Origin: Caballeronia novacaledonica
GTDB lineage: Bacteria; Pseudomonadota; Gammaproteobacteria; Burkholderiales; Burkholderiaceae
Direction: 5' to 3'
NCBI RefSeq assembly: GCF_900258035.1
Contig: NZ_OGTP01000002.1
Coordinates: 1-64,000 of the forward strand
DNA length: 64,000 nt
The notes under the pieces are model-generated. The model did not search any database. It was not told where the DNA came from and saw only the letters and a list, made by a program, of their open reading frames with translations. Numbering within the stretch: position 1 is the first letter of the stretch; every line of letters starts with the position of its first letter. Position numbers and translations under genes: made by a program. Of this stretch, positions 1-64,000 are shown piece after piece.

Positions 1-1
1 C

Positions 2-220
2 GGCGCGGCGGGCGGTGCCGTGATCGGCGCGATCGCGGGCGACGCGGGCAAGGGCGCGGCCATCGGCGCGGCAACGGGCACGATGGCGGGCGGCGTGCGT
101 GCGCGGCAGGACAAGCGCGCGCAGCAGGCGAACGCGCAGGCCCAGACCCAGGGCGCGATGTCCACGTACTATCGCGCGTGGGCGGCGTGCATGCAGGGAC
201 GCGGGTATTCGATCCAGTAA
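2..220 (+). CDS. Glycine-zipper protein, 5' end cut by window
   Basis: The reading frame is open from the first bases, so the start lies outside the window; the internal ATG at 20 is probably not the true start. The visible part is an alternating Gly/Ala stretch (GAIAGDAGKGAAIGAATG) typical of glycine-zipper outer-membrane or periplasmic proteins, followed by a Gln/Ala-rich charged segment and a short tail with Cys (AACMQGRGYSI). The tail resembles the end of the YMGG/glycine-zipper families common in Burkholderia. Function is unknown beyond likely envelope association. Confidence 0.6.
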   Translation, partial: GAAGGAVIGAIAGDAGKGAAIGAATGTMAGGVRARQDKRAQQANAQAQTQGAMSTYYRAWAACMQGRGYSIQ

Positions 221-256
221 GTTCGTTGCGGCGCAAATAGAACAAGGAGCGCGATC

Positions 257-844
257 ATGAAGCGCATGAGCCTCGTTGTCTTGTCGTGTCTTGCGATATC
301 CGCAAGCGCATTTTCCGCCGGGCCCGAAGACGACGTGAGCGTCACGCGCAATGCGAACGGCACCACGCTGCAGGGCGTCGCGAAGATCACGGCGACGATC
401 GTCGGCATCGATCCGGCGAAGCGCACCGTCACGTTGAAGACGAAATCGGGCAAGGTGATCGAGCTCGAAGTGACCAACGAGGCGCGCAACTTCGATCAGC
501 TCGCGCTCGGCGATGTCGTGACGGCGCAGTATCGCGAGTCGCTGACGCTGAGTCTCCTCGAGAAGAACGCGCAGGCGTCGCGCTCGGAGAACGACACGGT
601 CGAGCGGGCGCCGCGCGGCGCGAAGCCGGGCGGCGAGCTTGGCCGGGAAGTGACGGTCATCGCGAACGTGATCGCCGTCGACCGTCATGCGATGCTCGTC
701 ACGTTGCGCGGGCCGCGCGGCGAGATCGTGGACTTGCACGTGCAGGACCCGGAACGCCTGAAGCGCGTGAAAAAGGGCGATCAGGTGAAAGCGGTCTATA
801 CGGAAGCGCTCGCGATATCCGTCGAACCCGCCACGAGCAAATAG
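257..844 (+). CDS. Periplasmic protein with an internal tandem duplication
   Basis: The 195-residue product begins with a Sec signal peptide (MKRMSLVVLSCLAISASAFSAG), preceded by an AAGGAG-type ribosome site. The mature part has two similar blocks, about residues 47-107 and 131-192. Each has the order IVGID/VIAVD, VTLK/VTLR, a Gly, a short beta segment, then GDVVTAQY/GDQVKAVY and a final Glu-Ser/Glu-Ala Leu. This suggests two copies of a small beta domain. I do not recognise a named family. It sits 22 nt before a lipoprotein gene, so the two are probably cotranscribed. Confidence 0.7.
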   Translation: MKRMSLVVLSCLAISASAFSAGPEDDVSVTRNANGTTLQGVAKITATIVGIDPAKRTVTLKTKSGKVIELEVTNEARNFDQLALGDVVTAQYRESLTLSLLEKNAQASRSENDTVERAPRGAKPGGELGREVTVIANVIAVDRHAMLVTLRGPRGEIVDLHVQDPERLKRVKKGDQVKAVYTEALAISVEPATSK

Positions 845-865
845 GCGCAACCGCCGGAGCGACCC

Positions 866-1372
866 ATGAAACGATGCTTCGCATTGGCTCTCGCACACGT
901 TGCATGCGCGCTCGCGCTCGCCGGTTGCGCGCAGCCCGAGCAGCGCGTGCAACCCGGCATGGATCAGCAGGCGATCGTCGCGAAGCTCGGGCCGCCGAAG
1001 GAAACCTACGACCTGCCCAACGGCGGCAAGCGTCTCATGTGGCCCACGCAGCCGATGGGATCGACGACCACCGCCGTCGACCTCGACGCGTCGGGCAACA
1101 CGGTCAGCGTCCGGCAAGTGCTTCAGGAAAACGAGTTCTATCGGGCCGAGGTCAACAAATGGACGCGCAACGACGTGATGGTCGCGTTCGGCCGTCCGTT
1201 CGAGACGGCGTTTTTCAAGCGGATGAATCGCGAGGTGTGGTCGTATCGGTACCTCGAAAACAACATCGACCACATGATCTTCAACTTCTATTTCGATCCG
1301 CAAGGCGTGCTCAGGCAGACGCAGAAGCAGCCGGACCCGAAATACGATCCGAGCCAGCGCAACGTGCTTTGA
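866..1372 (+). CDS. BamE/SmpA-like outer-membrane lipoprotein
   Basis: The 168-residue product has a lipoprotein signal with lipobox LALAGC (Cys about residue 19). The mature protein carries a BamE/SmpA-type motif, VQPGMDQQAIVAKLGPP, in which a helix is followed by a strand comparing substrate strings. A second related half (TRNDVMVAFGRP, then WSYRYL) suggests two BamE-like repeats. Such lipoproteins sit on the inner face of the outer membrane. It is not BamE itself by context, since no omp-assembly genes are near. Role unknown. Confidence 0.7.
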   Translation: MKRCFALALAHVACALALAGCAQPEQRVQPGMDQQAIVAKLGPPKETYDLPNGGKRLMWPTQPMGSTTTAVDLDASGNTVSVRQVLQENEFYRAEVNKWTRNDVMVAFGRPFETAFFKRMNREVWSYRYLENNIDHMIFNFYFDPQGVLRQTQKQPDPKYDPSQRNVL

Positions 1373-1381
1373 CGCGATCCG

Positions 1382-2350
1382 CTAGAAGCTGACCGCGAAG
1401 CCGAACGACACGCCATGCACGTTGTGCCCGAACACGTAGCGCACCATCGCGCGCGTGCGCGTGATGACGACGGGATACTTGCTGCTGTCGAGTTCGAGGC
1501 CCACGCCAAGCGATGTCAGGTCGTTGAAACCGAGCACGCCGGCGCTGTTGCCGAAGTAATGCGAATACGCGGTTTCGAGCACGTAGCGCACGGGCCGGTC
1601 GAGTGCGGCAAGACCCGTCGGCGCACGCCAGCGCGCCCACAGGCTGAACTGCTGCGCCGCCGCCGAGCCTTGCACCGCGTCCGACGAACTGCCGAAGCTG
1701 CGTAAATAGATATCGGTTGCGCGGAGTTCGACGTCGATCTCGTAGTGCTCGCGATAGTGCTCCAGATCGAGCATCAGCGAGCCGCCGAGCCCGTAGGCAT
1801 TGAGCGCGCCGTCTTCGAGGAACTGGAGATTGGTGTTGGCGACATGATTGAACACGGTCTGCGCGACGCGCAGATCGCTCGCCACACGGCCGATCATGCC
1901 GTTGACAATGGGCCGCAGACGCAATTCGTCGGTGATCGGAAAGTCCCAGCCGATGCCGACCGTCGTGCTCACCGTGTTCCATTTCGCCGGCACCGCGCGT
2001 TGCTGATTGCCGTCGCTTGCGACGAAGGTCGGATCGTAGCGGCTGTACGCGACCGTGCCTTCGAGATAGAGCGGAAACGAGCGGCTGAGCGTGAAGCCGC
2101 CGCCGATCTGCGACTGGCCGAAGCCGGGATTGCCGCTCGTGCCGCTGTTGATGGAGAGGGAACTCGTCGTGACGTCGGGCACCGCGGTGTACGACATGAT
2201 CGCGAGCACGGCGTTCGCGTAGTTCTTGACGTTGGCGCCGACGACGGCCCGGTCCGGCGCGGCTTGCGCGTGCGCGACGACCGGTGCGACGGCGAGGACG
2301 AGCATCGAAAGGATACGCAACCGGCTCGAAGACAGGATCGGCTTTCGCAT
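1382..2350 (-). CDS. Outer-membrane beta-barrel protein
   Basis: The 322-residue product starts at the ATG preceding the signal peptide (MRKPILSSSRLRILSMLVLA, cut after VAHAQA); a longer upstream extension lacks coding character. The mature sequence alternates hydrophobic and polar residues with many aromatic girdle positions and ends in FAVSF, the C-terminal Phe used by the BAM complex. This supports an outer-membrane barrel. It is convergent with the BamE-like gene, 9 nt away. No specific family or substrate is recognised. Confidence 0.7.
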   Translation of the reverse strand: MRKPILSSSRLRILSMLVLAVAPVVAHAQAAPDRAVVGANVKNYANAVLAIMSYTAVPDVTTSSLSINSGTSGNPGFGQSQIGGGFTLSRSFPLYLEGTVAYSRYDPTFVASDGNQQRAVPAKWNTVSTTVGIGWDFPITDELRLRPIVNGMIGRVASDLRVAQTVFNHVANTNLQFLEDGALNAYGLGGSLMLDLEHYREHYEIDVELRATDIYLRSFGSSSDAVQGSAAAQQFSLWARWRAPTGLAALDRPVRYVLETAYSHYFGNSAGVLGFNDLTSLGVGLELDSSKYPVVITRTRAMVRYVFGHNVHGVSFGFAVSF

Positions 2351-2595
2351 GTGCGCAGCGCCCGAACGTTGAACGGCTGATTGGTCGTACGTTGCAAACG
2401 GCCGCTCCGCTGGTGCGTTGATGCGCTGGTGCGCGATCGCATGCGCGGAGCCGTTGACTGATCCCACGGTCATACGCGGCAAATGTAGCCTACCGATCGC
2501 CGCGCGCCAAGCCCGATGTACACACGAACGTTCACACGGCGCCGCAAGATTTCCTAAACTGGAGCTATTCCGCGCAACGCATCCGGGAGACGTCG

Positions 2596-2808
2596 ATGAG
2601 ACTGAACGAGCCGCGCATGGTGGTTGCCTCGATCGGTGTGTTTATCTGGCTCGCCGGTCTCTACTACACGATCGACGGCCTGCTTTATGACATCAAGCAC
2701 GAATTCCGCTACGGCATGTGGGCGCTCGGCATCGGCATCGTGATTTTCGTCGTCGCGTTGAATCCGCTTGCGCAGCGCAGATCGGGAAAGCGCGACGGAC
2801 CGACATGA
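2596..2808 (+). CDS. Small two-helix membrane protein
   Basis: The 70-residue product has two hydrophobic segments, about residues 9-27 and 41-57, separated by a short polar loop (YDIKHEFRYG) and followed by a basic tail (QRRSGKRDG) expected to stay in the cytoplasm. A GGGAGA-like ribosome site lies just upstream. The family is unknown to me; small proteins of this form are frequent in Burkholderiaceae. Confidence 0.65.
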   Translation: MRLNEPRMVVASIGVFIWLAGLYYTIDGLLYDIKHEFRYGMWALGIGIVIFVVALNPLAQRRSGKRDGPT

Positions 2809-2875
2809 TCGAACCGGCCGGCCGTTCGTGTACTAGGCTATAGAAGCGCCATTGAACTCAACGGAGAACTTCGCA

Positions 2876-3133
2876 ATGGGTGACCTCTGGATTGGCAATG
2901 TAGACGAGTCCACGACCGACGACGAAATCCGGCAATTTCTCTGCAATTACGGTTTTCCTCCGTACGATTCGATTCAGCGCGTGCCCGGCACCGGCGAACA
3001 TCCGGCTGCGGTCGTGACGTTCGACAAGATCGAGCCGCACGTGCTGCGCACCTTTCAGCCGCGCATCCACAACATGTTCTGGAAAAACCGCACACTCGTG
3101 GTGCAGGTCATGCCCGAGCGCAACGAAACCTGA
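2876..3133 (+). CDS. RRM-like small RNA-binding protein
   Basis: The 85-residue product starts with MGDLWIGNVDESTTDDEI, which fits the RNP2 strand and first helix of an RNA-recognition motif (LWIGNV). The ATG at 2876 is chosen because ACGGAGA lies 9 nt upstream; a TTG at 2852 is less likely. The RNP1 region (HPAAVVTF) lacks the usual aromatic residues, so RNA binding would be weak or altered. Single-RRM proteins in bacteria are often cold- or stress-induced. It precedes PPK2 by 59 nt. Confidence 0.7.
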   Translation: MGDLWIGNVDESTTDDEIRQFLCNYGFPPYDSIQRVPGTGEHPAAVVTFDKIEPHVLRTFQPRIHNMFWKNRTLVVQVMPERNET

Positions 3134-3192
3134 TGATGTCCCGGCCGGGCACGCGGCTGCACCGTTGAATAAAACCACATGGGGAGACAGCG

Positions 3193-4023
3193 ATGAAAGA
3201 AGAGAAGGCTGTCGGCGAGAAAGGCGTGCGCGAAGGCGCGGGCGTGCGTGAGCGTCTGAGCCGCAAGCAGTACGAGAAGGAACTGGCGCGCCTGCATGTC
3301 GAACTCGTGAAGCTGCAGGAATGGACCGTCTATACCGGCGCGAAGATTTGCGTCGTGTTCGAAGGGCGCGACGGCGCGGGCAAGGGCGGCACGATCAAGG
3401 CGATCACCGAGCGCGTGAGCCCGCGCATCTTCCGCGTGATCGCGCTGCCCGCGCCGACCGAACGCGAGAAAACGCAGATGTACGTGCAGCGTTATCTGCC
3501 GCATCTGCCCGCCGCGGGCGAAATCACGCTCTTCGACCGAAGCTGGTACAACCGCGCGGGCGTCGAGCGCGTGATGGGCTTCTGCACCGACGAGCAGGCG
3601 AAAACCTTCCTGAAGGGCTTGCCGCTCGTGGAACGCGCGATCATCGATTCGGGTGTGATTCTGATCAAATACTGGCTCGAAGTCGGGCAGGAGGAACAGA
3701 CGCGGCGTCTCGAAGAGCGCATCCACGACGGCCGCAAGATCTGGAAGCTTTCGCCGATGGACCTGCTCTCGTACAGCCGCTGGTACGACTATTCGCGCGC
3801 CCGCGACGAGATGTTCGAAGCCACCGACACCGATCTCGCGCCGTGGTACGTCGTGCGTTCCGACGACAAGCGCCGCGCTCGCCTGAACCTGATCAGCCAT
3901 CTGCTGGCGAACATTCCGTACAAGTCCGTGCCGCGGGAAAAGGTGAAGTTGCCCAAGCGCCAGAAGCCGGAGGGTTATCGCGAGAAAGACCGGCCGCTGC
4001 GGCACGTGCCCGAGCGCTTCTGA
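3193..4023 (+). CDS. ppk2: Polyphosphate kinase 2
   Basis: The 276-residue product is a PPK2-family kinase that transfers phosphate between polyphosphate and nucleoside diphosphates in the cytosol. Visible signatures are the Walker A loop GRDGAGKGGT (residues 58-67), the Walker B and substrate segment FDRSWYNRAGVERV (114-127) and the basic lid helices around EEQTRRLEER. The length fits a single-domain PPK2 of the common proteobacterial type; whether it prefers ADP or GDP cannot be told. A GGGGAGA ribosome site precedes the start. It forms a short unit with the upstream RRM-like gene. Confidence 0.9.
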   Translation: MKEEKAVGEKGVREGAGVRERLSRKQYEKELARLHVELVKLQEWTVYTGAKICVVFEGRDGAGKGGTIKAITERVSPRIFRVIALPAPTEREKTQMYVQRYLPHLPAAGEITLFDRSWYNRAGVERVMGFCTDEQAKTFLKGLPLVERAIIDSGVILIKYWLEVGQEEQTRRLEERIHDGRKIWKLSPMDLLSYSRWYDYSRARDEMFEATDTDLAPWYVVRSDDKRRARLNLISHLLANIPYKSVPREKVKLPKRQKPEGYREKDRPLRHVPERF

Positions 4024-4117
4024 GCGCGATACCGGCGCGCGGATGGCTGTTTCATGACGAGAAATAATTCGCGCGCGCGGAGCTGATCGCGGCGGCCGTC
4101 GGCAACGGCCAAGCACG

Positions 4118-4140
4118 CATGTTCCATACCCTCGAACATG
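4118..4140. promoter_or_regulatory. Dyad in the PPK2-DUF3141 gap
   Basis: The 321-nt gap between ppk2 and the DUF3141 gene holds no gene. It contains a 7-bp inverted repeat, CATGTTC and GAACATG, separated by 9 nt, followed by an AT-rich stretch (CATATATTTTAATG, about 4238-4251) that may hold a -10 box. A regulator site for the downstream operon is possible; no factor is assigned. Confidence 0.3.
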
Positions 4141-4344
4141 TTGTGACGACGTACCCGGAGATTGTTTCGCGCAATGAAGGCGGCGTCACGCGACCTCGCG
4201 TTGCCTCTTTTTGCCACTTTCCTGTCGCACATTGCGCATATATTTTAATGATGGTATTCAAGTCATCGGTCCGCGCGTTCGTCTTGTCGGTCCATGCATC
4301 TGCTTCCGTCATTCCTTGCACGTTCTCTTCGCGGAGGTCACGTC

Positions 4345-6642
4345 ATGCCGCATGCAGATCAACTGGCGCGAAGCCAGGAAATCGCGGAAAAAGTCGCGCG
4401 CATCTTCCAAAAGCGCGCGGAACTGGCGCAGCAGCAGTTCAGCGAGCGCGCAAACGAAGCGGGCACGCGTCTTTTCAGCAACGGCGACGCGAATCGTTTC
4501 GACGGCACGGGTCACGCGTATGCGGTCGATCTCATGCAGCGCTCCATTCTCTTCTGGGACACGTTGCGTCAGCGCGGCAACAATTTCATCGAGCAGACGA
4601 AGCGCGGTCTCGAACCGGTGCTGCACTTCGCTCATGAAATGCTGCTCGACGGCCGCACCTTCGCGCGTCCCGTGAACTATGCGTTGTTGCGTATCGTGCC
4701 GCCCGAGGGCGTGATTATCGATCCGCTGAGACGTCCGTATCTCATCATCGATCCCCGCGCGGGGCACGGTCCCGGCATCGGCGGCTTCAAGGACGATTCG
4801 CAAGTGGGCGTCGCGTTGCGTGCGGGTCATCCGGTGTATTTCGTCACGTTCTTCCGCGATCCGCAACCCGGCCAGACGCTGCTCGATGTCTGCGCGGCCG
4901 AGCAGCAGTTCGTCAGGCACGTGCGCGAGCTGCATCCCGACAGCGCGAAGCCCGCGATCGTCGGCAACTGCCAGGGCGGCTGGGCCGCGATGATGCTCGC
5001 GAGCTCGCAGCCCGACGACACCGGACCGCTCGTCATCAACGGCGCGCCGATGTCGTACTGGAGCGGCGCCTGGCGCGAAGGCGAGGGCGACAACCCGATG
5101 CGCTATTCGGGCGGCATGCCGGGCGGCACGTGGCTCGCGTCGTTGACGGCGGACTTAGGCAACGGCAAGTTCGACGGCGCGTATCTCGTCGAGAACTTCG
5201 AAAACCTCAATCCCGCGAACTCGTTCTGGGACAAGTACTACACCCTCTTTAACAACGTCGACACCGAGCCGCCGCGCTATCTCGACTTCGAACGCTGGTG
5301 GGGCGGCTATTACCTGATGAACCGCGAAGAGATCGAATGGATCACGCGCAATCTTTTCGTCGGCAACAAGTTATGGTCGGGTGAAGTGCGCGGCGTGTCG
5401 GGCGCATCGTTCGATCTGCGCGCGATCAAGTCGCCGATCATTCTCTTCGCGTCGATGGGCGACAACATCACGCCGCCTCAACAGGCGTTCAACTGGGTCG
5501 CGGACATCTACGGCAGCACGGACGAGATCAAGGCGCGCGGACAGGTGATCGTCGGGCTGATGCACAAGAGCATCGGTCATCTCGGCATCTTCGTGAGCGG
5601 CAAGGTCGCGAAGAAGGAATACACGCAGATCGCATCGGTGCTGGAGGCGATCGAATCGTTTCCGCCGGGGCTGTACGGCATGGAGATCGCGGAACGCAAG
5701 GGCGAAGGCGGCAAGCCCGAGTACGACGTGAGCTTTCAAGAGCGCCGCCTGGAAGACGTGTCGGCGCGCTTCAATCGATTCGAACGCGTGGACGAACTGC
5801 CGTTCGAAGCGGTGAAGCAGGTATCGGATTTCAATCAGCGCGCCTATGAACTGTTCGCGCAGCCCTTCGTGCAGGCGATGGCCAACGACACCACCGCGAG
5901 CATGCTGCGCGCGTTCCATCCGTTGCGCGCGCAACGCTGGATGTTCTCGGACTACAACCCGTGGCTCGCATGGCTCGGCCCGGCGGCGCAAGCGGTCAAG
6001 GCCGCGCGCAAGCCCGCCAGCGAACACGACGCGCTGCGGCGCGCGGAGCATTGCGGCTCCGACATGATCAGCGCGAGCCTCGACTTCTATCGCGCGATGC
6101 GCGATGCGGCGACGGAAGCGATGTTCTTCTCCGTCTACGGCAACATGTTCTCGGTGCATCGCGCGCAAGAGCACGAAGCGCGCGAGCAGGTCAGCGATCC
6201 GCGCGATCTGCCCTTCGTTCAGGAAGCGCTCGCATCGGTCGGGCGTGGCGGATACGCGGAAGCCGTCGCGCGCGTCGCGTGCCTGCTGATGCGGCACGAC
6301 GAGCCGCTGCCGCTCACGCGCATGGTGCTGCGCCAGGAACTCGCGGCCGACTACGCGGAATATCTGCCGCAGATGCCGCGCGACGAATGGCGGCGCATTC
6401 GCGGCGAACAGGAAATCGTCGTGCGTTACGAGCCGGAGCAGGCGCTTTCGACCTTGCCCGATCTGCTCGACGACAGCGACGACCGCAAGAAGCTCCTCAC
6501 GCTCTTCGACAAGCTGCACGCGGACAGCCGCATGCAAGGCTTCGAGCCGACGGCCGCGCAGCACGACATGCTCGTGCGCATTCGCGCGGCGCTGCCGCTC
6601 AAAGCCGCGCGCGCGGCCAGACGTCCGGCGGCCGCGCATTGA
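4345..6642 (+). CDS. DUF3141 protein with PhaC-like catalytic triad
   Basis: The 765-residue product starts at the ATG at 4345, with GCGGAGG 8 nt upstream. The N-terminal half is an alpha/beta hydrolase related to PHA synthases. It has a G-x-C-x-G box, GNCQGGW (Cys209), an Asp in SMGDNITPP (Asp373) and a His in SIGHLGIFV (His412), the order and spacing of the PhaC Cys-Asp-His triad. The remaining roughly 350 residues are a helical domain not found in PhaC. It heads a likely operon with pta, ackA, fabI and an unknown gene. The family is annotated only as DUF3141; acyl transfer or hydrolysis of (hydroxy)acyl-CoA is a reasonable guess. Confidence 0.85.
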   Translation: MPHADQLARSQEIAEKVARIFQKRAELAQQQFSERANEAGTRLFSNGDANRFDGTGHAYAVDLMQRSILFWDTLRQRGNNFIEQTKRGLEPVLHFAHEMLLDGRTFARPVNYALLRIVPPEGVIIDPLRRPYLIIDPRAGHGPGIGGFKDDSQVGVALRAGHPVYFVTFFRDPQPGQTLLDVCAAEQQFVRHVRELHPDSAKPAIVGNCQGGWAAMMLASSQPDDTGPLVINGAPMSYWSGAWREGEGDNPMRYSGGMPGGTWLASLTADLGNGKFDGAYLVENFENLNPANSFWDKYYTLFNNVDTEPPRYLDFERWWGGYYLMNREEIEWITRNLFVGNKLWSGEVRGVSGASFDLRAIKSPIILFASMGDNITPPQQAFNWVADIYGSTDEIKARGQVIVGLMHKSIGHLGIFVSGKVAKKEYTQIASVLEAIESFPPGLYGMEIAERKGEGGKPEYDVSFQERRLEDVSARFNRFERVDELPFEAVKQVSDFNQRAYELFAQPFVQAMANDTTASMLRAFHPLRAQRWMFSDYNPWLAWLGPAAQAVKAARKPASEHDALRRAEHCGSDMISASLDFYRAMRDAATEAMFFSVYGNMFSVHRAQEHEAREQVSDPRDLPFVQEALASVGRGGYAEAVARVACLLMRHDEPLPLTRMVLRQELAADYAEYLPQMPRDEWRRIRGEQEIVVRYEPEQALSTLPDLLDDSDDRKKLLTLFDKLHADSRMQGFEPTAAQHDMLVRIRAALPLKAARAARRPAAAH

Positions 6643-6681
6643 GGCGTCGGCGGCGCATCTCATGTTCGCACGGGAGGCGAT

Positions 6682-7620
6682 ATGACTCATACGCACGAGA
6701 AATATGAACTGCTTATCGAGGTGTGCCGGGAGTTGCCCCCGCTCTCCGTGGCGGTCGCGCATCCTTGCGACCGGACCTCGCTCGAAAGCGCGGTCAAGGC
6801 GCACGAGATGGGCCTGATCTCGCCGCATCTCGTCGGGCCGCGCGAGCGCATTCGCGAGGTCGCGGAGGAATGCGGACTGAACATCGCGGGCTTCCCGATC
6901 GTCGATGCGCCGCACAGTCACGCCTCCGCGGAAAAGGCGGTGGAACTCGTGCGCGAGGCGAAGGCCGAGGCGCTCATGAAAGGCAGCCTGCATACCGACG
7001 AAGTCATGGCCGCCGTCGTGAAACGCGATGGCGGCCTGCGCACGCAACGGCGCGTGTCGCACTGTTTCATCATGGATGTGCCGGGCCACACGAACGTGCT
7101 CATCATCAGCGACGCCGCGATCAACATCGCGCCGACGCTCGCCGACAAGGTCGACATCCTGCAGAACGCGATCGATCTCGGTCACGCGCTGCGTCTCGAA
7201 CAGGTTCGCGTCGCGATACTCTCCGCGATGGAAACGGTGAACCCGAAAGTGCCGTCGACGCTGGAAGCGGCCGCGCTCTGCAAGATGGTCGATCGCCAGC
7301 AGATCACCGGCGCGCTGGTCGATGGCCCGCTCGCGCTCGACAACGCGATCAATCTCGAAGCGGCGAAGACGAAGAAGATCGATTCGCCCGTCGCGGGGCG
7401 CGCGAACGTGCTGATCGTGCCGGATCTCGAAGCGGGCAACATGCTCGCGAAGAGCCTGTCGTTTCTCGCGGGCGCGGATGCGGCGGGCATCGTGCTCGGT
7501 GCGCGCGTGCCGATCATCCTGACGAGCCGTGCCGATTCGCTGCAGTCGCGGCTCGCGTCGTGCGCCATCGCATCGCTCGTGGCGTCGAAGCGCCGCGAAG
7601 AAACGCAAGTGGCGGGCTGA
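6682..7620 (+). CDS. Phosphate acetyl/butyryltransferase
   Basis: The 312-residue product belongs to the phosphotransacetylase/phosphotransbutyrylase family, which exchanges CoA and phosphate on short acyl groups. Typical segments are VAHPCDRTSLESA near the start, MKGSLHTDEVM and RVSHCFIMDVPGH in the middle, and DGPLALDNAI followed by ANVLIVPDLEAGN near the end. It lacks the N-terminal MaoC-like hydratase domain of the longer bifunctional homologues. A GGGAGG ribosome site precedes the start. Its stop is 3 nt before acetate kinase, so acyl-phosphate is probably passed to that enzyme. Confidence 0.88.
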   Translation: MTHTHEKYELLIEVCRELPPLSVAVAHPCDRTSLESAVKAHEMGLISPHLVGPRERIREVAEECGLNIAGFPIVDAPHSHASAEKAVELVREAKAEALMKGSLHTDEVMAAVVKRDGGLRTQRRVSHCFIMDVPGHTNVLIISDAAINIAPTLADKVDILQNAIDLGHALRLEQVRVAILSAMETVNPKVPSTLEAAALCKMVDRQQITGALVDGPLALDNAINLEAAKTKKIDSPVAGRANVLIVPDLEAGNMLAKSLSFLAGADAAGIVLGARVPIILTSRADSLQSRLASCAIASLVASKRREETQVAG

Positions 7621-7623
7621 ATC

Positions 7624-8814
7624 ATGGCCGACGTCATTCTGGTTCTCAACGCGGGTTCATCGAGCATCAAGTTCAGCGCGTTCAGCGTCGAAGGCCAGGC
7701 GCTCGAACTGGTCACGCGCGGCCAAGTGGAAGGTCTCTTCAGCTCGCCGCATTTCGTCGCGTTCAATGCGAAAGGCGAGAAGGCCGGCGAGCATGCGTGG
7801 GGCGACGGCGCGAAGCTCGAACATGCCGACGCGATCGCGTATCTCGGCGCGTATCTGCGCGGTCATGGCGCGGGGCATCATTTACGCGGCGTGGGGCATC
7901 GCGTGGTGCATGGCGGCGCGCATTTCACGAAGCCCGTGCTGACGAACCCCGCCGTGCTCGACGAACTCGACAAGCTCACGCCGCTCGCGCCGCTGCATCA
8001 GCCGCACAATCTCAAGCCGATTCGCATCATCGCCGAGCGCTTTTCGCATCTGCCGCAAGTCGCATGTTTCGATACGGCCTTTCACGCGACGCAGGCGCCG
8101 ATCGCGCAGGCGTTCGCGCTGCCGGAATCGATCACGAAGAACGGCGTGCGGCGCTATGGCTTTCATGGTCTCTCGTACGAATACATCGCGAACGCGCTGC
8201 CGGACATCGCGCCCGACGCGGCGAGCGGGCGCACGGTCGTCGCGCATCTGGGCAACGGCGCGAGCCTGTGCGCGATACACGCGGGCAAGAGCGTCGCGAG
8301 CACGATGGGCTTCACCGCCGTCGACGGCCTCATGATGGGCACGCGCTGCGGCAGTCTCGATCCCGGCGTGATCCTCTATCTGCTCGACGAACTCGGCATG
8401 AACGCGCGCGAGATCGAAGACCTGTTGTATCGCGGCTCGGGCCTGCTGGGCGTATCGGGCATTTCGGGCGACATGCGCGCGCTTCTCGCGAGCAGCGATG
8501 AGAGTGCGCGCTTTGCCATCGACCTCTACGCGTATCGGATCGCCCGCGAACTCGGCTCGATGAGCGCCGCGCTGCAAGGGCTCGACGCCGTCGTGTTCAC
8601 GGCCGGCATCGGCGAGCATTCGAAAGAGATACGCCAGCGCGTGTGCGAACAGGCCGCATGGTGGGGCATCGAACTGGACACGAACGCCAACGAAAGCGGC
8701 GGCCCGCGCATCAGCACGGCGTCGAGCAAGGTGAGCGCGTGGGTGATTCCGACCAACGAGGAACTGATGATCGCGCGTCACACGCTGGCGCTGATCGGAG
8801 GAGCATCTGCATGA
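7624..8814 (+). CDS. ackA: Acetate (propionate) kinase
   Basis: The 396-residue product is a full-length acetokinase converting acyl-phosphate and ADP to the acid and ATP. Signatures include LNAGSSSIKF at the N-terminus, GHRVVHGGAHF, the YGFHGLSYEYI substrate loop, HLGNGASLCAI, TMGFTAVDGLMMGTRCGSLDPG split across the active site, and VFTAGIGEHS near the C-terminus. It directly follows the phosphotransacylase and overlaps fabI by 4 nt (ATGA). Together the pair gives substrate-level ATP from acyl-CoA or activates acetate or propionate. Confidence 0.93.
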   Translation: MADVILVLNAGSSSIKFSAFSVEGQALELVTRGQVEGLFSSPHFVAFNAKGEKAGEHAWGDGAKLEHADAIAYLGAYLRGHGAGHHLRGVGHRVVHGGAHFTKPVLTNPAVLDELDKLTPLAPLHQPHNLKPIRIIAERFSHLPQVACFDTAFHATQAPIAQAFALPESITKNGVRRYGFHGLSYEYIANALPDIAPDAASGRTVVAHLGNGASLCAIHAGKSVASTMGFTAVDGLMMGTRCGSLDPGVILYLLDELGMNAREIEDLLYRGSGLLGVSGISGDMRALLASSDESARFAIDLYAYRIARELGSMSAALQGLDAVVFTAGIGEHSKEIRQRVCEQAAWWGIELDTNANESGGPRISTASSKVSAWVIPTNEELMIARHTLALIGGASA

Positions 8815-9593
8815 CGTTGAACTCGTCACAGCCCGTTTTGAAGGGCGCGAAGGCGCTCGTCACCGGCATCGCCAACGAGCATTCGATCGCGTACGGCTGC
8901 GCGAAGGCGTTTCGCGAACTCGGCGCCGATCTCGCCATCACCTACGCCGACGATAAAGCGCGCCCGTATGTCGAGCCGCTCGCGAAAGATCTCGAAGCGC
9001 CGATCTTCATGCCGCTCAACGCATCGAGCCAGGACGAGATCGACGCGGTGTTCGCGCACATCGCGCACGAGTGGGACAGGCTCGACATTCTCGTGCATTC
9101 GATCGCGTGGGCGCCGAAGGACGATCTGCAAGGCGGCCTGCTGAACTGCTCGGCGGAAGGCTTTGCAAAAGCGATGGACATCTCGTGCCATTCGTTCGTG
9201 CGCATGGCGCGGCTCGCGGCGCCGCTCATGAAGGACGGCGGCGCGATGTTCACGATGAGCTATCACGGCGCGAACAAGGTCGTGCCGAACTACAACGTAA
9301 TGGGCCCGGTGAAGGCCGCGCTCGAAGCGTGTGCGCGCTATCTCGCCTACGAGCTCGGGCCGCAGGGCATTCGCGTGCATGCGATCTCGCCGGGACCGCT
9401 CAAGACGCGCGCGGCATCGGGGCTCAAGGACTTCGACCTGTTGCTGACCGAAGCCGCGCAACGCGCGCCGCTCGGCGAACTGGTCGACATCATGGACGTC
9501 GGCTTCACCTGCGCGTTCCTCGCGACGCCTTTCGCGCGACGGATGTCGGGCGAAACGCTCTATGTGGACGGCGGCGTGAACATCATGGGGTGA
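8811..9593 (+). CDS. fabI: Enoyl-[acyl-carrier-protein] reductase FabI
   Basis: The 260-residue SDR-type enoyl-ACP reductase performs the last step of each fatty-acid elongation cycle with NAD(P)H. It shows the FabI nucleotide motif GIANEHSIAYGCA, the MSYHGANKVVPNYNVMG segment with the Tyr-x6-Lys catalytic pair (YNVMGPVK), and a C-terminal ETLYVDGG. The start overlaps the ackA stop as ATGA. A FabI inside a pta-ackA operon is likely a second copy beside the housekeeping gene; this cannot be checked here. Confidence 0.9.
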   Translation: MTLNSSQPVLKGAKALVTGIANEHSIAYGCAKAFRELGADLAITYADDKARPYVEPLAKDLEAPIFMPLNASSQDEIDAVFAHIAHEWDRLDILVHSIAWAPKDDLQGGLLNCSAEGFAKAMDISCHSFVRMARLAAPLMKDGGAMFTMSYHGANKVVPNYNVMGPVKAALEACARYLAYELGPQGIRVHAISPGPLKTRAASGLKDFDLLLTEAAQRAPLGELVDIMDVGFTCAFLATPFARRMSGETLYVDGGVNIMG

Positions 9594-9595
9594 GC

Positions 9596-10597
9596 ATGTT
9601 CAACTGGCTTTTCAGGCGCGAGGACAACACGTCGCGCAAAGACGTCCGGCAGGCGCTCGATCGCATCGTCGAGGTCGCGCCGCAGGTGAGGCTCGCGAGT
9701 CGCTACGAGTCGCGCATCGGTGCGGTCATCGGCAAGACGCTCGATCATGCACAGGAACTCGTCGCCGCGCTGCCCGCGCCGCGCGATGCGACGCCCGGCG
9801 CATGGGCGGACGATCCGTATCTGCGCGCGAAGTTCGCGACGCCCGACGACATCGTCAAAGTGATCGGCGAATCGCGCGACGTGCGTGCCTGGTTCGACGA
9901 CAACATCGCCGCCGACCACACCTTCGCGGTGCTGGGTGCGACGCTCGCCGAGCGGCGCGTGCTCGTCTCGGCCGTCGAGAACGGCGTGATGCGCACGGAT
10001 GTCGCGCGCACGGCGGTGAGTTTCGACGACAAGCGCGTGCGCTTTTGCAGCGAAACCGACGAGGCGCTCAGACAGGAACTCGTGCAGCGGATCGTCGAGC
10101 AGTTCGCGCTCGAAGCGATGTCGCGCGTCGAGCAGCAGGAAGCGCGGCGCGACGTGCTGAAGGAACATCGCGCGTTGCTGGCCGCGCGCATGCAGATGCT
10201 CGGCCGGCGCGGCGCCGGTTTCGGCAGCCTGATCGCGTCGACTGATCTATCGGGCGACTCCACGCGGCTTCAGCGCGATTTCGAGGAAAACGACGCCGCG
10301 CTCGCCGCGCTGGGCTCGCTCACCGATTCCATCGAGGCGCAGCTTCAGACCATCATCGATCTGCTCGCCGAACCGGCGGCGCTCATCTCGCTCACGCATC
10401 GCGAACTGTGCCTGAATCAGATGAACCTGCTGATGGAAGAGCGCTGCGACGGACCGCATGCGGACATCGCGATCGTGCTCGCGCATCTGCCGACGCAGCC
10501 GCCGCAAATCCGCGCGGTCGAGATCGTGCGGATCGCGCGGCGCGATGTGCCGCCCGCCGGCGCCGCATTCGACGAAGCCGCGCGTCTCGTGCTCTGA
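9596..10597 (+). CDS. Hypothetical protein, last gene of the pta-ackA-fabI operon
   Basis: The 333-residue product starts 2 nt after the fabI stop, so the ATG at 9596 is preferred over longer in-frame extensions into fabI. The N-terminus has a short hydrophobic MFNWLF and then a mostly helical, charged sequence with no signal peptide or membrane segment. Residues about 170-215 (ALRQELVQRIVEQFALEAMS, then VEQQEARRDVLKEHRALLAA) look like a coiled coil. I do not recognise the family. It is convergent with pqiC, with only 9 nt between the stops. Confidence 0.7.
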   Translation: MFNWLFRREDNTSRKDVRQALDRIVEVAPQVRLASRYESRIGAVIGKTLDHAQELVAALPAPRDATPGAWADDPYLRAKFATPDDIVKVIGESRDVRAWFDDNIAADHTFAVLGATLAERRVLVSAVENGVMRTDVARTAVSFDDKRVRFCSETDEALRQELVQRIVEQFALEAMSRVEQQEARRDVLKEHRALLAARMQMLGRRGAGFGSLIASTDLSGDSTRLQRDFEENDAALAALGSLTDSIEAQLQTIIDLLAEPAALISLTHRELCLNQMNLLMEERCDGPHADIAIVLAHLPTQPPQIRAVEIVRIARRDVPPAGAAFDEAARLVL

Positions 10598-10606
10598 CAC
10601 GCGGCT

Positions 10607-11188
10607 TTACTGCGGCGCGGCACGCTCGATCGCCGTCGCGATGTCGCGGCTCACGCGCCCGAGCGCGCGGCTGTGCGCGGCCACGAGCGCATCCCAGTCG
10701 CCGCCGCTGACGGGTTCGCGCACGAGCGAGCGGCCGGTAGGCCCGTTTTCGTCGCCGAAGCGGCGCGCGGACCAGTGCGCGTCGATCGTCACGGCATCGC
10801 CGGGAACGGATTCGAACTGCTGGATATCGACGCGCACGCGCCACGCTTGCGGGTCCGCGATCGCACGCGTCGCGGGCGCCACGCGATCGGAGCCGAGCAG
10901 CAACGTGAGATCGCCCGCGATGGCGCTCGCGATGCTGCTGCCAAGCGGCTCGCCCCAGCGCGCGTATTCGTTGAGTGCGACCTCGTTGTTGGTGTTGCGC
11001 GTGACGATCTGCGGCCGGTCGACGAGATCGGGAACGGTCACCGGCCCGACGATCACGGGCCGCGAGTTCGTTCGCGCGGACGTCGCGGCGAGCGAGGGAT
11101 CGGCGCTCAGATGGTAGAAGCTCGCGCGCGGCGAAGCGCAGCCGGCGAGCAGAACGGCGAGAAACAGCGAGAGCAGAGCGGGCCGCAT
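10607..11188 (-). CDS. pqiC: PqiC outer-membrane lipoprotein
   Basis: The 193-residue product has lipobox LLAGCASP near residue 16 and then the PqiC/YmbA signature: YHLSADPS, VIVGPVTVPDLVDRPQIV and WGEPLGSSIASAIAGDL. PqiC forms the outer-membrane ring through which the PqiB needle passes, completing a periplasm-spanning lipid path. The start codon shares one base with the pqiB stop (TGATG), so the two are translationally coupled. It is the last gene of the six-gene minus-strand operon. Confidence 0.88.
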   Translation of the reverse strand: MRPALLSLFLAVLLAGCASPRASFYHLSADPSLAATSARTNSRPVIVGPVTVPDLVDRPQIVTRNTNNEVALNEYARWGEPLGSSIASAIAGDLTLLLGSDRVAPATRAIADPQAWRVRVDIQQFESVPGDAVTIDAHWSARRFGDENGPTGRSLVREPVSGGDWDALVAAHSRALGRVSRDIATAIERAAPQ

Positions 11189-12789
11189 CACTTCTTGTCC
11201 TCCGGCTTGCCGCGCAGCAACGCTTCCGGATGCTGCTGCAAATAGTCCGCGAGACTGCGGAACGAGGCCGCCGTGCGCGTCAGTTCGCGGACCGCTTCGG
11301 CCGTGTCCTGTTGCAGACCCGAATCCGGCATCAGCGTGGAATGCGCCGCATCGAGCGCGGCGCGCGCGGCGGCGAGCGTGGTCGCGGCTTGCGGCACGAC
11401 TTCCGTGTTGAGGCCGCGCATCAGCGTGGTCGTGCTGTCGAGCGTCTGCCGCGCGCTCGCGGTGAGTTCTTCGATCGGCAGCTTGTCGATGCGCGTCATG
11501 ATGCGGTTGATCGAATCCTGAAGCGTGTCGAGGCCACTCGGCGTCGTCGGCAATTCGGGCGGCGAGCGGCTCCAGTCGATGCTCGCCTTCTTCGCGGTCG
11601 GGAAGAAATCGAGCGAGATGAACAACTGGCCGGTGAGCAGGCTGCCCGTGCGCAACTGCCCGCGCAGGCCGCGCGCGACGAGCAGGTCCGCGAGCGCATG
11701 ACGGTCGGCCACGATCCGGCCGCCCTTCGGTTCGCTGGCGAATCGCGACGTGAAGCGCTCCGGATACAGCCGGATTTCGACCGGTATGCTGATGCGCTTC
11801 GTGACCGGATCGAAGCGCGTGTTGATGGCCGCGACCTCGCCGACCTGAATGCCGCGGAACTCCACCGGCGCGCCCACCGCGAGCCCGCGCACCGAGCCCG
11901 AGAAGTCGAACACGTAGTTGTCGACGATGCGCTCCTGCACGCGCAGCGCTTCGGCGCGTGTCGGGAAGAGGTTGAAGGTCGTGTCGGGCGGCGCTTCCGA
12001 CCAGCTCAGCGACACGGCGGGCGTCTCGAACGCGAGGCCGCCGATGAGAATCGACACGAGCGATTGCGTGTTCACCTTGAGCCCGTCGGTGCCGAGCGTG
12101 ACGTCGATGCCGCCCGCCTGCCAGAAGCGCGAATCGGCATTCACGTAGCGGTCGTAGGGCGCGTTGACGAACACGTGCAGCGTGACGCCGCTGCCGTCCT
12201 TGTCGAGTTCGAAGGACGTCACCTGGCCGACCTGCAGGCGGCGGAAATACACCGGCGTGCCGACATCCACCGAGCCGAGATCCGTCGCCTTCAGCACGAA
12301 CTGGCGTCCGGGCACGTCGCTCGCGAACACCGGCGGCGTTTCGAGGCCGGTGTATTCGCGCCGGTCCTGTTTCGCACGCCCGATATCCATGCCGATATAC
12401 GCGCCCGACAGCAACGTGCCGATGCCCGACACCGAGCCGCCCGCCACGCGCGGCCGCACGACCCAGAAACGCGTGTCGTCGACGAGCATGTTGGTCGCGT
12501 CGCGCGTCAGTTCGGCCGTGGCGACCACGTGCCGGTAATCCTTCGACAGCGCGACCGACTTCACGACGCCGATCTCCACGTCCTTGAACTTGATCTTCGT
12601 CTTGCCCGCTTCGATGCCTTCGCCCGTCTTGAAGCTGATCGTGACGGTCGGGCCCTGTTCGAGCACGGCTTTCGCGGCGAGCCAGATGCCGATCACGACC
12701 GCGATGGCCGGCACGACCCACACCCAGGGAATGCGCCAGCGCTTTTTCGGTGCCACTTCCGCATCTGGGATATCGCCGGGTGTGTTCAT
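11188..12789 (-). CDS. pqiB: PqiB MCE-domain protein
   Basis: The 533-residue product has one N-terminal membrane anchor (about residues 20-42) and then three MCE domains. The first begins TVTISFKTGEGIEAG; a second follows near VDVGTPVYFRRLQVG; a third near GAPVEFRGIQVGEV. A C-terminal helical segment extends the needle. In E. coli, PqiB hexamers form a syringe-like tunnel that carries lipids between membranes. The gene overlaps pqiA by 4 nt and pqiC by 1 nt. Confidence 0.9.
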   Translation of the reverse strand: MNTPGDIPDAEVAPKKRWRIPWVWVVPAIAVVIGIWLAAKAVLEQGPTVTISFKTGEGIEAGKTKIKFKDVEIGVVKSVALSKDYRHVVATAELTRDATNMLVDDTRFWVVRPRVAGGSVSGIGTLLSGAYIGMDIGRAKQDRREYTGLETPPVFASDVPGRQFVLKATDLGSVDVGTPVYFRRLQVGQVTSFELDKDGSGVTLHVFVNAPYDRYVNADSRFWQAGGIDVTLGTDGLKVNTQSLVSILIGGLAFETPAVSLSWSEAPPDTTFNLFPTRAEALRVQERIVDNYVFDFSGSVRGLAVGAPVEFRGIQVGEVAAINTRFDPVTKRISIPVEIRLYPERFTSRFASEPKGGRIVADRHALADLLVARGLRGQLRTGSLLTGQLFISLDFFPTAKKASIDWSRSPPELPTTPSGLDTLQDSINRIMTRIDKLPIEELTASARQTLDSTTTLMRGLNTEVVPQAATTLAAARAALDAAHSTLMPDSGLQQDTAEAVRELTRTAASFRSLADYLQQHPEALLRGKPEDKK

Positions 12790-14072
12790 CGTCGTTCGTC
12801 CCGAGGCGGCGTGAAATCCCAGATGAGGCGCGGATCGAACGACATCGCCGCGAACATCGTCAGCACGACGACCGCGCCGAACGCGATCGCCGCCGGACCG
12901 GCCTCGATCGTCGCCATCGCGCTGAACTGCACGAGCGCGACGAGCACGGCGATCACGTAGATATCGAGCATCGACCAGCGGCCCACCAGCTCGACGATGC
13001 GGTAGATGCGCGCGCGCTGCACGCTCTGCTGCGTCATGCGCAGATTCGCGGTCGCGGCGAGATAGCCGATCGCGAGAATCTTGAGCATCGGCACGGCGAT
13101 GCTCGCGATGAACACGATGATCGCGAGCGGCCACGATCCCGAATGCCACAGGTACGCGACGCCGCTCATGATCGTGTCCTTCTGCGCGCCGAAGAGCGAG
13201 CTCGTGTTCATCACCGGCAGCAGGTTCGCGGGAACGTAGAGAATCGCCGCGGAACTCAGATACGCCCAGGTGCGCGACAGGCTCGCGGGCTTGCGCAGAT
13301 GCAGGCGCGCGCCGCAGCGCGGGCAGCACAGATGCTCATGACGCTGCGTGCCGCGCGTGGAGAGCCCGCAATCGTGGCAGACGCAGATGCCGTTCGCCGC
13401 CGCCGTGCGCCCGGAAAGCGGCGTGTCGGCGGGCATGCCGGGCGGCGCGCCCTGAACGCGCATCCACATCGCGCGTTCGTCGAACGCGGACGTCGCCGCG
13501 ACGAGCAGCAGCATCAGCGCGGCGAGCGACCACAGCGCCGGCCCCGTGACCACCGACGCGATATGCGCGAGCTTCACGACCGCGACCAGAAGGCCGAGCA
13601 TCAGCACTTCGGTCATGCCCCAGTTGCGCGCGACGCGCAGCAGACGGAACACGGCGTCGGCGTGCCACGGCCTGCGATTCAGATACAGCGGCAGCAGCAG
13701 CCATACCGTGCCGAACGCCTGCAACGCGGGCATCAGGATCGTCGTGACGAAGATGAGGACGGCGAGCGGCCACATGCCGTCGCGGTAGAGCACGCGCACC
13801 GCGCCGATCAGCGTCGTCTCGACGATGTCGCCGTTCACCGCGAGACCGACGATCGGAAACGCATTCGAGATCAGCCACAGCACGCAGGCGGCGAACGAAA
13901 AGGCGAGCGCGCGCTCGAAGCCGCGTCCGCGCCGCCGGTACAGCACCGCGCGGCAACGGCAGCAGCGCAGCGTCCCGCCGGGCGGCACGCTGCCTTCGCG
14001 CTGCATCAGATCGCATTCGTGACACGCGATCAACGGGCGCGCGTCGCGATCATCGGAAGTGATCGTGTTCAT
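12786..14072 (-). CDS. pqiA: PqiA inner-membrane protein
   Basis: The 428-residue product shows the two-fold PqiA architecture. Each half starts with a rubredoxin-like CxxC pair (LIACHECDLMQ then RCCRCRAVL; CVCHDCGLST then LCCPRCGARL) and is followed by about four membrane helices. PqiA is the inner-membrane partner of PqiB. The start ATG overlaps the stop of the upstream outer-membrane efflux factor by 4 nt (ATGA), which ties the pqi genes to the RND pump operon. Confidence 0.9.
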   Translation of the reverse strand: MNTITSDDRDARPLIACHECDLMQREGSVPPGGTLRCCRCRAVLYRRRGRGFERALAFSFAACVLWLISNAFPIVGLAVNGDIVETTLIGAVRVLYRDGMWPLAVLIFVTTILMPALQAFGTVWLLLPLYLNRRPWHADAVFRLLRVARNWGMTEVLMLGLLVAVVKLAHIASVVTGPALWSLAALMLLLVAATSAFDERAMWMRVQGAPPGMPADTPLSGRTAAANGICVCHDCGLSTRGTQRHEHLCCPRCGARLHLRKPASLSRTWAYLSSAAILYVPANLLPVMNTSSLFGAQKDTIMSGVAYLWHSGSWPLAIIVFIASIAVPMLKILAIGYLAATANLRMTQQSVQRARIYRIVELVGRWSMLDIYVIAVLVALVQFSAMATIEAGPAAIAFGAVVVLTMFAAMSFDPRLIWDFTPPRDERR

Positions 14073-15544
14073 TGCACCGTCTGGGAAGCGGGCTGGCCGG
14101 GTTTCGCGGAATCCGCGGACGGCGTCGCCGATTGTTGCTGCGTCGTCATCTTGTCGGCCGCGACGACCCAGCCGCCGCCCATCACCTTGTAAAGCGTGAC
14201 GAACGACACGAGCGCGGCGGCCTGCGTCTGCGTCTGCGAAAGCTGGGCGTTGAAGAGACTGCGCTCGGCGTCGAGCACTTCGATATAGCTCGTGTAGCCG
14301 CCTTCGTAGCGCGCCCGCGCGAGCCGCGAATACGTGGAGAGCGCGGTGACCTGACGGCCTTGCACTTCGAGCTGCTCGTGCAGTTTCTGCGACGCGATGA
14401 GCGCGTCGTCGACTTCCTGGAACGCGACCTGGATCGACTTCTGATACGTGAGCAGCGCCGCCTGCTGCTGCGCTTCGGCCGACTGCACCTGACCCGAGAT
14501 GTTGCCCGCCGTGAAGATCGGCTGCGTGATTTGCCCCGCGAACGACCACACGCGCGACGGCCCCGTGAAGAGCGACGAGAACTGGCCGCTCGCGGTCCCG
14601 AACAGGCCCGTCAGCGAAATCTGCGGGAAGTAGAGCGCGCGCGCCGCGCCGATGAGCGCATTGGCCGCGACCAGATCCTGTTCCGCCTGAAGCAGATCGG
14701 GACGGCGCTCCAGCAGGTCGGAAGGCAGGCCCGCCGGGATGACGGGCGTCGAAAGCTCGCCGAGCGTGCGGCCGCGCACGATCGGCCCCGGATTCGCGCC
14801 GAGCAGCACCGAGAGCGCGTCTTCCTGCTGCGCAATCTGCGTTTCGAGCTGCGGAATCGTCGCGAGCGAGGCTTCGTATTCGGACTGGCTCTGCGCGAGT
14901 TCCATCTGCGAGACTTCGCCGCCTTCGAAACGCAACGTGAACACATGCACCGATTCGGCGCGGCTCTGCGTGGTTGCCTTGGCGATTTCGAGCTGCTTGT
15001 CGAAGCTGCGCAAATTCAGATACGACGACGCCACCGACGCCACCAGCGCAAGGATCGTCGCGCGCCGTCCTTCCTCGCTCGACAGCAGGTTGGCGCGCGC
15101 GGCCTCGGTGAGCCGCCGGTTGCGCCCGAAGAGATCGAGTTCCCACGCCGCCGACACCGACACCTGGAAGTCGTTGTAGACCGGCCCGAACCCTTGCAGC
15201 GGCTGCGGTCCCGCCTGCGAAGCGCGCTGCCGCGCGGCCGACGCGCCCGCCGAAATCTGCGGAAACAGCGCGGAGCGCGTCGTCACGAACTGGCCCATGA
15301 ACTGATCGACGCGCGCCGCCGCGATTTTCACGTCCTTGTTGTTCGCGAGCGCGGTCGAGATCAGATCGTCGAGCACCGGGTCCTGGAACTGCTTCCACCA
15401 TTCGGTGTTCGCGGTATCGGCGACTTCGGCCGTGGCGAAGCGATACGTCGCCGGGGTATCGACCGGCTGACGCGAGTAGTTCGGACCGAGCAGGCAGCCG
15501 GAGAGCGCGAGCGCGGCGGCGAGGGCGACGAAAGTGCGCCGCAT
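14069..15544 (-). CDS. NodT-family outer-membrane efflux lipoprotein
   Basis: The 491-residue product has a lipobox, LALSGCLLGPNY, and the repeated coiled-coil and barrel pattern of TolC/OprM-type factors (ELDLFGRNRRLTEAARANL, then RRPDLLQAEQDLVAANALIG). It provides the outer-membrane exit duct of the tripartite pump encoded just upstream. One base separates it from the RND permease stop, and its own stop overlaps pqiA. The ATG at 15544 is chosen because it gives a proper lipoprotein signal. Confidence 0.9.
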   Translation of the reverse strand: MRRTFVALAAALALSGCLLGPNYSRQPVDTPATYRFATAEVADTANTEWWKQFQDPVLDDLISTALANNKDVKIAAARVDQFMGQFVTTRSALFPQISAGASAARQRASQAGPQPLQGFGPVYNDFQVSVSAAWELDLFGRNRRLTEAARANLLSSEEGRRATILALVASVASSYLNLRSFDKQLEIAKATTQSRAESVHVFTLRFEGGEVSQMELAQSQSEYEASLATIPQLETQIAQQEDALSVLLGANPGPIVRGRTLGELSTPVIPAGLPSDLLERRPDLLQAEQDLVAANALIGAARALYFPQISLTGLFGTASGQFSSLFTGPSRVWSFAGQITQPIFTAGNISGQVQSAEAQQQAALLTYQKSIQVAFQEVDDALIASQKLHEQLEVQGRQVTALSTYSRLARARYEGGYTSYIEVLDAERSLFNAQLSQTQTQAAALVSFVTLYKVMGGGWVVAADKMTTQQQSATPSADSAKPGQPASQTVQ

Positions 15545-15545
15545 G

Positions 15546-18500
15546 TCAGTCCCCCTTGTCCGGAGCGGACGGCGAGGCGTTCGGGCCGCTGCCCGATGCG
15601 TTCTGGGACGGCTTCGCATCGGCGGCGGCGGGCGCTTCGTCGCCTTTCTTCTTCTTTCGCGAGGACATGGTTTCCAGTCCCCAGAAGAACATCGGGATGA
15701 AGAACACGGCGATGACCGTCGCGCCGAGCATCCCGCCGATCACGCCCGTGCCGATGGAATGCCGGCTGTTCGCCGACGCGCCCGTCGCGATCGCGAGCGG
15801 CACGCAGCCGAGAATGAACGCGAGCGAGGTCATGACGATCGGGCGCAGGCGTTCTTCGGCGGCGGTCATGGCGGCGTCGTAGACGGACGCGCCCGCCTCG
15901 CGGTTCATCACCGCGAACTCGAAGATGAGAATCGCGTTCTTCGCGGCGAGCGCGACGAGCATCGTCAGGCCGATCTGGAAGTACACGTCGTTGTTGAGGC
16001 CGCGCAGCAGAATGGCGAGCAGCGCGCCGAAGATCGCGAACGGCACCGCCATCAGCACGCCGAACGGCAGGCTCCATTTCTCGTACTGCGCGGCGAGGAT
16101 CAGGAACACCATGATGAGGCCGAACACGAAGACGAGCGCCGACGAACTGCCCGACTGCTGCGCCTCGTAGGCCTCGCCGCTCCACCCGATGCCGTAGTCC
16201 GACGGCAAGCCCCTCGCGATATCTTCCAGCGCCTGCATGACCTGTCCGGACGCGTAGCCGGGCGCGGCGTTCGCCGTGATCTTCACCGCGGGGAAGTTGT
16301 TGAAACGCGTGATGAGATCGGGGCCCGTGACATAACGCGTCGTGACCATCGACTTGAGCGGCACCATCTCGCCGGTCTTGCTCTTCACGAAAATCTGCGT
16401 GAGATCGTCGGGCTTAATCCGGTATTGCGGCTCCGCCTGCAAGATCACCTGCCAGAGCCGGCTCGACCGGTTGAACTGCGAAACATACAGCGAGCCGAAC
16501 ATCGTCTGCATCGCGCTGTAGACGTCCTCCACGGGCACGCCGAGCGTTTCGGCCTTGTCGCGATCGACATTGGCGAGCAACTGCTGCGAAGACGCGTTGA
16601 AGGTCGAAGTGACGCCCGTCAGCTCCGGACGGGCCTTCGCCTTCGCGACGAAATCGTCGATGACGGCGGCGAACTGCCCGATGGTCGCGTCGCCCTTGCT
16701 CTGAATCCACATTTCGGTGCCGCCCGTCGTGCCGAGACCCGGAATCGACGGCGGATTCAGCGGCACGACGATGCCCTCCCGGATCTGCGACAAGTGCTTG
16801 TACGCGTCGAGAAGCACCGCGCGCGCGTTCTGCGTGCGGATATTGTCGGACTTGTAGCGCTCCTCGAAACTCTTGAAGCCGACGAAGAACGTCGACGAGT
16901 TGTTCTTGTTCTGGCTATCGAGAATGCTGAAGCCATCGACGGTCGTAATGCTGCCGACCGCCGGCTGCTTCATGAAGTACTCGGTGACGCGATCGGACAC
17001 CGCGCCGGTGCGATCGAGCGACGCCGCATCCGGCATGATCACCGCGCCGAGCAGATAGCCCTGATCCTCGGGCGGCAGGAACGCGGTCGGTATGTCGCGC
17101 ATCATCACGACGGCGAGCGCGATCATGCCGCCAAAGAGCAAGAGCGCGATCGCGAAGCGCTTGATGACGAGCCGCACGGCATTCGTGTAGCCGCGCGTCA
17201 TGCGCAGGAACTGAGCGTCGAACCAGCGGAAAAAGCCCTTTTTCTCGTGATGTCCGGGTTTCAGCAGCAACGCGGCGAGCGCGGGCGACAAGGTCAGCGC
17301 GACGATGCCCGAGAGCACCACCGAGATCGCGATCGTAATGGCGAACTGCTTGTACATCTGCCCCGTGATGCCGCTCAGGAACGCCACCGGCACGAACACC
17401 GCGCACAGCACGAGCACGATGGCGACCACCGGGCCGGCCACTTCGTCCATCGCCTGCTTGGCGGCGGTTTTCGGGTCGAGCTTGTGCACGGTCATGTTGC
17501 GCTCGACGTTCTCGATCACGACGATCGCATCGTCCACGACGATCCCGATCGCGAGCACCATGCCGAACAGCGTCAGCATGTTGATGGAGAAGCCGAGCGC
17601 TTCCATGCCCATGAACGTGCCGACGATCGACACCGGCACCGCGATCACCGGAATCAGCGTGGCGCGCAGGCTTTGCAGGAACACGAACACGACGATCACG
17701 ACCAGCACGACCGCTTCGAAGAACGTATGCACCACGTCGGAGATGGACGCGCGCGTGAACTCCGTCGTGTCCATCGCGATGGCGTAGTCGATGCCCTGCG
17801 GGAACGTCTTCTTCATCTCCTCGAGCGACGCGCGCACCTGCTTCGCCACGTCGAGCGCGTTCGCGCCCGGCTGCTGATAGACGGCGAGCACCGTCGCCGA
17901 TTTGCCCTGGAAGCGGCTGCGGATCGAATAGTCTTTCTGCCCCAGCTCGGCGCGGCCCACGTCCTTCAGCCGCACGATCGCCGCACCGCCCGACTGCGCG
18001 CGAATGATGATGTTCTCGAACTCCGAAGGCTCGGTGAGCCGGCCGGTGGTCGTCACCGCGAAGGACTGCTCGACGGGCGAGCCCGTCGGCGATTGCCCGA
18101 GACGGCCCACGGCGAACTGCTGGTTCTGGTTCGCGACCGCGCGCTGGACATCGGCGGCGGTGATGCCGAGTTGCGCCATGCGGTCGGGCTTGAGCCAGAT
18201 GCGCATGGCGTAATCCGGCGTGCCGAAGATGGCCGACTGGTTCGCGCCGGGAATGCGCTTGAGCGCATCGAGCACATACACGTTCGCGTAGTTCGCGATG
18301 TACGTCGCGTCGTAGCGTTCGTCGGGCGAATAGATCGCGATGACCATCATGAACGCCTGCGACTTCTTCTGCACCTGCACGCCCTGCGCCGTCACCGACT
18401 GCGGCAGTTGCGGCAGCGCGAGATTCACGCGGTTCTGCACGTCGACCTGCGCGAGTTCCGGATTCGTGCCGATCTGGAAGTACGCGTTGATGGTCAGGTT

Positions 18501-18764
18501 GCCCGTCGACGAACTCGACGAGCTCATGTAGATCATGTTGTCCGCGCCGTTGACCTGCTGCTCGATCGGCGCGGCGACGTTGTTCGCGACCACGTCCGCG
18601 CTCGCGCCCGGATAGGTGGCGGAGATCGTGATCTGCGGCGGCGTGATGTCGGGGTACTGCGCGGTCGGCAGCGCGAGCATGCACAGCGCGCCGCCGAGCG
18701 TGATGATGATCGATATGACCGACGCGAAAATCGGACGGTCAATGCAGAAATGTGAAATGTTCAT
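15546..18764 (-). CDS. RND multidrug efflux permease, HAE1 family
   Basis: The 1072-residue product is a full-length AcrB/MexB-type proton-driven exporter of hydrophobic compounds. It starts MNISHFCIDRPIFASVISII, with the first membrane helix, and has the HAE1 signatures GIVVDDAIVVIENVERNM (helix 4 with the paired Asp of the proton relay) and PVAFLSGITGQMYKQFA. A long acidic/Ala-rich tail after residue 1040 (KKKKGDEAPAAADAKPS) is longer than in AcrB. It lies between the adaptor (44 nt upstream) and the outer-membrane factor. Confidence 0.93.
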   Translation of the reverse strand: MNISHFCIDRPIFASVISIIITLGGALCMLALPTAQYPDITPPQITISATYPGASADVVANNVAAPIEQQVNGADNMIYMSSSSSSTGNLTINAYFQIGTNPELAQVDVQNRVNLALPQLPQSVTAQGVQVQKKSQAFMMVIAIYSPDERYDATYIANYANVYVLDALKRIPGANQSAIFGTPDYAMRIWLKPDRMAQLGITAADVQRAVANQNQQFAVGRLGQSPTGSPVEQSFAVTTTGRLTEPSEFENIIIRAQSGGAAIVRLKDVGRAELGQKDYSIRSRFQGKSATVLAVYQQPGANALDVAKQVRASLEEMKKTFPQGIDYAIAMDTTEFTRASISDVVHTFFEAVVLVVIVVFVFLQSLRATLIPVIAVPVSIVGTFMGMEALGFSINMLTLFGMVLAIGIVVDDAIVVIENVERNMTVHKLDPKTAAKQAMDEVAGPVVAIVLVLCAVFVPVAFLSGITGQMYKQFAITIAISVVLSGIVALTLSPALAALLLKPGHHEKKGFFRWFDAQFLRMTRGYTNAVRLVIKRFAIALLLFGGMIALAVVMMRDIPTAFLPPEDQGYLLGAVIMPDAASLDRTGAVSDRVTEYFMKQPAVGSITTVDGFSILDSQNKNNSSTFFVGFKSFEERYKSDNIRTQNARAVLLDAYKHLSQIREGIVVPLNPPSIPGLGTTGGTEMWIQSKGDATIGQFAAVIDDFVAKAKARPELTGVTSTFNASSQQLLANVDRDKAETLGVPVEDVYSAMQTMFGSLYVSQFNRSSRLWQVILQAEPQYRIKPDDLTQIFVKSKTGEMVPLKSMVTTRYVTGPDLITRFNNFPAVKITANAAPGYASGQVMQALEDIARGLPSDYGIGWSGEAYEAQQSGSSSALVFVFGLIMVFLILAAQYEKWSLPFGVLMAVPFAIFGALLAILLRGLNNDVYFQIGLTMLVALAAKNAILIFEFAVMNREAGASVYDAAMTAAEERLRPIVMTSLAFILGCVPLAIATGASANSRHSIGTGVIGGMLGATVIAVFFIPMFFWGLETMSSRKKKKGDEAPAAADAKPSQNASGSGPNASPSAPDKGD

Positions 18765-18808
18765 TGGCCTCTTCCGCGCGACGTGCTTCCGATCGTCGTC
18801 AGATCAAG

Positions 18809-20062
18809 TCACTTTTCGGTTCCACCGCTTGCGTTCTTCGCTTGCCCGAGCGACGCCTCCTGCGCGCCCGACGCCGGCGCAGCGGGGGCGGCCGTGACGC
18901 GAACCTGCGAGTCCGCGCTGACCCGGATCGCGCCATCGACGATGACGCGTTCGCCCGCTTTCAGGCCGCTCGTGATGAACCAGTCGTCGCCGTGCCATTC
19001 GCCGACTTCGATCACGCGCTGATGCGGCTTCGACTGATCGTCGAGCACCCAGACGAAGTGGCTCTTCGCGCCCTGCAATACGGCGCGCTGCGGCAGGAGA
19101 ATCGCGTTGGGCCGCACCGCGCCCGCGACGCGCGCCTTCACGAACTGGCCGGGCCGCAGCGTGCCCTGCGGATTCGAAAACACGGCGCGCACGAGGAACG
19201 TGCCCGTTTCCGTGCTGAAGGCCGGATTCGTGAAGTCGATGCGGCCGGTCTGCGGATACACCGAGCCGTCGGCCTGGATGACGGTCACGTCGAACTTGTT
19301 GTCGGATGGAAAGCGCAACTGGCCTTTCTTGATCTGCTCGCGATAAGTCAGCAACTCGTTCTCCGAGATGCTGAAGTTCACCCACATCGGGTCGAGCTGA
19401 TAGACGTAGGTGAGCAGGCCCGATTGCGTCGGCGTCACGTAGCTGCCTTCCTGCACGCGCGCGAAGCTGGAGAGGCCCTTGAGCGGCGAGCGGATCGTCG
19501 TGTAGCTCAGATTGAGCTCGGCGGACTGCACTTCGCCTTTCGCGGCGATGACGGCGGCCTGCGCGCTCTTTTCGTTACCGACGGCGTCGTCGAGATCTTT
19601 CTTGCTCAACGCGTTCATCGCGGCGAGCGGCTTCACGCGCGAGAGATTCTGCTGGGTGACGAGCAGGCGCGCTTGCTGCTGCGCGAGCGATCCCTTGGCG
19701 GTCTGCAGCGCGGCTTCGAACGGGCGCTTGTCCATGATGAACATCACCTGGCCGGCCTGGACGAGCGAGCCTTCGGTGTACAGGCGCTTTTCCAGGAAGC
19801 CGTCGACGCGCGCGCGTATTTCGACCTCGCGCGAACTCTGCGTCTGCGCGGTGAATTCGAAATCGACGGGGGTGGACTGCGCGGCGACGGTCACGGCGGT
19901 GACATCGACGGGAGGCTTCTGCGCTTCGGGCGGCGGCTTCTTGCACGCCACGAGCATGAGCGACGCGATCGCGGCGGCTGCAACGAAACGCAGCGCGCGC
20001 GTCGGGCGCGACGGGTGAGCGAACGAGCAGCAGTCCAGCATCTTTTCCGACACGAACGCCAT
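18809..20062 (-). CDS. RND efflux periplasmic adaptor (membrane fusion protein)
   Basis: The 417-residue product is an AcrA/MexA-type adaptor with a lipoprotein-like signal (IASLMLVACKKPPP, Cys near residue 40). It has the paired lipoyl halves (VEIRARVDGFLEKRLYTEGS, then TTIRSPLKGLSSFARVQEGS) flanking a coiled-coil hairpin. It bridges the permease and the outer-membrane factor. It is the first gene of the operon running to pqiC at 10607. No regulator gene is adjacent in the divergent position. Confidence 0.9.
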   Translation of the reverse strand: MAFVSEKMLDCCSFAHPSRPTRALRFVAAAAIASLMLVACKKPPPEAQKPPVDVTAVTVAAQSTPVDFEFTAQTQSSREVEIRARVDGFLEKRLYTEGSLVQAGQVMFIMDKRPFEAALQTAKGSLAQQQARLLVTQQNLSRVKPLAAMNALSKKDLDDAVGNEKSAQAAVIAAKGEVQSAELNLSYTTIRSPLKGLSSFARVQEGSYVTPTQSGLLTYVYQLDPMWVNFSISENELLTYREQIKKGQLRFPSDNKFDVTVIQADGSVYPQTGRIDFTNPAFSTETGTFLVRAVFSNPQGTLRPGQFVKARVAGAVRPNAILLPQRAVLQGAKSHFVWVLDDQSKPHQRVIEVGEWHGDDWFITSGLKAGERVIVDGAIRVSADSQVRVTAAPAAPASGAQEASLGQAKNASGGTEK

Positions 20063-20544
20063 AGGCGCCTCCCTCTTGGGATGGCCGATCGTTGATCAGC
20101 GAGCGCGCCGCTGGGGCGTCTCGCCACGACATGCTCGCGGTGTGCGTTTCAGCGAATGCGTGCATTCGCCAAGCGATGAAATCGCGCGGGACAGGACTTT
20201 CTGGCGACGTCAGCGAGCGCGAGCCTGATGCTTGTGGTGTGTCGTAGCTGCCTCCGGTTTTGACGGTCGAGTTATAGCCAGAGATGCTCAGGGTTCGCCA
20301 CGATGAGTGGCGTGACGTGTCTACTAATAGCCGAATACGGATGAAAACGCCATAGCGTTTAATGCCATTTTGGCTGAACGCTGTGGATCGGGGAACGCAG
20401 CAATTACTGACGGCTTCCATCCCGGAAGCTGAGGAAACGCGGCGGCGGGACGCTATGGATTGCTTGGCAGTCTGCCGAACGGGCATGCCGGAATCTGAAA
20501 CGCCGGCGCAGACTGTGGATTTTCCTGGCCGGCGTGCCCGCGCG
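20063..20544. promoter_or_regulatory. Intergenic region upstream of the RND-Pqi operon
   Basis: This 482-nt gap shows no convincing gene on either strand. The part near 20062 must hold the promoter of the six-gene RND-Pqi operon. A small hairpin, CGCCAC and GTGGCG (20297-20313), lies in the middle without a T-run. The far end abuts the MocR stop. I could not pick a specific operator. Confidence 0.35.
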
Positions 20545-21954
20545 TCACAAATGCCCGAACAACGCCCGGGGCCGATCCCGCAACGTGCTCGCCAGCATCC
20601 GCAATCCGCTGACGAGCTGATCGCGGCTCTCCGCGCACGCGAGATTGATGCGCACGCCATGCTCGATCTCCGAGCGGTCCACCGCGAACGCCGACGACGG
20701 CATCACCACCACGCCGCGCGCCTTCGCGTTCGCCGCGAAATCGTCGGCGCGCCACGGCAGCGGCAGCTTCAGCCAGACGAACATGCAGGCCGGATCGGAC
20801 TGCAACAGGTCCTGCGGCAGCAACTCGCGCGCGAGATCGTGCCGCGCGCGAATCTCGGCGAGCTGCGCATTCATGATGTGCTGCGCGGTGCCGTCCTCCA
20901 TCCAGACGGCCGCAATCAGCATGGAAAGCGGAGCGGGCATCCACGCCGTCGTGCGCACGGCCTCCGCACAAAGCGCCGAATTGTCCTGCGGGCTCAGCAG
21001 ATAGCCGAGCCGCAGGCCGGGCGCGAGTATCTTCGATGTCGCCGAGATATGGAACGTCAGTTCGGGGCACAGGCTCGCGAGCGTCGGCAGGCGTTGCGCG
21101 ACGAGCGGGCCGTACACGTCGTCCTCGATGATCGCGACGCCGTGCCGCCGCGCGACATCGACGAGCGCCATGCGCCGCTCGAGGGTCATCGTCGTGACGG
21201 TGGGATTCTGCAGATTCGGCACCGTGAAAATCGCCTTCACCGGCACGCGCCTGCACGCGCGCTCGACCTCGTCGATGAGCAGGCCGTCGCGGTCGCTCGG
21301 AATGCCGACGATCTCGAACTGGAACACCGGCGCGAGCGCCTTCAGCCCGTAATACGTGAGCTGATCCGCAAGGATCACGCCGTCCGTGCCGATCAGGCTG
21401 TTGAGCACCGCGTACAAGCCGTGCTGCGCGCCGCTCGTGACGACGACCTGATCCGCCGTCGGCGCGAAGCCCGGCGCGCTCATCCAGCGCGCACCGGCCG
21501 CGCGCGCCCATGACGGCCCCTGCGGCGGCTGATATTCCTGTAATTGCGCGAAGCGCGGATCGCGCGGCAGCTCGCCCATCGTGCGCGCGAGGCACGCGAG
21601 GAATTCACCGGTCGCGGGACGGTTCACCGTCAGGTCGATGACCGCGGTGCCCGTGCTCGCGGGCGGCGTCTCGACGCTCGGCATCGCGCCGCCGGTCACG
21701 AGCGAGCCGCGCCGCTTGCTGCCGATCACGAGCCCGCGCAACTGCAACTCCTTGTACGCGCGCGACACCGTCGACACATTGATGCCCAGATCGCTCGCCA
21801 GTTGCCGCTGCGGCGGCAGACGGCTGCCCGGCGGATAGATGCCGCTGCGGATTTCCTTCTCGATGGAGCTGGATACCTCGATATAGGTCGATCGCTTTGC
21901 CGTGCCGTCGGTTTCGCCGTTCGCACTCAGCGCCTGATCCTTGTCGGAAGCCAT
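20545..21954 (-). CDS. MocR-type regulator (GntR HTH fused to aminotransferase fold)
   Basis: The 469-residue product has an N-terminal winged helix (RQLASDLGINVSTVSRAYKE) followed by a fold-type I aminotransferase domain. The latter contains the PLP-lysine segment SATSKILAPGLRLGY. MocR/GabR proteins sense amines or amino acids through PLP chemistry and usually control a divergent gene. Here the divergent gene is an APC permease, followed by an amino-acid oxidase, an ABC binding protein and EutBC. This context suggests amine or amino-acid sensing. Confidence 0.9.
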   Translation of the reverse strand: MASDKDQALSANGETDGTAKRSTYIEVSSSIEKEIRSGIYPPGSRLPPQRQLASDLGINVSTVSRAYKELQLRGLVIGSKRRGSLVTGGAMPSVETPPASTGTAVIDLTVNRPATGEFLACLARTMGELPRDPRFAQLQEYQPPQGPSWARAAGARWMSAPGFAPTADQVVVTSGAQHGLYAVLNSLIGTDGVILADQLTYYGLKALAPVFQFEIVGIPSDRDGLLIDEVERACRRVPVKAIFTVPNLQNPTVTTMTLERRMALVDVARRHGVAIIEDDVYGPLVAQRLPTLASLCPELTFHISATSKILAPGLRLGYLLSPQDNSALCAEAVRTTAWMPAPLSMLIAAVWMEDGTAQHIMNAQLAEIRARHDLARELLPQDLLQSDPACMFVWLKLPLPWRADDFAANAKARGVVVMPSSAFAVDRSEIEHGVRINLACAESRDQLVSGLRMLASTLRDRPRALFGHL

Positions 21955-22119
21955 GAATCTCTGTCTCCATACAAACGATGCTTTGTCCGCGATTTGTGCG
22001 GAAGTGAGCCGATTCTAACCCAGAGTCGGCCCGATGCAACGTCCGTATAGAAGCTCAAAACGCCGCAGCGCCTCACTGCAAGACGCGCTCCAGCCTGCAC
22101 TCAGGGAAAATCCGGGCAC

Positions 22120-22162
22120 CACACAATAACGGTTTTAATTGCACACAAAAAAATCTTGTGTG
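22120..22162. promoter_or_regulatory. Candidate MocR operator with three CACACAA half-sites
   Basis: In the 300-nt gap between the divergent MocR and permease genes, CACACAA occurs at 22120-22126 and again at 22142-22148, exactly 22 nt apart (two helical turns). The reverse complement TTGTGTG follows at 22156-22162, making a perfect 7-7-7 dyad with the second copy. MocR proteins typically bind direct repeats in such gaps. The region just downstream is AT-rich, as expected for a promoter. Confidence 0.5.
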
Positions 22163-22254
22163 ATTCTAGTATCGGAGTTTGTCTGGTGTGCGCGGCGCGT
22201 TTGCCTGGTCCGCGCTTCCGATTCATCCGATCTTTGTCCGCAGGAGATTTCCCG

Positions 22255-23667
22255 ATGTCCTTGCCTCAAACCGCTCCACCCAAGCTCGGCTCGGCGCTGC
22301 GTCAGCGCCACGTCACGATGATCGCGCTCGGCGGCATCATCGGCGCCGGGTTGTTCGTCGGCAGCAGCGCGACGCTCGCCACCGTCGGACCGGCGGCGTG
22401 CGTGTCGTATCTCGTCGCCGGAATCGTCGTGCTGATGGTCATGCGCATGCTCGGTGAAATGGCGCTCGCCGTGCCCGGCGTCGGCTCGTTCACGGAATAC
22501 GCGCGCATCGGCCTCGGCAACTGGGCCGGCTTCACGAGCGGCTGGCTGTACTGGTACTTCTGGGTGATCGTCGTCGCGGTGGAAGCGGTTGCGGGCGCGG
22601 CAATCTTGCAGCGCTGGATTCCGGCGCCGGTCTGGGTCATCGGCCTCGTGCTGCTGTCCGTGATGACCGTGATCAACCTGCTCTCGGTCAAGTCGTATGG
22701 CGAATTCGAGTTCTGGTTCGCGTCGATCAAGGTTGCTGCGATCATCGTGTTCATCGCGATCGGCGCGGGCTATCTGCTCGGCTTCGGGCACACGGGCAGC
22801 GCGGCGGCGCATCTCACCGGCAATCGCGGCTTTCTGCCGTTCGGCGCGATGTCCGTCTTCGCCGCCGTGCCGACCGTGATTTTCGCGGTCGGCGGCGCGG
22901 AAATCGCGACCATCGCCGCCGCCGAATCCGACGATCCCGCCAAGAGCGTCGCCGCCATGACGCGCTCGGTGATTCTGCGCGTCATCACGTTCTATGTCGG
23001 CTCGCTGTTCCTGATCGCGTGCATCGTGCCGTGGGGCAGCATCGTGACGGGGCATTCGCCGTTCGTCGCCGCGCTGGAGACGATGCGCATTCCCTACGCC
23101 GCCGACATCATGAACGCGATCGTGCTCGTCGCCGTGTTGTCCGCGCTGAACTCGGGCCTGTATGTGTCGTCGCGCATTCTGTTCCGCCTCGCCGAACGCG
23201 GCGATGCGCCGACCTCGCTGCTCAAGCTCACGCCGAACAAGGTGCCGCGTCTCGCGGTGATGCTGTCGAGCGTCGTCGGCTATGTGGCGATCATCGCGGC
23301 GATCGTGTCGCCGCAGGGCGTGTTCCTGTTCCTCGTGAACGCGTCGGGCGCGGTCATGCTGTTCGTCTATCTCGCGACGGCGCTCGCGCAGATCCGCATC
23401 CGCCGGCGCATTCAGAAGGAAGCGCCCGAGCGTCTCACGCTGAAGATGTGGCTCTTTCCGTGGCTCTCGTATGCGGTCGTCATCGCGATCGTCGGCGTGC
23501 TCGCGGCGATGGGCGCGGACCCCGAACTGCGCCCGCAACTGGTGGCGAGTCTCGCGAGTCTCGCGGTGGCGTCGGCGGCGTACTTGTTCGCGGCGAAGCG
23601 TCATCATCGACATGAAGCGCGCGAAGCGGCGACGGGCTTTCTGTCGACCGAAAGCAAAGGGGCGTGA
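22255..23667 (+). CDS. APC-family amino-acid/amine permease
   Basis: The 470-residue product has the APC start (LRQRHVTMIALGGIIGAGLF), with the GIIGAG substrate-binding kink of helix 1, and about twelve membrane helices. The closest general types are the AAT group (ProY, GabP, CycA-like). The ATG at 22255 follows CAGGAGA with correct spacing. It is divergent from MocR and lies 3 nt before an FAD oxidoreductase. It probably imports the amino acid or amine that the neighbours process; the substrate cannot be read from sequence. Confidence 0.88.
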   Translation: MSLPQTAPPKLGSALRQRHVTMIALGGIIGAGLFVGSSATLATVGPAACVSYLVAGIVVLMVMRMLGEMALAVPGVGSFTEYARIGLGNWAGFTSGWLYWYFWVIVVAVEAVAGAAILQRWIPAPVWVIGLVLLSVMTVINLLSVKSYGEFEFWFASIKVAAIIVFIAIGAGYLLGFGHTGSAAAHLTGNRGFLPFGAMSVFAAVPTVIFAVGGAEIATIAAAESDDPAKSVAAMTRSVILRVITFYVGSLFLIACIVPWGSIVTGHSPFVAALETMRIPYAADIMNAIVLVAVLSALNSGLYVSSRILFRLAERGDAPTSLLKLTPNKVPRLAVMLSSVVGYVAIIAAIVSPQGVFLFLVNASGAVMLFVYLATALAQIRIRRRIQKEAPERLTLKMWLFPWLSYAVVIAIVGVLAAMGADPELRPQLVASLASLAVASAAYLFAAKRHHRHEAREAATGFLSTESKGA

Positions 23668-23670
23668 CCG

Positions 23671-24903
23671 ATGTCGAATGTGGCGATCATCGGCGCGGGG
23701 TTCATCGGCATGGCGAGCGCCGCCTGGCTCATGCGCGACGGTCACAGCGTGACGCTGTTCGATCCGTCGGGCGTGGCGCAGGGCGCGTCGTTCGGCAACG
23801 CGGGCACGTTCGCGCCGTACGGCTGCGTGCCGGTGAACAATCCGTCCGTGTTCCGCGATATCCCGCGCTTTCTGCTATCGGACGAAAGCCCGTTCAGGCT
23901 GCGCTGGGGTTATCTGCCGCAACTCGCGCCGTGGCTCGCGCGCTTTCTGATGAGCTCGCGGCGCGCAAACTACGAAGCGAGTGCGAAGGCGTTGTCGGCG
24001 TTGCTCTCGCGTGCGCAGGAAGGCTACGCGCCTTTGCTCGAAGAAGACGGGCTCACACGTTTCGTGAAGCCGCGCGAGTGTCTGTATCTCTATTCGAGCG
24101 CCGCCTCGTTCGATGCATCGCGCGATTCGCTGGCCCTTCGCGAACGGCTCGGCGTGAGCTTCGACGTGCTCGAAAGCGGCGCGATCCGCGAACTCGAACC
24201 GCAACTCGCGCCGATCTTCGCGCGCGGCGTGCTGTTTCGCGATAGCTGGCATTTCACCGATCCCGCCGGTTTTCTTCAGGCTTTGCACGAACGGCTTGCG
24301 GCGCGCGGCGCGCAACTGGAACGCGCGAAAGTCGATGCCATCGAACCGGGCGCGCAAGGCGTGGCGTTGCGCGTGAACGGCGATGCGCGCCGCTTCGATC
24401 ATGTCGTGATTGCCACGGGCGCGCGTTCGCGCGAGTTCGCGCATCAATGCGGCGACGACGTTCCGCTCGATACCGAACGCGGCTACCACGTCCGGTATGC
24501 ATCGGCATCGAATTTGATATCGCGGCCGTGCGGCTGGGCGGAGCGCGGCTTCTACATGACGCCGATGAGCGACGGCATTCGCGTCGCGGGCACGGTCGAG
24601 CTCGCGGGCTTCACCGAAACGCGCAACCGCGCGCTGCTCGATCTCGTGACGCTGTCGTCGAAGCGCGCGTTGCCCGCGCTCGGCGCGCCCGATCGCGAAT
24701 GGCTCGGCTTTCGCCCGACGCTGCCCGACGGCGTGCCGGTGATCGGCGCGTCGAAGGCGAGCGAGCGCGTCGTGTATGCGTTCGGGCATCAGCATCTCGG
24801 GTTGACGCTCGCGGGCGTGAGCGGACGCATCGTCGCCGATCTGATCGCGCGGCGCGCACCGCCGCTCGACCTCGCGAGCTATCGCGCGTCGCGCTTTCAC
24901 TGA
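23671..24903 (+). CDS. FAD-dependent amino-acid oxidoreductase, DadA-like
   Basis: The 410-residue product begins with the FAD dinucleotide motif VAIIGAGFIGMASAAWLM and the acidic ribose contact LFDPSG. It follows the DAO/DadA pattern, with the motif GASFGNAGTFAPYG near residue 45 and a C-terminal GHQHLGLTLAG. DadA-type enzymes oxidise D-amino acids and pass electrons to the membrane. It starts 3 nt after the permease stop, so import and oxidation are linked. Glycine/sarcosine oxidase-like substrates remain possible. Confidence 0.85.
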   Translation: MSNVAIIGAGFIGMASAAWLMRDGHSVTLFDPSGVAQGASFGNAGTFAPYGCVPVNNPSVFRDIPRFLLSDESPFRLRWGYLPQLAPWLARFLMSSRRANYEASAKALSALLSRAQEGYAPLLEEDGLTRFVKPRECLYLYSSAASFDASRDSLALRERLGVSFDVLESGAIRELEPQLAPIFARGVLFRDSWHFTDPAGFLQALHERLAARGAQLERAKVDAIEPGAQGVALRVNGDARRFDHVVIATGARSREFAHQCGDDVPLDTERGYHVRYASASNLISRPCGWAERGFYMTPMSDGIRVAGTVELAGFTETRNRALLDLVTLSSKRALPALGAPDREWLGFRPTLPDGVPVIGASKASERVVYAFGHQHLGLTLAGVSGRIVADLIARRAPPLDLASYRASRFH

Positions 24904-24998
24904 GCGCGGCACGCATTCGCATGAGACCTGCCCGCGGTGTCGCGCCGCGTGCGGGCCGTCTGAAACTGGCGCGACGTCCAACCATGTGGAGCACGAAC

Positions 24999-26150
24999 AT
25001 GAACCGCCGCTTTATGCTTTCGAGCCTTGCCGCCGGCGTGCTTGCCGCGTATATGCCGATGTCGTGGGCTGCCGATCCCGAAGTCGTCAAGATCGCATTC
25101 GTCGGACCGTTGACCGGGCCGGTCGCACGCGTGGGCAAGGACTTGCAGTACGGCGCGCAACTCGCGATCGACGAAGAGAACGCGAAACATCCGACCGTCG
25201 GCGGCAAGCCCGTCAAGTTCGAACTGGAGGTGTACGACGATCAGGCCGATCCGCGCGTCGCGATTCAGGTGGCGCAAAAAGCGGTCGATAGCGGCATCGT
25301 CGGCGTGATCGGGCATTACAACTCCGGTTGCAGCATTCCGGCGTCGACGGTTTATCACCAGGCGAATGTCGCGATGATCACGCCCGGCTCGACCAACCCG
25401 CAACTCACGAAGCAGGGCTTCAAGAACGTGTTCCGCACGATGGGCCATGACGGCGTGGGCGGCGTGGTGGCGGGGCGCTTCGTCGTGGAGCAGATGAAGC
25501 CGAAGCGCATCGGCATCATCGACGATCGCACCGCGTTCGGCCAGGGTCTCGCCGATTCGTTCGAGAAAGGCGTGAAGGAAGCGAACGGCAAGGTCGTCGC
25601 GCGCGAGTACACCAACGACAAGGCCGTGGACTTCCGCGCGATTCTCACGACGATGAAGAGCCAGAACGTCGATCTGATCTTCTTCGGCGGCCTCGACGAA
25701 CAAGGCGCGATGCTCGTCAAGCAGATGCGCTCGCTCGGCATGACGACGCAGCTTTTCGGCGCGGGCGCGCTGAAGAGCAATGCGTTCCTGCAGATCGCGG
25801 GGACGTCGGGCAACGGCACGCAGGATCTCGAGCCCGGTCCCGCGCTCGACAAGCTCCCTTCCGCGCAGGAGTTCGGCAAGCGCTACAAGGCGCGCTTCAA
25901 TCAGGACGTGGAGCTGTATGCGCCTTTTGCCTACGACGCCGCGCTCGCGATGATCAAGGCCATCCACGATGCGAACTCGCTCGATCGCGGCAAGATCGTC
26001 GAAGCGCTCGCGAAGGTCAACGTGACCGGCGTGACCGGCAAGATTTCGTTCGATCCGTATGGCGATCTCATCAAGCCGCCCTATACGCTCTTTCAGGTCG
26101 AGCAAGGGCAATGGAAGAGTTTGAAGACGGTCGGCGGAAGCGGCGTATGA
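24999..26150 (+). CDS. ABC transporter substrate-binding protein (LivK type), orphan
   Basis: The 383-residue product has a signal peptide (MNRRFMLSSLAAGVLAAYMP, cut after SWAADP) and the type I periplasmic binding fold of LivK-like proteins (VKIAFVGPLTGPVARVG; GSTNPQLTKQGF; TVYHQANVAMI). The ATG at 24999 follows GGAG at 24988. No ABC permease or ATPase lies nearby, so it is an orphan in this window. Its stop overlaps the eutB start (ATGA), which couples it to ethanolamine ammonia-lyase. It may bind ethanolamine or an amino acid and serve a distant transporter. Confidence 0.88.
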   Translation: MNRRFMLSSLAAGVLAAYMPMSWAADPEVVKIAFVGPLTGPVARVGKDLQYGAQLAIDEENAKHPTVGGKPVKFELEVYDDQADPRVAIQVAQKAVDSGIVGVIGHYNSGCSIPASTVYHQANVAMITPGSTNPQLTKQGFKNVFRTMGHDGVGGVVAGRFVVEQMKPKRIGIIDDRTAFGQGLADSFEKGVKEANGKVVAREYTNDKAVDFRAILTTMKSQNVDLIFFGGLDEQGAMLVKQMRSLGMTTQLFGAGALKSNAFLQIAGTSGNGTQDLEPGPALDKLPSAQEFGKRYKARFNQDVELYAPFAYDAALAMIKAIHDANSLDRGKIVEALAKVNVTGVTGKISFDPYGDLIKPPYTLFQVEQGQWKSLKTVGGSGV

Positions 26151-27526
26151 GCTTCAGCGAAACCGTAGGCGTTCGCACGTATCGTTTCGACGATCTCGCA
26201 ACGCTTCTGGCGAAGGCGACTCCGCGACGTTCCGGCGATGAACTCGCGGGCATCGCCGCGGCGACGGAAGAAGAGCGCGCGGCGGCGAAGCTGGCCTTGT
26301 CGGCGGTGCCGCTGCGCGCGTTCGTCGAAGAAGCGCTGATTCCGTACGATGACGACGAAGTCACGCGCCTCATCATCGACGAACATTCGAAGGATGCGTT
26401 CGCCGCCGTGTCGCATCTCACGGTCGGCGAGTTCCGCGAATGGCTGCTGGCGGATTCGACGGATACCGCCGCGCTCGTCGCGGTGTCGCAGGGACTCACG
26501 CCGGAGATGGTCGCGGCGGTATCGAAGCTGATGCGCAATCAGGATCTCATTCTCGCCGCGAAGAAGCGCCCGGTCGTCACGCGCTTCAGGAATACGGTCG
26601 GCTTGCCCGGGCACATGTCGGTGCGCCTGCAGCCGAATCATCCGACCGACGACGTGCAAGGCATTGCCGCATCGATGATCGACGGTCTCATGTACGGCTG
26701 CGGCGATGCGATGATCGGCATCAATCCCGCATCGGACTCGCCGCAGGCCATCGGCAAGCTGCTCGCGATGATGGACGCGTTCCGCGAACGCTACGACGTG
26801 CCGACGCAAACCTGCGTGCTGACCCACGTGACCAACACGCTCGCGGCGATCGAGCAGGGCGCGCCGGTCGATCTCGTGTTTCAGTCGATCGCGGGCACGC
26901 AGAAGGCGAACGCGTCGTTCGGCATTTCCATCGCGTTGCTGCAGGAAGCGTATGAGGCGGGAATGTCGCTGAAGCGCGGGACTGTCGGCCAGAATCTCAT
27001 GTACTTCGAAACGGGGCAGGGCAGCGCGTTGTCCGCGAATGCGCATCACGGCGTGGATCAGCAAACCTGCGAGACGCGCGCCTATGCGGTGGCGCGCAAG
27101 TTCAATCCGTTTCTCGTGAATACGGTGGTGGGCTTCATCGGTCCGGAATATCTCTACGACGGCAAGCAGATCATTCGCGCGGGCCTCGAAGATCATTTTT
27201 GCGCGAAGCTGCTCGGCGTGCCGATGGGTTGCGACATCTGCTACACGAATCACGCGGAAGCCGATCAGGACGACATGGACACGCTGCTTACGCTGCTCGG
27301 CGCGGCGAACGTGAATTTCATCATGGGCGTGCCTGGCGCCGACGATGTGATGCTGAACTATCAGAGCACGTCGTTTCATGACGCGCTGTTCGTACGCGAG
27401 GTGCTTGGCCTGAAACGCGCGCCCGAGTTCGAAGCGTGGCTGCGCGCGATCCAGATCACGAACGCACGCGGCATGCTGCGCGAACAGACTTCATGGCCCG
27501 CGCTGACCGACTGGATGAACGCATGA
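26147..27526 (+). CDS. eutB: Ethanolamine ammonia-lyase large subunit
   Basis: The 459-residue product is the adenosylcobalamin-dependent TIM-barrel subunit that splits ethanolamine into acetaldehyde and ammonia. Recognisable segments are GLMYGCGDAMIGINP, VFQSIAGTQKANASFGI and NFIMGVPGADDVMLNYQS. The length matches the E. coli protein when the ATG at 26147 is used; the longer frame from 26111 would overlap the upstream gene. It overlaps the binding-protein gene and eutC by 4 nt each. No EutA reactivase or shell protein is in the window. Confidence 0.93.
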   Translation: MSFSETVGVRTYRFDDLATLLAKATPRRSGDELAGIAAATEEERAAAKLALSAVPLRAFVEEALIPYDDDEVTRLIIDEHSKDAFAAVSHLTVGEFREWLLADSTDTAALVAVSQGLTPEMVAAVSKLMRNQDLILAAKKRPVVTRFRNTVGLPGHMSVRLQPNHPTDDVQGIAASMIDGLMYGCGDAMIGINPASDSPQAIGKLLAMMDAFRERYDVPTQTCVLTHVTNTLAAIEQGAPVDLVFQSIAGTQKANASFGISIALLQEAYEAGMSLKRGTVGQNLMYFETGQGSALSANAHHGVDQQTCETRAYAVARKFNPFLVNTVVGFIGPEYLYDGKQIIRAGLEDHFCAKLLGVPMGCDICYTNHAEADQDDMDTLLTLLGAANVNFIMGVPGADDVMLNYQSTSFHDALFVREVLGLKRAPEFEAWLRAIQITNARGMLREQTSWPALTDWMNA

Positions 27527-28293
27527 TCAAAGTCAGCGCGAATCCGTGGGAAGCGTTGCGCCAATTCACCGATGCGCGCATCGCGCTCGGACGCGCGGGC
27601 AGCAGCGTGCCGACCGCGCCGCTGCTGGCGTTCAATCTCGCGCACGCGCAGGCGCGCGACGCCGTGCATCGGCCGCTCGATGTCCCGGCGTTAAGCGACG
27701 AATTGACGTCGAAAGGATTCGAAAGCGCCACGGTTTGCAGCGCGGCGTCCTCGCGCGATGTCTACTTGCGCCGTCCCGATCTCGGGCGCAGGTTGAGCGA
27801 CGAAAGCGCGACGCGGCTGGATGCGCATACGAAGCACACGGACCTTGTGTTCGTGATCGCCGATGGACTGTCGTCGAACGCGGCATCGGCGCACGCGATG
27901 CCGCTTATCGAAAGAACGATCGCGCGGCTCGACGGCTGGCGCATCGGTCCCGTCGTCATTGCGACGCAGGCACGCGTGGCGCTCGGCGATTGCATCGGAT
28001 CGATCCTGAAAGCGCGCATCGTCGCGGTGTTGATCGGAGAAAGACCGGGGCTCAGTTCACCCGCGAGTCTCGGCGTCTACGTCACGTACGATCCGCGTCA
28101 AGGCCGCAGCGATGCGCAGCGCAACTGCATCTCGAACGTTCGCCCGGAAGGACTGGCATACGACGCGGCCGCATTCAAGCTCGCGTATCTGCTGAACGAA
28201 GCCCGCGCGCGCAAGCTGACGGGCGTCGGCCTGAAGGACGACAGCGCAATGACGCTGCCCGGGCGAACGATCGATCGTCTGTCCCGCGAATAG
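27523..28293 (+). CDS. eutC: Ethanolamine ammonia-lyase small subunit
   Basis: The 256-residue product is the cobalamin-contacting small subunit. It contains RPDLGRRLS, VIADGLSSNAAS and the highly conserved GERPGLSSPASLGVYVTY, followed by RSDAQRNCISNVRPEGL. The start overlaps the eutB stop (ATGA). Together EutBC form the active lyase in the cytosol. The acetaldehyde made could be oxidised to acetate, for which an ActP symporter is encoded next. Confidence 0.93.
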   Translation: MIKVSANPWEALRQFTDARIALGRAGSSVPTAPLLAFNLAHAQARDAVHRPLDVPALSDELTSKGFESATVCSAASSRDVYLRRPDLGRRLSDESATRLDAHTKHTDLVFVIADGLSSNAASAHAMPLIERTIARLDGWRIGPVVIATQARVALGDCIGSILKARIVAVLIGERPGLSSPASLGVYVTYDPRQGRSDAQRNCISNVRPEGLAYDAAAFKLAYLLNEARARKLTGVGLKDDSAMTLPGRTIDRLSRE

Positions 28294-28529
28294 CGTCGCC
28301 CGACGCTTCGCGTAAACCCCGTCGAAAGAAAGTGCCTCGCGTAAGAAACGGGTAAGCGCACGCTTTTACCTTAGTCTCCAGCGCATCGGAATCAAAACTC
28401 GCCAGAAAACGCATGCGCGAAAGCATCGCATGACGTCCCCGCACGGGGCCTTTCTTGATTCAACGCATCGCTGACCGTTCGCGCGCCGCGCCGAACGCGG
28501 GCGTTTTCGCACGCAGAGAAGAGACATTC

Positions 28530-28850
28530 ATGCAGGAGACGGATATGGATCTCAAGATCGTAGAGAAAATCAAGTCGAGCGCCGCGTACGGCGAACTGGT
28601 GCGAAAGCGCTCGAAGCTCGGCTGGACGCTGACGGCGCTCGTGCTGGTCGTCTATTACGGCTACGTGTTGCTCATCGCGTTCAACAAGGAGCTGCTCGCC
28701 GCGAAGATGGGCGCGGGCGTGATGACCTGGGGCATGCCGATCGGCCTGTTCGTGATCGTTTTCACGGTCGTGATCACGGGTCTCTATGTGCGCCACGCCA
28801 ACAGCGCGTACGACGAACTCACCGACAAGATCAAGCGGGAGGCCGCATGA
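28530..28850 (+). CDS. DUF485 membrane protein (YjcH-like)
   Basis: The 106-residue product has two membrane helices ([19 protein letters not shown] and [18 protein letters not shown]) and the DUF485 form known from YjcH, which always accompanies ActP. The ATG at 28530 follows an AGAGAAGAGA ribosome site. The stop overlaps the actP start by 4 nt. In the 236-nt gap upstream there is a short GC hairpin at 28437-28448 with a 2-nt loop. Confidence 0.88.
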
Positions 28851-30508
28851 AGCCCAAGCATATCCTCGCGTCCGGCGCGCTTCTCGCGGTGTCCGCCGGC
28901 GCCTTCGCAGCGGGCGGCGATCTTGGTCAGGCGGTCAAGCAGGCGACCAACTGGACCGCGATCTGCATGTTCATCGCGTTCGTGATCGCGACGCTCTTCA
29001 TCACCAAATGGGCCGCGAAGAAAACACGCTCGGCGGCCGAGTTCTACACCGCGGGCGGCGGCATCACCGGCTTTCAGAACGGCCTCGCGATCGCGGGCGA
29101 TTTCATGTCGGCGGCTTCGTTTCTCGGCATTTCCGCGGCGGTTTACAGCAATGGCTATGACGGCCTCATCTATTCGATCGGCTTTCTCGTCGGCTGGCCG
29201 ATCATCACGTTCCTGATGGCGGAGCGCCTGCGCAATCTCGGCCGCTTCACGTTCGCCGACGTCGCCGCTTACCGCTTCAAGCAGACGCCGATCCGCGCGT
29301 TCGCGGCATCGGGCACGCTGGTCGTCGTGGCGTTCTATCTGATCGCGCAGATGGTCGGCGCGGGACAACTCATCAAGCTCTTGTTCGGCCTCGAATACTG
29401 GATCGCCGTGGTGATCGTCGGCGCGCTGATGATGGTCTACGTGCTGTTCGGCGGCATGACCGCGACGACGTGGGTGCAGATCATCAAGGCGTGTCTGCTG
29501 CTCGCGGGCGCTTCGTTCATGGCGTTCATGGTGCTGTGGCAATTCCACTTCAGCCCCGAGGCGCTCTTCGCGAAGGCGGTCGACGTGCACGAGAAGAAAG
29601 CGTCGATCATGGGTCCGGGCAACTTCATCAAGGACCCGATCTCGGCGATTTCTTTCGGCATTGCGCTGATGTTCGGCACAGCCGGTCTGCCGCACATCCT
29701 GATGCGCTTCTTCACCGTGCCGAACGCGAAGGAAGCGCGCAAGTCGGTGTTCTGGGCGACGACGTGGATCGGCTACTTCTACATTCTCACGTTCATCATC
29801 GGCTTCGGCGCGATCGTGATGGTCAGCACCAACCCGATGTTCAAGGACGCGGGCGGCAAGCTGCTCGGCGGCACGAACATGGCGGCGGTGCATCTGGCGA
29901 GCGCTGTCGGCGGCAACGTGTTTCTCGGCTTCATCTCGGCAGTTGCGTTTGCAACTATTCTCGCTGTCGTCGCGGGTCTGACGCTCGCGGGTGCCTCGGC
30001 GGTGTCGCACGATCTCTATGCGACCGTGTTCAAGAAGGGCGAGGCGTCGAGCAAGAGCGAACTGAAGGTGTCGCGTATCACGACGATCGTGCTCGGCATC
30101 GTGGCGGTCGTGCTCGGCATCGTGTTCGAGAAGCAGAACATCGCGTTCATGGTGTCGCTCGCGTTCGCGGTGGCGGCATCGGCCAACTTCCCGGTGCTCT
30201 TCATGTCGGTTCTCTGGCGCGGCTGCACGACGCGCGGCGCGGCGATCGGCGGCTTCCTCGGCCTGCTTTCCGCGGTCGTGATGACCGTGCTTTCGAAGGC
30301 CGTGTGGGTCGATGTATTCCACTACGCGAGCGCGCCGTTTCCGTATGCATCGCCCGCACTGTTCTCGATGGCGATCGGTTTCATCGGCATCTGGCTCTTC
30401 TCGGTCACCGATCATTCCGCGCGTGCGCGCATCGACAAGGCCGGTTTCGAAGCGCAGACGGTGCGCTCGGAAACGGGCATCGGCGCGGTGGAGGGCGCGA
30501 GCCACTGA
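28847..30508 (+). CDS. actP: Cation/acetate symporter ActP (SSS family)
   Basis: The 553-residue product is a sodium-solute symporter with a signal-like first helix ([20 protein letters not shown]) and about thirteen further helices. Typical ActP segments are [36 protein letters not shown] and [16 protein letters not shown]. It imports acetate and other short monocarboxylates such as glycolate. It is coupled to DUF485 (ATGA) and follows eutBC by about 240 nt, so its promoter may be separate. Confidence 0.92.
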
Positions 30509-30641
30509 TGTAAATTTCCCGCGGCGGCGCGCGCAATCTTCATATACCGGGGATGCCGCGCGCGCTGCGAATGGCGAGTAAAAAATGCGTTAAGCTCGAT
30601 GCACCTGAATGCACGACGCTTCTCACGCATTGGAGCGAGCC

Positions 30642-32099
30642 ATGGAACTGCAGTGCCCCAGTCTTTTCGAGCAATCGGCGTATATCGGCGGCGCGTGGGT
30701 CGACAATACTTCGCTGCCGCGCGTGCCCGTCGTCAATCCTTCCACCGGCGAGATCATCGGCTCCATTCCGCAAGTCACGGCGGAGCAGGTGACCGAAGCC
30801 ATCGAATGCGCGAATGCGGCCTTGCGCGACTGGCGCAACTGGAGCAGCCGCGAACGCGCTTCGGTGCTGCGCGAGTGGGCGCGCCTCGTCGAACATCATC
30901 GCGACGATCTCGCCATCATCCTGTGCACCGAGCAAGGCAAGCCGCTGCACGAAGCGCGTTCCGAAATCACGCAGGCCGCGAATTATCTCGACTGGTTCGC
31001 GGAAGAAGCGCGCCGCATTTACGGCGACAACATCCCCGCGCCGCGCCGCAATCAGCGCATTCGTGTGCTGCATCAGCCGGTCGGCGTATGCGGCGCGATC
31101 ACGTCTTGGACTTTCCCTTCGTCGATGGTCGCGCGACGCGTCGGCGCCGCGCTCGCGGCGGGCTGCACGGTCATTCATCATCCCGATCCGCAGACGCCGT
31201 ATTCGGCGCTCGCGCTGTGCGCGCTCGGGGAAAACGCGGGCTTGCCGCGTGGCGTCTTGTCGGTTCTGACCGGCGAGAGCGAGCCGATCAGGAGCACGCT
31301 GCTCGCCAATCCCGATGTGAGGAAAGTGTCTTTCACGGGTTCCATCGACGAAGGCAAGCGGCTGATGAGCCTGTGCGCATCCACCGTGAAGAAGATGTCG
31401 CTCGAACTGGGCGCGAACTGTCCTTTCATCGTGTTCGACGATGCCGACATCGACCTCGCCGTGAAAGGCGCACTCGATGCGCGTTTCCGTCACTCGGGTC
31501 AGGCGGCCATGTGCGCGAATCGCTTTTTCGTGCATGAAGGCGTGTACGAAACCTTCGTCGCGAAGCTGGTTTCGAAGGTCGCGTTGCTGAAGGTGAGCGA
31601 CGGGCTGGACGAAGGCGCTCAGATCGGCCCGCTCATCGACGACGCGGCGGTGACGCGCATGGAAAGTCTCGTCGATGAAGCGGTGAAGCTCGGCGCGAAG
31701 ATCGCGGCGGGCGGCTCGCGTGTCGCGCCCGGATCGAACTTCTTCAGGCCGACGGTGCTGACGGGCGTCGATCCGTCGATGGGCGTATGCGGCGACGAAG
31801 TCCTCGGGCCGATTGCGAGCGTGCTGCCGTTCAGGGACGAAGACGACGTCGTCACGCTCGCGAACGATACGCGCACCGGGCTCGCGGCTTACTTCTACAC
31901 GGCGGATATCAGCCGCGCATTTCGCGTGATGGAAGCGCTGGAATGCGGTGTCGTCGGCGTGAACGACAGCCTCGTGTTCAACGAGGTCGCACCGTTCGGC
32001 GGCATCAAGGAATCAGGGATGGGGCGCGAAGGCGCGTCGTCGGGCGTCGAGGAATATCTGGAAGCGAAGTATGTTTGTTTCGGGAATCTGGAGCGTTAG
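30642..32099 (+). CDS. Aldehyde dehydrogenase homologue lacking the catalytic cysteine
   Basis: The 485-residue product is full length for the succinate-semialdehyde dehydrogenase branch and starts after GGAGCG at 30632. Several active-site positions are changed. The catalytic Cys of the GQTCVCANR motif is Ala289 (GQAAMCANR; only the second Cys, Cys291, remains). The oxyanion Asn of PWNFP is Thr157 (SWTFP). The NAD-binding Lys before PxxQTP is His180 (HHPDPQTP). The general-base Glu255 (LELGAN) and EVLGP are kept. The frame is intact and G/C-biased, so it is expressed or recently silenced. It is probably not a classical dehydrogenase; an NAD-binding, sensory or altered-chemistry role is possible. 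Confidence 0.85.
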   Translation: MELQCPSLFEQSAYIGGAWVDNTSLPRVPVVNPSTGEIIGSIPQVTAEQVTEAIECANAALRDWRNWSSRERASVLREWARLVEHHRDDLAIILCTEQGKPLHEARSEITQAANYLDWFAEEARRIYGDNIPAPRRNQRIRVLHQPVGVCGAITSWTFPSSMVARRVGAALAAGCTVIHHPDPQTPYSALALCALGENAGLPRGVLSVLTGESEPIRSTLLANPDVRKVSFTGSIDEGKRLMSLCASTVKKMSLELGANCPFIVFDDADIDLAVKGALDARFRHSGQAAMCANRFFVHEGVYETFVAKLVSKVALLKVSDGLDEGAQIGPLIDDAAVTRMESLVDEAVKLGAKIAAGGSRVAPGSNFFRPTVLTGVDPSMGVCGDEVLGPIASVLPFRDEDDVVTLANDTRTGLAAYFYTADISRAFRVMEALECGVVGVNDSLVFNEVAPFGGIKESGMGREGASSGVEEYLEAKYVCFGNLER

Positions 32100-32169
32100 G
32101 GTTATGGCCACTCGCAAGCAACGATAAGTCAGGCCCTTTTTCGCCGCGCACATTCATCGCGGACCAGAA

Positions 32170-32205
32170 AAAAGTGCCATCGAAACTGACTTTTTTATAG
32201 GGACG
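32170..32205 (+). promoter_or_regulatory. Shared 36-nt element, copy A
   Basis: This copy lies upstream of the amidohydrolase-MFS-dioxygenase-TolB operon. It reads as an A-run with GTGCCA, then TCGAAA, then CTTTTTTATA and GGGACG at the right edge. It aligns without gaps to copies at 37591 and 39839. A TATTCT -10-like box starts at 32223, so the right edge of the element occupies the -35 position (about 17-18 nt spacing). CCAGAAAA also appears 13 nt upstream of the TGCCA part. Confidence 0.65.
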
Positions 32206-32294
32206 CGCGCGGCGTCCTCTTCTATTCTCTGTCCCATCGAGACGATTCGCCGGCGCTGACATTCTTTCAGCGCCGCCGCCCAGAGAAGAGAAGC

Positions 32295-33146
32295 ATGACT
32301 CATCCAATCATCGACATTCACCCGCACATCGTCTCCGACGATGAAACGCGCTATCCGCCCGCACCGCTTTTCGGCACGCGTTCCGATTGGTCGAAAGAGC
32401 GCCCGGCGACCGTCGAGGCATTGATCGCCGCCATGGATCAGGCGGGCGTCGCGAAAGCCGCTGTCGTGCATTCGTCGACGACATATGGTTTCGATAACAA
32501 CTATGTCGTCGACGGCTGCGCGCAATATGCGGACCGTCTGGTCGCCGTGGGCTCCGTCGACGTGCTGCAACCCGATGCGCCGCGACGCATTCGCGAGTGG
32601 ATCGGACTCGGGCTCGCGGGCTTGCGCCTTTTCACCGGCGGCAGCACGAAGGAATTCGATCCGCGCGAACTCGACGACGAGCGCTCGTTTCCCGCATGGG
32701 AGTTGTGCAGCGAGCTCGGCTTGCCGATATGCATCCAGACGGGCCCGGTCGGATTGCCGCAGGTGACGAGGCTCGCGAAACGCTTTCCCAGCGTGGCGAT
32801 CGTTCTCGATCATCTCGCCCGGCCCGAAATCGACGATGGCATGCCGTACGAGAAAGCACAGAGCCTCTTCGATCTGGCGGCGTTCGACAACATGTATCTG
32901 AAACTCACGCCGCGCATTTTCGGCGATGTGAGGAAGGGAAACGCCAGCGCCGACACATTCTTTCCGGCCGTGGTTGACGCCTTCGGCGCGCAGCGGATGG
33001 CGTGGGGCTCCAACTTCCCGACTTCGCCGGGCTCGCTCGCGGAGATTCTCGCGACCGCGCAAGAAGGACTCGCTTCGCTGTGCGCGGAAGACCGTGCGTG
33101 GATTTTCGGCAAGACTGCGCAGCAGTTGTATCCGGCTTTGGCCTGA
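32295..33146 (+). CDS. Amidohydrolase-family protein (COG3618-like)
   Basis: The 283-residue product is a TIM-barrel amidohydrolase starting MTHPIIDIHPHIVSDD, with the His-x-His metal pair. Later come LDHLARP (metal His) and RMAWGSNFPTSPGS at the place where many members have GSD; Asn here is also seen in a COG3618 subgroup. Members hydrolyse lactones such as 2-pyrone-4,6-dicarboxylate or sugar lactones. It is the first gene of an operon with an MFS transporter, a ring-opening dioxygenase and a TolB-like protein, so it may act on a ring-cleavage or lactone intermediate. The substrate is unknown. Confidence 0.82.
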   Translation: MTHPIIDIHPHIVSDDETRYPPAPLFGTRSDWSKERPATVEALIAAMDQAGVAKAAVVHSSTTYGFDNNYVVDGCAQYADRLVAVGSVDVLQPDAPRRIREWIGLGLAGLRLFTGGSTKEFDPRELDDERSFPAWELCSELGLPICIQTGPVGLPQVTRLAKRFPSVAIVLDHLARPEIDDGMPYEKAQSLFDLAAFDNMYLKLTPRIFGDVRKGNASADTFFPAVVDAFGAQRMAWGSNFPTSPGSLAEILATAQEGLASLCAEDRAWIFGKTAQQLYPALA

Positions 33147-33201
33147 AGTCGTGCGAACGCGCTTTGCACGATAACCAACCTCATAAAAGAGAAAGAAGCA
33201 G

Positions 33202-34491
33202 ATGGAGACAAGCAGAGCGGCAAGCGCATCAAAAGCGGGAAACGCGGGCCGCTGGGCCGTGCTCGCGCTTCTTGCGATCGGCGTGTTGATTTCATTCGTC
33301 GATCGGACCAGCATTTCGTCGACGCTCGCGGACGCGAATTTCATCCGGCATTTCGCGCTCACGGACATCGATCGCGGCTGGATCAACGCGGCCTTCTTCT
33401 GGTCGTACGGCGTCTTTCAGATTCCGATGGGCTGGGTCGCCGACCGCTACGGCGTCAAATGGCCCTACGCGATCAGCTTCGCGGCGTGGTGCATCGCCAC
33501 CGCATTGATGGGCGCGGTCACGGCGCTGTCGGCGCTTGTCGTGATGCGGCTCATCATCGGCATGGCGGAAGCTATCGTGATTCCCGCGAGTTATCGCTGG
33601 ATCCGCAATAACTTCGATGAAAGCCAGAACGGTCTCGCCGTCGGCATTCTCGCGATGGGCAACAAGTTCGGTCCCGCGCTCGGCGCACCGGTCGGCGCGT
33701 GGTTCATCGTCAACTATTCGTGGCAGATGATGTTCATCGCGACGGGCCTCGTCGGGCTGATCTGGCTCGCGCCGTGGCTCCTGATCGTGAAGAACGACAT
33801 GCCGTCGAAGGAAGAGCGCACGTCGAACGATCGTAGCGCGCGCACCGTCAGCCTCGCGAACATTCTTTCGAGCCCGGTCGTGTGGGGCGGCATGACCACC
33901 AACTTCTGCTACGGCTATTTCACGTTCTATTGCATGACGTGGATGCCCGCGTATCTGGTCGAGCAGCGCAACCTGTCGATATCGAAGTCCGGCATTTTCA
34001 CCTTCTTCAGCTTCGCGGGCATTGCGATTGTCGCGGCTGGCGCGGGATGGGCGGCGGACCGCATCATCGCGCGGGGACATGACCCGATTCTCGTGCGCAA
34101 GGCGTTCACGATCGCGGGGTTCATCGGCGGATGCACGGTTCTGCTCGGCGCTTATGCGCAGACCGTCGAGATGGCGCTCTTCTGGAACGTGCTCTCGCTT
34201 TCGCTGCTCGGCTTCGTCACCGCGAACAATCTCGTGCTGTCGCGTCTCACGTTGATTCCGAAGCAGGCGATCGGCCTCGTGACCGGCGTGCAGCAAGTCG
34301 CGACGAGTCTCGCGGGCGGCGTGGCGGCGAGCGTATCCGGCTGGCTGCTTCATATGAGCGGAAGTTACGACCTGCCGATGCTCGTGATCCTCGTCTTTCT
34401 GCTCATCGGCGCGACGGCCACGGCGATTCTGTATCGGCCCGAATGGGCGCCGAAAGTGATCGACGCGCCCGGCACGCTGCACCGCGCATAG
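33202..34491 (+). CDS. MFS transporter, anion:cation symporter type
   Basis: The 429-residue product has twelve predicted membrane helices and a typical ACS-family start (LLAIGVLISFVDRTSISSTL), with the MFS loop motif GWVADRYGVKW between helices 2 and 3. This family imports organic anions such as aromatic acids, galactonate or phthalate. It lies 55 nt after the amidohydrolase and 61 nt before the dioxygenase, suggesting that it imports the pathway substrate. An AGAGAAAGAAG ribosome site precedes the start. Confidence 0.88.
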   Translation: METSRAASASKAGNAGRWAVLALLAIGVLISFVDRTSISSTLADANFIRHFALTDIDRGWINAAFFWSYGVFQIPMGWVADRYGVKWPYAISFAAWCIATALMGAVTALSALVVMRLIIGMAEAIVIPASYRWIRNNFDESQNGLAVGILAMGNKFGPALGAPVGAWFIVNYSWQMMFIATGLVGLIWLAPWLLIVKNDMPSKEERTSNDRSARTVSLANILSSPVVWGGMTTNFCYGYFTFYCMTWMPAYLVEQRNLSISKSGIFTFFSFAGIAIVAAGAGWAADRIIARGHDPILVRKAFTIAGFIGGCTVLLGAYAQTVEMALFWNVLSLSLLGFVTANNLVLSRLTLIPKQAIGLVTGVQQVATSLAGGVAASVSGWLLHMSGSYDLPMLVILVFLLIGATATAILYRPEWAPKVIDAPGTLHRA

Positions 34492-34552
34492 CACTCATGG
34501 CAAGCCGACGCATGCGGCTTGGCAATCAGACTAAAACATAGAGAAATCGTAC

Positions 34553-35539
34553 ATGGCGAAGATCGTATTCGGGATGGCCGTGCCGCATAGCGGCATGCTC
34601 GGGCAGGCACCGGAAGACTGGTTGAAGAACGGCGAGCGCGACCGTCTCAATCCGGAGTTGTGGTTCCGCAATCGGACCTGGACGTATCCGGAACTCGAAG
34701 CGCATCGTGAAGCGGCGTTCGAAAAGTATCTGACGATCGAGGAACGCACCGCGCGCGCGGCGCGCTGCCGCGCCGCGCTCGACGAGATGGCCGCGGCGTA
34801 TCGCGAAGCGAAAATCGATGTCGCGATCATTCTTGGCAAAGACCAGAAAGAGATCTTCACCGAGTTCTCGCCTTCGATTGCAATCTATAGCGGCGCGCAA
34901 GTGCATAACGGCCCGCCGCAGCGCGCGGTCTATGCGCCGGATCATCATGTGGTGCATGAATGTCATCCGAAGCTCGCGAAGCATCTCATCGGGCACTTCC
35001 AGCGCGACGGCTTCGATCTCACGGATCTCTTCGCGTGGCCGGACAACGTATGGATGAAGCCGCTGCCCGAATATCCGGTCGTGCCGCACGCATACAGCTT
35101 CGTCTATCACCAGATCATGGGCGACAATCCGCCGCCGCATGTGCCGGTCATCATGAACTGTTTCTATCCGCCGACGCAGCCGTCGATGGCGCGTTGCATC
35201 GAGTTCGGCCGCGTGCTGCGCGATGCGATCGCCGCGTGGCCGGACGATGTGCGCGTCGGCATCTTCGCGTCGGGCGGGCTCTCGCACTTTGTCAACGACG
35301 AAGAGTTCGATCATCGCATCATGAAGATGCTCGCCGATTACGACTACGACGGACTCGCCGCTGTCGATGATCGTTCTTATCAGTCGGGCACGTCGGAGAT
35401 CAAGCTCTATGTGAGCGTGATGAAGGCCGTGCAGGAGACGCGCGCGCAGATGACGCTGGTCGATTATGTTCCGTGCTGGCGCACGCCCGCCGGCACCGGC
35501 GAAGGCATGGGCTTCATGTACTGGAAAGCCGCCGAGTGA
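34553..35539 (+). CDS. LigB-type extradiol ring-opening dioxygenase
   Basis: The 328-residue product belongs to the class III extradiol dioxygenase family (LigB/DODA-like), which uses Fe(II) to cleave catecholic rings. Likely metal and catalytic residues are His11 in VPHSG, the His in APDHHVVHECH and VPHAYSFVYHQ, and the late His in GGLSHFVNDEE. No LigA-like small-subunit gene is present, so it may act alone. The surrounding operon offers import (MFS) and hydrolysis (amidohydrolase). The precise aromatic substrate cannot be read from the sequence. Confidence 0.82.
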   Translation: MAKIVFGMAVPHSGMLGQAPEDWLKNGERDRLNPELWFRNRTWTYPELEAHREAAFEKYLTIEERTARAARCRAALDEMAAAYREAKIDVAIILGKDQKEIFTEFSPSIAIYSGAQVHNGPPQRAVYAPDHHVVHECHPKLAKHLIGHFQRDGFDLTDLFAWPDNVWMKPLPEYPVVPHAYSFVYHQIMGDNPPPHVPVIMNCFYPPTQPSMARCIEFGRVLRDAIAAWPDDVRVGIFASGGLSHFVNDEEFDHRIMKMLADYDYDGLAAVDDRSYQSGTSEIKLYVSVMKAVQETRAQMTLVDYVPCWRTPAGTGEGMGFMYWKAAE

Positions 35540-35593
35540 ATCGGAATAAATGCACGCCGCTCGCATAAGCATGAATATCGGAGACATATCGCT

Positions 35594-37504
35594 GTGAAAT
35601 TCGCATCGTCTTTAGACAGGCTTCTGGCCTGCATGGCTATCGGGAGCGCCTGGGCTTTCATATCGACGGGAGCGCATGCCGCGCCCAATGGCGATCTCTT
35701 GCTCAATCGCGTGGGGCCGGTGACATCCGAGCTGTATGTGTCGAACGCGGACGGTACGAACGAGCACAAACTGCTCCCGACCGAGGGCTTCGACTATCAC
35801 GCCTCCTTTTCGAAAGATGGGCAATGGATCGTGTTCACGTCCGAGCGCGATGGATTGGGACAGTCGAATATCTATCGCGTGAAAGCCGATGGAACCGGAT
35901 TGCAGCGCCTCACCGATCACATCGCGATAGACGATGCCGCCGTGTTCTCTCCGAGCGATCCGAATACCATCGCCTTCGTTTCATCGCGCAGAGGCGCGGC
36001 GGAATTCGGCACGACGAACGTGTGGACATTGAACATCGCGACGGGCGCGCTCATGAACGTCACCGGCTCGATCAGGTTCGATCCGGAAAAGCCGCATGGT
36101 TTCTTCCGGCCGTCGTGGTCGCCGGATGGGAAGTGGCTCGCGTTGCCGTCGGATATCGGCTCGGATTGGCGCGGGCATAACTTGCCCGTGGGATGGGAGC
36201 GCACGCAGGAAAGCAGCATCTATCTGATTCGGCCCGATGGTTCGGGATGGAAGAAGATCGCAAGCAATCCCGGCTATGACGACGGCTCGCCTTCGTGGTC
36301 GCCGGATGGAAAGCATGTCGTGTTCTATGAAACGCCGGTTGAATCGACGTGGGGCGCGCATCGTCCGGAAGGCATCAATTCGGTGAGCACGCAGATCATG
36401 TCGGTCGATGTGGGCAGCCTCGCAAAGAACGCGTTGACTTCCACGCCCGGTTTCAAGGTGTTTCCGCAATATGTCAATGCGACCGACGTCGCGTATCACG
36501 TGAAGGGCGGCGAGACCGAAGGCATCTATACGACGGCCGGCGTTTTTCACTCGACGAGCAACACGGGCATCCGCTCGCCGCATTATTCCGCCGATGGCAC
36601 GAAGATGGTCTACGAGAAGGTGACGTTCCGTCCCGCGCGCGCGAACGGGGCGGCGCTGTTCAGTTTCGATCCGGCGTGGGACTACAAGTATGTCGACGTA
36701 TTCCCGCAGTTGTCGGCGGATCGCAAGAAGCTCGTGTACACGGAGAAGGCGCTCAATTCGTCCATCGCGATCGTCAACCCTGATTTCTCGGGTTATACGC
36801 GCATCTACGATGCCTCGACCAGCGGTCTCGATGCGGCCATGGTCAAGAAAGGACTCGCGGGCGCATTCCAGCCGACGTGGTCGCCGAATCGCGAGTGGGT
36901 TGCGTTCGGCTTGGGTGACTGGTTCTTCACGCGTGGCGCGGGGCCGGGCCGCATCGCACGCATCAAGGCCGATGGCAGCATGAACGGGCATCCCGAGATC
37001 CTGACCGATGGCTCGATCAATGCGGGCTTTCCGAGCTATTCGCCGGACGGGAAGAAGATCGTCTATCGCGTGTGGAGTCCGAAGGTGCAGGGCTTGCGCA
37101 TACTCGATCTGGATATGCGCACGACCACGGTGCTCACGACGGATGCGGATAACCTGCCGGGCTGGTCGCCGGACGGCACGAAGATCGTATTCACGCGCAA
37201 ACAGATCAATCCGGGCGATCCGAACAAGTTCAACTATGACGTGTTCACGATCAGTCCGGACGGCACGGGTCTCGCGCGACTCACAGCGGATGGATCGAAC
37301 CAGGGACATGCGGTGTGGACGTGGGATGGACGCATTGCGTACAGCTCCGGAACATATGGCTTCAGGGACGAACTCGCACTCTACGACAACAGCTTCCAGC
37401 CGGACGGCCAGAACTGGGTGATGAACGCGGACGGAAGCGATCAGCATCCGATCACCGATACGCTGTGGGAAGAGGCGATGCCGATGTACATACCGAAGCC
37501 TTGA
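35594..37504 (+). CDS. Exported TolB-like beta-propeller protein (PD40 repeats)
   Basis: The 636-residue product uses a GTG start 8 nt after GGAGAC and has a signal peptide (LLACMAIGSAWAFISTGAHA). The mature part is a chain of TolB/WD40-like repeats with the PD40 core, for example SFSKDGQWIVFTSERDG, SWSPDGKHVVFYE, SYSPDGKKIVYRV and GWSPDGTKIVFTR. This predicts a periplasmic propeller. It lacks the N-terminal domain of TolB and any hydrolase domain. As the last gene of the operon, followed by a strong terminator, it may bind a substrate or assist the outer-membrane channel encoded next. Confidence 0.82.
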   Translation: MKFASSLDRLLACMAIGSAWAFISTGAHAAPNGDLLLNRVGPVTSELYVSNADGTNEHKLLPTEGFDYHASFSKDGQWIVFTSERDGLGQSNIYRVKADGTGLQRLTDHIAIDDAAVFSPSDPNTIAFVSSRRGAAEFGTTNVWTLNIATGALMNVTGSIRFDPEKPHGFFRPSWSPDGKWLALPSDIGSDWRGHNLPVGWERTQESSIYLIRPDGSGWKKIASNPGYDDGSPSWSPDGKHVVFYETPVESTWGAHRPEGINSVSTQIMSVDVGSLAKNALTSTPGFKVFPQYVNATDVAYHVKGGETEGIYTTAGVFHSTSNTGIRSPHYSADGTKMVYEKVTFRPARANGAALFSFDPAWDYKYVDVFPQLSADRKKLVYTEKALNSSIAIVNPDFSGYTRIYDASTSGLDAAMVKKGLAGAFQPTWSPNREWVAFGLGDWFFTRGAGPGRIARIKADGSMNGHPEILTDGSINAGFPSYSPDGKKIVYRVWSPKVQGLRILDLDMRTTTVLTTDADNLPGWSPDGTKIVFTRKQINPGDPNKFNYDVFTISPDGTGLARLTADGSNQGHAVWTWDGRIAYSSGTYGFRDELALYDNSFQPDGQNWVMNADGSDQHPITDTLWEEAMPMYIPKP

Positions 37505-37529
37505 TGCGCTAAATACACTGCAAGACCGA

Positions 37530-37562
37530 AGCGCCGTGCTCGCATCGCACGGCGCTTTTTTT
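37530..37562 (+). terminator. Rho-independent terminator after the dioxygenase operon
   Basis: A perfect 10-bp stem, AGCGCCGTGC and GCACGGCGCT, encloses a 7-nt loop and is followed by seven T residues. It lies 26 nt after the TolB-like stop and separates that operon from the outer-membrane protein gene, which then needs its own promoter (copy B of the shared element). Confidence 0.9.
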
Positions 37563-37590
37563 CGCTTGAAAAGAAGTGCAGGTTATCGAC

Positions 37591-37626
37591 AAAAATGCCA
37601 GTGAATATAACTTTTGTGTAAAGGCT
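37591..37626 (+). promoter_or_regulatory. Shared 36-nt element, copy B
   Basis: This copy lies upstream of the Tsx-like outer-membrane protein gene. It has AAAAATGCCAGTGAAT, then ATAACTTTTGTG and TAAAGGCT. It aligns gap-free with copies A and C. A TAATAT -10 box begins at 37644, 17 nt after the right edge of the element. It is the only plausible promoter between the terminator at 37562 and the gene. Confidence 0.65.
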
Positions 37627-37705
37627 AACCGTCCCGATTTAAATAATATTCCTTAGCACCGCAACACTAAAAGCCAAACGTCAGCGGCGCGGAAATAAAA
37701 ACACC

Positions 37706-38701
37706 ATGGACGGAGACATGAAAAAGATATCGGTAGCTTTGCGCAAGCCGCTTTTCGGCGCGGCGCTATTGTGCTGTTTGAGCGAGTTCGCTCAGGCGGA
37801 AGTCTACACGGCGCCCAGCGCATCGACGCCGACGCCGGCGAAGGAAACGCAGACGGTCCAGCCGAGCGCGACCGCACCGCTTTCCGCGCCGAGCCTCAAG
37901 TCGGCCGAAGAACTCGGTGAGCCGCCGGTGACGTGGAACGACACGTATATCGGCTATCGCTATGGCCGCGACTTCCACTATCCGGGCGTGCCCGACAAGG
38001 TCACGCAGAACATCGGCTATCTGACGACGACGGGCGGATTCCGTTTCGGCACTTACGCGTTCAATGTCGATTACCTCGTATCCGACGACGCGAATCCGGA
38101 AGCGGGCGGTCCTTCATCGGGCGGCGCGCAGGAGGTGTACAGCGTGGGCCGCGTCGAACTGAGCGCGGGGAAGATACTCGGGCGGTCTGTCGGCTATGGC
38201 TTCGTTCGAGACTTCGGCGTGACGGCCGGCTATGAATTCGGCACCAAGAACGACGCCTTCGCGCAGCGCGCGCGCATGTTCGTGTTCGGCCCGACAATCG
38301 AATTCTCGGTGCCGCACGGCTTCTGGAACGTGACGGCGGGACTCAGAACGGAGAGCAATCACAACGGCATTTCGGGCGTGGACGTCCGTTTCGATACCGC
38401 ATGGCATGTCGAAAGTTCATGGCTTTTTCCGTTCAGGCTCGGCCCGCTGCCGTTCATCTTTCGAGGCTTCGCGAGCGTGACCGGTCCCAAGGGTAAAGAC
38501 GGTTTCGGCGTCGAGACACAAACGGAATTCCTGACACGCATGTCGTTGCTCGCGGACCTCGGCTCGTTCGCCGGTCATCCGCGCACCGTGTATGCGGGCG
38601 TCGGCTACGAATACTGGCATCACATGTACGGCACGCCGACGAGCGCCGCGGTCAGCACGATCACATCCGTGCCGATGCTGATGGCGGAAATCCACTTCTG
38701 A
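37706..38701 (+). CDS. Tsx/OmpK-like outer-membrane channel
   Basis: The product is 331 residues from the ATG at 37706, or 327 from the ATG at 37718; the CGGAGA before the second is only 1-2 nt away, too close to serve it. A signal peptide ends at FAQAEV. The barrel region contains WNDTYIGYRYGRDFHYPG and a late GVGYEYWHHMYG, reminiscent of nucleoside-channel (Tsx/OmpK) proteins, and ends in EIHF with the terminal Phe. It probably provides outer-membrane uptake for the substrate of the adjacent regulon. Confidence 0.75.
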   Translation: MDGDMKKISVALRKPLFGAALLCCLSEFAQAEVYTAPSASTPTPAKETQTVQPSATAPLSAPSLKSAEELGEPPVTWNDTYIGYRYGRDFHYPGVPDKVTQNIGYLTTTGGFRFGTYAFNVDYLVSDDANPEAGGPSSGGAQEVYSVGRVELSAGKILGRSVGYGFVRDFGVTAGYEFGTKNDAFAQRARMFVFGPTIEFSVPHGFWNVTAGLRTESNHNGISGVDVRFDTAWHVESSWLFPFRLGPLPFIFRGFASVTGPKGKDGFGVETQTEFLTRMSLLADLGSFAGHPRTVYAGVGYEYWHHMYGTPTSAAVSTITSVPMLMAEIHF

Positions 38702-38765
38702 TTCGATGCACGCGCGCCGCGTGCGATATGCGCGGCGCCATCGTCCGGGTAAGCAGCAGGCGCAC

Positions 38766-38806
38766 GTCACGGAAATCTATGGAAAAATAGCGCTCATTTC
38801 CGTGAC
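38766..38806. promoter_or_regulatory. 11-bp inverted repeat before the AraC gene
   Basis: GTCACGGAAAT (38766-38776) is repeated in perfect inverted form as ATTTCCGTGAC (38796-38806). The 19-nt spacer itself has a CTAT and ATAG pairing. There is no T-run, so a terminator is unlikely. It lies 80-120 nt before the AraC start and does not match the shared 36-nt element. It may be an operator for autoregulation or an RNA hairpin in the leader. Confidence 0.45.
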
Positions 38807-38885
38807 TCTCCTTGCGGGTCGAGATGAGGCGGCCGGAATATAAATGACGGCCGCTATCGTTTGCCGCGGCCGCCAAGGAGACTTC

Positions 38886-39830
38886 ATGACACACGGTGCC
38901 TCGGCAAAGCATCAACCCAAAGCGGGTGCCAAAGGAAAGCTCGCGACGGTTCCGAAAGTACGGCTCTACGTCGAACGCCCCGAGAAGGAACACTGGTTCG
39001 TGCACGTCGGGCATGTCACCGATCGCGGGCGCTGGCGCACCGAGCCTCATGCGCATCCCGCATACGGTCAACTCATCTTCGTGCGCAGCGGGCGCGGGGT
39101 GATGAATCTCGAAGGCAGCAGCGTGGCGTTCGAAGGCCCATGCGCGTTGTTGTTGCCCACCGAATGCGTGCATGGTCTCGACTACGAACTCGACGTCGAC
39201 CGTTGGGTGGTTACGATCGAGGTCTCCTATCTGGCGCAAGTCAACGCCAGGCTCCATGAGTTCATTGCATTGTGGTCCTCGCCGCGCGTGATTTCTTTCA
39301 CGGAATCCGCCGATGCGGGTATCGCTTTCTGCAATCTGATTCGAAGCCTCAAGGAGGAAATCGAATCCGATGCAGTCGGTCATGTGGTCGGCACAGAAGC
39401 GTTGCTCACGACGCTTCTGCTCAAACTGGTTCGCGAGACGCGCCTCGACGAAACGGGAGGCGAGAGCGCCACGCGTAACGATATCCGTCTGGTCGAGCGT
39501 TTCCGCAAGCTTATCGACGAGCATTTTCGCGAGAATCTCGGGCTGCAGGATTATGGGTCGAAGATGGCCGTATCGCTCGTGCAACTGCGCGCGGCGTGCG
39601 CGTCCGCCGCGGAGCAAAGCCCGACGAAGATGATCCACGCGCGCATCGTCACCGAGGCGAAACGCAATCTGATCTTCGGCGATATGTCGGTGGAGCAGAT
39701 CGCATTCGGACTCGGTTTTGCGGACGCGGCGTATTTCACGCGCTTTTTCCGCAGGGAAGTGGGACAGGCGCCGAGCCAGTTTCGCGCCGTCGCGCGGCAA
39801 CAGCCGCAGCGTAAAGCATCCGCGCAGTGA
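38886..39830 (+). CDS. AraC-family regulator
   Basis: The 314-residue product has an N-terminal cupin sensing domain (HAHPAYGQLIFVRSGRGVM) and a C-terminal double helix-turn-helix ending in the AraC signature (MSVEQIAFGLGFADAAYFTR, then FFRREVGQAPSQFR). The ATG at 38886 follows AAGGAG. It sits between units whose promoters all carry the same 36-nt element, which makes it the best candidate for binding that element. The effector is probably the imported substrate or a breakdown product. Confidence 0.9.
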   Translation: MTHGASAKHQPKAGAKGKLATVPKVRLYVERPEKEHWFVHVGHVTDRGRWRTEPHAHPAYGQLIFVRSGRGVMNLEGSSVAFEGPCALLLPTECVHGLDYELDVDRWVVTIEVSYLAQVNARLHEFIALWSSPRVISFTESADAGIAFCNLIRSLKEEIESDAVGHVVGTEALLTTLLLKLVRETRLDETGGESATRNDIRLVERFRKLIDEHFRENLGLQDYGSKMAVSLVQLRAACASAAEQSPTKMIHARIVTEAKRNLIFGDMSVEQIAFGLGFADAAYFTRFFRREVGQAPSQFRAVARQQPQRKASAQ

Positions 39831-39838
39831 CGCCAGCG

Positions 39839-39874
39839 AAAAGTCCCAGAGAATCGACGTTTTGTACAGGGACG
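39839..39874 (+). promoter_or_regulatory. Shared 36-nt element, copy C
   Basis: This copy lies upstream of the lactonase gene, starting 9 nt after the AraC stop. It reads AAAAGTCCCAGAGAAT, then CGACGTTTTGTA and CAGGGACG. Compared with copy A, the right end (GGGACG) is identical, and with copy B the GAAT and CTTTTGT/GTTTTGT core is shared. CCAGCGAA occurs 13 nt upstream of CCAGAGAA as an extra direct repeat. A weak -10-like AATACG lies about 16 nt downstream. Confidence 0.65.
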
Positions 39875-39933
39875 TGCATCGGCGAATCGAATACGCTTGA
39901 GCCTTGTTTTCAACGGTCCAAAGCTATTTGCAT

Positions 39934-41085
39934 ATGATCCGGTCGTGGTTTGGAATCAGATTGACGGCGCTGTTCGTGCTTGGTTTGCTTGCTGGCACGG
40001 CGAGCGCGTCGGACCAGATCGCTTCATCGAACGATTCGGAAACAGAACTCGTCTATGTGGGCTCGCAAGAGCGGCATATCCATGCGCTGCGCCTGGATAC
40101 ATCGACGGGGACACTCACGAACATCGGAACGGTCGCGGATAACTTGCGTCCCACGTGGGTCGAAGCGCATCCGCAACGGCCCGTGCTCTACGCCGTCGAC
40201 GACGACAACGCGAAAGAAGGCAGCGTTACCGCATACGCGGTGGATCGCGCGTCGGGCGCGTTGACGAAGATGGGCGCGGTCGCGACGAAAGGCATCGGCA
40301 CCACGAATCTGCATGTGGACATCGCTTCGATGACCTTGCTCGCCGCGAACTACGTCAGCGGCTCCGTATCGAGCATTCAAATCGATGATGATGGCAATTT
40401 GATGTCGCTCGCATCCACGATCACGGAAACCGGCTCCGGGCCCAATCGACGTCAAGCCAGCGCGCATGCGCATAACGCCGTGATCGATCCATCGGGACGA
40501 TATGCACTCGTTCCCGATTTCGGCGCGGATCGCGTGTTCGTCTATCGTTTCGATCGCACGACGCGCGCATTGTCTTCCGACGATGCGGCGCATACGTTCA
40601 TCGCATCGCCGGGCAGCGGGCCGCGTCATATCGTATTCGGCGCGAGCGGACGACTTGCCTATCTGATCACCGAGCTATCGGCGCAAGTGCTGGTGTTGCG
40701 CTGGGATGCAACGCAGGGCCGTCTCTCGCTCGTGCAATCGCTGCCGATCACGAGCGCCGAATTTCAGGGCGTAAAAAGCGGCGCGGAGATCGCGGCGAGT
40801 CGCGATGGGCGTTTCGTCTATGTCGAGAATCGCGCGGAAAATGCTTTGCTCGTCTATCGCGTCGATGCGGAATCAGGCGAACTCTCGGAGATGCAGCGCG
40901 TTTCGTCGAGCGGCTCAAAGCCCTGGGGGTTCGCGATCGACGCATCGGGCAAATGGATGATCGTCGCGAATCAGCAGAGCGGCACAGTGAACGTGTTTCG
41001 CATCGATCCGGCGTCCGGCATGTTGTCGGACACCGGACAATCCGCCGATATCGCGTCTCCGGTCAGCATCGCGTTCGTGCGATGA
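39934..41085 (+). CDS. Exported lactonase-family beta-propeller protein
   Basis: The 383-residue product has a signal peptide (LTALFVLGLLAGTASA) and a seven-bladed propeller of the 6-phosphogluconolactonase/YkgB type (ELVYVGSQERHIHALRLD; GSGPRHIVFGASGRLAYLI; SSGSKPWGFAIDASGKWMIV). Secretion argues against the pentose pathway and for hydrolysis or binding of an external lactone. ATG at 39934 is preferred over TTG at 39904, though no clear ribosome site is seen. Its promoter carries copy C of the shared element, so it belongs with the dioxygenase operon. Confidence 0.8.
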   Translation: MIRSWFGIRLTALFVLGLLAGTASASDQIASSNDSETELVYVGSQERHIHALRLDTSTGTLTNIGTVADNLRPTWVEAHPQRPVLYAVDDDNAKEGSVTAYAVDRASGALTKMGAVATKGIGTTNLHVDIASMTLLAANYVSGSVSSIQIDDDGNLMSLASTITETGSGPNRRQASAHAHNAVIDPSGRYALVPDFGADRVFVYRFDRTTRALSSDDAAHTFIASPGSGPRHIVFGASGRLAYLITELSAQVLVLRWDATQGRLSLVQSLPITSAEFQGVKSGAEIAASRDGRFVYVENRAENALLVYRVDAESGELSEMQRVSSSGSKPWGFAIDASGKWMIVANQQSGTVNVFRIDPASGMLSDTGQSADIASPVSIAFVR

Positions 41086-41088
41086 GCG

Positions 41089-43830
41089 CTAACGGCCCAT
41101 CGCCGCCGCAGCCTCTTCTTGCAGGCGCACGCTCATGACGGGCGCTTCCGGCCCGACGTGCGACAGTTTCATCAGACGCGGTTGCAACAACAGCGCCACG
41201 AGACCGCTCCATCCTGTCTGATGCGAAGCCCCGACGCCGCGCCCGTTGTCGCCATGAAAGTACTCGTGAAAGAGAATGAGATCCTGCGAGCGCGGATCGG
41301 CTTGCAGCATCGGATACGCGGCCATCACGGGGCGCTTGCCATCGGCATCTTTCAGAAACAGCGTGCCGATGCGCCGCGACAGATCGTCCGCGATTTCGCT
41401 CAGCGAATGCATTTTTCCGGAGCCCGTCGGATGCTCGACGCGAAACTCGTCGCCATAGTAGCGATGAAACTCGTAAAGCGATTCGATCAGCAAGTAATTG
41501 ACCGGCATCCAGATCGGGCCGCGCCAGTTCGAATTGCCGCCGAATACACGCGAATCCGATTCCGCGGGCAAATATCGGATGCAGACATTCACGCCGTCGT
41601 GATCGAATACGTAGGGCTTTTCGCAATGCACGCGCGATAGCGCACGCACGCCATAGTCGGATAAGAATTCGCTTTCATCGAGCGTGCGCCGCAAGAGCGC
41701 TTTCATGCGATGTCCGCGCAATAGCGAAAGCAATGTGGTATTGCCCTTGCCGGGCTCGGTCCAGCGCGACACGAGCTTCGCGAGATTCGGCCGATGATCG
41801 AGAAACCACGCGAGCCTTTCGCGCAGTCCCGGCAGGTCGCCATACACGCGCTCTTCGAGCACGTGCACCGCGAAGAGCGGTATGAGCCCGACGATGGATC
41901 GAATGCGCATCGGCACGCGCGCGCCGTTCGGCAGATGCAGCACGTCGTAGAAGAATTCGTCGCTGCGGTCCCATAAGCCCGTCATGCAGGCTTCGCCGCA
42001 ACTCACCGCTTCCGCGATATACAGGAAGTGCTCGAAGAACTTCACCGCGATCTCGACATAAGACTCGTTGGTCATCGCGAGTTCGAGGCCGATCTGCATG
42101 AGGTCGAGCGCATACGACGCCATCCACGCGGTGCCATCGGCCTGATCGATGCGTCCGCCTGTCGGCAGCGGCTGCGAGCGATCGAAGATGCCGATGTTAT
42201 CGAGCCCGAGAAAGCCGCCCTGAAAGATGTTGCGGTCGTCGGCATCCTTGCGGTTGACCCACCACGCGAAGTTGAGGAGCAGCTTGTGAAACATCACTTC
42301 GAGAAACGCATGATCGCCGATGCCGGTCATCTCGCGATCCAGCTCGAACACGCGCCACGTCGCCCACGCATGCACGGGCGGATTTGCGTCGCCGAATGCC
42401 CATTCATACGCGGGCAATTGCCCGTTCGGATGCATGTAGCGCTCTTTCACGAGCAGCGATAACTGCTTCTTCGCGAAGTCCGGATCGATGGTTGCGAACG
42501 CAACCGCATGAAACGCGAGATCCCACGACGCGTACCACGGATACTCCCATTTGTCGGGCATCGATACGATGTCGCCATTGCACATGTGCCGCCAGTCCGC
42601 ATTACGGCCGTGCCGACGATCTTTCGGCGGAACGGGCTGACCCGGATCGCCGTCGTGCCAGCGCGTGACGTCGAACTGGTAATACTGCTTCGTCCACAGC
42701 ATGCCGGCGAGCGCCTGACGCTGCACGAGACGCGCATCGGCATCGTCGATATCGTGTTGCAGCGTCGCGTAGAACTCGTCGGCTTCCGTTTCGCGGCGCG
42801 CGAATAGCTGCGCCATGTCGAGCGGCGGATCGTTCGACACCGCTGCCGGCCGCCAGCGCAGATACATCACCGACTGTTCGTGCGGCCCGAGTTGCAGGCA
42901 CGCATGCGCGGCGCTGCGCGTGCCATGATCGCGCCGGATGGCGTGTTCATCGCCTTCGACGAGATAGTCGTTGATGCCGTCCTTGAAGGGGCCCACGCCC
43001 TCCATGCCGAAAATGCGGCGAACGTTCGTTTCGTTTTCGCAGAAGAGCCATTCGATGGGCGTCTCTGCCGATGCCGTGACCAGCATCGCGCCGTGCGACG
43101 GATCGTGCGCCGCGACGCGCGCGCCTTCGCGTGCGTCCTGCTCCAGCGTCAGCGAAGGCTTGCCCCATTTGCTCGACCACGACCACCGGTTGCGCGCCCA
43201 GAACTGCGGCAGCACATGAAGTGTCGCGGCCTCGTTCGCGCGATTCTCGATGGTCACGCGCATCACGACGTCATCGTGCGTGTGCTTCGCATATTCGACG
43301 CAGACATCGAAGTAGCGGTCGTTATCGAATACGCCGGTATCGAGCACTTCGTATTCCGGAAGCTCGGGGCCGCGCCGCCTGTTTTCGTCGATGAGTTGCT
43401 GATAGGGATACGCGTCGTGCGGATACTTGTACAGCATCTTCATGTACGAATGCGTCGGCGTGCCGTCGAGATAGAAGTACAGTTCCTTCACATCCTCGCC
43501 GTGATTGCCTTGCTCGTTCGTCAGGCCGAAGAGCCGCTCCTTGATGATCGGATCGCGCTCGTTCCATAACGCAAGCGACACACACCAGTCGAGCGGATCG
43601 TTGCCGAATCCGGCGATACCGTCCTCGCCCCATCGATACATGCGGCTGCGCGCATGGTCGTGCGGAAAGTAATCCCAGGCGGTTCCATACTCGCTGTAAT
43701 CCTCGCGGACCGTGCCCCATTGACGCTCGCTCAGGTAAGGCCCCCAGCGCCGCCAGCGGTCGCGTTCGGCGCCGTGCAGGCGAGCGCCTTCTTTCGTTTG
43801 CAGCAGATGGATTGCGCGTAACGGCGGCAT
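41089..43830 (-). CDS. Large GH63/MGH1-like glycoside hydrolase
   Basis: The 913-residue product starts at 43830, with GGAGGT correctly placed upstream. It matches the bacterial glucosidase group related to GH63 and mannosylglycerate hydrolase: an N-terminal beta domain (WRRWGPYLSERQWGTVREDY) and an (alpha/alpha)6 barrel (RGPIWMPVNYLLIESLYEFH; HEYFHGDNGRGVGASHQTGW). These enzymes release glucose or mannosyl-glycerate type sugars. No signal peptide is present, so it acts in the cytosol. It is convergent with the lactonase, 3 nt apart, and transcribed alone. Confidence 0.82.
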   Translation of the reverse strand: MPPLRAIHLLQTKEGARLHGAERDRWRRWGPYLSERQWGTVREDYSEYGTAWDYFPHDHARSRMYRWGEDGIAGFGNDPLDWCVSLALWNERDPIIKERLFGLTNEQGNHGEDVKELYFYLDGTPTHSYMKMLYKYPHDAYPYQQLIDENRRRGPELPEYEVLDTGVFDNDRYFDVCVEYAKHTHDDVVMRVTIENRANEAATLHVLPQFWARNRWSWSSKWGKPSLTLEQDAREGARVAAHDPSHGAMLVTASAETPIEWLFCENETNVRRIFGMEGVGPFKDGINDYLVEGDEHAIRRDHGTRSAAHACLQLGPHEQSVMYLRWRPAAVSNDPPLDMAQLFARRETEADEFYATLQHDIDDADARLVQRQALAGMLWTKQYYQFDVTRWHDGDPGQPVPPKDRRHGRNADWRHMCNGDIVSMPDKWEYPWYASWDLAFHAVAFATIDPDFAKKQLSLLVKERYMHPNGQLPAYEWAFGDANPPVHAWATWRVFELDREMTGIGDHAFLEVMFHKLLLNFAWWVNRKDADDRNIFQGGFLGLDNIGIFDRSQPLPTGGRIDQADGTAWMASYALDLMQIGLELAMTNESYVEIAVKFFEHFLYIAEAVSCGEACMTGLWDRSDEFFYDVLHLPNGARVPMRIRSIVGLIPLFAVHVLEERVYGDLPGLRERLAWFLDHRPNLAKLVSRWTEPGKGNTTLLSLLRGHRMKALLRRTLDESEFLSDYGVRALSRVHCEKPYVFDHDGVNVCIRYLPAESDSRVFGGNSNWRGPIWMPVNYLLIESLYEFHRYYGDEFRVEHPTGSGKMHSLSEIADDLSRRIGTLFLKDADGKRPVMAAYPMLQADPRSQDLILFHEYFHGDNGRGVGASHQTGWSGLVALLLQPRLMKLSHVGPEAPVMSVRLQEEAAAAMGR

Positions 43831-43937
43831 GCGACCTCCGATCCGGATGACCATTCGATGTATTCGATGCGTGGTTTTCCGATGATAAGCGAAGTGAAAA
43901 AACGCGCGGCGAAGAACGTACGAATCACCGGGCGCCC

Positions 43938-43982
43938 CTAGGTTAATCCTATGACCGGCAAAGATATCTGATATTTGCGCGC
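43938..43982 (+). promoter_or_regulatory. LysR-type box and shared promoter element, plus-strand arm
   Basis: CTAGG-TTAAT-CCTAT is a dyad with the T-N11-A form of LysR sites, centred 107 nt before the first ATG (44052). It is followed by G-N-CCGGCA, then CTG-N-TATTT-N-CGC. About 32 of 45 positions match, without gaps, the element in front of the minus-strand hydratase (49293 to 49249). This is most simply explained by binding of the LysR protein encoded between them. Confidence 0.65.
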
Positions 43983-44051
43983 TTTGCGGACAGGCATTCA
44001 AATAGAGGCCACACTGGTCGAAGTACTGAGAAAAGAAGCGAAGGCAATCTG

Positions 44052-44144
44052 ATGACGACTTCCGTTATTGCGGAACACGACAACGCGCCGATTTTCAGCG
44101 TGGCGGATTACCGTCTTGCGGGCGTTCTGGTCAACGAACTGTGA
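44052..44144 (+). CDS. 30-residue coupled leader ORF
   Basis: A short frame begins at ATG 44052, encodes a 30-residue peptide (MTTSVIAEHDNAPIF to VLVNEL) and ends in TGA at 44142-44144, which shares its last base with the ATG of the lyase gene (TGATG). A GAAGCGAAGG stretch upstream could serve as ribosome site. It may be a coupling leader that feeds ribosomes to the lyase, or the remaining N-terminus of a lost gene. It is not a recognised family. Confidence 0.4.
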   Translation: MTTSVIAEHDNAPIFSVADYRLAGVLVNEL

Positions 44145-44971
44145 TGCAAGCGCCCGCCAAGTCGAACGCAGATCGATATCGTTCGTTTCTATTCGTGCCG
44201 GGCAATCGTCCCGAGCGGTTCGCGAAGGCGCTCGACAGCGGCGCCGACGCGATCATCATCGATCTGGAAGATGCCGTCGCGCCCGCGAGCAAGGACGAGG
44301 CGCGCGATGCGATTGCCGCATGGCTTTCGCCCGAGCGCCCCGTCCTGATTCGCGTGAATGCGTGCGATACGCCGTGGTTCGATCGCGATGCGCAGCTAGG
44401 GAAGCTGCGCGGCGTGGCAGGCATCGTGCTGCCGAAGGCGGAAAAGGCCGCGGACATCATCGCGCTCGTCTCGCGCACGAAGAGCACGATGCCCGTCTTT
44501 CCGTTGATCGAAAGCGCGCAGGGCATGTTCAACGCGCTCGAGATCGCGAAGGCGCCGTGCGTGCATCGGTTGATGTTCGGCACGCTGGATTTTTGCGCCG
44601 ACATGAACATGGCCACCGATGACGATGTTCTCGATCCGTTCCGCGCGAATCTCGCGATGATATCGAGAGTCGCAGGCATCGGTGCGCCGATCGACGGCGT
44701 GACGCCCGCCATCGACGATGAAGACGTCTTGAAGAACGAGACGCTCAATGGCAAGCGCCGTGGCTTCTCGGGCAAGCTGTGCATCCATCCGAAGCAGGTT
44801 CGAACGATCAACGCATGTTATGCGCCGAGCGACGCCGAACTCGCATGGGCGAAGCGCGTACTCGATGCGTTCTCGAATGCGAATGGCGCGGCCATCGCCG
44901 TCGATGGAAAAATGGTGGATCGGCCGGTCGTGCTTCGCGCGCAATCGATCATCGAAAGCGTGCGTGCATAA
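44144..44971 (+). CDS. HpcH/HpaI-CitE-like CoA-ester lyase, probable citramalyl-CoA lyase
   Basis: The 275-residue product is a CitE-type lyase that splits beta-hydroxyacyl-CoA esters with Mg2+. Motifs are RSFLFVPGNRPERFAKAL, IIDLEDAVAPASKDEAR (metal Asp/Glu), FPLIESAQGM and GKLCIHPKQV. With the CaiB CoA-transferase and MaoC-like hydratase of the same cluster it completes the itaconate route: itaconyl-CoA to citramalyl-CoA to acetyl-CoA and pyruvate. Malyl-CoA or other 3-hydroxyacyl-CoA substrates remain possible. It is followed by the LysR gene 58 nt later. Confidence 0.82.
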   Translation: MQAPAKSNADRYRSFLFVPGNRPERFAKALDSGADAIIIDLEDAVAPASKDEARDAIAAWLSPERPVLIRVNACDTPWFDRDAQLGKLRGVAGIVLPKAEKAADIIALVSRTKSTMPVFPLIESAQGMFNALEIAKAPCVHRLMFGTLDFCADMNMATDDDVLDPFRANLAMISRVAGIGAPIDGVTPAIDDEDVLKNETLNGKRRGFSGKLCIHPKQVRTINACYAPSDAELAWAKRVLDAFSNANGAAIAVDGKMVDRPVVLRAQSIIESVRA

Positions 44972-45029
44972 TGGGTGACCGGCGCCGGACATTGACGCGC
45001 GCGCCTGTCATCGACTCTTGCATTCCCAC

Positions 45030-45965
45030 ATGGACGTTCGCCAGCTTCGCTACTTCGTCAGCATCGTCGATTTCGGCAGTCTCGGCAAAGCGGCGGAAAA
45101 GCTCTACGTTGCACAGCCTTCGCTCAGCCAGCAAATGGCGCGGCTCGAAGAGGAACTCGGCGTCACGCTCCTTTTGCGCAGCAATCACGGCGTCACGCCG
45201 ACGGCCGAAGGCGATGCGCTCTATCGTCACGCGCGTCTCGTGCTGCGGCAGATGGAACAGCTCAAACAGGAAGTGACGAAAGGCGCGGGCGCCGAATCGG
45301 GCACGGTCGCTGTCGGCTTGCCGACGACCATGGCCTCCGTGCTCGCGGTGCCATTGTTCGAGCGCATCCAGGATCAATACCCCGGCATTCGCCTGCAATT
45401 CTTCGAAAGCCTGAGCGGCTATCTGAACGAGTTGCTTGCCAATGGCCGGCTCGATCTCGGCATCCTGTTTCGCGAATCGGATACACCCGGCATCGCGGCC
45501 TTGCCCGTGCTCGATGAAACGCTTTATCTGCTGGGCGAACCGGGCGGCGATATCTCGCCGCGCGCATCGACCGTGCCGCTTCGCAAGCTCGCGGGCGTGA
45601 AGCTCGTGGCGCCCGGCGCCGCGAACGGTTTGCGTCTCTTGATCGAGCGCACGTTCGGGAGCGAGAAGGTCGAATTGAACATCATCGCGGATATCGATTC
45701 GTTGCCCGCGCTTTTACTGATCGCGAATTCGGGCCGGGCCTGCACGATTCTTCCATCATCGGCTATTGCGCAATGGAACGAGGCGCTGTTGCCGAAGATG
45801 CGCAGGATCGTCGAGCCGACGATCGAACGGCCAGCCAGCATCTGCTGGCCCAATGGCGCGCCGATGCACTCGGCGACGGTCGCCGTGCGCGAGACACTGA
45901 TTCAGTTGATCGCCGAGCATGTCGAACGCGGTCGCTGGCAGGGCGTGACGATGCGCAAGCGCTAA
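45030..45965 (+). CDS. LysR-family regulator of the CoA-ester cluster
   Basis: The 311-residue product has the LysR helix-turn-helix (MDVRQLRYFVSIVDFGSLGK, then LYVAQPSLSQQMARLEEELG) and a periplasmic-binding-like effector domain. ATG 45030 is chosen over TTG 45018. It lies downstream of the lyase on the same strand and overlaps the convergent CoA-transferase stop by 4 nt. The two facing promoters of the cluster share a LysR-type box, which this protein probably binds; itaconate or its CoA ester is the expected effector by analogy with RipR/ItcR regulators. Confidence 0.9.
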   Translation: MDVRQLRYFVSIVDFGSLGKAAEKLYVAQPSLSQQMARLEEELGVTLLLRSNHGVTPTAEGDALYRHARLVLRQMEQLKQEVTKGAGAESGTVAVGLPTTMASVLAVPLFERIQDQYPGIRLQFFESLSGYLNELLANGRLDLGILFRESDTPGIAALPVLDETLYLLGEPGGDISPRASTVPLRKLAGVKLVAPGAANGLRLLIERTFGSEKVELNIIADIDSLPALLLIANSGRACTILPSSAIAQWNEALLPKMRRIVEPTIERPASICWPNGAPMHSATVAVRETLIQLIAEHVERGRWQGVTMRKR

Positions 45966-47140
45966 ATCGCGTTCGCCGCACGTAAGCGGTCGATGGCTTC
46001 ATCGCCGAGACCGAGCTCGCGCAAGACCGCGCCGGTGTGCTGGCCGAGCGCGGGCACGGCGTCCATACGCGGCTCGTCGGCGCTGCCGAGTCCCGGCGGA
46101 TAGAGCGCGGGAATCGTGCCGGCCGGCGTTTCGACACGTGTCCAGCGATGCCGCGCTTCGAGTTGATCGTGCTTCCACACGTCATGCATATCGTTCATGC
46201 GCGCATTGGCGATGCCCGCTTCCTCCAGCCGCTCGATGACTTGCGCGGCGGTCAGTGAAGCGAACGCATCGACGATGATGCCCTTCAGCGCTTCGCGATG
46301 CTGCGTGCGGCGGCTGTTTGCGCAAAAGCGTTCGTCGTTGTGCAACTCGGGCTGACGAATCACGCACTCGCAGAACTGCTTCCATTCGCGCTCGTTTTGC
46401 AGGCCGAGCATCACGGTCTTGCCGTCGCCTGCCTGGAACGCGCCATAGGGGAAGATGGTCGCGTGCGATGCGCCTGCCTGCGGCGGCGGCGTCTGCCCGT
46501 CGATTGCATAGTAGAGCGGATAGCTCATCCACTCGACCATGCTTTCGAGCATGGAAATGTCGATGCGCTTGCCGCGCCCCGTCTGTCCGCGTTCGATGAG
46601 CGCCGCGAGGATGTTCGTGTAACCGTACATGCCCGCCGCGATATCCGCTATCGAACAGCCTGCTTTCGCGGGCTGGCCTTCCGAACCCGTGATGCTCAGA
46701 AAGCCCGATTCGCTTTGAATCAGCAGGTCGTAGGCTTTCTTGTCGCGCATCGGGCCGTCCGAACCATAGCCCGAGATATCGCACACGATGAGGCGCGGAT
46801 AGCGCACCTTCAGCGTGTCATAGTCGAGGCCCAGCCGCTGCGTTGCGCCGGGCGCGAGATTCTGCACGAATACATCGGTATCCGCGAGCAGCTTGTGCAC
46901 GACGTCGAGTGCTTCGGAATGCTTGACGTCTAGCGTCACGCTTTCCTTCGAGCGATTCGTCCACACGAAATGCGATGAGAGACCCGACACGCGTTCATCA
47001 TAGTTGCGAGCGAAATCACCCGTTCCGGGCCGCTCGATCTTGATGACGCGCGCGCCCAGATCGGCGAGTTGACGCGTGCAAAAGGGCGCAGCGATCGCAT
47101 GCTCGAACGTGACGACCTTGATGCCCTGCAATGGACGCAT
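45962..47140 (-). CDS. CaiB/BaiF CoA-transferase, probable itaconate CoA-transferase
   Basis: The 392-residue product is a class III CoA-transferase, starting MRPLQGIKVVTFEHAIAAPF after GGAGG. It has the LADLGARVIKIERPGTGD loop and the segment KAGCSIADIAAGMYGYT, whose Asp is the expected catalytic residue. In the itaconate pathway such an enzyme (RipA/Ict) moves CoA from succinyl-CoA to itaconate. It is the last gene of the three-gene minus-strand operon; 11 nt separate it from the acyl-CoA dehydrogenase stop. Confidence 0.85.
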   Translation of the reverse strand: MRPLQGIKVVTFEHAIAAPFCTRQLADLGARVIKIERPGTGDFARNYDERVSGLSSHFVWTNRSKESVTLDVKHSEALDVVHKLLADTDVFVQNLAPGATQRLGLDYDTLKVRYPRLIVCDISGYGSDGPMRDKKAYDLLIQSESGFLSITGSEGQPAKAGCSIADIAAGMYGYTNILAALIERGQTGRGKRIDISMLESMVEWMSYPLYYAIDGQTPPPQAGASHATIFPYGAFQAGDGKTVMLGLQNEREWKQFCECVIRQPELHNDERFCANSRRTQHREALKGIIVDAFASLTAAQVIERLEEAGIANARMNDMHDVWKHDQLEARHRWTRVETPAGTIPALYPPGLGSADEPRMDAVPALGQHTGAVLRELGLGDEAIDRLRAANAI

Positions 47141-47151
47141 GACCGCCTCCT

Positions 47152-48315
47152 TCAGAACGAGCGCGGCAGGCCGAGGATATGCTCCGCGACATACGAGAGA
47201 ATCAGGTTCGTCGAAATCGGCGCGATCTGATAGAGACGCGTCTCGCGGAACTTGCGCTCGACATCGTATTCCGCCGCGAAGCCGAAGCCGCCGTGAAATT
47301 GCAGACATGCGTTGGCCGCTTCCCACGAGGCATCGGCGGCGAGGAGCTTCGCCATGTTGGCCTGCGCGCCGCAATGCTTGTGCGCGTCAAAAAGCTCGCA
47401 CGCCTTGAAGCGCATCAGGTTTGCCGCTTCCACATTGACATACGCGCGCGCAATCGGAAACTGCACGCCTTGATTCTGCCCAATGGGCCGCCCGAAGACG
47501 ACGCGGTCCTTCACGTATTGCGAGACCTTGTCGATGAACCAATAGCCGTCGCCGATGCACTCCGCCGCGATCAGCGTGCGTTCCGCGTTGAGTCCGTCGA
47601 GAATGTACTTGAAGCCCTGGCCTTCCTCGCCGATCAGATTTTCCGCGGGAATTTCGAGGTTATCGAAGAAGAGTTCGTTGGTCTCGTGATTCACCATGTT
47701 GAGGATTGGCTGCACGACGAGGCCGTGACCGATCGCTTCGCGCAGATCGACGATGAAGATCGACATGCCTTCGCTTTTCTTCTTCACGTCCGCAGCGGGC
47801 GTGGTGCGCGCGAGCAGAATCATCAGGTCGGAATGCTGCACGCGCGAGATCCATACCTTCTGACCGTTGATCACATAACGATCGCCTTTCTTTTCGGCGG
47901 TCGTCTTGATCTTCGTCGTATCGGTGCCGGTGGTCGGCTCGGTTACGCCCATCGATTGCAGACGCAATTCGCCCGAGGCGATCTTCGGCAGATAGCGCTT
48001 CTTCTGTTCCGCCGAGCCATGACGCAGCAACGTGCCCATGTTGTACATCTGGCCGTGGCATGCGCCCGAGTTGCCGCCCGAGCGGTTGATCTCTTCCATG
48101 ATGACCGATGCTTCCGTCAATCCGAGCCCCGAGCCGCCGTACTCTTGCGGAATCAGCGCGGCGAGCCAGCCCGCTTTCGTGAGGGCATCGACGAATGCTT
48201 CGGGATAGCCCCGCGCTTCGTCGATCTTGCGAAAGTATTCGCCGGAGAATTGGCCGCAAAGATCGCGCACGGCTTCGCGGATGTCCTGATAAGCGTCGGG
48301 GGCGGATTCGATCAT
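47152..48315 (-). CDS. Acyl-CoA dehydrogenase family protein
   Basis: The 387-residue product has the normal ACAD fold: LIPQEYGGSGLGLTEAS, LQSMGVTEPTTGTDTTKIKT (FAD loop) and CLQFHGGFGFAAEYDVERKF near the end. Where most acyl-CoA dehydrogenases have the catalytic Glu in an IYEGT motif, this protein reads YQIAPISTN, so the usual base is absent. A base from another helix, as in isovaleryl-CoA dehydrogenase, or altered chemistry is possible. An ACAD gene accompanies the itaconate genes in Pseudomonas as well. It lies between the hydratase and the CoA-transferase. Confidence 0.85.
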   Translation of the reverse strand: MIESAPDAYQDIREAVRDLCGQFSGEYFRKIDEARGYPEAFVDALTKAGWLAALIPQEYGGSGLGLTEASVIMEEINRSGGNSGACHGQMYNMGTLLRHGSAEQKKRYLPKIASGELRLQSMGVTEPTTGTDTTKIKTTAEKKGDRYVINGQKVWISRVQHSDLMILLARTTPAADVKKKSEGMSIFIVDLREAIGHGLVVQPILNMVNHETNELFFDNLEIPAENLIGEEGQGFKYILDGLNAERTLIAAECIGDGYWFIDKVSQYVKDRVVFGRPIGQNQGVQFPIARAYVNVEAANLMRFKACELFDAHKHCGAQANMAKLLAADASWEAANACLQFHGGFGFAAEYDVERKFRETRLYQIAPISTNLILSYVAEHILGLPRSF

Positions 48316-48360
48316 GATTTGCTTGCTGGTGAGTTCTTATCGTCGAACGAGTCGAACGAG

Positions 48361-49176
48361 TCAGGCGAGCGTGGCGCGCGCGGTCATGCCGAGCCAGCCT
48401 TCGTGATCCTTCGACCACAACTCGACGGTCTTGCCATCCGCCGACGGCTGGCCGCACAGATGCAGCGCATTGCCGGCGAAACACGGACGCTGCGCCTTGA
48501 AAGAGAAGCCGGCGACAGTCGCGTCGGGCAACTGGCGGCGCAGCAGATCCATCAGCAGCGTTGCGATGAGCGGCCCGTGCACGACGAGGCCCGGATAGCC
48601 TTCGACTTGCGTCACGTAGGGCTTGTCGTAGTGGATGCGATGCGCGTTGAAGGTCAGCGCGGAGTAGCGCAGCAGCAGCGTTTCGTCGGGCACGATGTCG
48701 CGTTGCCATTGCGCGTCGCGGGGCGCGGCGGTCGGAGCGGGAGCGGGCGCACCCGGCACGGCGGGTTCGCGATAGACGATGTCGTGTTCTTCCTCGATCG
48801 CGGTGAGCTCGCCACAGCGAATGCGATGCCCGACCGTCACGAAACCGAGCTTGCCCGTGCGGCCTTGCTTCTCGCTGACATCGAGAATGGTCGATTCACG
48901 CGCGATGCGTTCACCCACGATCACCGGCGCGGGAAAGCGCAGACGCCCGCCAGCCCACATTCGGCGCGGCAGGCCGAGGTCGGGCAGAAAGCTGCCTTTC
49001 CTGGGATGCCCGTCTTCGGCGATGAGCGATTGCTTCGCGATCGGCCTGAAGAAAATCCAGTGCCACAAGGGCGGAAGCGCGTCGCCTTCGTTCGGCGCGG
49101 CATCGTAATCGAGCGTGGCGGCGAGCGCCGCGACGGAACTGGGCGCGACGATATCGGCAGCGCTTTCCGTTTGCAT
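48361..49176 (-). CDS. MaoC-like (HTD2) hydratase, probable itaconyl-CoA hydratase
   Basis: The 271-residue product has the FAS1-like dehydratase/MaoC double hot-dog form seen in mesaconyl-C4-CoA and itaconyl-CoA hydratases: PPLWHWIFFRPIAKQSLIAE, GHPRKGSFLPDLGLPRRMWA and RIHYDKPYVTQVEGYPGLVV. The last holds the hydratase His-Asp region. It is the first gene of the minus-strand operon and its promoter holds the shared LysR element. Adding water to itaconyl-CoA would give the substrate of the lyase at 44144. Confidence 0.82.
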   Translation of the reverse strand: MQTESAADIVAPSSVAALAATLDYDAAPNEGDALPPLWHWIFFRPIAKQSLIAEDGHPRKGSFLPDLGLPRRMWAGGRLRFPAPVIVGERIARESTILDVSEKQGRTGKLGFVTVGHRIRCGELTAIEEEHDIVYREPAVPGAPAPAPTAAPRDAQWQRDIVPDETLLLRYSALTFNAHRIHYDKPYVTQVEGYPGLVVHGPLIATLLMDLLRRQLPDATVAGFSFKAQRPCFAGNALHLCGQPSADGKTVELWSKDHEGWLGMTARATLA

Positions 49177-49248
49177 TGTGTCGTCTCCGTTGCTGGACGA
49201 ACCAGCGAATCCTGATTGGATAGGGTGACTCTAAGGAAATGTTCCGTC

Positions 49249-49293
49249 GAGCGGAAATACCAGTTTCATGTGCCGGGCATAGGGCGAACCTAT
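49249..49293 (-). promoter_or_regulatory. LysR-type box and shared promoter element, minus-strand arm
   Basis: Read on the minus strand, the element begins ATAGG-TTCGC-CCTAT, a T-N11-A dyad centred 110 nt before the hydratase ATG. It continues G-N-CCGGCA, then CTG-N-TATTT-N-CGC, matching 43938-43982 at about 32 of 45 positions without gaps. A second dyad, TTCCG-N5-CGGAA (49242-49256), overlaps its far end and could be the activation half-site. Confidence 0.65.
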
Positions 49294-49422
49294 TGCGGTC
49301 GCCACGCCCGATCAATGACATCGCATCATCAATCCGATAACCCGCGCGTCATTTTTCCCGGCGAGTGCGCGCCATAACATGCAATCCGTTGCTGTCAAAC
49401 GCATTGCATAAGGAGTCGGATC

Positions 49423-50283
49423 ATGTATGTCATCACCGGAATTACCGGGCAAGTCGGCGGCGCGCTCGCCAATGCGCTGTTGAAAGCGGGGAAACCCGTA
49501 CGCGCCGTCGTGCGCGACGAGAAGAAGGGCGCAATCTGGGCGGCGCGCGGTTGCGAGCTGGCCCTCGCCACCATGACCGATGCCGATGCGCTCACCCGTG
49601 CCTTCGAAGGCGCCGAAGCCGTGTTCATTCTCCCGCCGCCGGAGTTCGATCCGGCGCCGGGTTTTCCTGAAGCGCGCGAAGTCATCGATACGATCGTCGC
49701 GGCCGTGACGCGTGCGAGGACGCGCAGGATCGTGTGCCTGTCGACGATCGGCGCGCAGGCCACGCAAACCAATCTCCTGACGCAGCGCACGCTGCTCGAG
49801 GAAGCGCTCGGCAAGCAGACGGTTCCCGTCGCGTTTTTGCGGCCGGGCTGGTTCATGGAGAATTGCGCGTGGGATGTCGACTCGGCGCGTAACGAAGGCG
49901 TCGTGCAATCGTTTTTGCAACCGCTCGATCGCGCGATTCCGATGACCGCCACCGACGATATCGGCGAACTCGCGGCGAAGCTCATGCAGGAGCAATGGTC
50001 GGGCGTGCGCGTCGTCGAGCTGGAAGGGCCGCGGCGCACGAGCCCGAACGATATCGCCGCCGCATTCGCGGAAGTGCTCGGCAAGCCGGTACGCGCGAAC
50101 GGCGTTCCGCGCGACACATGGGAAGCGCTGTTCGTGAGTCAGGGCATGAAGCATCCGACGCCGCGCATTCGGATGCTCGATGGCTTCAACGAAGGATGGA
50201 TCGACTTCGAAGGCCGGCGCGATGAGATCGTCAAAGGTGCGACGCCGCTCATCGACGTGATTCGAAAGCTCGTCGCGCGCTAA
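49423..50283 (+). CDS. NmrA-family NAD(P)H-binding protein
   Basis: The 286-residue product is an atypical SDR with the N-terminal motif YVITGITGQVGGALANALLK and no Tyr-x3-Lys catalytic pair. Members include the NmrA regulators and the AzoB/QOR2-type NAD(P)H:quinone reductases. It starts after AAGGAG, stands alone and is convergent with the MEKHLA gene. A redox sensor or quinone/azo reductase role is possible; the sequence does not decide. Confidence 0.8.
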   Translation: MYVITGITGQVGGALANALLKAGKPVRAVVRDEKKGAIWAARGCELALATMTDADALTRAFEGAEAVFILPPPEFDPAPGFPEAREVIDTIVAAVTRARTRRIVCLSTIGAQATQTNLLTQRTLLEEALGKQTVPVAFLRPGWFMENCAWDVDSARNEGVVQSFLQPLDRAIPMTATDDIGELAAKLMQEQWSGVRVVELEGPRRTSPNDIAAAFAEVLGKPVRANGVPRDTWEALFVSQGMKHPTPRIRMLDGFNEGWIDFEGRRDEIVKGATPLIDVIRKLVAR

Positions 50284-50293
50284 TCGGAAGGCT

Positions 50294-50752
50294 TCAGCCG
50301 ATTGCGCTCACGTGCGGAATCATCGCCGCTTGTCCGCGATGAACGCCGTCGCGATCGAACAATTGCCACACGGTCGCGCGTTCGATCCGGAAGCGCTCGC
50401 CCGATTGAGCGACGCGAACGCCGCGATAGCCGTCGACATAGCCGTCGCGCGTCACCTGTTCGAGAAACGCCTGACGCTCGCTGCGTTCGGGCGCTTCGGC
50501 GGACAGGCGCGACGGCAGCGCGGTCAGTTCATTCCACGTATAGCCGAACAGACGTTGCGCGCGCAGATTGCCGTAGACGAACACGGGATCGGCCTGAGTA
50601 TCGTGCGCGAGGATGCCGAATGGCGCGTCTTCGTAAAGCCAGCGCGCGGCTTCGGCGGGTGTCAGCCCTTCATCCGGAACCAGCGGCTTGCCCAGCAGGC
50701 GCTCATAACTTTCGCTTACGAGCGTGAAGAAATCGATATCGGTTGGCTGCAT
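50294..50752 (-). CDS. MEKHLA-domain (PAS-like) protein
   Basis: The 152-residue product is a single MEKHLA domain, a PAS-related fold: LVSESYERLLGKPLVP near the start, then DAPFGILAHDTQADPVFVYG and LRAQRLFGYTWNELTALPSR, as in PAS domains with an added N-terminal part. There is no output domain. Stand-alone MEKHLA proteins are common in proteobacteria but have no known biochemical role; ligand or redox sensing is likely from the fold. Confidence 0.8.
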   Translation of the reverse strand: MQPTDIDFFTLVSESYERLLGKPLVPDEGLTPAEAARWLYEDAPFGILAHDTQADPVFVYGNLRAQRLFGYTWNELTALPSRLSAEAPERSERQAFLEQVTRDGYVDGYRGVRVAQSGERFRIERATVWQLFDRDGVHRGQAAMIPHVSAIG

Positions 50753-50841
50753 CGTGCGGCGTGCCTCGAACGAGCGGAAAACAGCACCTTACCCTTTCGT
50801 TTCCGTTTGCGCATGTTCGAGGTCCGCATGGCTTCGTCGAA

Positions 50842-51612
50842 TCATATCGACTTGACTTCGCCGCCATCCATTCTCAACGTGCTGCCCGTCATCCATTTCG
50901 CGGCGGGCGACACGAGGAACGCCATCAACTCCGCGATCTCTTCCGGCGTGCCATAACGTGCGATGCCCGCTTCGACCGGAAAACGCGCGGTCGCTTCCTC
51001 CACGGTCATATCGTGCAACGGCGCCCAGTGCTCCAGATACGAGCGCCTTCGGCCTGTCATCACCGGACCGGGCAACACGCTGTTGACCTGCACGCCGTCC
51101 GTGATGCCGCGATCGGAAAATGCCTTCGCCAATGCGACGATCGCCGCGTTGATCGTGCCGACCGCCGCATACGGCGCTTTGGGAAACAGCGCCGAATTGC
51201 CCGACATCAGCACGACCGATCCCGATGTCTCTTTCAACGAAGGCCACGCCGCGACGGTCAACCGGCGCGCGCCGTGCAGCTTCAACGCGAGGCCCGCGTC
51301 CCATTGCTCGTCGGTCATGTCGAACAGATCGATTTGCGGCACGGCGCCCGCGATATTCAACAGCGCGTCGATGCGGCCGAACGCGGCAAGCGCACCATCG
51401 ACCACCTTTTGCGCGGCGTCGGGTTGTGAGAGATCGATATCGAGCGCAAGCGTCTTCGCGCCGGCTTGCGCGACCATCGACGCCGTTGCGTCGAGATTCG
51501 CGCGATGACGTGCGACGAGCACGATGGAGTCGAAATCGCGTGCGAGGCGAATCGCGGTGGAACGTCCGATGCCCTGGCTCGCGCCCGTGACGATCGCTAC
51601 TTTCGCGGACAT
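50842..51612 (-). CDS. SDR-family oxidoreductase
   Basis: The 256-residue product is a classical short-chain dehydrogenase: VAIVTGASQGIGRSTAIRLA (NAD(P) loop), LLNIAGA in place of NNAG, and a C-terminal MTGSTLRMDGGE. In the catalytic region a Ser (MSGNSALFP) is followed by APYAAVGTINAAI, where the usual YxxxK reads YAAVG, so the catalytic Lys is missing at its normal place. It is the last gene of the minus-strand set with the alcohol dehydrogenase-like and alpha/beta hydrolase genes. Confidence 0.82.
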   Translation of the reverse strand: MSAKVAIVTGASQGIGRSTAIRLARDFDSIVLVARHRANLDATASMVAQAGAKTLALDIDLSQPDAAQKVVDGALAAFGRIDALLNIAGAVPQIDLFDMTDEQWDAGLALKLHGARRLTVAAWPSLKETSGSVVLMSGNSALFPKAPYAAVGTINAAIVALAKAFSDRGITDGVQVNSVLPGPVMTGRRRSYLEHWAPLHDMTVEEATARFPVEAGIARYGTPEEIAELMAFLVSPAAKWMTGSTLRMDGGEVKSI

Positions 51613-51627
51613 GTCATCTCTCCCGAT

Positions 51628-52599
51628 TCAATGAACGACGACCATCTTGCCGTTGGCTTCGTTCGCTTCCATCACGCGATGCGCTTCGTGAATCTCGTCG
51701 AACTGAAACACGCGTGCGGGCTTCGCGTTGAAGCGTCCCGCGGCGACGTCGGCGGCGATCGCTTGCAGCGGCACGTCGGACAGCGGAAAGCCCGGCGTGC
51801 CGAACACGAAGCTGCCGAAGAACGTCAGATGCACGCCGCTCGTCATTTGCAATAGCGGGTTGAAATCCGCGATCGGCGCAAGACCGCCGAGCCAGCCCGC
51901 GAGACATGCGCGGCCGCCGCGGCGCAGCATCGCGAGCGAATCGAGAATCGTGCTGTTGCCGACGAGATCGAGCACCGCATCGATCTCTTTCGCTTCCGCG
52001 ATGCGCTTGCTCAATTCCGGTCCTTCCAGTTCGACGCGCGATACGCCCAGCGCTTCGAGCTTCGCGAAGCGATCGCGGTTGCGCGTCGTCGCGATGACCT
52101 TCGCGCCCGCATTCACCGCGAGATTCACCGCTGCCTGTCCGAACGACGACGTCGCGCCGCGAATGACGACCGTCTGTCCCGCCTCGATCTCGAGATTGCG
52201 AAAGAGGCACGTCCATGCCGTCGCGTACGTTTCGGGCAGAGCGGCCAGTTCGGCCCACGGCAGACCGGATTCGATCAGCGCGACGTTGGACACCGGCGCG
52301 CGCGTGAATTGCGCATAACTGCCGTCGATCGTGCGGCCGAGCCCGCCCATCAACGCGGCCACTTTCGCGCCGACGGGAAACTCGCCGCCCGGACACGACT
52401 TCACGATGCCCACGCATTCGATGCCGCTCACTCTCGCGGCTTCGGCCCACTCGCCGCGCCGCATGTGCATTTCCGCATGATTGAGGCCGAACGCCTTGAT
52501 CTCGATGACGACATGGCCTTCCAGCGGTTCCGGTTCCGGAATCTCGGTATAGACGAGGCTGTCGATACCGCCGAACTTGTCGAGCACGATTGCACGCAT
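51628..52599 (-). CDS. Quinone oxidoreductase-like zinc-free alcohol dehydrogenase
   Basis: The 323-residue product is a medium-chain dehydrogenase of the QOR group: MRAIVLDKFGGIDSLVYTEI, then VIEIKAFGLNHAEMHMRRGE and the NADP loop VVIRGATSSFGQAAVNLAVN. It lacks the zinc-binding cysteines of true alcohol dehydrogenases. The ATG at 52599 follows GGAGA. Such enzymes reduce quinones or alpha,beta-unsaturated carbonyls. It lies between an alpha/beta hydrolase and an SDR in one unit. Confidence 0.87.
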   Translation of the reverse strand: MRAIVLDKFGGIDSLVYTEIPEPEPLEGHVVIEIKAFGLNHAEMHMRRGEWAEAARVSGIECVGIVKSCPGGEFPVGAKVAALMGGLGRTIDGSYAQFTRAPVSNVALIESGLPWAELAALPETYATAWTCLFRNLEIEAGQTVVIRGATSSFGQAAVNLAVNAGAKVIATTRNRDRFAKLEALGVSRVELEGPELSKRIAEAKEIDAVLDLVGNSTILDSLAMLRRGGRACLAGWLGGLAPIADFNPLLQMTSGVHLTFFGSFVFGTPGFPLSDVPLQAIAADVAAGRFNAKPARVFQFDEIHEAHRVMEANEANGKMVVVH

Positions 52600-52631
52600 G
52601 ATGTTTCTCCTGTGATGGATGGTCCGCGTTT

Positions 52632-53486
52632 TCAATGAGCGAGGAAATCGGTGATGGCTGCGGCGATATCTGCCGCGTGCGTTTCGAGCGCGAAATGACC
52701 TGTGTCGAAGAAGCGCACGTCCGCATGCGGGATATCGCGCTTGAATGCTTCCGCGCCGGGCGGCAGGAAGAACGGATCGTTCTTGCCCCACACGGCGAGA
52801 AATTTCGGCTGATGCTCGCGGAGATACGCCTGAAATGCCGGATACAGCGCGATGTTGTTGCGATAGTCGCCGAAGAGATCGAGCTGCACTTCATGCGCGC
52901 CGGGGCGGCTCAAATAATAGTCGTCGAGCGCATAGCCATCCGGGGCGACTGTGGATGCGTCGGGCACGCCGTGTGTGTATTGCCACTGAGTCGTGTCTTT
53001 CGTGAGCATCGCGCGCAGCGCATCGCGATTCGCTTGCGTGGGCGCTTGCCAGTACGCGCGAATCGGATTCCAGCCGTCGCTCAATCCCTCTTCATACGCG
53101 TTGCCGTTTTGCGAAACGATCGCCGTGATGCGTTCGGGATGCCTGAGCGCAAGACGAAAGCCGGTCGGCGCGCCGTAATCGAAAACGTACATCGCATAGC
53201 GATCGAAGCCGATTACTTCGGTGAAGCGATCGATCACGTTGGCGATGTTGTCGAACGTGTACGAGAACGCATCGCGACTCGGCATGTCGGAGAGGCCGAA
53301 GCCGGGAAGATCGGGCGCAACGATATGAAAGCGTTCGGACAAGAGCGGAATCAAATTCCGAAACATGTGGCTCGAACTGGGAAAGCCATGCAGCAGGAGA
53401 AGTTTGGGAGCGTCTTCCGGACCGGCTTCGCGATAGAACACGTTGAAGCCGTCGACGTCGATATGACGATGCGCAATGGCGGACAT
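52632..53486 (-). CDS. Alpha/beta hydrolase, epoxide hydrolase/dehalogenase type
   Basis: The 284-residue product has LLLHGFPSSSHMFRNLIPLL (oxyanion region HGFP) and a nucleophile elbow, VFDYGAPTGFRLAL, with Asp rather than Ser. The Asp nucleophile marks the epoxide hydrolase and haloalkane dehalogenase groups. The catalytic His is in DTGHFALETH. It heads the minus-strand unit with the QOR and SDR genes and is divergent from a CGNR regulator, which suggests detoxification of a reactive small molecule. Confidence 0.85.
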   Translation of the reverse strand: MSAIAHRHIDVDGFNVFYREAGPEDAPKLLLLHGFPSSSHMFRNLIPLLSERFHIVAPDLPGFGLSDMPSRDAFSYTFDNIANVIDRFTEVIGFDRYAMYVFDYGAPTGFRLALRHPERITAIVSQNGNAYEEGLSDGWNPIRAYWQAPTQANRDALRAMLTKDTTQWQYTHGVPDASTVAPDGYALDDYYLSRPGAHEVQLDLFGDYRNNIALYPAFQAYLREHQPKFLAVWGKNDPFFLPPGAEAFKRDIPHADVRFFDTGHFALETHAADIAAAITDFLAH

Positions 53487-53518
53487 GGCGTTTCTCCACA
53501 GGATGAGGAAAAGTTTGT

Positions 53519-53591
53519 GTAACCGTTAAAAGCGTGAAATGAAGGTTACAAACTAGATCCGTAACTTGTCAAGAGCTTTTTTAGCGGTTAC
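53519..53591. promoter_or_regulatory. Divergent operator region with GTAACC half-sites
   Basis: The gap between the hydrolase and CGNR genes holds four related half-sites: GTAACCGTTAAAAG at 53519, GGTTAC at 53544, GTAACTT at 53561 and, inverted, CTTTTTTAGCGGTTAC at 53576-53591. The outer pair forms a long inverted repeat and the inner pair a shorter one (AAGGTTAC and GTAACTT). The CGNR protein encoded next is the natural candidate for binding. Confidence 0.5.
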
Positions 53592-53619
53592 GATTGAGTC
53601 ATCGTAGCAACACGTCTGG

Positions 53620-54258
53620 ATGTGCAAAATGGACTACCGCCCCATGCCGGCGATTTTCGTGGCCGACGCGCCTGGTCTCGATTTCCTCAACTCGATCGCG
53701 ACACCGGTCGATGAACCCGTCGAATGGATCGGCGATGGCGAAGGCTTGCTGTCGTGGCTGGAACAGGCGCAACTGGTGCCCGCCGACGTGCTCGCTTCCA
53801 TGCGTTCGCACATCGCGCCGGCCGAACTGGACGAGGTCGCCGCGAAGGCGCGCGGCCTGCGCGAATGGTTTCGCGCGTTCGTGCGGAAGAGGAAAGGGCG
53901 GCCGTTGTCGGCGAAAGATCTGGCCGAACTCGAACCGCTGAATGCCGTGTTGCAGCGCGACGAACAACATGCGGTGATCGTCGCCGATGCGAATGCGTCG
54001 AGCGGTCTCGCGTTCGGCATGCAGCGACGTTGGCCGACGGCCGAATCGCTGTTGATGCCGATCGTCGAAGCGCTCGCGAAGCTCGTCTGCGAAGAGGACT
54101 TTACTTACGTGAAGGCGTGCGAAGGTCCGAAATGCACGCTGCTTTTTGCGGATCACACGCGCGGACATGCGCGGCGGTGGTGCAGCATGGCGGCCTGCGG
54201 GAACCGGGCGAAGGTGGCCGCGCACCGGGCGCGGCTCAAGGAAGAAAAGGGAGCGTGA
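53620..54258 (+). CDS. CGNR zinc-finger regulator
   Basis: The 212-residue product (or 209 from the ATG at 53629) has an N-terminal helical ABATE-type stress-sensing domain (VADAPGLDFLNSIATP) and a C-terminal CGNR zinc finger (VKACEGPKCTLLFADHTR, then RWCSMAACGNRAKVAAHR). The finger Cys pairs are complete. Members are putative transcription factors. It is divergent from the hydrolase unit, with a repeat-rich gap in between. Confidence 0.85.
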   Translation: MCKMDYRPMPAIFVADAPGLDFLNSIATPVDEPVEWIGDGEGLLSWLEQAQLVPADVLASMRSHIAPAELDEVAAKARGLREWFRAFVRKRKGRPLSAKDLAELEPLNAVLQRDEQHAVIVADANASSGLAFGMQRRWPTAESLLMPIVEALAKLVCEEDFTYVKACEGPKCTLLFADHTRGHARRWCSMAACGNRAKVAAHRARLKEEKGA

Positions 54259-54264
54259 GCGGCT

Positions 54265-55383
54265 CTACTTCGCCTCTTCCGCTCGCGACGCACACATGCG
54301 CCACGATGACGCCGCCTTCGGCGCATCCGCGACTTCGCGCCACCATCGCTCGCCGCGATGCGGCGCTTCGAGAGCCAGCCGCTCGCCCATGCGCGGTGTC
54401 GTCACCGCGACGCCGCGCGCGAGCGCGAGTCCCGTCACGCGCTCGAACGGCTCCTGCCATGAATGCATGGCGAGATCGAACGTCCCGTTGTGTATCGGCG
54501 CGAGCCAGCGTCCGCGCAAGTCGATGTGCGCCTGCACCGTTTCCTCGGGCTGCATGTGCACGTACGGCCATTGCGCGTCGTATGCGCCTGTTTCGATCAG
54601 CGTGACGTCGAACGGACCGAGGCGCTCGCCGATCGTCCTGAAGCCGTCGAAATAGCCCGTGTCGCCGCTGAAGAACACGCGCAGATCGTCGTCGACGATG
54701 ACCCATGACGCCCACAGCGTACTGTTGCCGTCGAAGAGACTGCGGCCGGAGAAATGCTGCGCGGGCGTCGCGGTGAACAGCAGGCCGCCGACTCGCGCGC
54801 TTTGCCACCAGTCGAGCTGGCGCACCTTCGATGCATCGATGCCCCATTCGATCAGCCTGTCGCCGACGCCGAGCGGCGTGAGAAAGACCGCTGTCGTCGC
54901 GGCGAGCGCGAGCACCGTGTCCCGGTCGAGATGATCGTAGTGATCGTGCGACAGGATCACGCCACGCAATGGCGGCAGATCGCCGAGTGCGATGGGCGGC
55001 GCATGAAAGCGCTTCGGCCCGACGCGCTTGAACGGCGACGCGCGTTCGCCGAAGACCGGGTCGGTCAGCCAGTATTCGCCGCGCAGCTTGAAGAGCATCG
55101 TGGAGTGGCCCAGCCGATAGAGGCTGCGATCGGGCGCGGCGTCGAGCTGCGCGCGCGTGAGCGTTTCGACGACGGGCGCCTGCGCCGGCACGGTATTGCG
55201 CGGCTTGTTGAACAGCACGTTCCAGACGATGCGCAACGTCTTGCCGATGCCTTCTTGCGGACGCGGCTTCACGTTGCGAAAGCGCGCGCCGTCATGTTGC
55301 GGCGACGCGCTCGACAATGCGCGCCCGCGTTCCGCGGCGGCGAGACCCAGGGCACGGCTGAAGCGATCGGTGAACGAAGTCAT
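54265..55383 (-). CDS. MBL-fold metallo-hydrolase (NAPE-PLD/UlaG-like)
   Basis: The 372-residue product has the metallo-beta-lactamase motif GVILSHDHYDHLDRDT (HxHxDH) and LYRLGHSTMLFKLRGEYWLT before it, as in NAPE-PLD-like and UlaG-like phosphodiesterases. There is a weakly hydrophobic N-terminus but no clear signal peptide. Later metal ligands are FFSGDTGYFDGF and LAPIHNGTFD. It is divergent from a TetR gene; a palindrome lies in the short gap. Confidence 0.85.
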   Translation of the reverse strand: MTSFTDRFSRALGLAAAERGRALSSASPQHDGARFRNVKPRPQEGIGKTLRIVWNVLFNKPRNTVPAQAPVVETLTRAQLDAAPDRSLYRLGHSTMLFKLRGEYWLTDPVFGERASPFKRVGPKRFHAPPIALGDLPPLRGVILSHDHYDHLDRDTVLALAATTAVFLTPLGVGDRLIEWGIDASKVRQLDWWQSARVGGLLFTATPAQHFSGRSLFDGNSTLWASWVIVDDDLRVFFSGDTGYFDGFRTIGERLGPFDVTLIETGAYDAQWPYVHMQPEETVQAHIDLRGRWLAPIHNGTFDLAMHSWQEPFERVTGLALARGVAVTTPRMGERLALEAPHRGERWWREVADAPKAASSWRMCASRAEEAK

Positions 55384-55416
55384 AGGACGTGACGGGGCGC
55401 GAGCCCGTATCGGAAG

Positions 55417-55432
55417 TAGACTGTACAGTGTA
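55417..55432. promoter_or_regulatory. TetR-type palindrome between divergent genes
   Basis: ACTGTACAGT (55420-55429) is a perfect 10-bp palindrome, extended to TAG and GTA on the flanks for a near-perfect 16-bp site. It lies in the 89-nt gap between the MBL-fold gene and the TetR gene, close to AT-rich sequence (GTAGTTTAATTTC). It is a likely operator for the TetR protein, controlling both genes. Confidence 0.55.
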
Positions 55433-55472
55433 GTTTAATTTCGAGAAAAAAGTAAACCGGACGGTGTAAAAT

Positions 55473-56123
55473 ATGGGGATGGAATCGAATGACATGAACG
55501 ACCTTCCCCAGCGGCTCACCGACCGCAAGCGCGCCGCCATCGTGAACGCGGCGGTCGCGGAGTTCATTGCTGCGGGTTATGACGCGACCAGCATGGACCG
55601 GATCGCCGCGCGCGCGGGTGTCTCGAAGCGCACGGTGTACAACCACTTCGAGAACAAGGAAGCGCTTTTTGCCGCGATCCTGCATCGCTTGTGGGATGCG
55701 AGCGAAACTGGCGATGCCGCCGTCTATAGCGCCGACGAACCGCTGAACGCGCAATTGCTCGCGCTGCTCACGCGCAAGCTGCGGCTCATGAACGACGAGT
55801 CGTTTCTATCGCTCGCGCGCGTGGCGATCGCGGCGGGCATTCACTCGCCGGAACGCGCGCGGGACATGGTGGCGCGCATCGGCGAGCGCGAGGAAGACGT
55901 GACGGCGTGGATCAGAAAGGCCGCCGCCGATGGCCGTCTCGCGGTCACGGACCCGGTCTTCGCCGGGCAGCAACTGCATGGCATCGTGAAGGGTTTCGCG
56001 TTCTGGCCTCAGGTCACGATGGGCCAGCCGCCGCTTTCGAAACACGAGCAGAAAAAAGTCGCGGAAGCGGCCGCCGACATGTTTCTCGCGCGCTATGAGC
56101 GCGCCGCGCCGAAACGCTCATAA
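55473..56123 (+). CDS. TetR-family regulator
   Basis: The 216-residue product has the TetR helix-turn-helix (GYDATSMDRIAARAGVSKRT, then VYNHFENKEALFAAIL) and an AefR-like C-terminal ligand domain (LALLTRKLRLMNDESFLSLA). It is divergent from the MBL-fold hydrolase and probably represses it. The start at 55473 has no strong ribosome site; ATG 55494 (MNDLPQRL) is an alternative start. Confidence 0.88.
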   Translation: MGMESNDMNDLPQRLTDRKRAAIVNAAVAEFIAAGYDATSMDRIAARAGVSKRTVYNHFENKEALFAAILHRLWDASETGDAAVYSADEPLNAQLLALLTRKLRLMNDESFLSLARVAIAAGIHSPERARDMVARIGEREEDVTAWIRKAAADGRLAVTDPVFAGQQLHGIVKGFAFWPQVTMGQPPLSKHEQKKVAEAAADMFLARYERAAPKRS

Positions 56124-56288
56124 CGATTCGCGCTCCCGGATCGAACGTTCATGCGACGCGCGAACTATCGCATTTAACTTCGCGCCGGCTTGGGTATATG
56201 TTTGTTATGTGCGCATTGGCTTGCGCACCCGGTTCACCTGACGGTTGTTTCGTCGGGCAGCGGTAAGTCTTCGTCGAAGGAGAACGTC

Positions 56289-56555
56289 ATGAAGACCTTC
56301 CTCGTTACGACCACGCTCGTGGCCGCGTTTTCACTCGGAAACCTGACTCAGGCACAGGAACCCACCGACACCTTGCAGTCCATTCCCGCACCCCGTCAAC
56401 AAAACGCCCAGACCGCGCCACCTTCCGGCGACACCGCTTATGGCGGCGCGGCAATGGGGCAGAGCGCGAGCGGGAGAACGTCGAACCGGAGCGGCGCCAT
56501 GTCGAACAATTGCGCTCCGCGACCCTTCTGCAACATCTATTCGGGTGGACAGTAG
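56289..56555 (+). CDS. Small secreted Gly/Ser-rich protein
   Basis: The 88-residue product begins with a signal peptide (MKTFLVTTTLVAAFSLGNLT, cut after QAQ). The ATG at 56289 follows GAAGGAGAACG. The mature part is short, rich in Gln, Pro, Gly and Ser, and ends with two Cys (NNCAPRPFCNIYSGGQ) that could form a disulphide. The family is not recognised. It lies alone before the proQ gene. Confidence 0.6.
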   Translation: MKTFLVTTTLVAAFSLGNLTQAQEPTDTLQSIPAPRQQNAQTAPPSGDTAYGGAAMGQSASGRTSNRSGAMSNNCAPRPFCNIYSGGQ

Positions 56556-56679
56556 GCGCAACGCCGGCAGGGCGGTCTTTTCGGGTCCGAATCATCTTCC
56601 GGTGAGACCGCCGCCGGCCGCAACGAGGTCGTCACCGGAGGCTGTTAAAATCCCGGTACGTTTTTACGGGCACGATGTG

Positions 56680-57195
56680 ATGGGCTTCGAACAACTCGCC
56701 GGACTGAAAGAGCAACTCGCAAAACAGGCTGCAAGCGCCGCAGCAAAGAAAAAGGCGCAGCGCGCGCGGCGTCCCGTGCCGGCGGCCGCGTCGAAGCCGG
56801 CTGAACCCGCCAAACCGGCTAAACCGGCGGCAGCGCCGTCGAAGCCGGTCGATCCGGTCGTGCATGTCATCGGAAAGCTGCAGAAGCGTTTTCCGCTCGC
56901 GTTTCCGAAGAATCCCGCGCCGAAGGTTCCGCTGAAAGTCGGCATTTTCGAGGATCTGATGAAGCACGCGGAAGAGCTCGGCCTCAACGAGAAAGAGCTG
57001 CGTGGCGCGATCAAAGTCTGGTGCCGCGGCAACCGCTATTGGACGTGTCTGGTGCAAGGCGCGCCGCGAATCGATCTGACGGGCGGCGCGGCCGGTGAAG
57101 TATCGGCGGCGGATGCGGAACGCGCCGTATATCTGGAAACGAATCGCCTCGCTCGATCGGCTCCGGCGCCGAAGACTGCAGAAGCCGTCAAGTAA
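56680..57195 (+). CDS. proQ: ProQ/FinO-domain RNA chaperone
   Basis: The 171-residue product has a Lys/Ala/Pro-rich N-terminal linker (KKKAQRARRPVPAAASKPAE) and a ProQ/FinO core: LQKRFPLAFPKNPAPKVPLK, the ELGLNEKELRGAIKVWCRG segment and NRYWTCLVQGAPRIDL. ProQ proteins bind structured RNA 3' ends and sRNAs. ATG 56680 is chosen as the last start before the conserved part; no clear ribosome site is seen and a TTAAAA -10-like box lies about 30 nt upstream. Confidence 0.87.
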   Translation: MGFEQLAGLKEQLAKQAASAAAKKKAQRARRPVPAAASKPAEPAKPAKPAAAPSKPVDPVVHVIGKLQKRFPLAFPKNPAPKVPLKVGIFEDLMKHAEELGLNEKELRGAIKVWCRGNRYWTCLVQGAPRIDLTGGAAGEVSAADAERAVYLETNRLARSAPAPKTAEAVK

Positions 57196-57250
57196 CGCGA
57201 CACACCGCTTCTCGTTCGCATGCGGTGTGTTTAGCGTTTATCGAACAGAT

Positions 57251-57283
57251 AAAAAAAGCGCGATGCCGCTCTGGCATCGCGCT
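57251..57283 (-). terminator. Rho-independent terminator of the porin gene
   Basis: An 11-bp perfect stem, AGCGCGATGCC and GGCATCGCGCT, with a 5-nt loop, is followed on the minus strand by a run of seven T (the A-run at 57251-57257). It lies 20 nt after the porin stop. On the plus strand, after proQ, no T-run follows, so it mainly ends the porin transcript. Confidence 0.88.
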
Positions 57284-57303
57284 TCAATCGAATCAGCTTT
57301 CAA

Positions 57304-58458
57304 TCAGAACTTGTGACGCAGACCGACGCGCGTCACGAGCTGCGTGTTCGCGCCCGCATTGCCGATGAACGACGACGACGAGCCGATCTCCGCCTGCACC
57401 GGCACGCCGCGGTTGCTGCCCGACGCCTTCTGATAGGCGCCGATCACATAGACATCGGTGCGCTTCGACAGCGCGTAGTCCACCACGCCGTTGACCTGAT
57501 GCCACCTGCCGTCGAAGTTGCCGCTGAGATCCGAGAACGTATAGCCGAGGCCCGCGCTCAATGCCGGCGTGAACGTGTACTTGCCGCCGATTTCATAGTT
57601 GTTCAGCGTCGACGATCCGGTCGTGATCTGATGGAACATCGTGTGCGTCCAGTTTGCCCAGACCACGGCGGCGGCGATCGCGTAACGCGCGCCGACGCCG
57701 AACGTTTCCAGATCATGCAGGCCCAGCGTGTTCACGTTGGCGATGCTCACGCTGAACGCCGGCGTCGCGGCATTCGGATAGCGCAGCTTGGTGTACGCCG
57801 CGCCGATGCCGAGCGGCCCTTGCGCATAGTTCAAGCCGAAACTGTACGCGCTCGACGAGCCTTGCACCGCAGTCGCGCCGGTGCCGGTCGTGGGCGAGCC
57901 CGCGAAGTTCGTCGAGTTCGAGAAGCCGTACATCGCGCCGAATGTCACGCCGTAGAAACTGGCGCTGCTGAACTTGACCGCGTTGTTGATGCGGCTCGAC
58001 GTCAACTGGTCGAGATCGTTGATGTGATAGGCGTAGTTGCCGGCGGGCGTCTGGCTGCCCATCGTGTAGCCGCCGCCGAGATAGTCGGTCGAGAACGAGT
58101 ATTGACGGCCGAAGGTCAGCGAGCCGTAGTCGTTCTTCGCGAGACCGACATAGGCCTGCCGTCCGAATAGTGCGCCACCTTGACCGAGTGTGCCGTCGCC
58201 GCTGTTGAAGCCGCTTTCGAGCACGAAGATCGCCTTCAGACCGCCGCCCAGATCTTCCGTGCCGCGCAGGCCCCAGCGGCTGCCTTGCGCCACGCCGTCG
58301 CCATACTTCACGATGCTGTCGTGGCCGCCGGGCACCGCGACCTTGTTCGCATACGTGATACCGGCGTCGATGATCCCGTACAGCGTGACGCTGCTCTGCG
58401 CGTGCGCCGCGATGCCGAACATGCCGAATACCGCAGCCGCTACGATGTGCTTCTTCAT
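57304..58458 (-). CDS. Burkholderia-type trimeric porin
   Basis: The 384-residue product starts with the signal peptide MKKHIVAAAVFGMFGIAAHA and the mature QSSVTLYGIIDAGITYANKV characteristic of Burkholderiales general porins. Loop 3 region residues and 16 amphipathic strands follow, ending in VTRVGLRHKF with the terminal Phe. It allows diffusion of small solutes through the outer membrane. An AAGGAAAAG site precedes the ATG at 58458. The upstream gap is 377 nt long and probably under envelope or osmotic regulation. Confidence 0.92.
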   Translation of the reverse strand: MKKHIVAAAVFGMFGIAAHAQSSVTLYGIIDAGITYANKVAVPGGHDSIVKYGDGVAQGSRWGLRGTEDLGGGLKAIFVLESGFNSGDGTLGQGGALFGRQAYVGLAKNDYGSLTFGRQYSFSTDYLGGGYTMGSQTPAGNYAYHINDLDQLTSSRINNAVKFSSASFYGVTFGAMYGFSNSTNFAGSPTTGTGATAVQGSSSAYSFGLNYAQGPLGIGAAYTKLRYPNAATPAFSVSIANVNTLGLHDLETFGVGARYAIAAAVVWANWTHTMFHQITTGSSTLNNYEIGGKYTFTPALSAGLGYTFSDLSGNFDGRWHQVNGVVDYALSKRTDVYVIGAYQKASGSNRGVPVQAEIGSSSSFIGNAGANTQLVTRVGLRHKF

Positions 58459-58658
58459 TCTTCTTTTCCTTGTTGTTGTCCGCGTGACGCGGCCTGCTTG
58501 AGACATGGCGCGGCGCGTTCGAAAGCGCGAGCGCGGCCATCCCGGCTTCGCGAGAAACCGCGCGAAGGTCGAGTCCTGCGTGATGTTATTGAAGCCGCTT
58601 CTTTCGATAGAAGTGGCAAAAGAGCCCACCGCGATGAAGCAGATGAAACGCCGCTTCA

Positions 58659-58682
58659 CGTTATAGCGGAGCGAATATAACG
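58659..58682. promoter_or_regulatory. Dyad in the porin upstream region
   Basis: The 377-nt gap between the porin and the next plus-strand gene contains no gene. It holds a 7-bp inverted repeat, CGTTATA and TATAACG, with a 10-nt spacer, about 200 nt before the porin ATG, and then AT-rich sequence around 58690-58750. A regulator site for one or both divergent genes is possible. Confidence 0.35.
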
Positions 58683-58835
58683 CTTCGTCGGGCGTTCGTA
58701 AATTTGCGTTACGCTATTTGTAGCATTTCTTCCACATTACCTTCATCAAACAGCGCAACTAACTGTCGATCCTTCAACCCGACTTCAAGCGGGCGCGCGC
58801 ATTGCATATAAAGGGAAAATGCAAAAGGAAAAGCC

Positions 58836-59453
58836 ATGACCGAAAACCGTCATCCGGACGCTTGCAGAATCGGCGTCGCTTTCATCGAAGCGCAGGTCAC
58901 CACGCTTCACGCGTATGCGAGCCTGTTGTCCGACTGGATCGAGCGCGGCGCGCCGCCGCCCGATTTTGCGAAGGCGCAGTCCTTACTCGCGCGCAAGCAT
59001 TCGCGTCCTGAAGCGCATACGCACAGCGAGGACGGCACGCCGATGAAAGATGCGCCGACGGAAGACACGCTTTCGTGGCCATCGTTCGATACGGCCGAGA
59101 AGCGCATCGCGTTCGCGCTGATCGTCCCGTGCACGAACGCGATCCTCGCGGTCGCCGAATACTTCGATGTTCATCGGCTTTCCGCGTCGCGTGCGCCCGA
59201 AGTGCAATTCCTCATGCGTCTGCGCGATGCCGCCGCGAACGGCAACACATTCAGCCTCGCAGCCGATGAATACCGGCCGCACGCCGCGTATGCCGGCCTG
59301 ATCGTCGATGACGCGCTGGACGGCACGCTGCTTTTCAGCGATGGCGTCAAGCCAGGTTTCATCGAATTCGGCGATACGGTCGGCTTGCTTCGCTATCTGG
59401 CGAAACTGTTGAAGAGCATGCAATCGGCGATCAGCGCCGGCGACGCTGGATAG
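58836..59453 (+). CDS. Hypothetical protein, 205 residues
   Basis: The start follows AAAAGGAAAAG. The sequence is soluble with no signal or membrane segment; it contains HPDACRIGVAFIEAQVTTLH near the start and a central helical part (AEKRIAFALIVPCTNAILAV). Two His/Glu-rich spots (HSRPEAHTHSEDG) could bind metal. I recognise no family. It is followed 64 nt later by a small coiled-coil protein gene. Confidence 0.65.
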   Translation: MTENRHPDACRIGVAFIEAQVTTLHAYASLLSDWIERGAPPPDFAKAQSLLARKHSRPEAHTHSEDGTPMKDAPTEDTLSWPSFDTAEKRIAFALIVPCTNAILAVAEYFDVHRLSASRAPEVQFLMRLRDAAANGNTFSLAADEYRPHAAYAGLIVDDALDGTLLFSDGVKPGFIEFGDTVGLLRYLAKLLKSMQSAISAGDAG

Positions 59454-59517
59454 ACGATTCGTCCAGTCAGGCGCGCGCTTTGCTCGAAGATCGATGACAT
59501 CACCCTGTCATACGAAA

Positions 59518-59769
59518 ATGGACGAATCACTGAAACGCCTGAGGGAAAGAATCGCGAAGCAGATCGCGGAGCGTGAGGCGGCGCTCGCGTCGTTGCGCGA
59601 CGGCGCGGAACAGGCCCGCACGAAACACGATCGCGAGCGCATTCTTCTGACGCTCGCCGTGCTCGACGAAGAGCTCGCCGGATGGAAGCAGGTCGCTGCG
59701 CGCATCGAGCAGGCGGTGTTGTTCGAGCCGCGCAATCATCGCGCGATCCGCATGCCCGCGCTGCGATAG
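59518..59769 (+). CDS. Small coiled-coil protein
   Basis: The 83-residue product is almost entirely helical and charged (MDESLKRLRERIAKQIAERE, then AEQARTKHDRERILLTLAVL), with heptad spacing. ATG 59494 would add eight residues; neither start has a clear ribosome site. No family is recognised. It lies between an unknown gene and an SDR gene on the same strand. Confidence 0.5.
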   Translation: MDESLKRLRERIAKQIAEREAALASLRDGAEQARTKHDRERILLTLAVLDEELAGWKQVAARIEQAVLFEPRNHRAIRMPALR

Positions 59770-59821
59770 CTTCGCGTACTCATCCTTCGAACCATCCGAC
59801 ACACGCGCATGGAGCAACCCA

Positions 59822-60694
59822 ATGTCCGCGTCTTCCAACGGTAACGACGGCAACAACGACACGCCCGTCTGGTTCATCACCGGCTGTTCGACCGGCTTCG
59901 GCCGCGAACTGGCCTGCGCCGTGATCGAAAAGGGCTGGCGGGCGGTCGTCGCCGCGCGTGATCCGGCAAGTGTCGCGGATATCGTCGAGCGCGCGCGAGG
60001 CCGTGCGATCGCGGTGCGTCTCGACGTGACGCGTGCCGATGAGATCAAGTCCGCCATCGGCGATGCCTATGCCGCGTTCGGCCACATCGACGTGCTCGTG
60101 AACAACGCGGGCTTCGGCTATCTCTCGGCCGTCGAAGAGGGCGAAGACGACGAAGTGCGCGCAATGTTCGAAGCGAACTTCTTCGGTGCAGCCGCGATGA
60201 TCCGGGCCGTGCTGCCGCGCATGCGCGAGCGGCGTTCGGGACATGTGGTCAACATCACGTCGGTGGGCGGTCTCGTCGGCAATCCGGGCAGCGGCTATTA
60301 CGCGGCGACGAAGTTCGCGCTCGAAGGCCTGGGCGAAGCGCTCGCCCGCGAAACCGAATCACTCGGCATCAAGGTCACGGCGGTCGAGCCGGGTCCGTTC
60401 CGCACGGACTGGGCCGGCCGGTCGCTGAAGCAGACGCGCACGCCGATCGACGATTACGCGCAGACGTCGGGCAGCCGGCGCGCGGCCATCGCGGAGCGCA
60501 GCGGCAAGCAGCCGGGCGATCCGGCGCGCGCCGCGCAGGTCATCATCGAAGCGGTGACGTCGCCTGAGCCGCCGGGGCATCTCGTGCTCGGCGGTCCCGG
60601 CCTCGAACTCGTGCGCAACAAACTGGCGAAGCTGACCGCCGAGATCGATGCATGGCAGGCGCGCAGCGAGTGGACCGATCATCCGGAGCAATGA
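59822..60694 (+). CDS. SDR-family oxidoreductase
   Basis: The 290-residue product is a classical SDR: WFITGCSTGFGRELACAVIE (cofactor loop TGCSTGFG), NNAGFGYL and catalytic Ser with YYAATKFALEGLGEALA (Tyr-x3-Lys). The TGCSTGFG form is typical of a Burkholderia/Pseudomonas group annotated as oxidoreductase or retinol-dehydrogenase-like. Its stop overlaps the next gene by 4 nt (ATGA). Confidence 0.87.
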   Translation: MSASSNGNDGNNDTPVWFITGCSTGFGRELACAVIEKGWRAVVAARDPASVADIVERARGRAIAVRLDVTRADEIKSAIGDAYAAFGHIDVLVNNAGFGYLSAVEEGEDDEVRAMFEANFFGAAAMIRAVLPRMRERRSGHVVNITSVGGLVGNPGSGYYAATKFALEGLGEALARETESLGIKVTAVEPGPFRTDWAGRSLKQTRTPIDDYAQTSGSRRAAIAERSGKQPGDPARAAQVIIEAVTSPEPPGHLVLGGPGLELVRNKLAKLTAEIDAWQARSEWTDHPEQ

Positions 60695-61260
60695 TCGTGA
60701 AGCGGCCTCGCGCGGAGGAAGCGCACATCCTTTCGCTCGTCGCCGCCGATGCCGCCGCGCTCCACGTCGCGCCGCCGCATGTGCGTTTCGTGACGCGGTC
60801 GAGCGGGCCGTGCTACGAAGCCTTGTTCAATCGCATCGAACTGGATCGAGCGACGCTGGCGTTGCCGGAGCCGTTGCTTCGAATCGTCGTCGCGCACGAA
60901 GTCGGGCACGCGACGCAACGCGGCACGATGCTGCTCGATTTCGCGTGGACCGTTCTTTCGGTGACGATGCTGCTGTCGATACCCTGCATCGTCTTCGCGC
61001 TCTCGCCCGATCAGGAACTCTGGCGCGTGAGCGTTCCGGGATTCGCCTTCGTGGTGGCGTTCTTCGTGTGCGGGAAGATCTGGCGCACACGCAGCGTCGA
61101 GCGCTCGGACGCATTCGAACTCGATGCGGACGCGAAAGCCGCATCGCTGTGTGGCGCGGCATCGGCGTTGGCGGCGCTCGAAGCGATGTCGACGCGCGGC
61201 CATATCGACACAGCGCGCCTTGACGCGATGCGCGCGCGTCTCATCTCGAACTCGCGGTAG
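60691..61260 (+). CDS. Membrane HExxH metalloprotease-like protein
   Basis: The 189-residue product has the zinc-protease motif VAHEVGHATQ (HExxH), then two hydrophobic helices (LLDFAWTVLSVTMLLSIPCI and PGFAFVVAFFVCGKIW) and then FELDADAKA, whose Glu could be the third zinc ligand as in M48/YugP proteases. It is small for this class and has no signal peptide. The start overlaps the SDR stop (ATGA). The substrate is unknown. Confidence 0.72.
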   Translation: MIVKRPRAEEAHILSLVAADAAALHVAPPHVRFVTRSSGPCYEALFNRIELDRATLALPEPLLRIVVAHEVGHATQRGTMLLDFAWTVLSVTMLLSIPCIVFALSPDQELWRVSVPGFAFVVAFFVCGKIWRTRSVERSDAFELDADAKAASLCGAASALAALEAMSTRGHIDTARLDAMRARLISNSR

Positions 61261-61263
61261 CGG

Positions 61264-61301
61264 AAATGCACGGGCGTCCGTAACCGGACGCCCGTGCATT
61301 T
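61264..61301. terminator. Bidirectional rho-independent terminator
   Basis: A perfect 17-bp stem (AAATGCACGGGCGTCCG and its complement) encloses the 4-nt loop TAAC. A-rich sequence on the left and T-rich sequence on the right give a T-tail on both strands. It lies between the convergent HExxH protein gene and the small secreted protein gene and ends both transcripts. Confidence 0.88.
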
Positions 61302-61329
61302 TCATGAGCAGTGCCGCGTGATTGCCGGG

Positions 61330-61506
61330 TTATTGCGCTTGCGAAGCGGGCGCCGGCGTCGATTTCTTGTGATGCTTCTGGCCTTTCTTGTGATACGCGG
61401 GGCGCGGCTTGTTGTTCGGATAATCGGCCGCCGCGAACGACAGCGTCGGCGCCGCGAAGGCCGCCAGCACCAAAAGCACGAGGGATTTCTTCAAGGACGT
61501 TTTCAT
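61330..61506 (-). CDS. Small secreted His/Lys-rich protein
   Basis: The 58-residue product is a signal peptide (MKTSLKKSLVLLVLAAFAAP, cut near SFAAAD) plus a 30-residue basic tail (YHKKGQKHHKKSTPAPASQA). The ATG at 61506 follows a GAGTCTCCGATG-like ribosome site read on the minus strand. Peptides of this size and charge are common in Burkholderiaceae and are not assigned to a family; metal or membrane binding is possible. Confidence 0.65.
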   Translation of the reverse strand: MKTSLKKSLVLLVLAAFAAPTLSFAAADYPNNKPRPAYHKKGQKHHKKSTPAPASQAQ

Positions 61507-61675
61507 CGGAGACTCGCTGGGAGAAGATGGCCTTAGAAAGCGCAAAGCGGCGGGCGGGCGGCCGCTTCGCACTGTAAGAAATATAAGACTCGATATTCCG
61601 CTGCAACCATGCACGTGTGATTCGGGCAGCGGCGTTGCGGTTCCTCCGCGTCGGGCGCTGCCGAGGCAACAGTAT

Positions 61676-61695
61676 ATTGCACAAAAAAGTGCAAT
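61676..61695. promoter_or_regulatory. ATTGCAC inverted repeat upstream of adc
   Basis: The 338-nt gap before adc contains no gene. ATTGCAC and GTGCAAT form a perfect 7-bp inverted repeat around AAAAAA. Further TGCA-containing words follow (GCATGCATAAC, TTTGCACTGC). TGC/GCA-rich dyads are the kind of site bound by the PHB regulator PhaR, which would fit the PHB-cycle genes downstream; this is inference. Confidence 0.4.
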
Positions 61696-61844
61696 TCATC
61701 GATGCGCATGCATAACACATTGACGCAACAAGATTTTTGTCGGTTTGCACTGCTTCGTGAGATGTGCTCGGTTGCCTTGGGTCCGCGACAAATGTCATCG
61801 ACTGCATCTACTATCGTGCCTGTTCTCAACTCAGGGACGACCCA

Positions 61845-62624
61845 GTGAAAGAAGACGACATCCGCAGGAATGCTTTCGCCATGCCTGTGCATAACCCCGC
61901 TTACCCGCGTCCGCCGTTCCGCTTTCTCAATCGCGAGTACTTCATCATCTCTTACGAGACCGATCTCGACGCGCTGCGCGCCGTGGTCCCCGAGCCGCTC
62001 GAAGTCGACAACGGCCTCGTGCATTACGAATTCATTCGCATGCCGGACTCGTCCGGCTTCGGCGATTACACCGAAAGCGGCCAGGTGATCTCCGTCATCG
62101 ATCCGGACGGCAACAAGGCCAGCTACACGCATGCGATGTATCTCGACGACGAAGGTCCGATCGCCGGTGGCCGCGAGATCTGGGGCTTTCCGAAGAAGCT
62201 CGCGTCGCCGCGCCTTTCCGTCGATGGCAAGGACACGCTGCTCGGCACGCTCGATTACGGCTCGCAGCGTATCGCGACGGGCACGATGGGCTACAAGTAT
62301 CGTCCGCTCGACCTCGAAGCCGAGCGCAAGAAGCTCGCCGATACGCCGAACTATCTGCTGAAAGTGCTGCCGCACGTCGACGGCACCGCGCGCGTGTGCG
62401 AACTCGTTCGTTTCTTTCTGCGCGACGTGAGCGTGCTCGGCGCATGGGAAGGCCCGGCCGCGCTGGAACTGCATGCGCATGCGCTCGCGCCTGTCGCGGA
62501 TCTGCCGGTGCGCAAGGTGGTCGGCGCGCGGCATGTCATCGCGAATCTGACGCTCGATATCGGCGAAGTCGCTTACGACTATCTCGCGCCGCCGGACGAA
62601 CTCAAGCTCGCCGTCAATCAATAA
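61845..62624 (+). CDS. adc: Acetoacetate decarboxylase
   Basis: The 259-residue product uses a GTG start at 61845 (8 nt after AGGGA), which gives the usual N-terminus ending in [20 protein letters not shown]. It has the catalytic-lysine motif [18 protein letters not shown], whose first Lys forms the Schiff base, and the acidic pair in [20 protein letters not shown]. It converts acetoacetate to acetone and CO2. It precedes 3-hydroxybutyrate dehydrogenase by 31 nt, placing both on the acetoacetate branch of PHB breakdown. Confidence 0.92.
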
Positions 62625-62655
62625 CTTCGCATCACGTCGACAAGGGAACAAGCAA

Positions 62656-63438
62656 ATGGCATTGCAAGGAAAAGTCGCGCTCGTCACGGGCGCAGCGAGC
62701 GGCATCGGTGAAGAGACGGCGCGCAAGCTCGCAGCCGACGGCGCGGCGGTCGTGATCGCTGACCTGAACCTCGCGAACGCGCAGAAGGTCGCGGACAGCA
62801 TCGTCGAAGCGGGCGGCCGTGCAATCGCCGTGTCGATGGACGTGACGAGCGAAGACGCGGTGAACGCCGGTATCGAAGAAACGGTGGCGAAGCTGGGCGG
62901 CATCGACGTGCTGGTGTCGAACGCGGGCATTCAGATCGTCGCGCCGATCGAAGAATACGCATACGCCGACTGGAAGAAGATGCTCGCGATCCATCTCGAC
63001 GGCGCGTTCCTCACGACGAAAGCCGCGATCAAGCACATGTACGCATCGGGCAAGGGCGGCTCGATCATCTACATGGGATCGGTGCATTCGCATGAGGCAT
63101 CGAAGCTGAAGTCGGCTTATGTCACGGCGAAGCATGGCCTGCTCGGGCTCGCGCGCGTCGTCGCGAAGGAAGGCGGTCCGCGCGGCGTGCGCGCCAACGT
63201 GGTGTGCCCCGGTTTCGTGCGTACGCCGCTCGTCGAGAAGCAGATTCCCGAGCAGGCGAAGGCGCTCGGCATTTCGGAAGCGGACGTCGTGAAGAACGTG
63301 ATGCTGAAGGAAACGGTCGATGGCGAATTCACGACCGTCGACGATGTCGCGAACACGGTCGCGTTCCTTGCCGGGTTCGAATCGAACGCGCTGACGGGGC
63401 AGTCGATCGTCGTGAGCCACGGCTGGTTCATGCAATAA
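62656..63438 (+). CDS. bdhA: 3-Hydroxybutyrate dehydrogenase
   Basis: The 260-residue SDR interconverts 3-hydroxybutyrate and acetoacetate with NAD. It shows [36 protein letters not shown] (the BDH substrate loop with conserved Gln), [16 protein letters not shown] (Tyr-x3-Lys) and the typical late Lys/Gln segment [16 protein letters not shown]. It links PHB degradation with adc upstream and the patatin-like protein 9 nt downstream. Confidence 0.92.
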
Positions 63439-63447
63439 GGAGAATCC

Positions 63448-64000
63448 ATGCGCCGCAGTCAACGCAACACACTTAAGCAGGCGAACCACGTCGCGCTGCC
63501 GGATTACGATGAGGTTTGCCTCGTGCTGCAAGGCGGCGGCGCGTTGGGTTCGTATCAGGCGGGCGTGTTCGAAGGGCTCGCGGAAGTCGGCGTCGATCCG
63601 ACCTGGACGTCGGGCATTTCCATCGGCGCGCTGAATACCGCGATCATCGCGGGCAATGCGCCCGAGAATCGCGTGGCCGCGCTGCGCGGATTCTGGAACA
63701 CCATCTGCCAGCCGGCGGATCTGATCGGACATGTGGGCGCGTTTCTGCCCGCGGCGTTCGGCTTCGGCAATTTCGGCCGCAAGTTTTCGAGCATGTGGGC
63801 GGCGGCGCGCGCGCTGACCGAAGGGCAGAGAGGCTTCTTTTCGCCGCGCGTGCATGTGCCCGATCTCGGTCCGCGCACGAAGAGCAAGCGCCCGAACGAG
63901 GTGAGCTACTACGACACGTCCGCGTTACGCGCGACGCTGCTGCAATTCGCGGATTTCGACCGCATCAACGACGGCGCGATGCGTGTTTCCGTGGGCGCGG
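63448..64000 (+). CDS. Patatin-like phospholipase, 3' end cut by window
   Basis: The frame is open to the window end (184 residues visible). It starts after AAGGAGAA and shows the patatin oxyanion loop VLQGGGALGSYQAGVFEGLA and the nucleophile elbow GISIGALNTA (Ser-Asp dyad; the Asp lies beyond the window). In Burkholderia this gene commonly follows adc-bdhA; related patatins act on lipids or PHB-granule-associated substrates. Confidence 0.88.
   Translation, partial: MRRSQRNTLKQANHVALPDYDEVCLVLQGGGALGSYQAGVFEGLAEVGVDPTWTSGISIGALNTAIIAGNAPENRVAALRGFWNTICQPADLIGHVGAFLPAAFGFGNFGRKFSSMWAAARALTEGQRGFFSPRVHVPDLGPRTKSKRPNEVSYYDTSALRATLLQFADFDRINDGAMRVSVGA

What the first reader, a model, noticed from the sequence alone, without database searches (positions are those of the whole stretch)
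32170..39874. Three promoters around an AraC gene share an ungapped 36-nt element
Elements at 32170-32205, 37591-37626 and 39839-39874 align without gaps: an A-run, TGCCA/CCCAG, GAA(T), a CTTTTGT-like core and GGGACG or a near form at the right edge. In each, a -10-like hexamer follows about 16-18 nt later, so the right edge sits where a -35 box would be, as expected for class II activation. The three driven units are the amidohydrolase-MFS-dioxygenase-TolB operon, a Tsx-like channel and a secreted lactonase. A perfect terminator (37530-37562) isolates the second. The AraC gene lies between the second and third. I saw no copy elsewhere in the window.
Basis: partly seen in the sequence, partly recalled or inferred. 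Interest (0 to 1): 0.8.

Follow-up and report, generated by a model that had tools for sequence, protein, structure and literature searches.

The report
AraC-type regulon with 36-bp promoter operator
Three promoters beside an AraC-type regulator gene in a soil bacterium carry the same 36-letter DNA switch, which is conserved with exact spacing in related bacteria and appears to turn on an aromatic ring-cleaving and uptake system; it is a new, well-supported example of a familiar kind of gene switch.

Summary
The three 36-nt elements sit exactly where stated, align without gaps (23-26 of 36 identical pairwise), and are the only exact matches to their shared pattern in the 6.78-Mb genome. All 35 of 398 family genomes with an orthologue of this AraC gene carry the element. 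Of the other 363, 14 match: 12 share a different promoter, one looks like chance, one looks like a relic. It also occurs at all 15 more distant AraC loci examined.
In relatives it precedes the LigB-dioxygenase operon, the Tsx-like channel, the lactonase and some porins; the operon, channel and lactonase each keep their own variant. A -10 (TAnnnT) follows after exactly 17 nt in 92 of 95 promoters and 29 of 30 distant sites, so the element's last six bases occupy the -35 position: class II geometry.
Best reading: the operator of a local AraC/XylS-type activator for a predicted extradiol (protocatechuate/gallate-like) pathway. AraC binding, effector and substrate are inferred, not shown. A tandem repeat inside the element was tested and not supported. 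Seven paper searches listed no report of it. New member of a known kind.

The parts
32170..32205 (+). Element 1, promoter of the amidohydrolase-MFS-LigB-TolB operon; last six bases 32200-32205 lie at the -35 position
32223..32228 (+). -10 hexamer TATTCT, 17 nt after element 1
37591..37626 (+). Element 2, promoter of the Tsx-like channel; carries the AAGGC right edge typical of channel promoters in relatives
37644..37649 (+). -10 hexamer TAATAT, 17 nt after element 2
39839..39874 (+). Element 3, promoter of the lactonase gene; begins 9 nt after the last base of the AraC stop codon
39892..39897 (+). -10 hexamer TACGCT, 17 nt after element 3
38886..39830 (+). AraC/XylS-type regulator gene (314 aa from this ATG; 328 aa if it starts at 38844), presumed to bind the elements
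32295..33146 (+). Amidohydrolase (Amidohydro_2; distantly like 4-sulfomuconolactone hydrolase and a putative 2-pyrone-4,6-dicarboxylate hydrolase)
33202..34491 (+). MFS transporter
34553..35539 (+). LigB-type class III extradiol dioxygenase
35594..37504 (+). TolB-like PD40 beta-propeller protein
37528..37558 (+). Intrinsic terminator after the operon, before element 2
37706..38701 (+). Outer-membrane channel, predicted barrel of 12 long strands, best fold match Tsx
39934..41085 (+). Lactonase (PF10282) with a signal-like N-terminus (read by eye); start taken at ATG 39934

Best explanation
The 36-nt element is the operator of the AraC/XylS-type protein encoded at 38886-39830. With its effector, probably an aromatic acid or a breakdown product, the protein would bind the element, most likely as a dimer, and contact RNA polymerase at promoters that lack a normal -35 box, since the operator's last six bases sit where the -35 would be (class II activation). 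In this genome it would switch on three units: a ring-cleavage operon, a Tsx-like outer-membrane channel and a lactonase. Shown here: element, spacing, targets, conservation and linkage to this AraC gene. Inferred: binding, activation rather than repression, the effector and the pathway.
For: Linkage: AraC orthologue in 35 of 398 family genomes, all 35 with the element; of the other 363, 349 have no match. Targets: 97 distinct elements in 35 of 36 regions examined; by nearest reference gene on the same strand within 3.5 kb they precede the lactonase 34, channel 19, amidohydrolase/MFS operon 18, TolB 2, a unit upstream of AraC 12, none of the reference genes 12. Target-specific variants: RAGGC at 31-35 in 18 of 19 channel promoters and 0 of 78 others; CCATYGAA in 12 of 18 operon promoters and 2 of 79 others; CAGGGAC in 25 of 34 lactonase promoters and 0 of 37 channel and operon promoters, though also in 9 of the 26 remaining elements. 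Conservation: 25 of 36 positions carry at least 1 bit; the 20 bases upstream carry 0.10 or less except the last four (up to 0.52). Distant AraC proteins (62-72% identical): 15 of 15 loci with the element. Geometry: TAnnnT at element position 54 in 92 of 95 promoters and at no other tested position in more than 3; 29 of 30 in the distant set, none of which entered the matrix. No TTGACA-type sigma-70 promoter match in 32000-41200. Reversed-sequence control: 0 sites in 1,061,639 bases.
Against: No binding or expression data. LigB occurs in exactly the same 35 genomes as AraC, so co-occurrence cannot single out AraC among the cluster genes. The tandem half-sites expected of the family were tested and not supported. 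One paralogous AraC locus (L106/L152, 71% identical) has no element in the stretch held, about 10 kb on one side and 1.7 kb to the contig end on the other, although the same genome has five matches elsewhere. A second cluster of pathway enzymes in this genome has no element.
Confidence: 0.86

Rival explanations
1. The element is bound by another regulator encoded elsewhere, and the AraC protein is only a neighbour.
For: Co-occurrence holds equally for LigB; no binding data; no element directly before the AraC gene in the window.
Against: AraC lies near element-bearing promoters in 52 of 53 named loci, although these loci were chosen by AraC. The length (36 bp) and the reach to -35 match what was measured for an AraC-type aromatic regulator, CphR (sites at -35 to -69; PMC6205950, passages).
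Confidence: 0.07
2. The AraC protein binds the elements but acts mainly as a repressor, blocking the -35 region.
For: The operator covers the -35 position.
Against: The promoters have no -35 consensus to block (GGGACG or AAGGCT there; no TTGACA-type match), so unaided activity should be low. A fixed distance to the -10 in 92 of 95 promoters is what an activator touching polymerase would require.
Confidence: 0.05
3. The element is an extended promoter read by a special sigma factor.
For: Fixed distance to the -10; the right edge is at -35.
Against: 36 nt is longer than a sigma -35 contact, the conserved left half lies far upstream of -35, and the -10 (TAYNNT) is sigma-70-like (promoter knowledge recalled).
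Confidence: 0.01
4. The three sites are copies left by segmental duplication, or chance.
For: Pairwise identity is only 64-72%.
Against: Printed flanks do not look alike (by eye); each window element carries the variant typical of its own gene's promoter in relatives; 3 exact matches and one at 3 mismatches in 6.78 Mb, against 0 in the control.
Confidence: 0.01

Closest known systems
XylS/Pm and CphR promoters (AraC/XylS family)
   Same: Regulators of aromatic catabolism with a two-HTH DNA-binding domain; the CphR operator spans about 35 bp (-69 to -35) and so reaches the -35 region, as here
   Different: XylS and CphR sites are two 15-bp direct repeats, box TGCA, six bases, box GGTA/GGNTA (PMC5481539 and PMC6205950, passages read). 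Here box B is absent and a repeat is not statistically supported.
HpaA (4-hydroxyphenylacetate regulator, TIGR02297)
   Same: Best NCBIfam match of the AraC protein, E 4.9e-43
   Different: 147.4 bits against a cutoff of 274.65, so not an HpaA equivalog. HpaA's own operator was not compared; the search for it listed five papers, of which only CphR's was opened.
Protocatechuate 4,5-cleavage / gallate pathways (Lig, Gal; gene names recalled)
   Same: LigB-type dioxygenase and LigI-like amidohydrolase in the window; in relatives the element-led operon also holds a 4-oxalomesaconate hydratase (LigJ type), an HpcH/HpaI aldolase and a 4,5-dihydroxyphthalate-decarboxylase-like protein
   Different: Dioxygenase only distantly related to solved gallate and protocatechuate 4,5-dioxygenases (E 2e-5 to 7e-5); substrate unknown; AraC-type control with channel and beta-propeller proteins in the predicted regulon

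Membership tests
AraC/XylS family regulator | C-terminal double HTH domain (HTH_18) | tested here: met
   PF12833 E 8.6e-18, 64.9 bits against cutoff 33.6, residues 240-314
AraC/XylS family regulator | N-terminal AraC-type ligand-binding domain | tested here: inconclusive
   PF02311 20.5 bits, just under its cutoff of 21.1
HpaA equivalog | Score above the TIGR02297 cutoff | tested here: not met
   147.4 against 274.65 bits
XylS-type operator | TGCA-N6-GGNTA in each half-site | tested here: not met
   Position frequencies of the 97 elements show TGCC at 6-9 and TGYA at 27-30 but no GGNTA six bases later
XylS/AraC-type operator | Two direct repeats about 20-21 bp apart | tested here: inconclusive
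   Consensus halves share GTGC(C)AGSGA, but 3279 of 20000 shuffles score as high and 108 of 200 column permutations reach the per-element mean; offset scan z -0.25 at 20 and 0.17 at 21
Class II activator-dependent promoter | Operator overlaps the -35 position, with fixed spacing to the -10 | tested here: met
   TAnnnT at position 54 in 92 of 95 and 29 of 30
Class II activator-dependent promoter | Transcription requires the activator | not testable with these tools
   Needs expression experiments
Tsx-like channel | 12-stranded barrel like Tsx | tested here: met
   12 long strands in the model, mean pLDDT 72.1; best PDB match 1tlw, E 2.4e-9, TMt 0.70, TMq 0.54; 10% identity and no Pfam hit, so function is not implied

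The most novel reading that the evidence does not exclude
The element is an asymmetric, non-repeat operator in which two AraC monomers read different half-sites rigidly docked to RNA polymerase, and the regulon is an undescribed envelope-plus-cytoplasm module: channel, porins, lactonase and TolB-like propellers outside, a meta-cleavage pathway inside, for a plant-derived aromatic whose first step is extracytoplasmic.
Probability: 0.25. Interest if true: 0.6.

Novelty: new member of a known kind. Interest (0 to 1): 0.45.

Why it matters
It defines an operator, a promoter geometry and a target list for an uncharacterised AraC-type regulator found in several genera of soil and plant-associated beta-proteobacteria (Caballeronia, Paraburkholderia, Cupriavidus, Duganella, Massilia and others, by record title). 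A scan for the 36-nt element names candidate regulon members directly, including genes with no other functional clue (TolB-like, lactonase, Tsx-like channel). It also gives a short list of experiments to find the aromatic substrate.

Tried and rejected
Tandem-repeat model: tested by offset scan, local alignment and shuffles; not supported. Inverted symmetry: best centre z 2.71 at position 13, one of many centres tried, not pursued.

Separating AraC from LigB by genomes that have one without the other: both occur in the same 35 of 398 family genomes. A phylum-wide draw gave only 2 of 398 genomes with LigB, both already known, so no test was possible. LigB relatives 74-77% identical exist in Novosphingobium records (best 120 of 1295 listed); their regulation was not examined.

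Matches in AraC-less genomes: 12 genomes of genus g3 share a different conserved promoter. I looked at 4 of the 12; it lies beside a gene starting MKVLDLRCAQ. One hit (G329) looks like chance. G379 has no AraC orthologue (best E 3.6e-8) and no LigB at E 1e-80. Its two elements look like relics: one before a channel ORF of about 144 codons, the other with no -10 at the usual place and none of the cluster's genes downstream, only a 30% porin-like ORF nearby.

Outside the family: 3 of 300 genomes drawn from the order match, two of them family members already known to have AraC and one with a single 2-mismatch hit. AraC was not searched in that draw, so it is a specificity control, not a limit of range.

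My first patterns had a column shifted by one and found only element 2; corrected.

DNA-binding domain against sensing domain: identity to relatives is not consistently higher in the DNA-binding domain (67-85% against 61-72% in six loci, lower in L159), so nothing was built on it.

Literature: seven searches that ran listed no paper whose title or abstract opening describes this regulon; two searches listed only 15 of 22 and 12 of 32. Only PMC CC-licensed papers are held. I read passages of two papers; the rest were seen as search listings only.
Full report
WHAT IS THERE. The three elements are real and exact. They share AAAA at 1-4, T6, CCA at 8-10, GAA at 13-15, TTTT at 22-25, T27, A30, G33 and C35. 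In the 6.78-Mb own genome this pattern has three exact matches, these three, and one further match at three mismatches. The window lies in a Caballeronia genome by inference: genomes called 'same genus' (G357, G317) have contigs of the same length as records titled Caballeronia arvi and C. pedi.

CONSERVATION. An orthologue of the AraC protein (E at most 1e-60) occurs in 35 of 398 genomes of the family. A matrix from the window's three elements alone found a site at all 29 non-own loci first fetched (best score per locus 25.6 to 49.3). A pattern scan of 398 family genomes, up to 2 mismatches, matched 49: all 35 with AraC and 14 others. Of the 14, 12 share a different promoter (4 of the 12 inspected), G329 looks like chance, and G379 looks like a genome that lost the system and kept relics. 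The Fisher value, 3e-39, ignores shared ancestry and should not be read as a probability.

A search of named genomes with an AraC alignment gave 53 loci, many of them the same genomes as above. Of these, 52 hold at least one site of 26 bits or more; the exception, L152, is a paralogous copy near a contig end. There are 139 sites in all, 136 with the -10 at the fixed place, and 0 sites in the same sequence reversed. Fifteen of the 53 loci are more distant and lie outside the regions used to build the matrix. By record title they are Duganella (5), Massilia (2), Janthinobacterium (2), Rhodoferax, Roseateles, Scleromatobacter, an Oxalobacteraceae strain, and two records titled gamma proteobacterium L18 and Pantoea sp. 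18069. All 15 have the element, although their AraC proteins are only 62-72% identical to the window's.

TARGETS. Of 36 regions examined (35 from relatives and the window), 35 hold at least one element of 26 bits; L106 holds none. The 97 distinct elements precede the lactonase (34), the channel (19), the amidohydrolase/MFS-led operon (18), TolB (2), a unit upstream of AraC (12), and none of the reference genes (12); the nearest reference gene on the same strand within 3.5 kb was taken. Some in the last two groups stand before porin genes, as in L080 and L073; the others were not all followed. In the distant loci the element most often leads an operon that begins with the decarboxylase-like gene. 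Each target keeps its own variant: RAGGC at 31-35 in 18 of 19 channel promoters and in 0 of 78 others; CCATYGAA at 8-15 in 12 of 18 operon promoters and 2 of 79 others; CAGGGAC at 29-35 in 25 of 34 lactonase promoters, in none of the 37 channel or operon promoters, and in 9 of the remaining 26. The window's three elements carry the variant of their own class, which argues against recent duplication.

GEOMETRY. Across promoters, T54, A55 and T59 stand at 98, 97 and 98%. TAnnnT begins at position 54 in 92 of 95 promoters and at no other position from 37 to 81 in more than 3; in the distant set it does so in 29 of 30. The matrix covers only positions 1-36, so the -10 is an independent finding. 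Positions 31-36 therefore occupy the -35 place with a 17-nt spacer, but read GGGACG or AAGGCT in the window. A scan for TTGACA-TATAAT promoters over 32000-41200 found none (3.4 expected from shuffles). Positions 49-50 (T 78%, C 73%) are also conserved; the reason is unknown.

INTERNAL STRUCTURE. The family normally binds tandem half-sites (CphR and XylS). The consensus halves here do share GTGC(C)AGSGA about 20-21 bp apart, but this is no better than shuffles, and the GGNTA box of XylS-type sites is absent. I do not claim a repeat.

THE PATHWAY. In the window: an amidohydrolase distantly like a putative PDC hydrolase (E 8.6e-7), an MFS transporter, a LigB-type dioxygenase with weak similarity to gallate and protocatechuate 4,5-dioxygenases, a TolB-like propeller, a barrel whose best fold match is Tsx, and a lactonase. 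In relatives the operon adds a protein like 4,5-dihydroxyphthalate decarboxylase (9jp7, E 6e-47), 4-oxalomesaconate hydratase (2gwg, E 3.5e-147), an HpcH/HpaI aldolase and a TPP enzyme. This reads as an extradiol pathway ending in pyruvate and oxaloacetate, which follows from recalled knowledge of the Lig pathway rather than from a test here. LigB is in the same 35 genomes as AraC.

In the window's own genome the missing enzymes (84-87% identical for decarboxylase, LigJ and aldolase) lie in a second, unlinked cluster on contig C30 with no element in the 18.9 kb read, even at a threshold of 2 bits. A neighbouring gene there looks like a LysR regulator; that is my reading of its sequence, not a family search. 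So in this species the AraC regulon seems to cover only part of the pathway.

WHAT IS NOT SHOWN. No binding, no expression, no effector, no substrate. The AraC protein is the best candidate by position, family and co-occurrence, but LigB co-occurs equally well.

VERDICT. The finding is real and its interpretation well supported: a new member of a known kind, with strong comparative evidence.

Noticed in passing
38766-38806: Perfect 11-bp inverted repeat GTCACGGAAAT-N19-ATTTCCGTGAC upstream of the AraC gene; the same repeat was not seen upstream of AraC in the relatives' regions L072-L106.
   Followed up: partly
L210 (own genome C30, 558000-576900): Second, unlinked cluster with decarboxylase-like, LigJ-like, amidohydrolase, aldolase, TPP and MFS genes and no element.
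   Followed up: partly
L205, L206 (genome G379): Apparent relic elements in a genome without AraC and LigB: one before a short channel ORF, one with no operon downstream.
   Followed up: partly
L049-L054, L057, L058, L060-L063 (genus g3 genomes): A different conserved promoter-like sequence, roughly AATANTANCCGTGAA...TTTTGTGAACGGTC, beside a gene starting MKVLDLRCAQ; 4 of 12 inspected.
   Followed up: partly
Element positions 49-50 (window 32218-32219, 37639-37640, 39887-39888): Conserved TC a few bases before the -10 (T 78%, C 73% of promoters), not explained by a standard extended -10.
   Followed up: no
L106 / L152: Paralogous AraC copy, 71% identical, with no element in the stretch held.
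   Followed up: no
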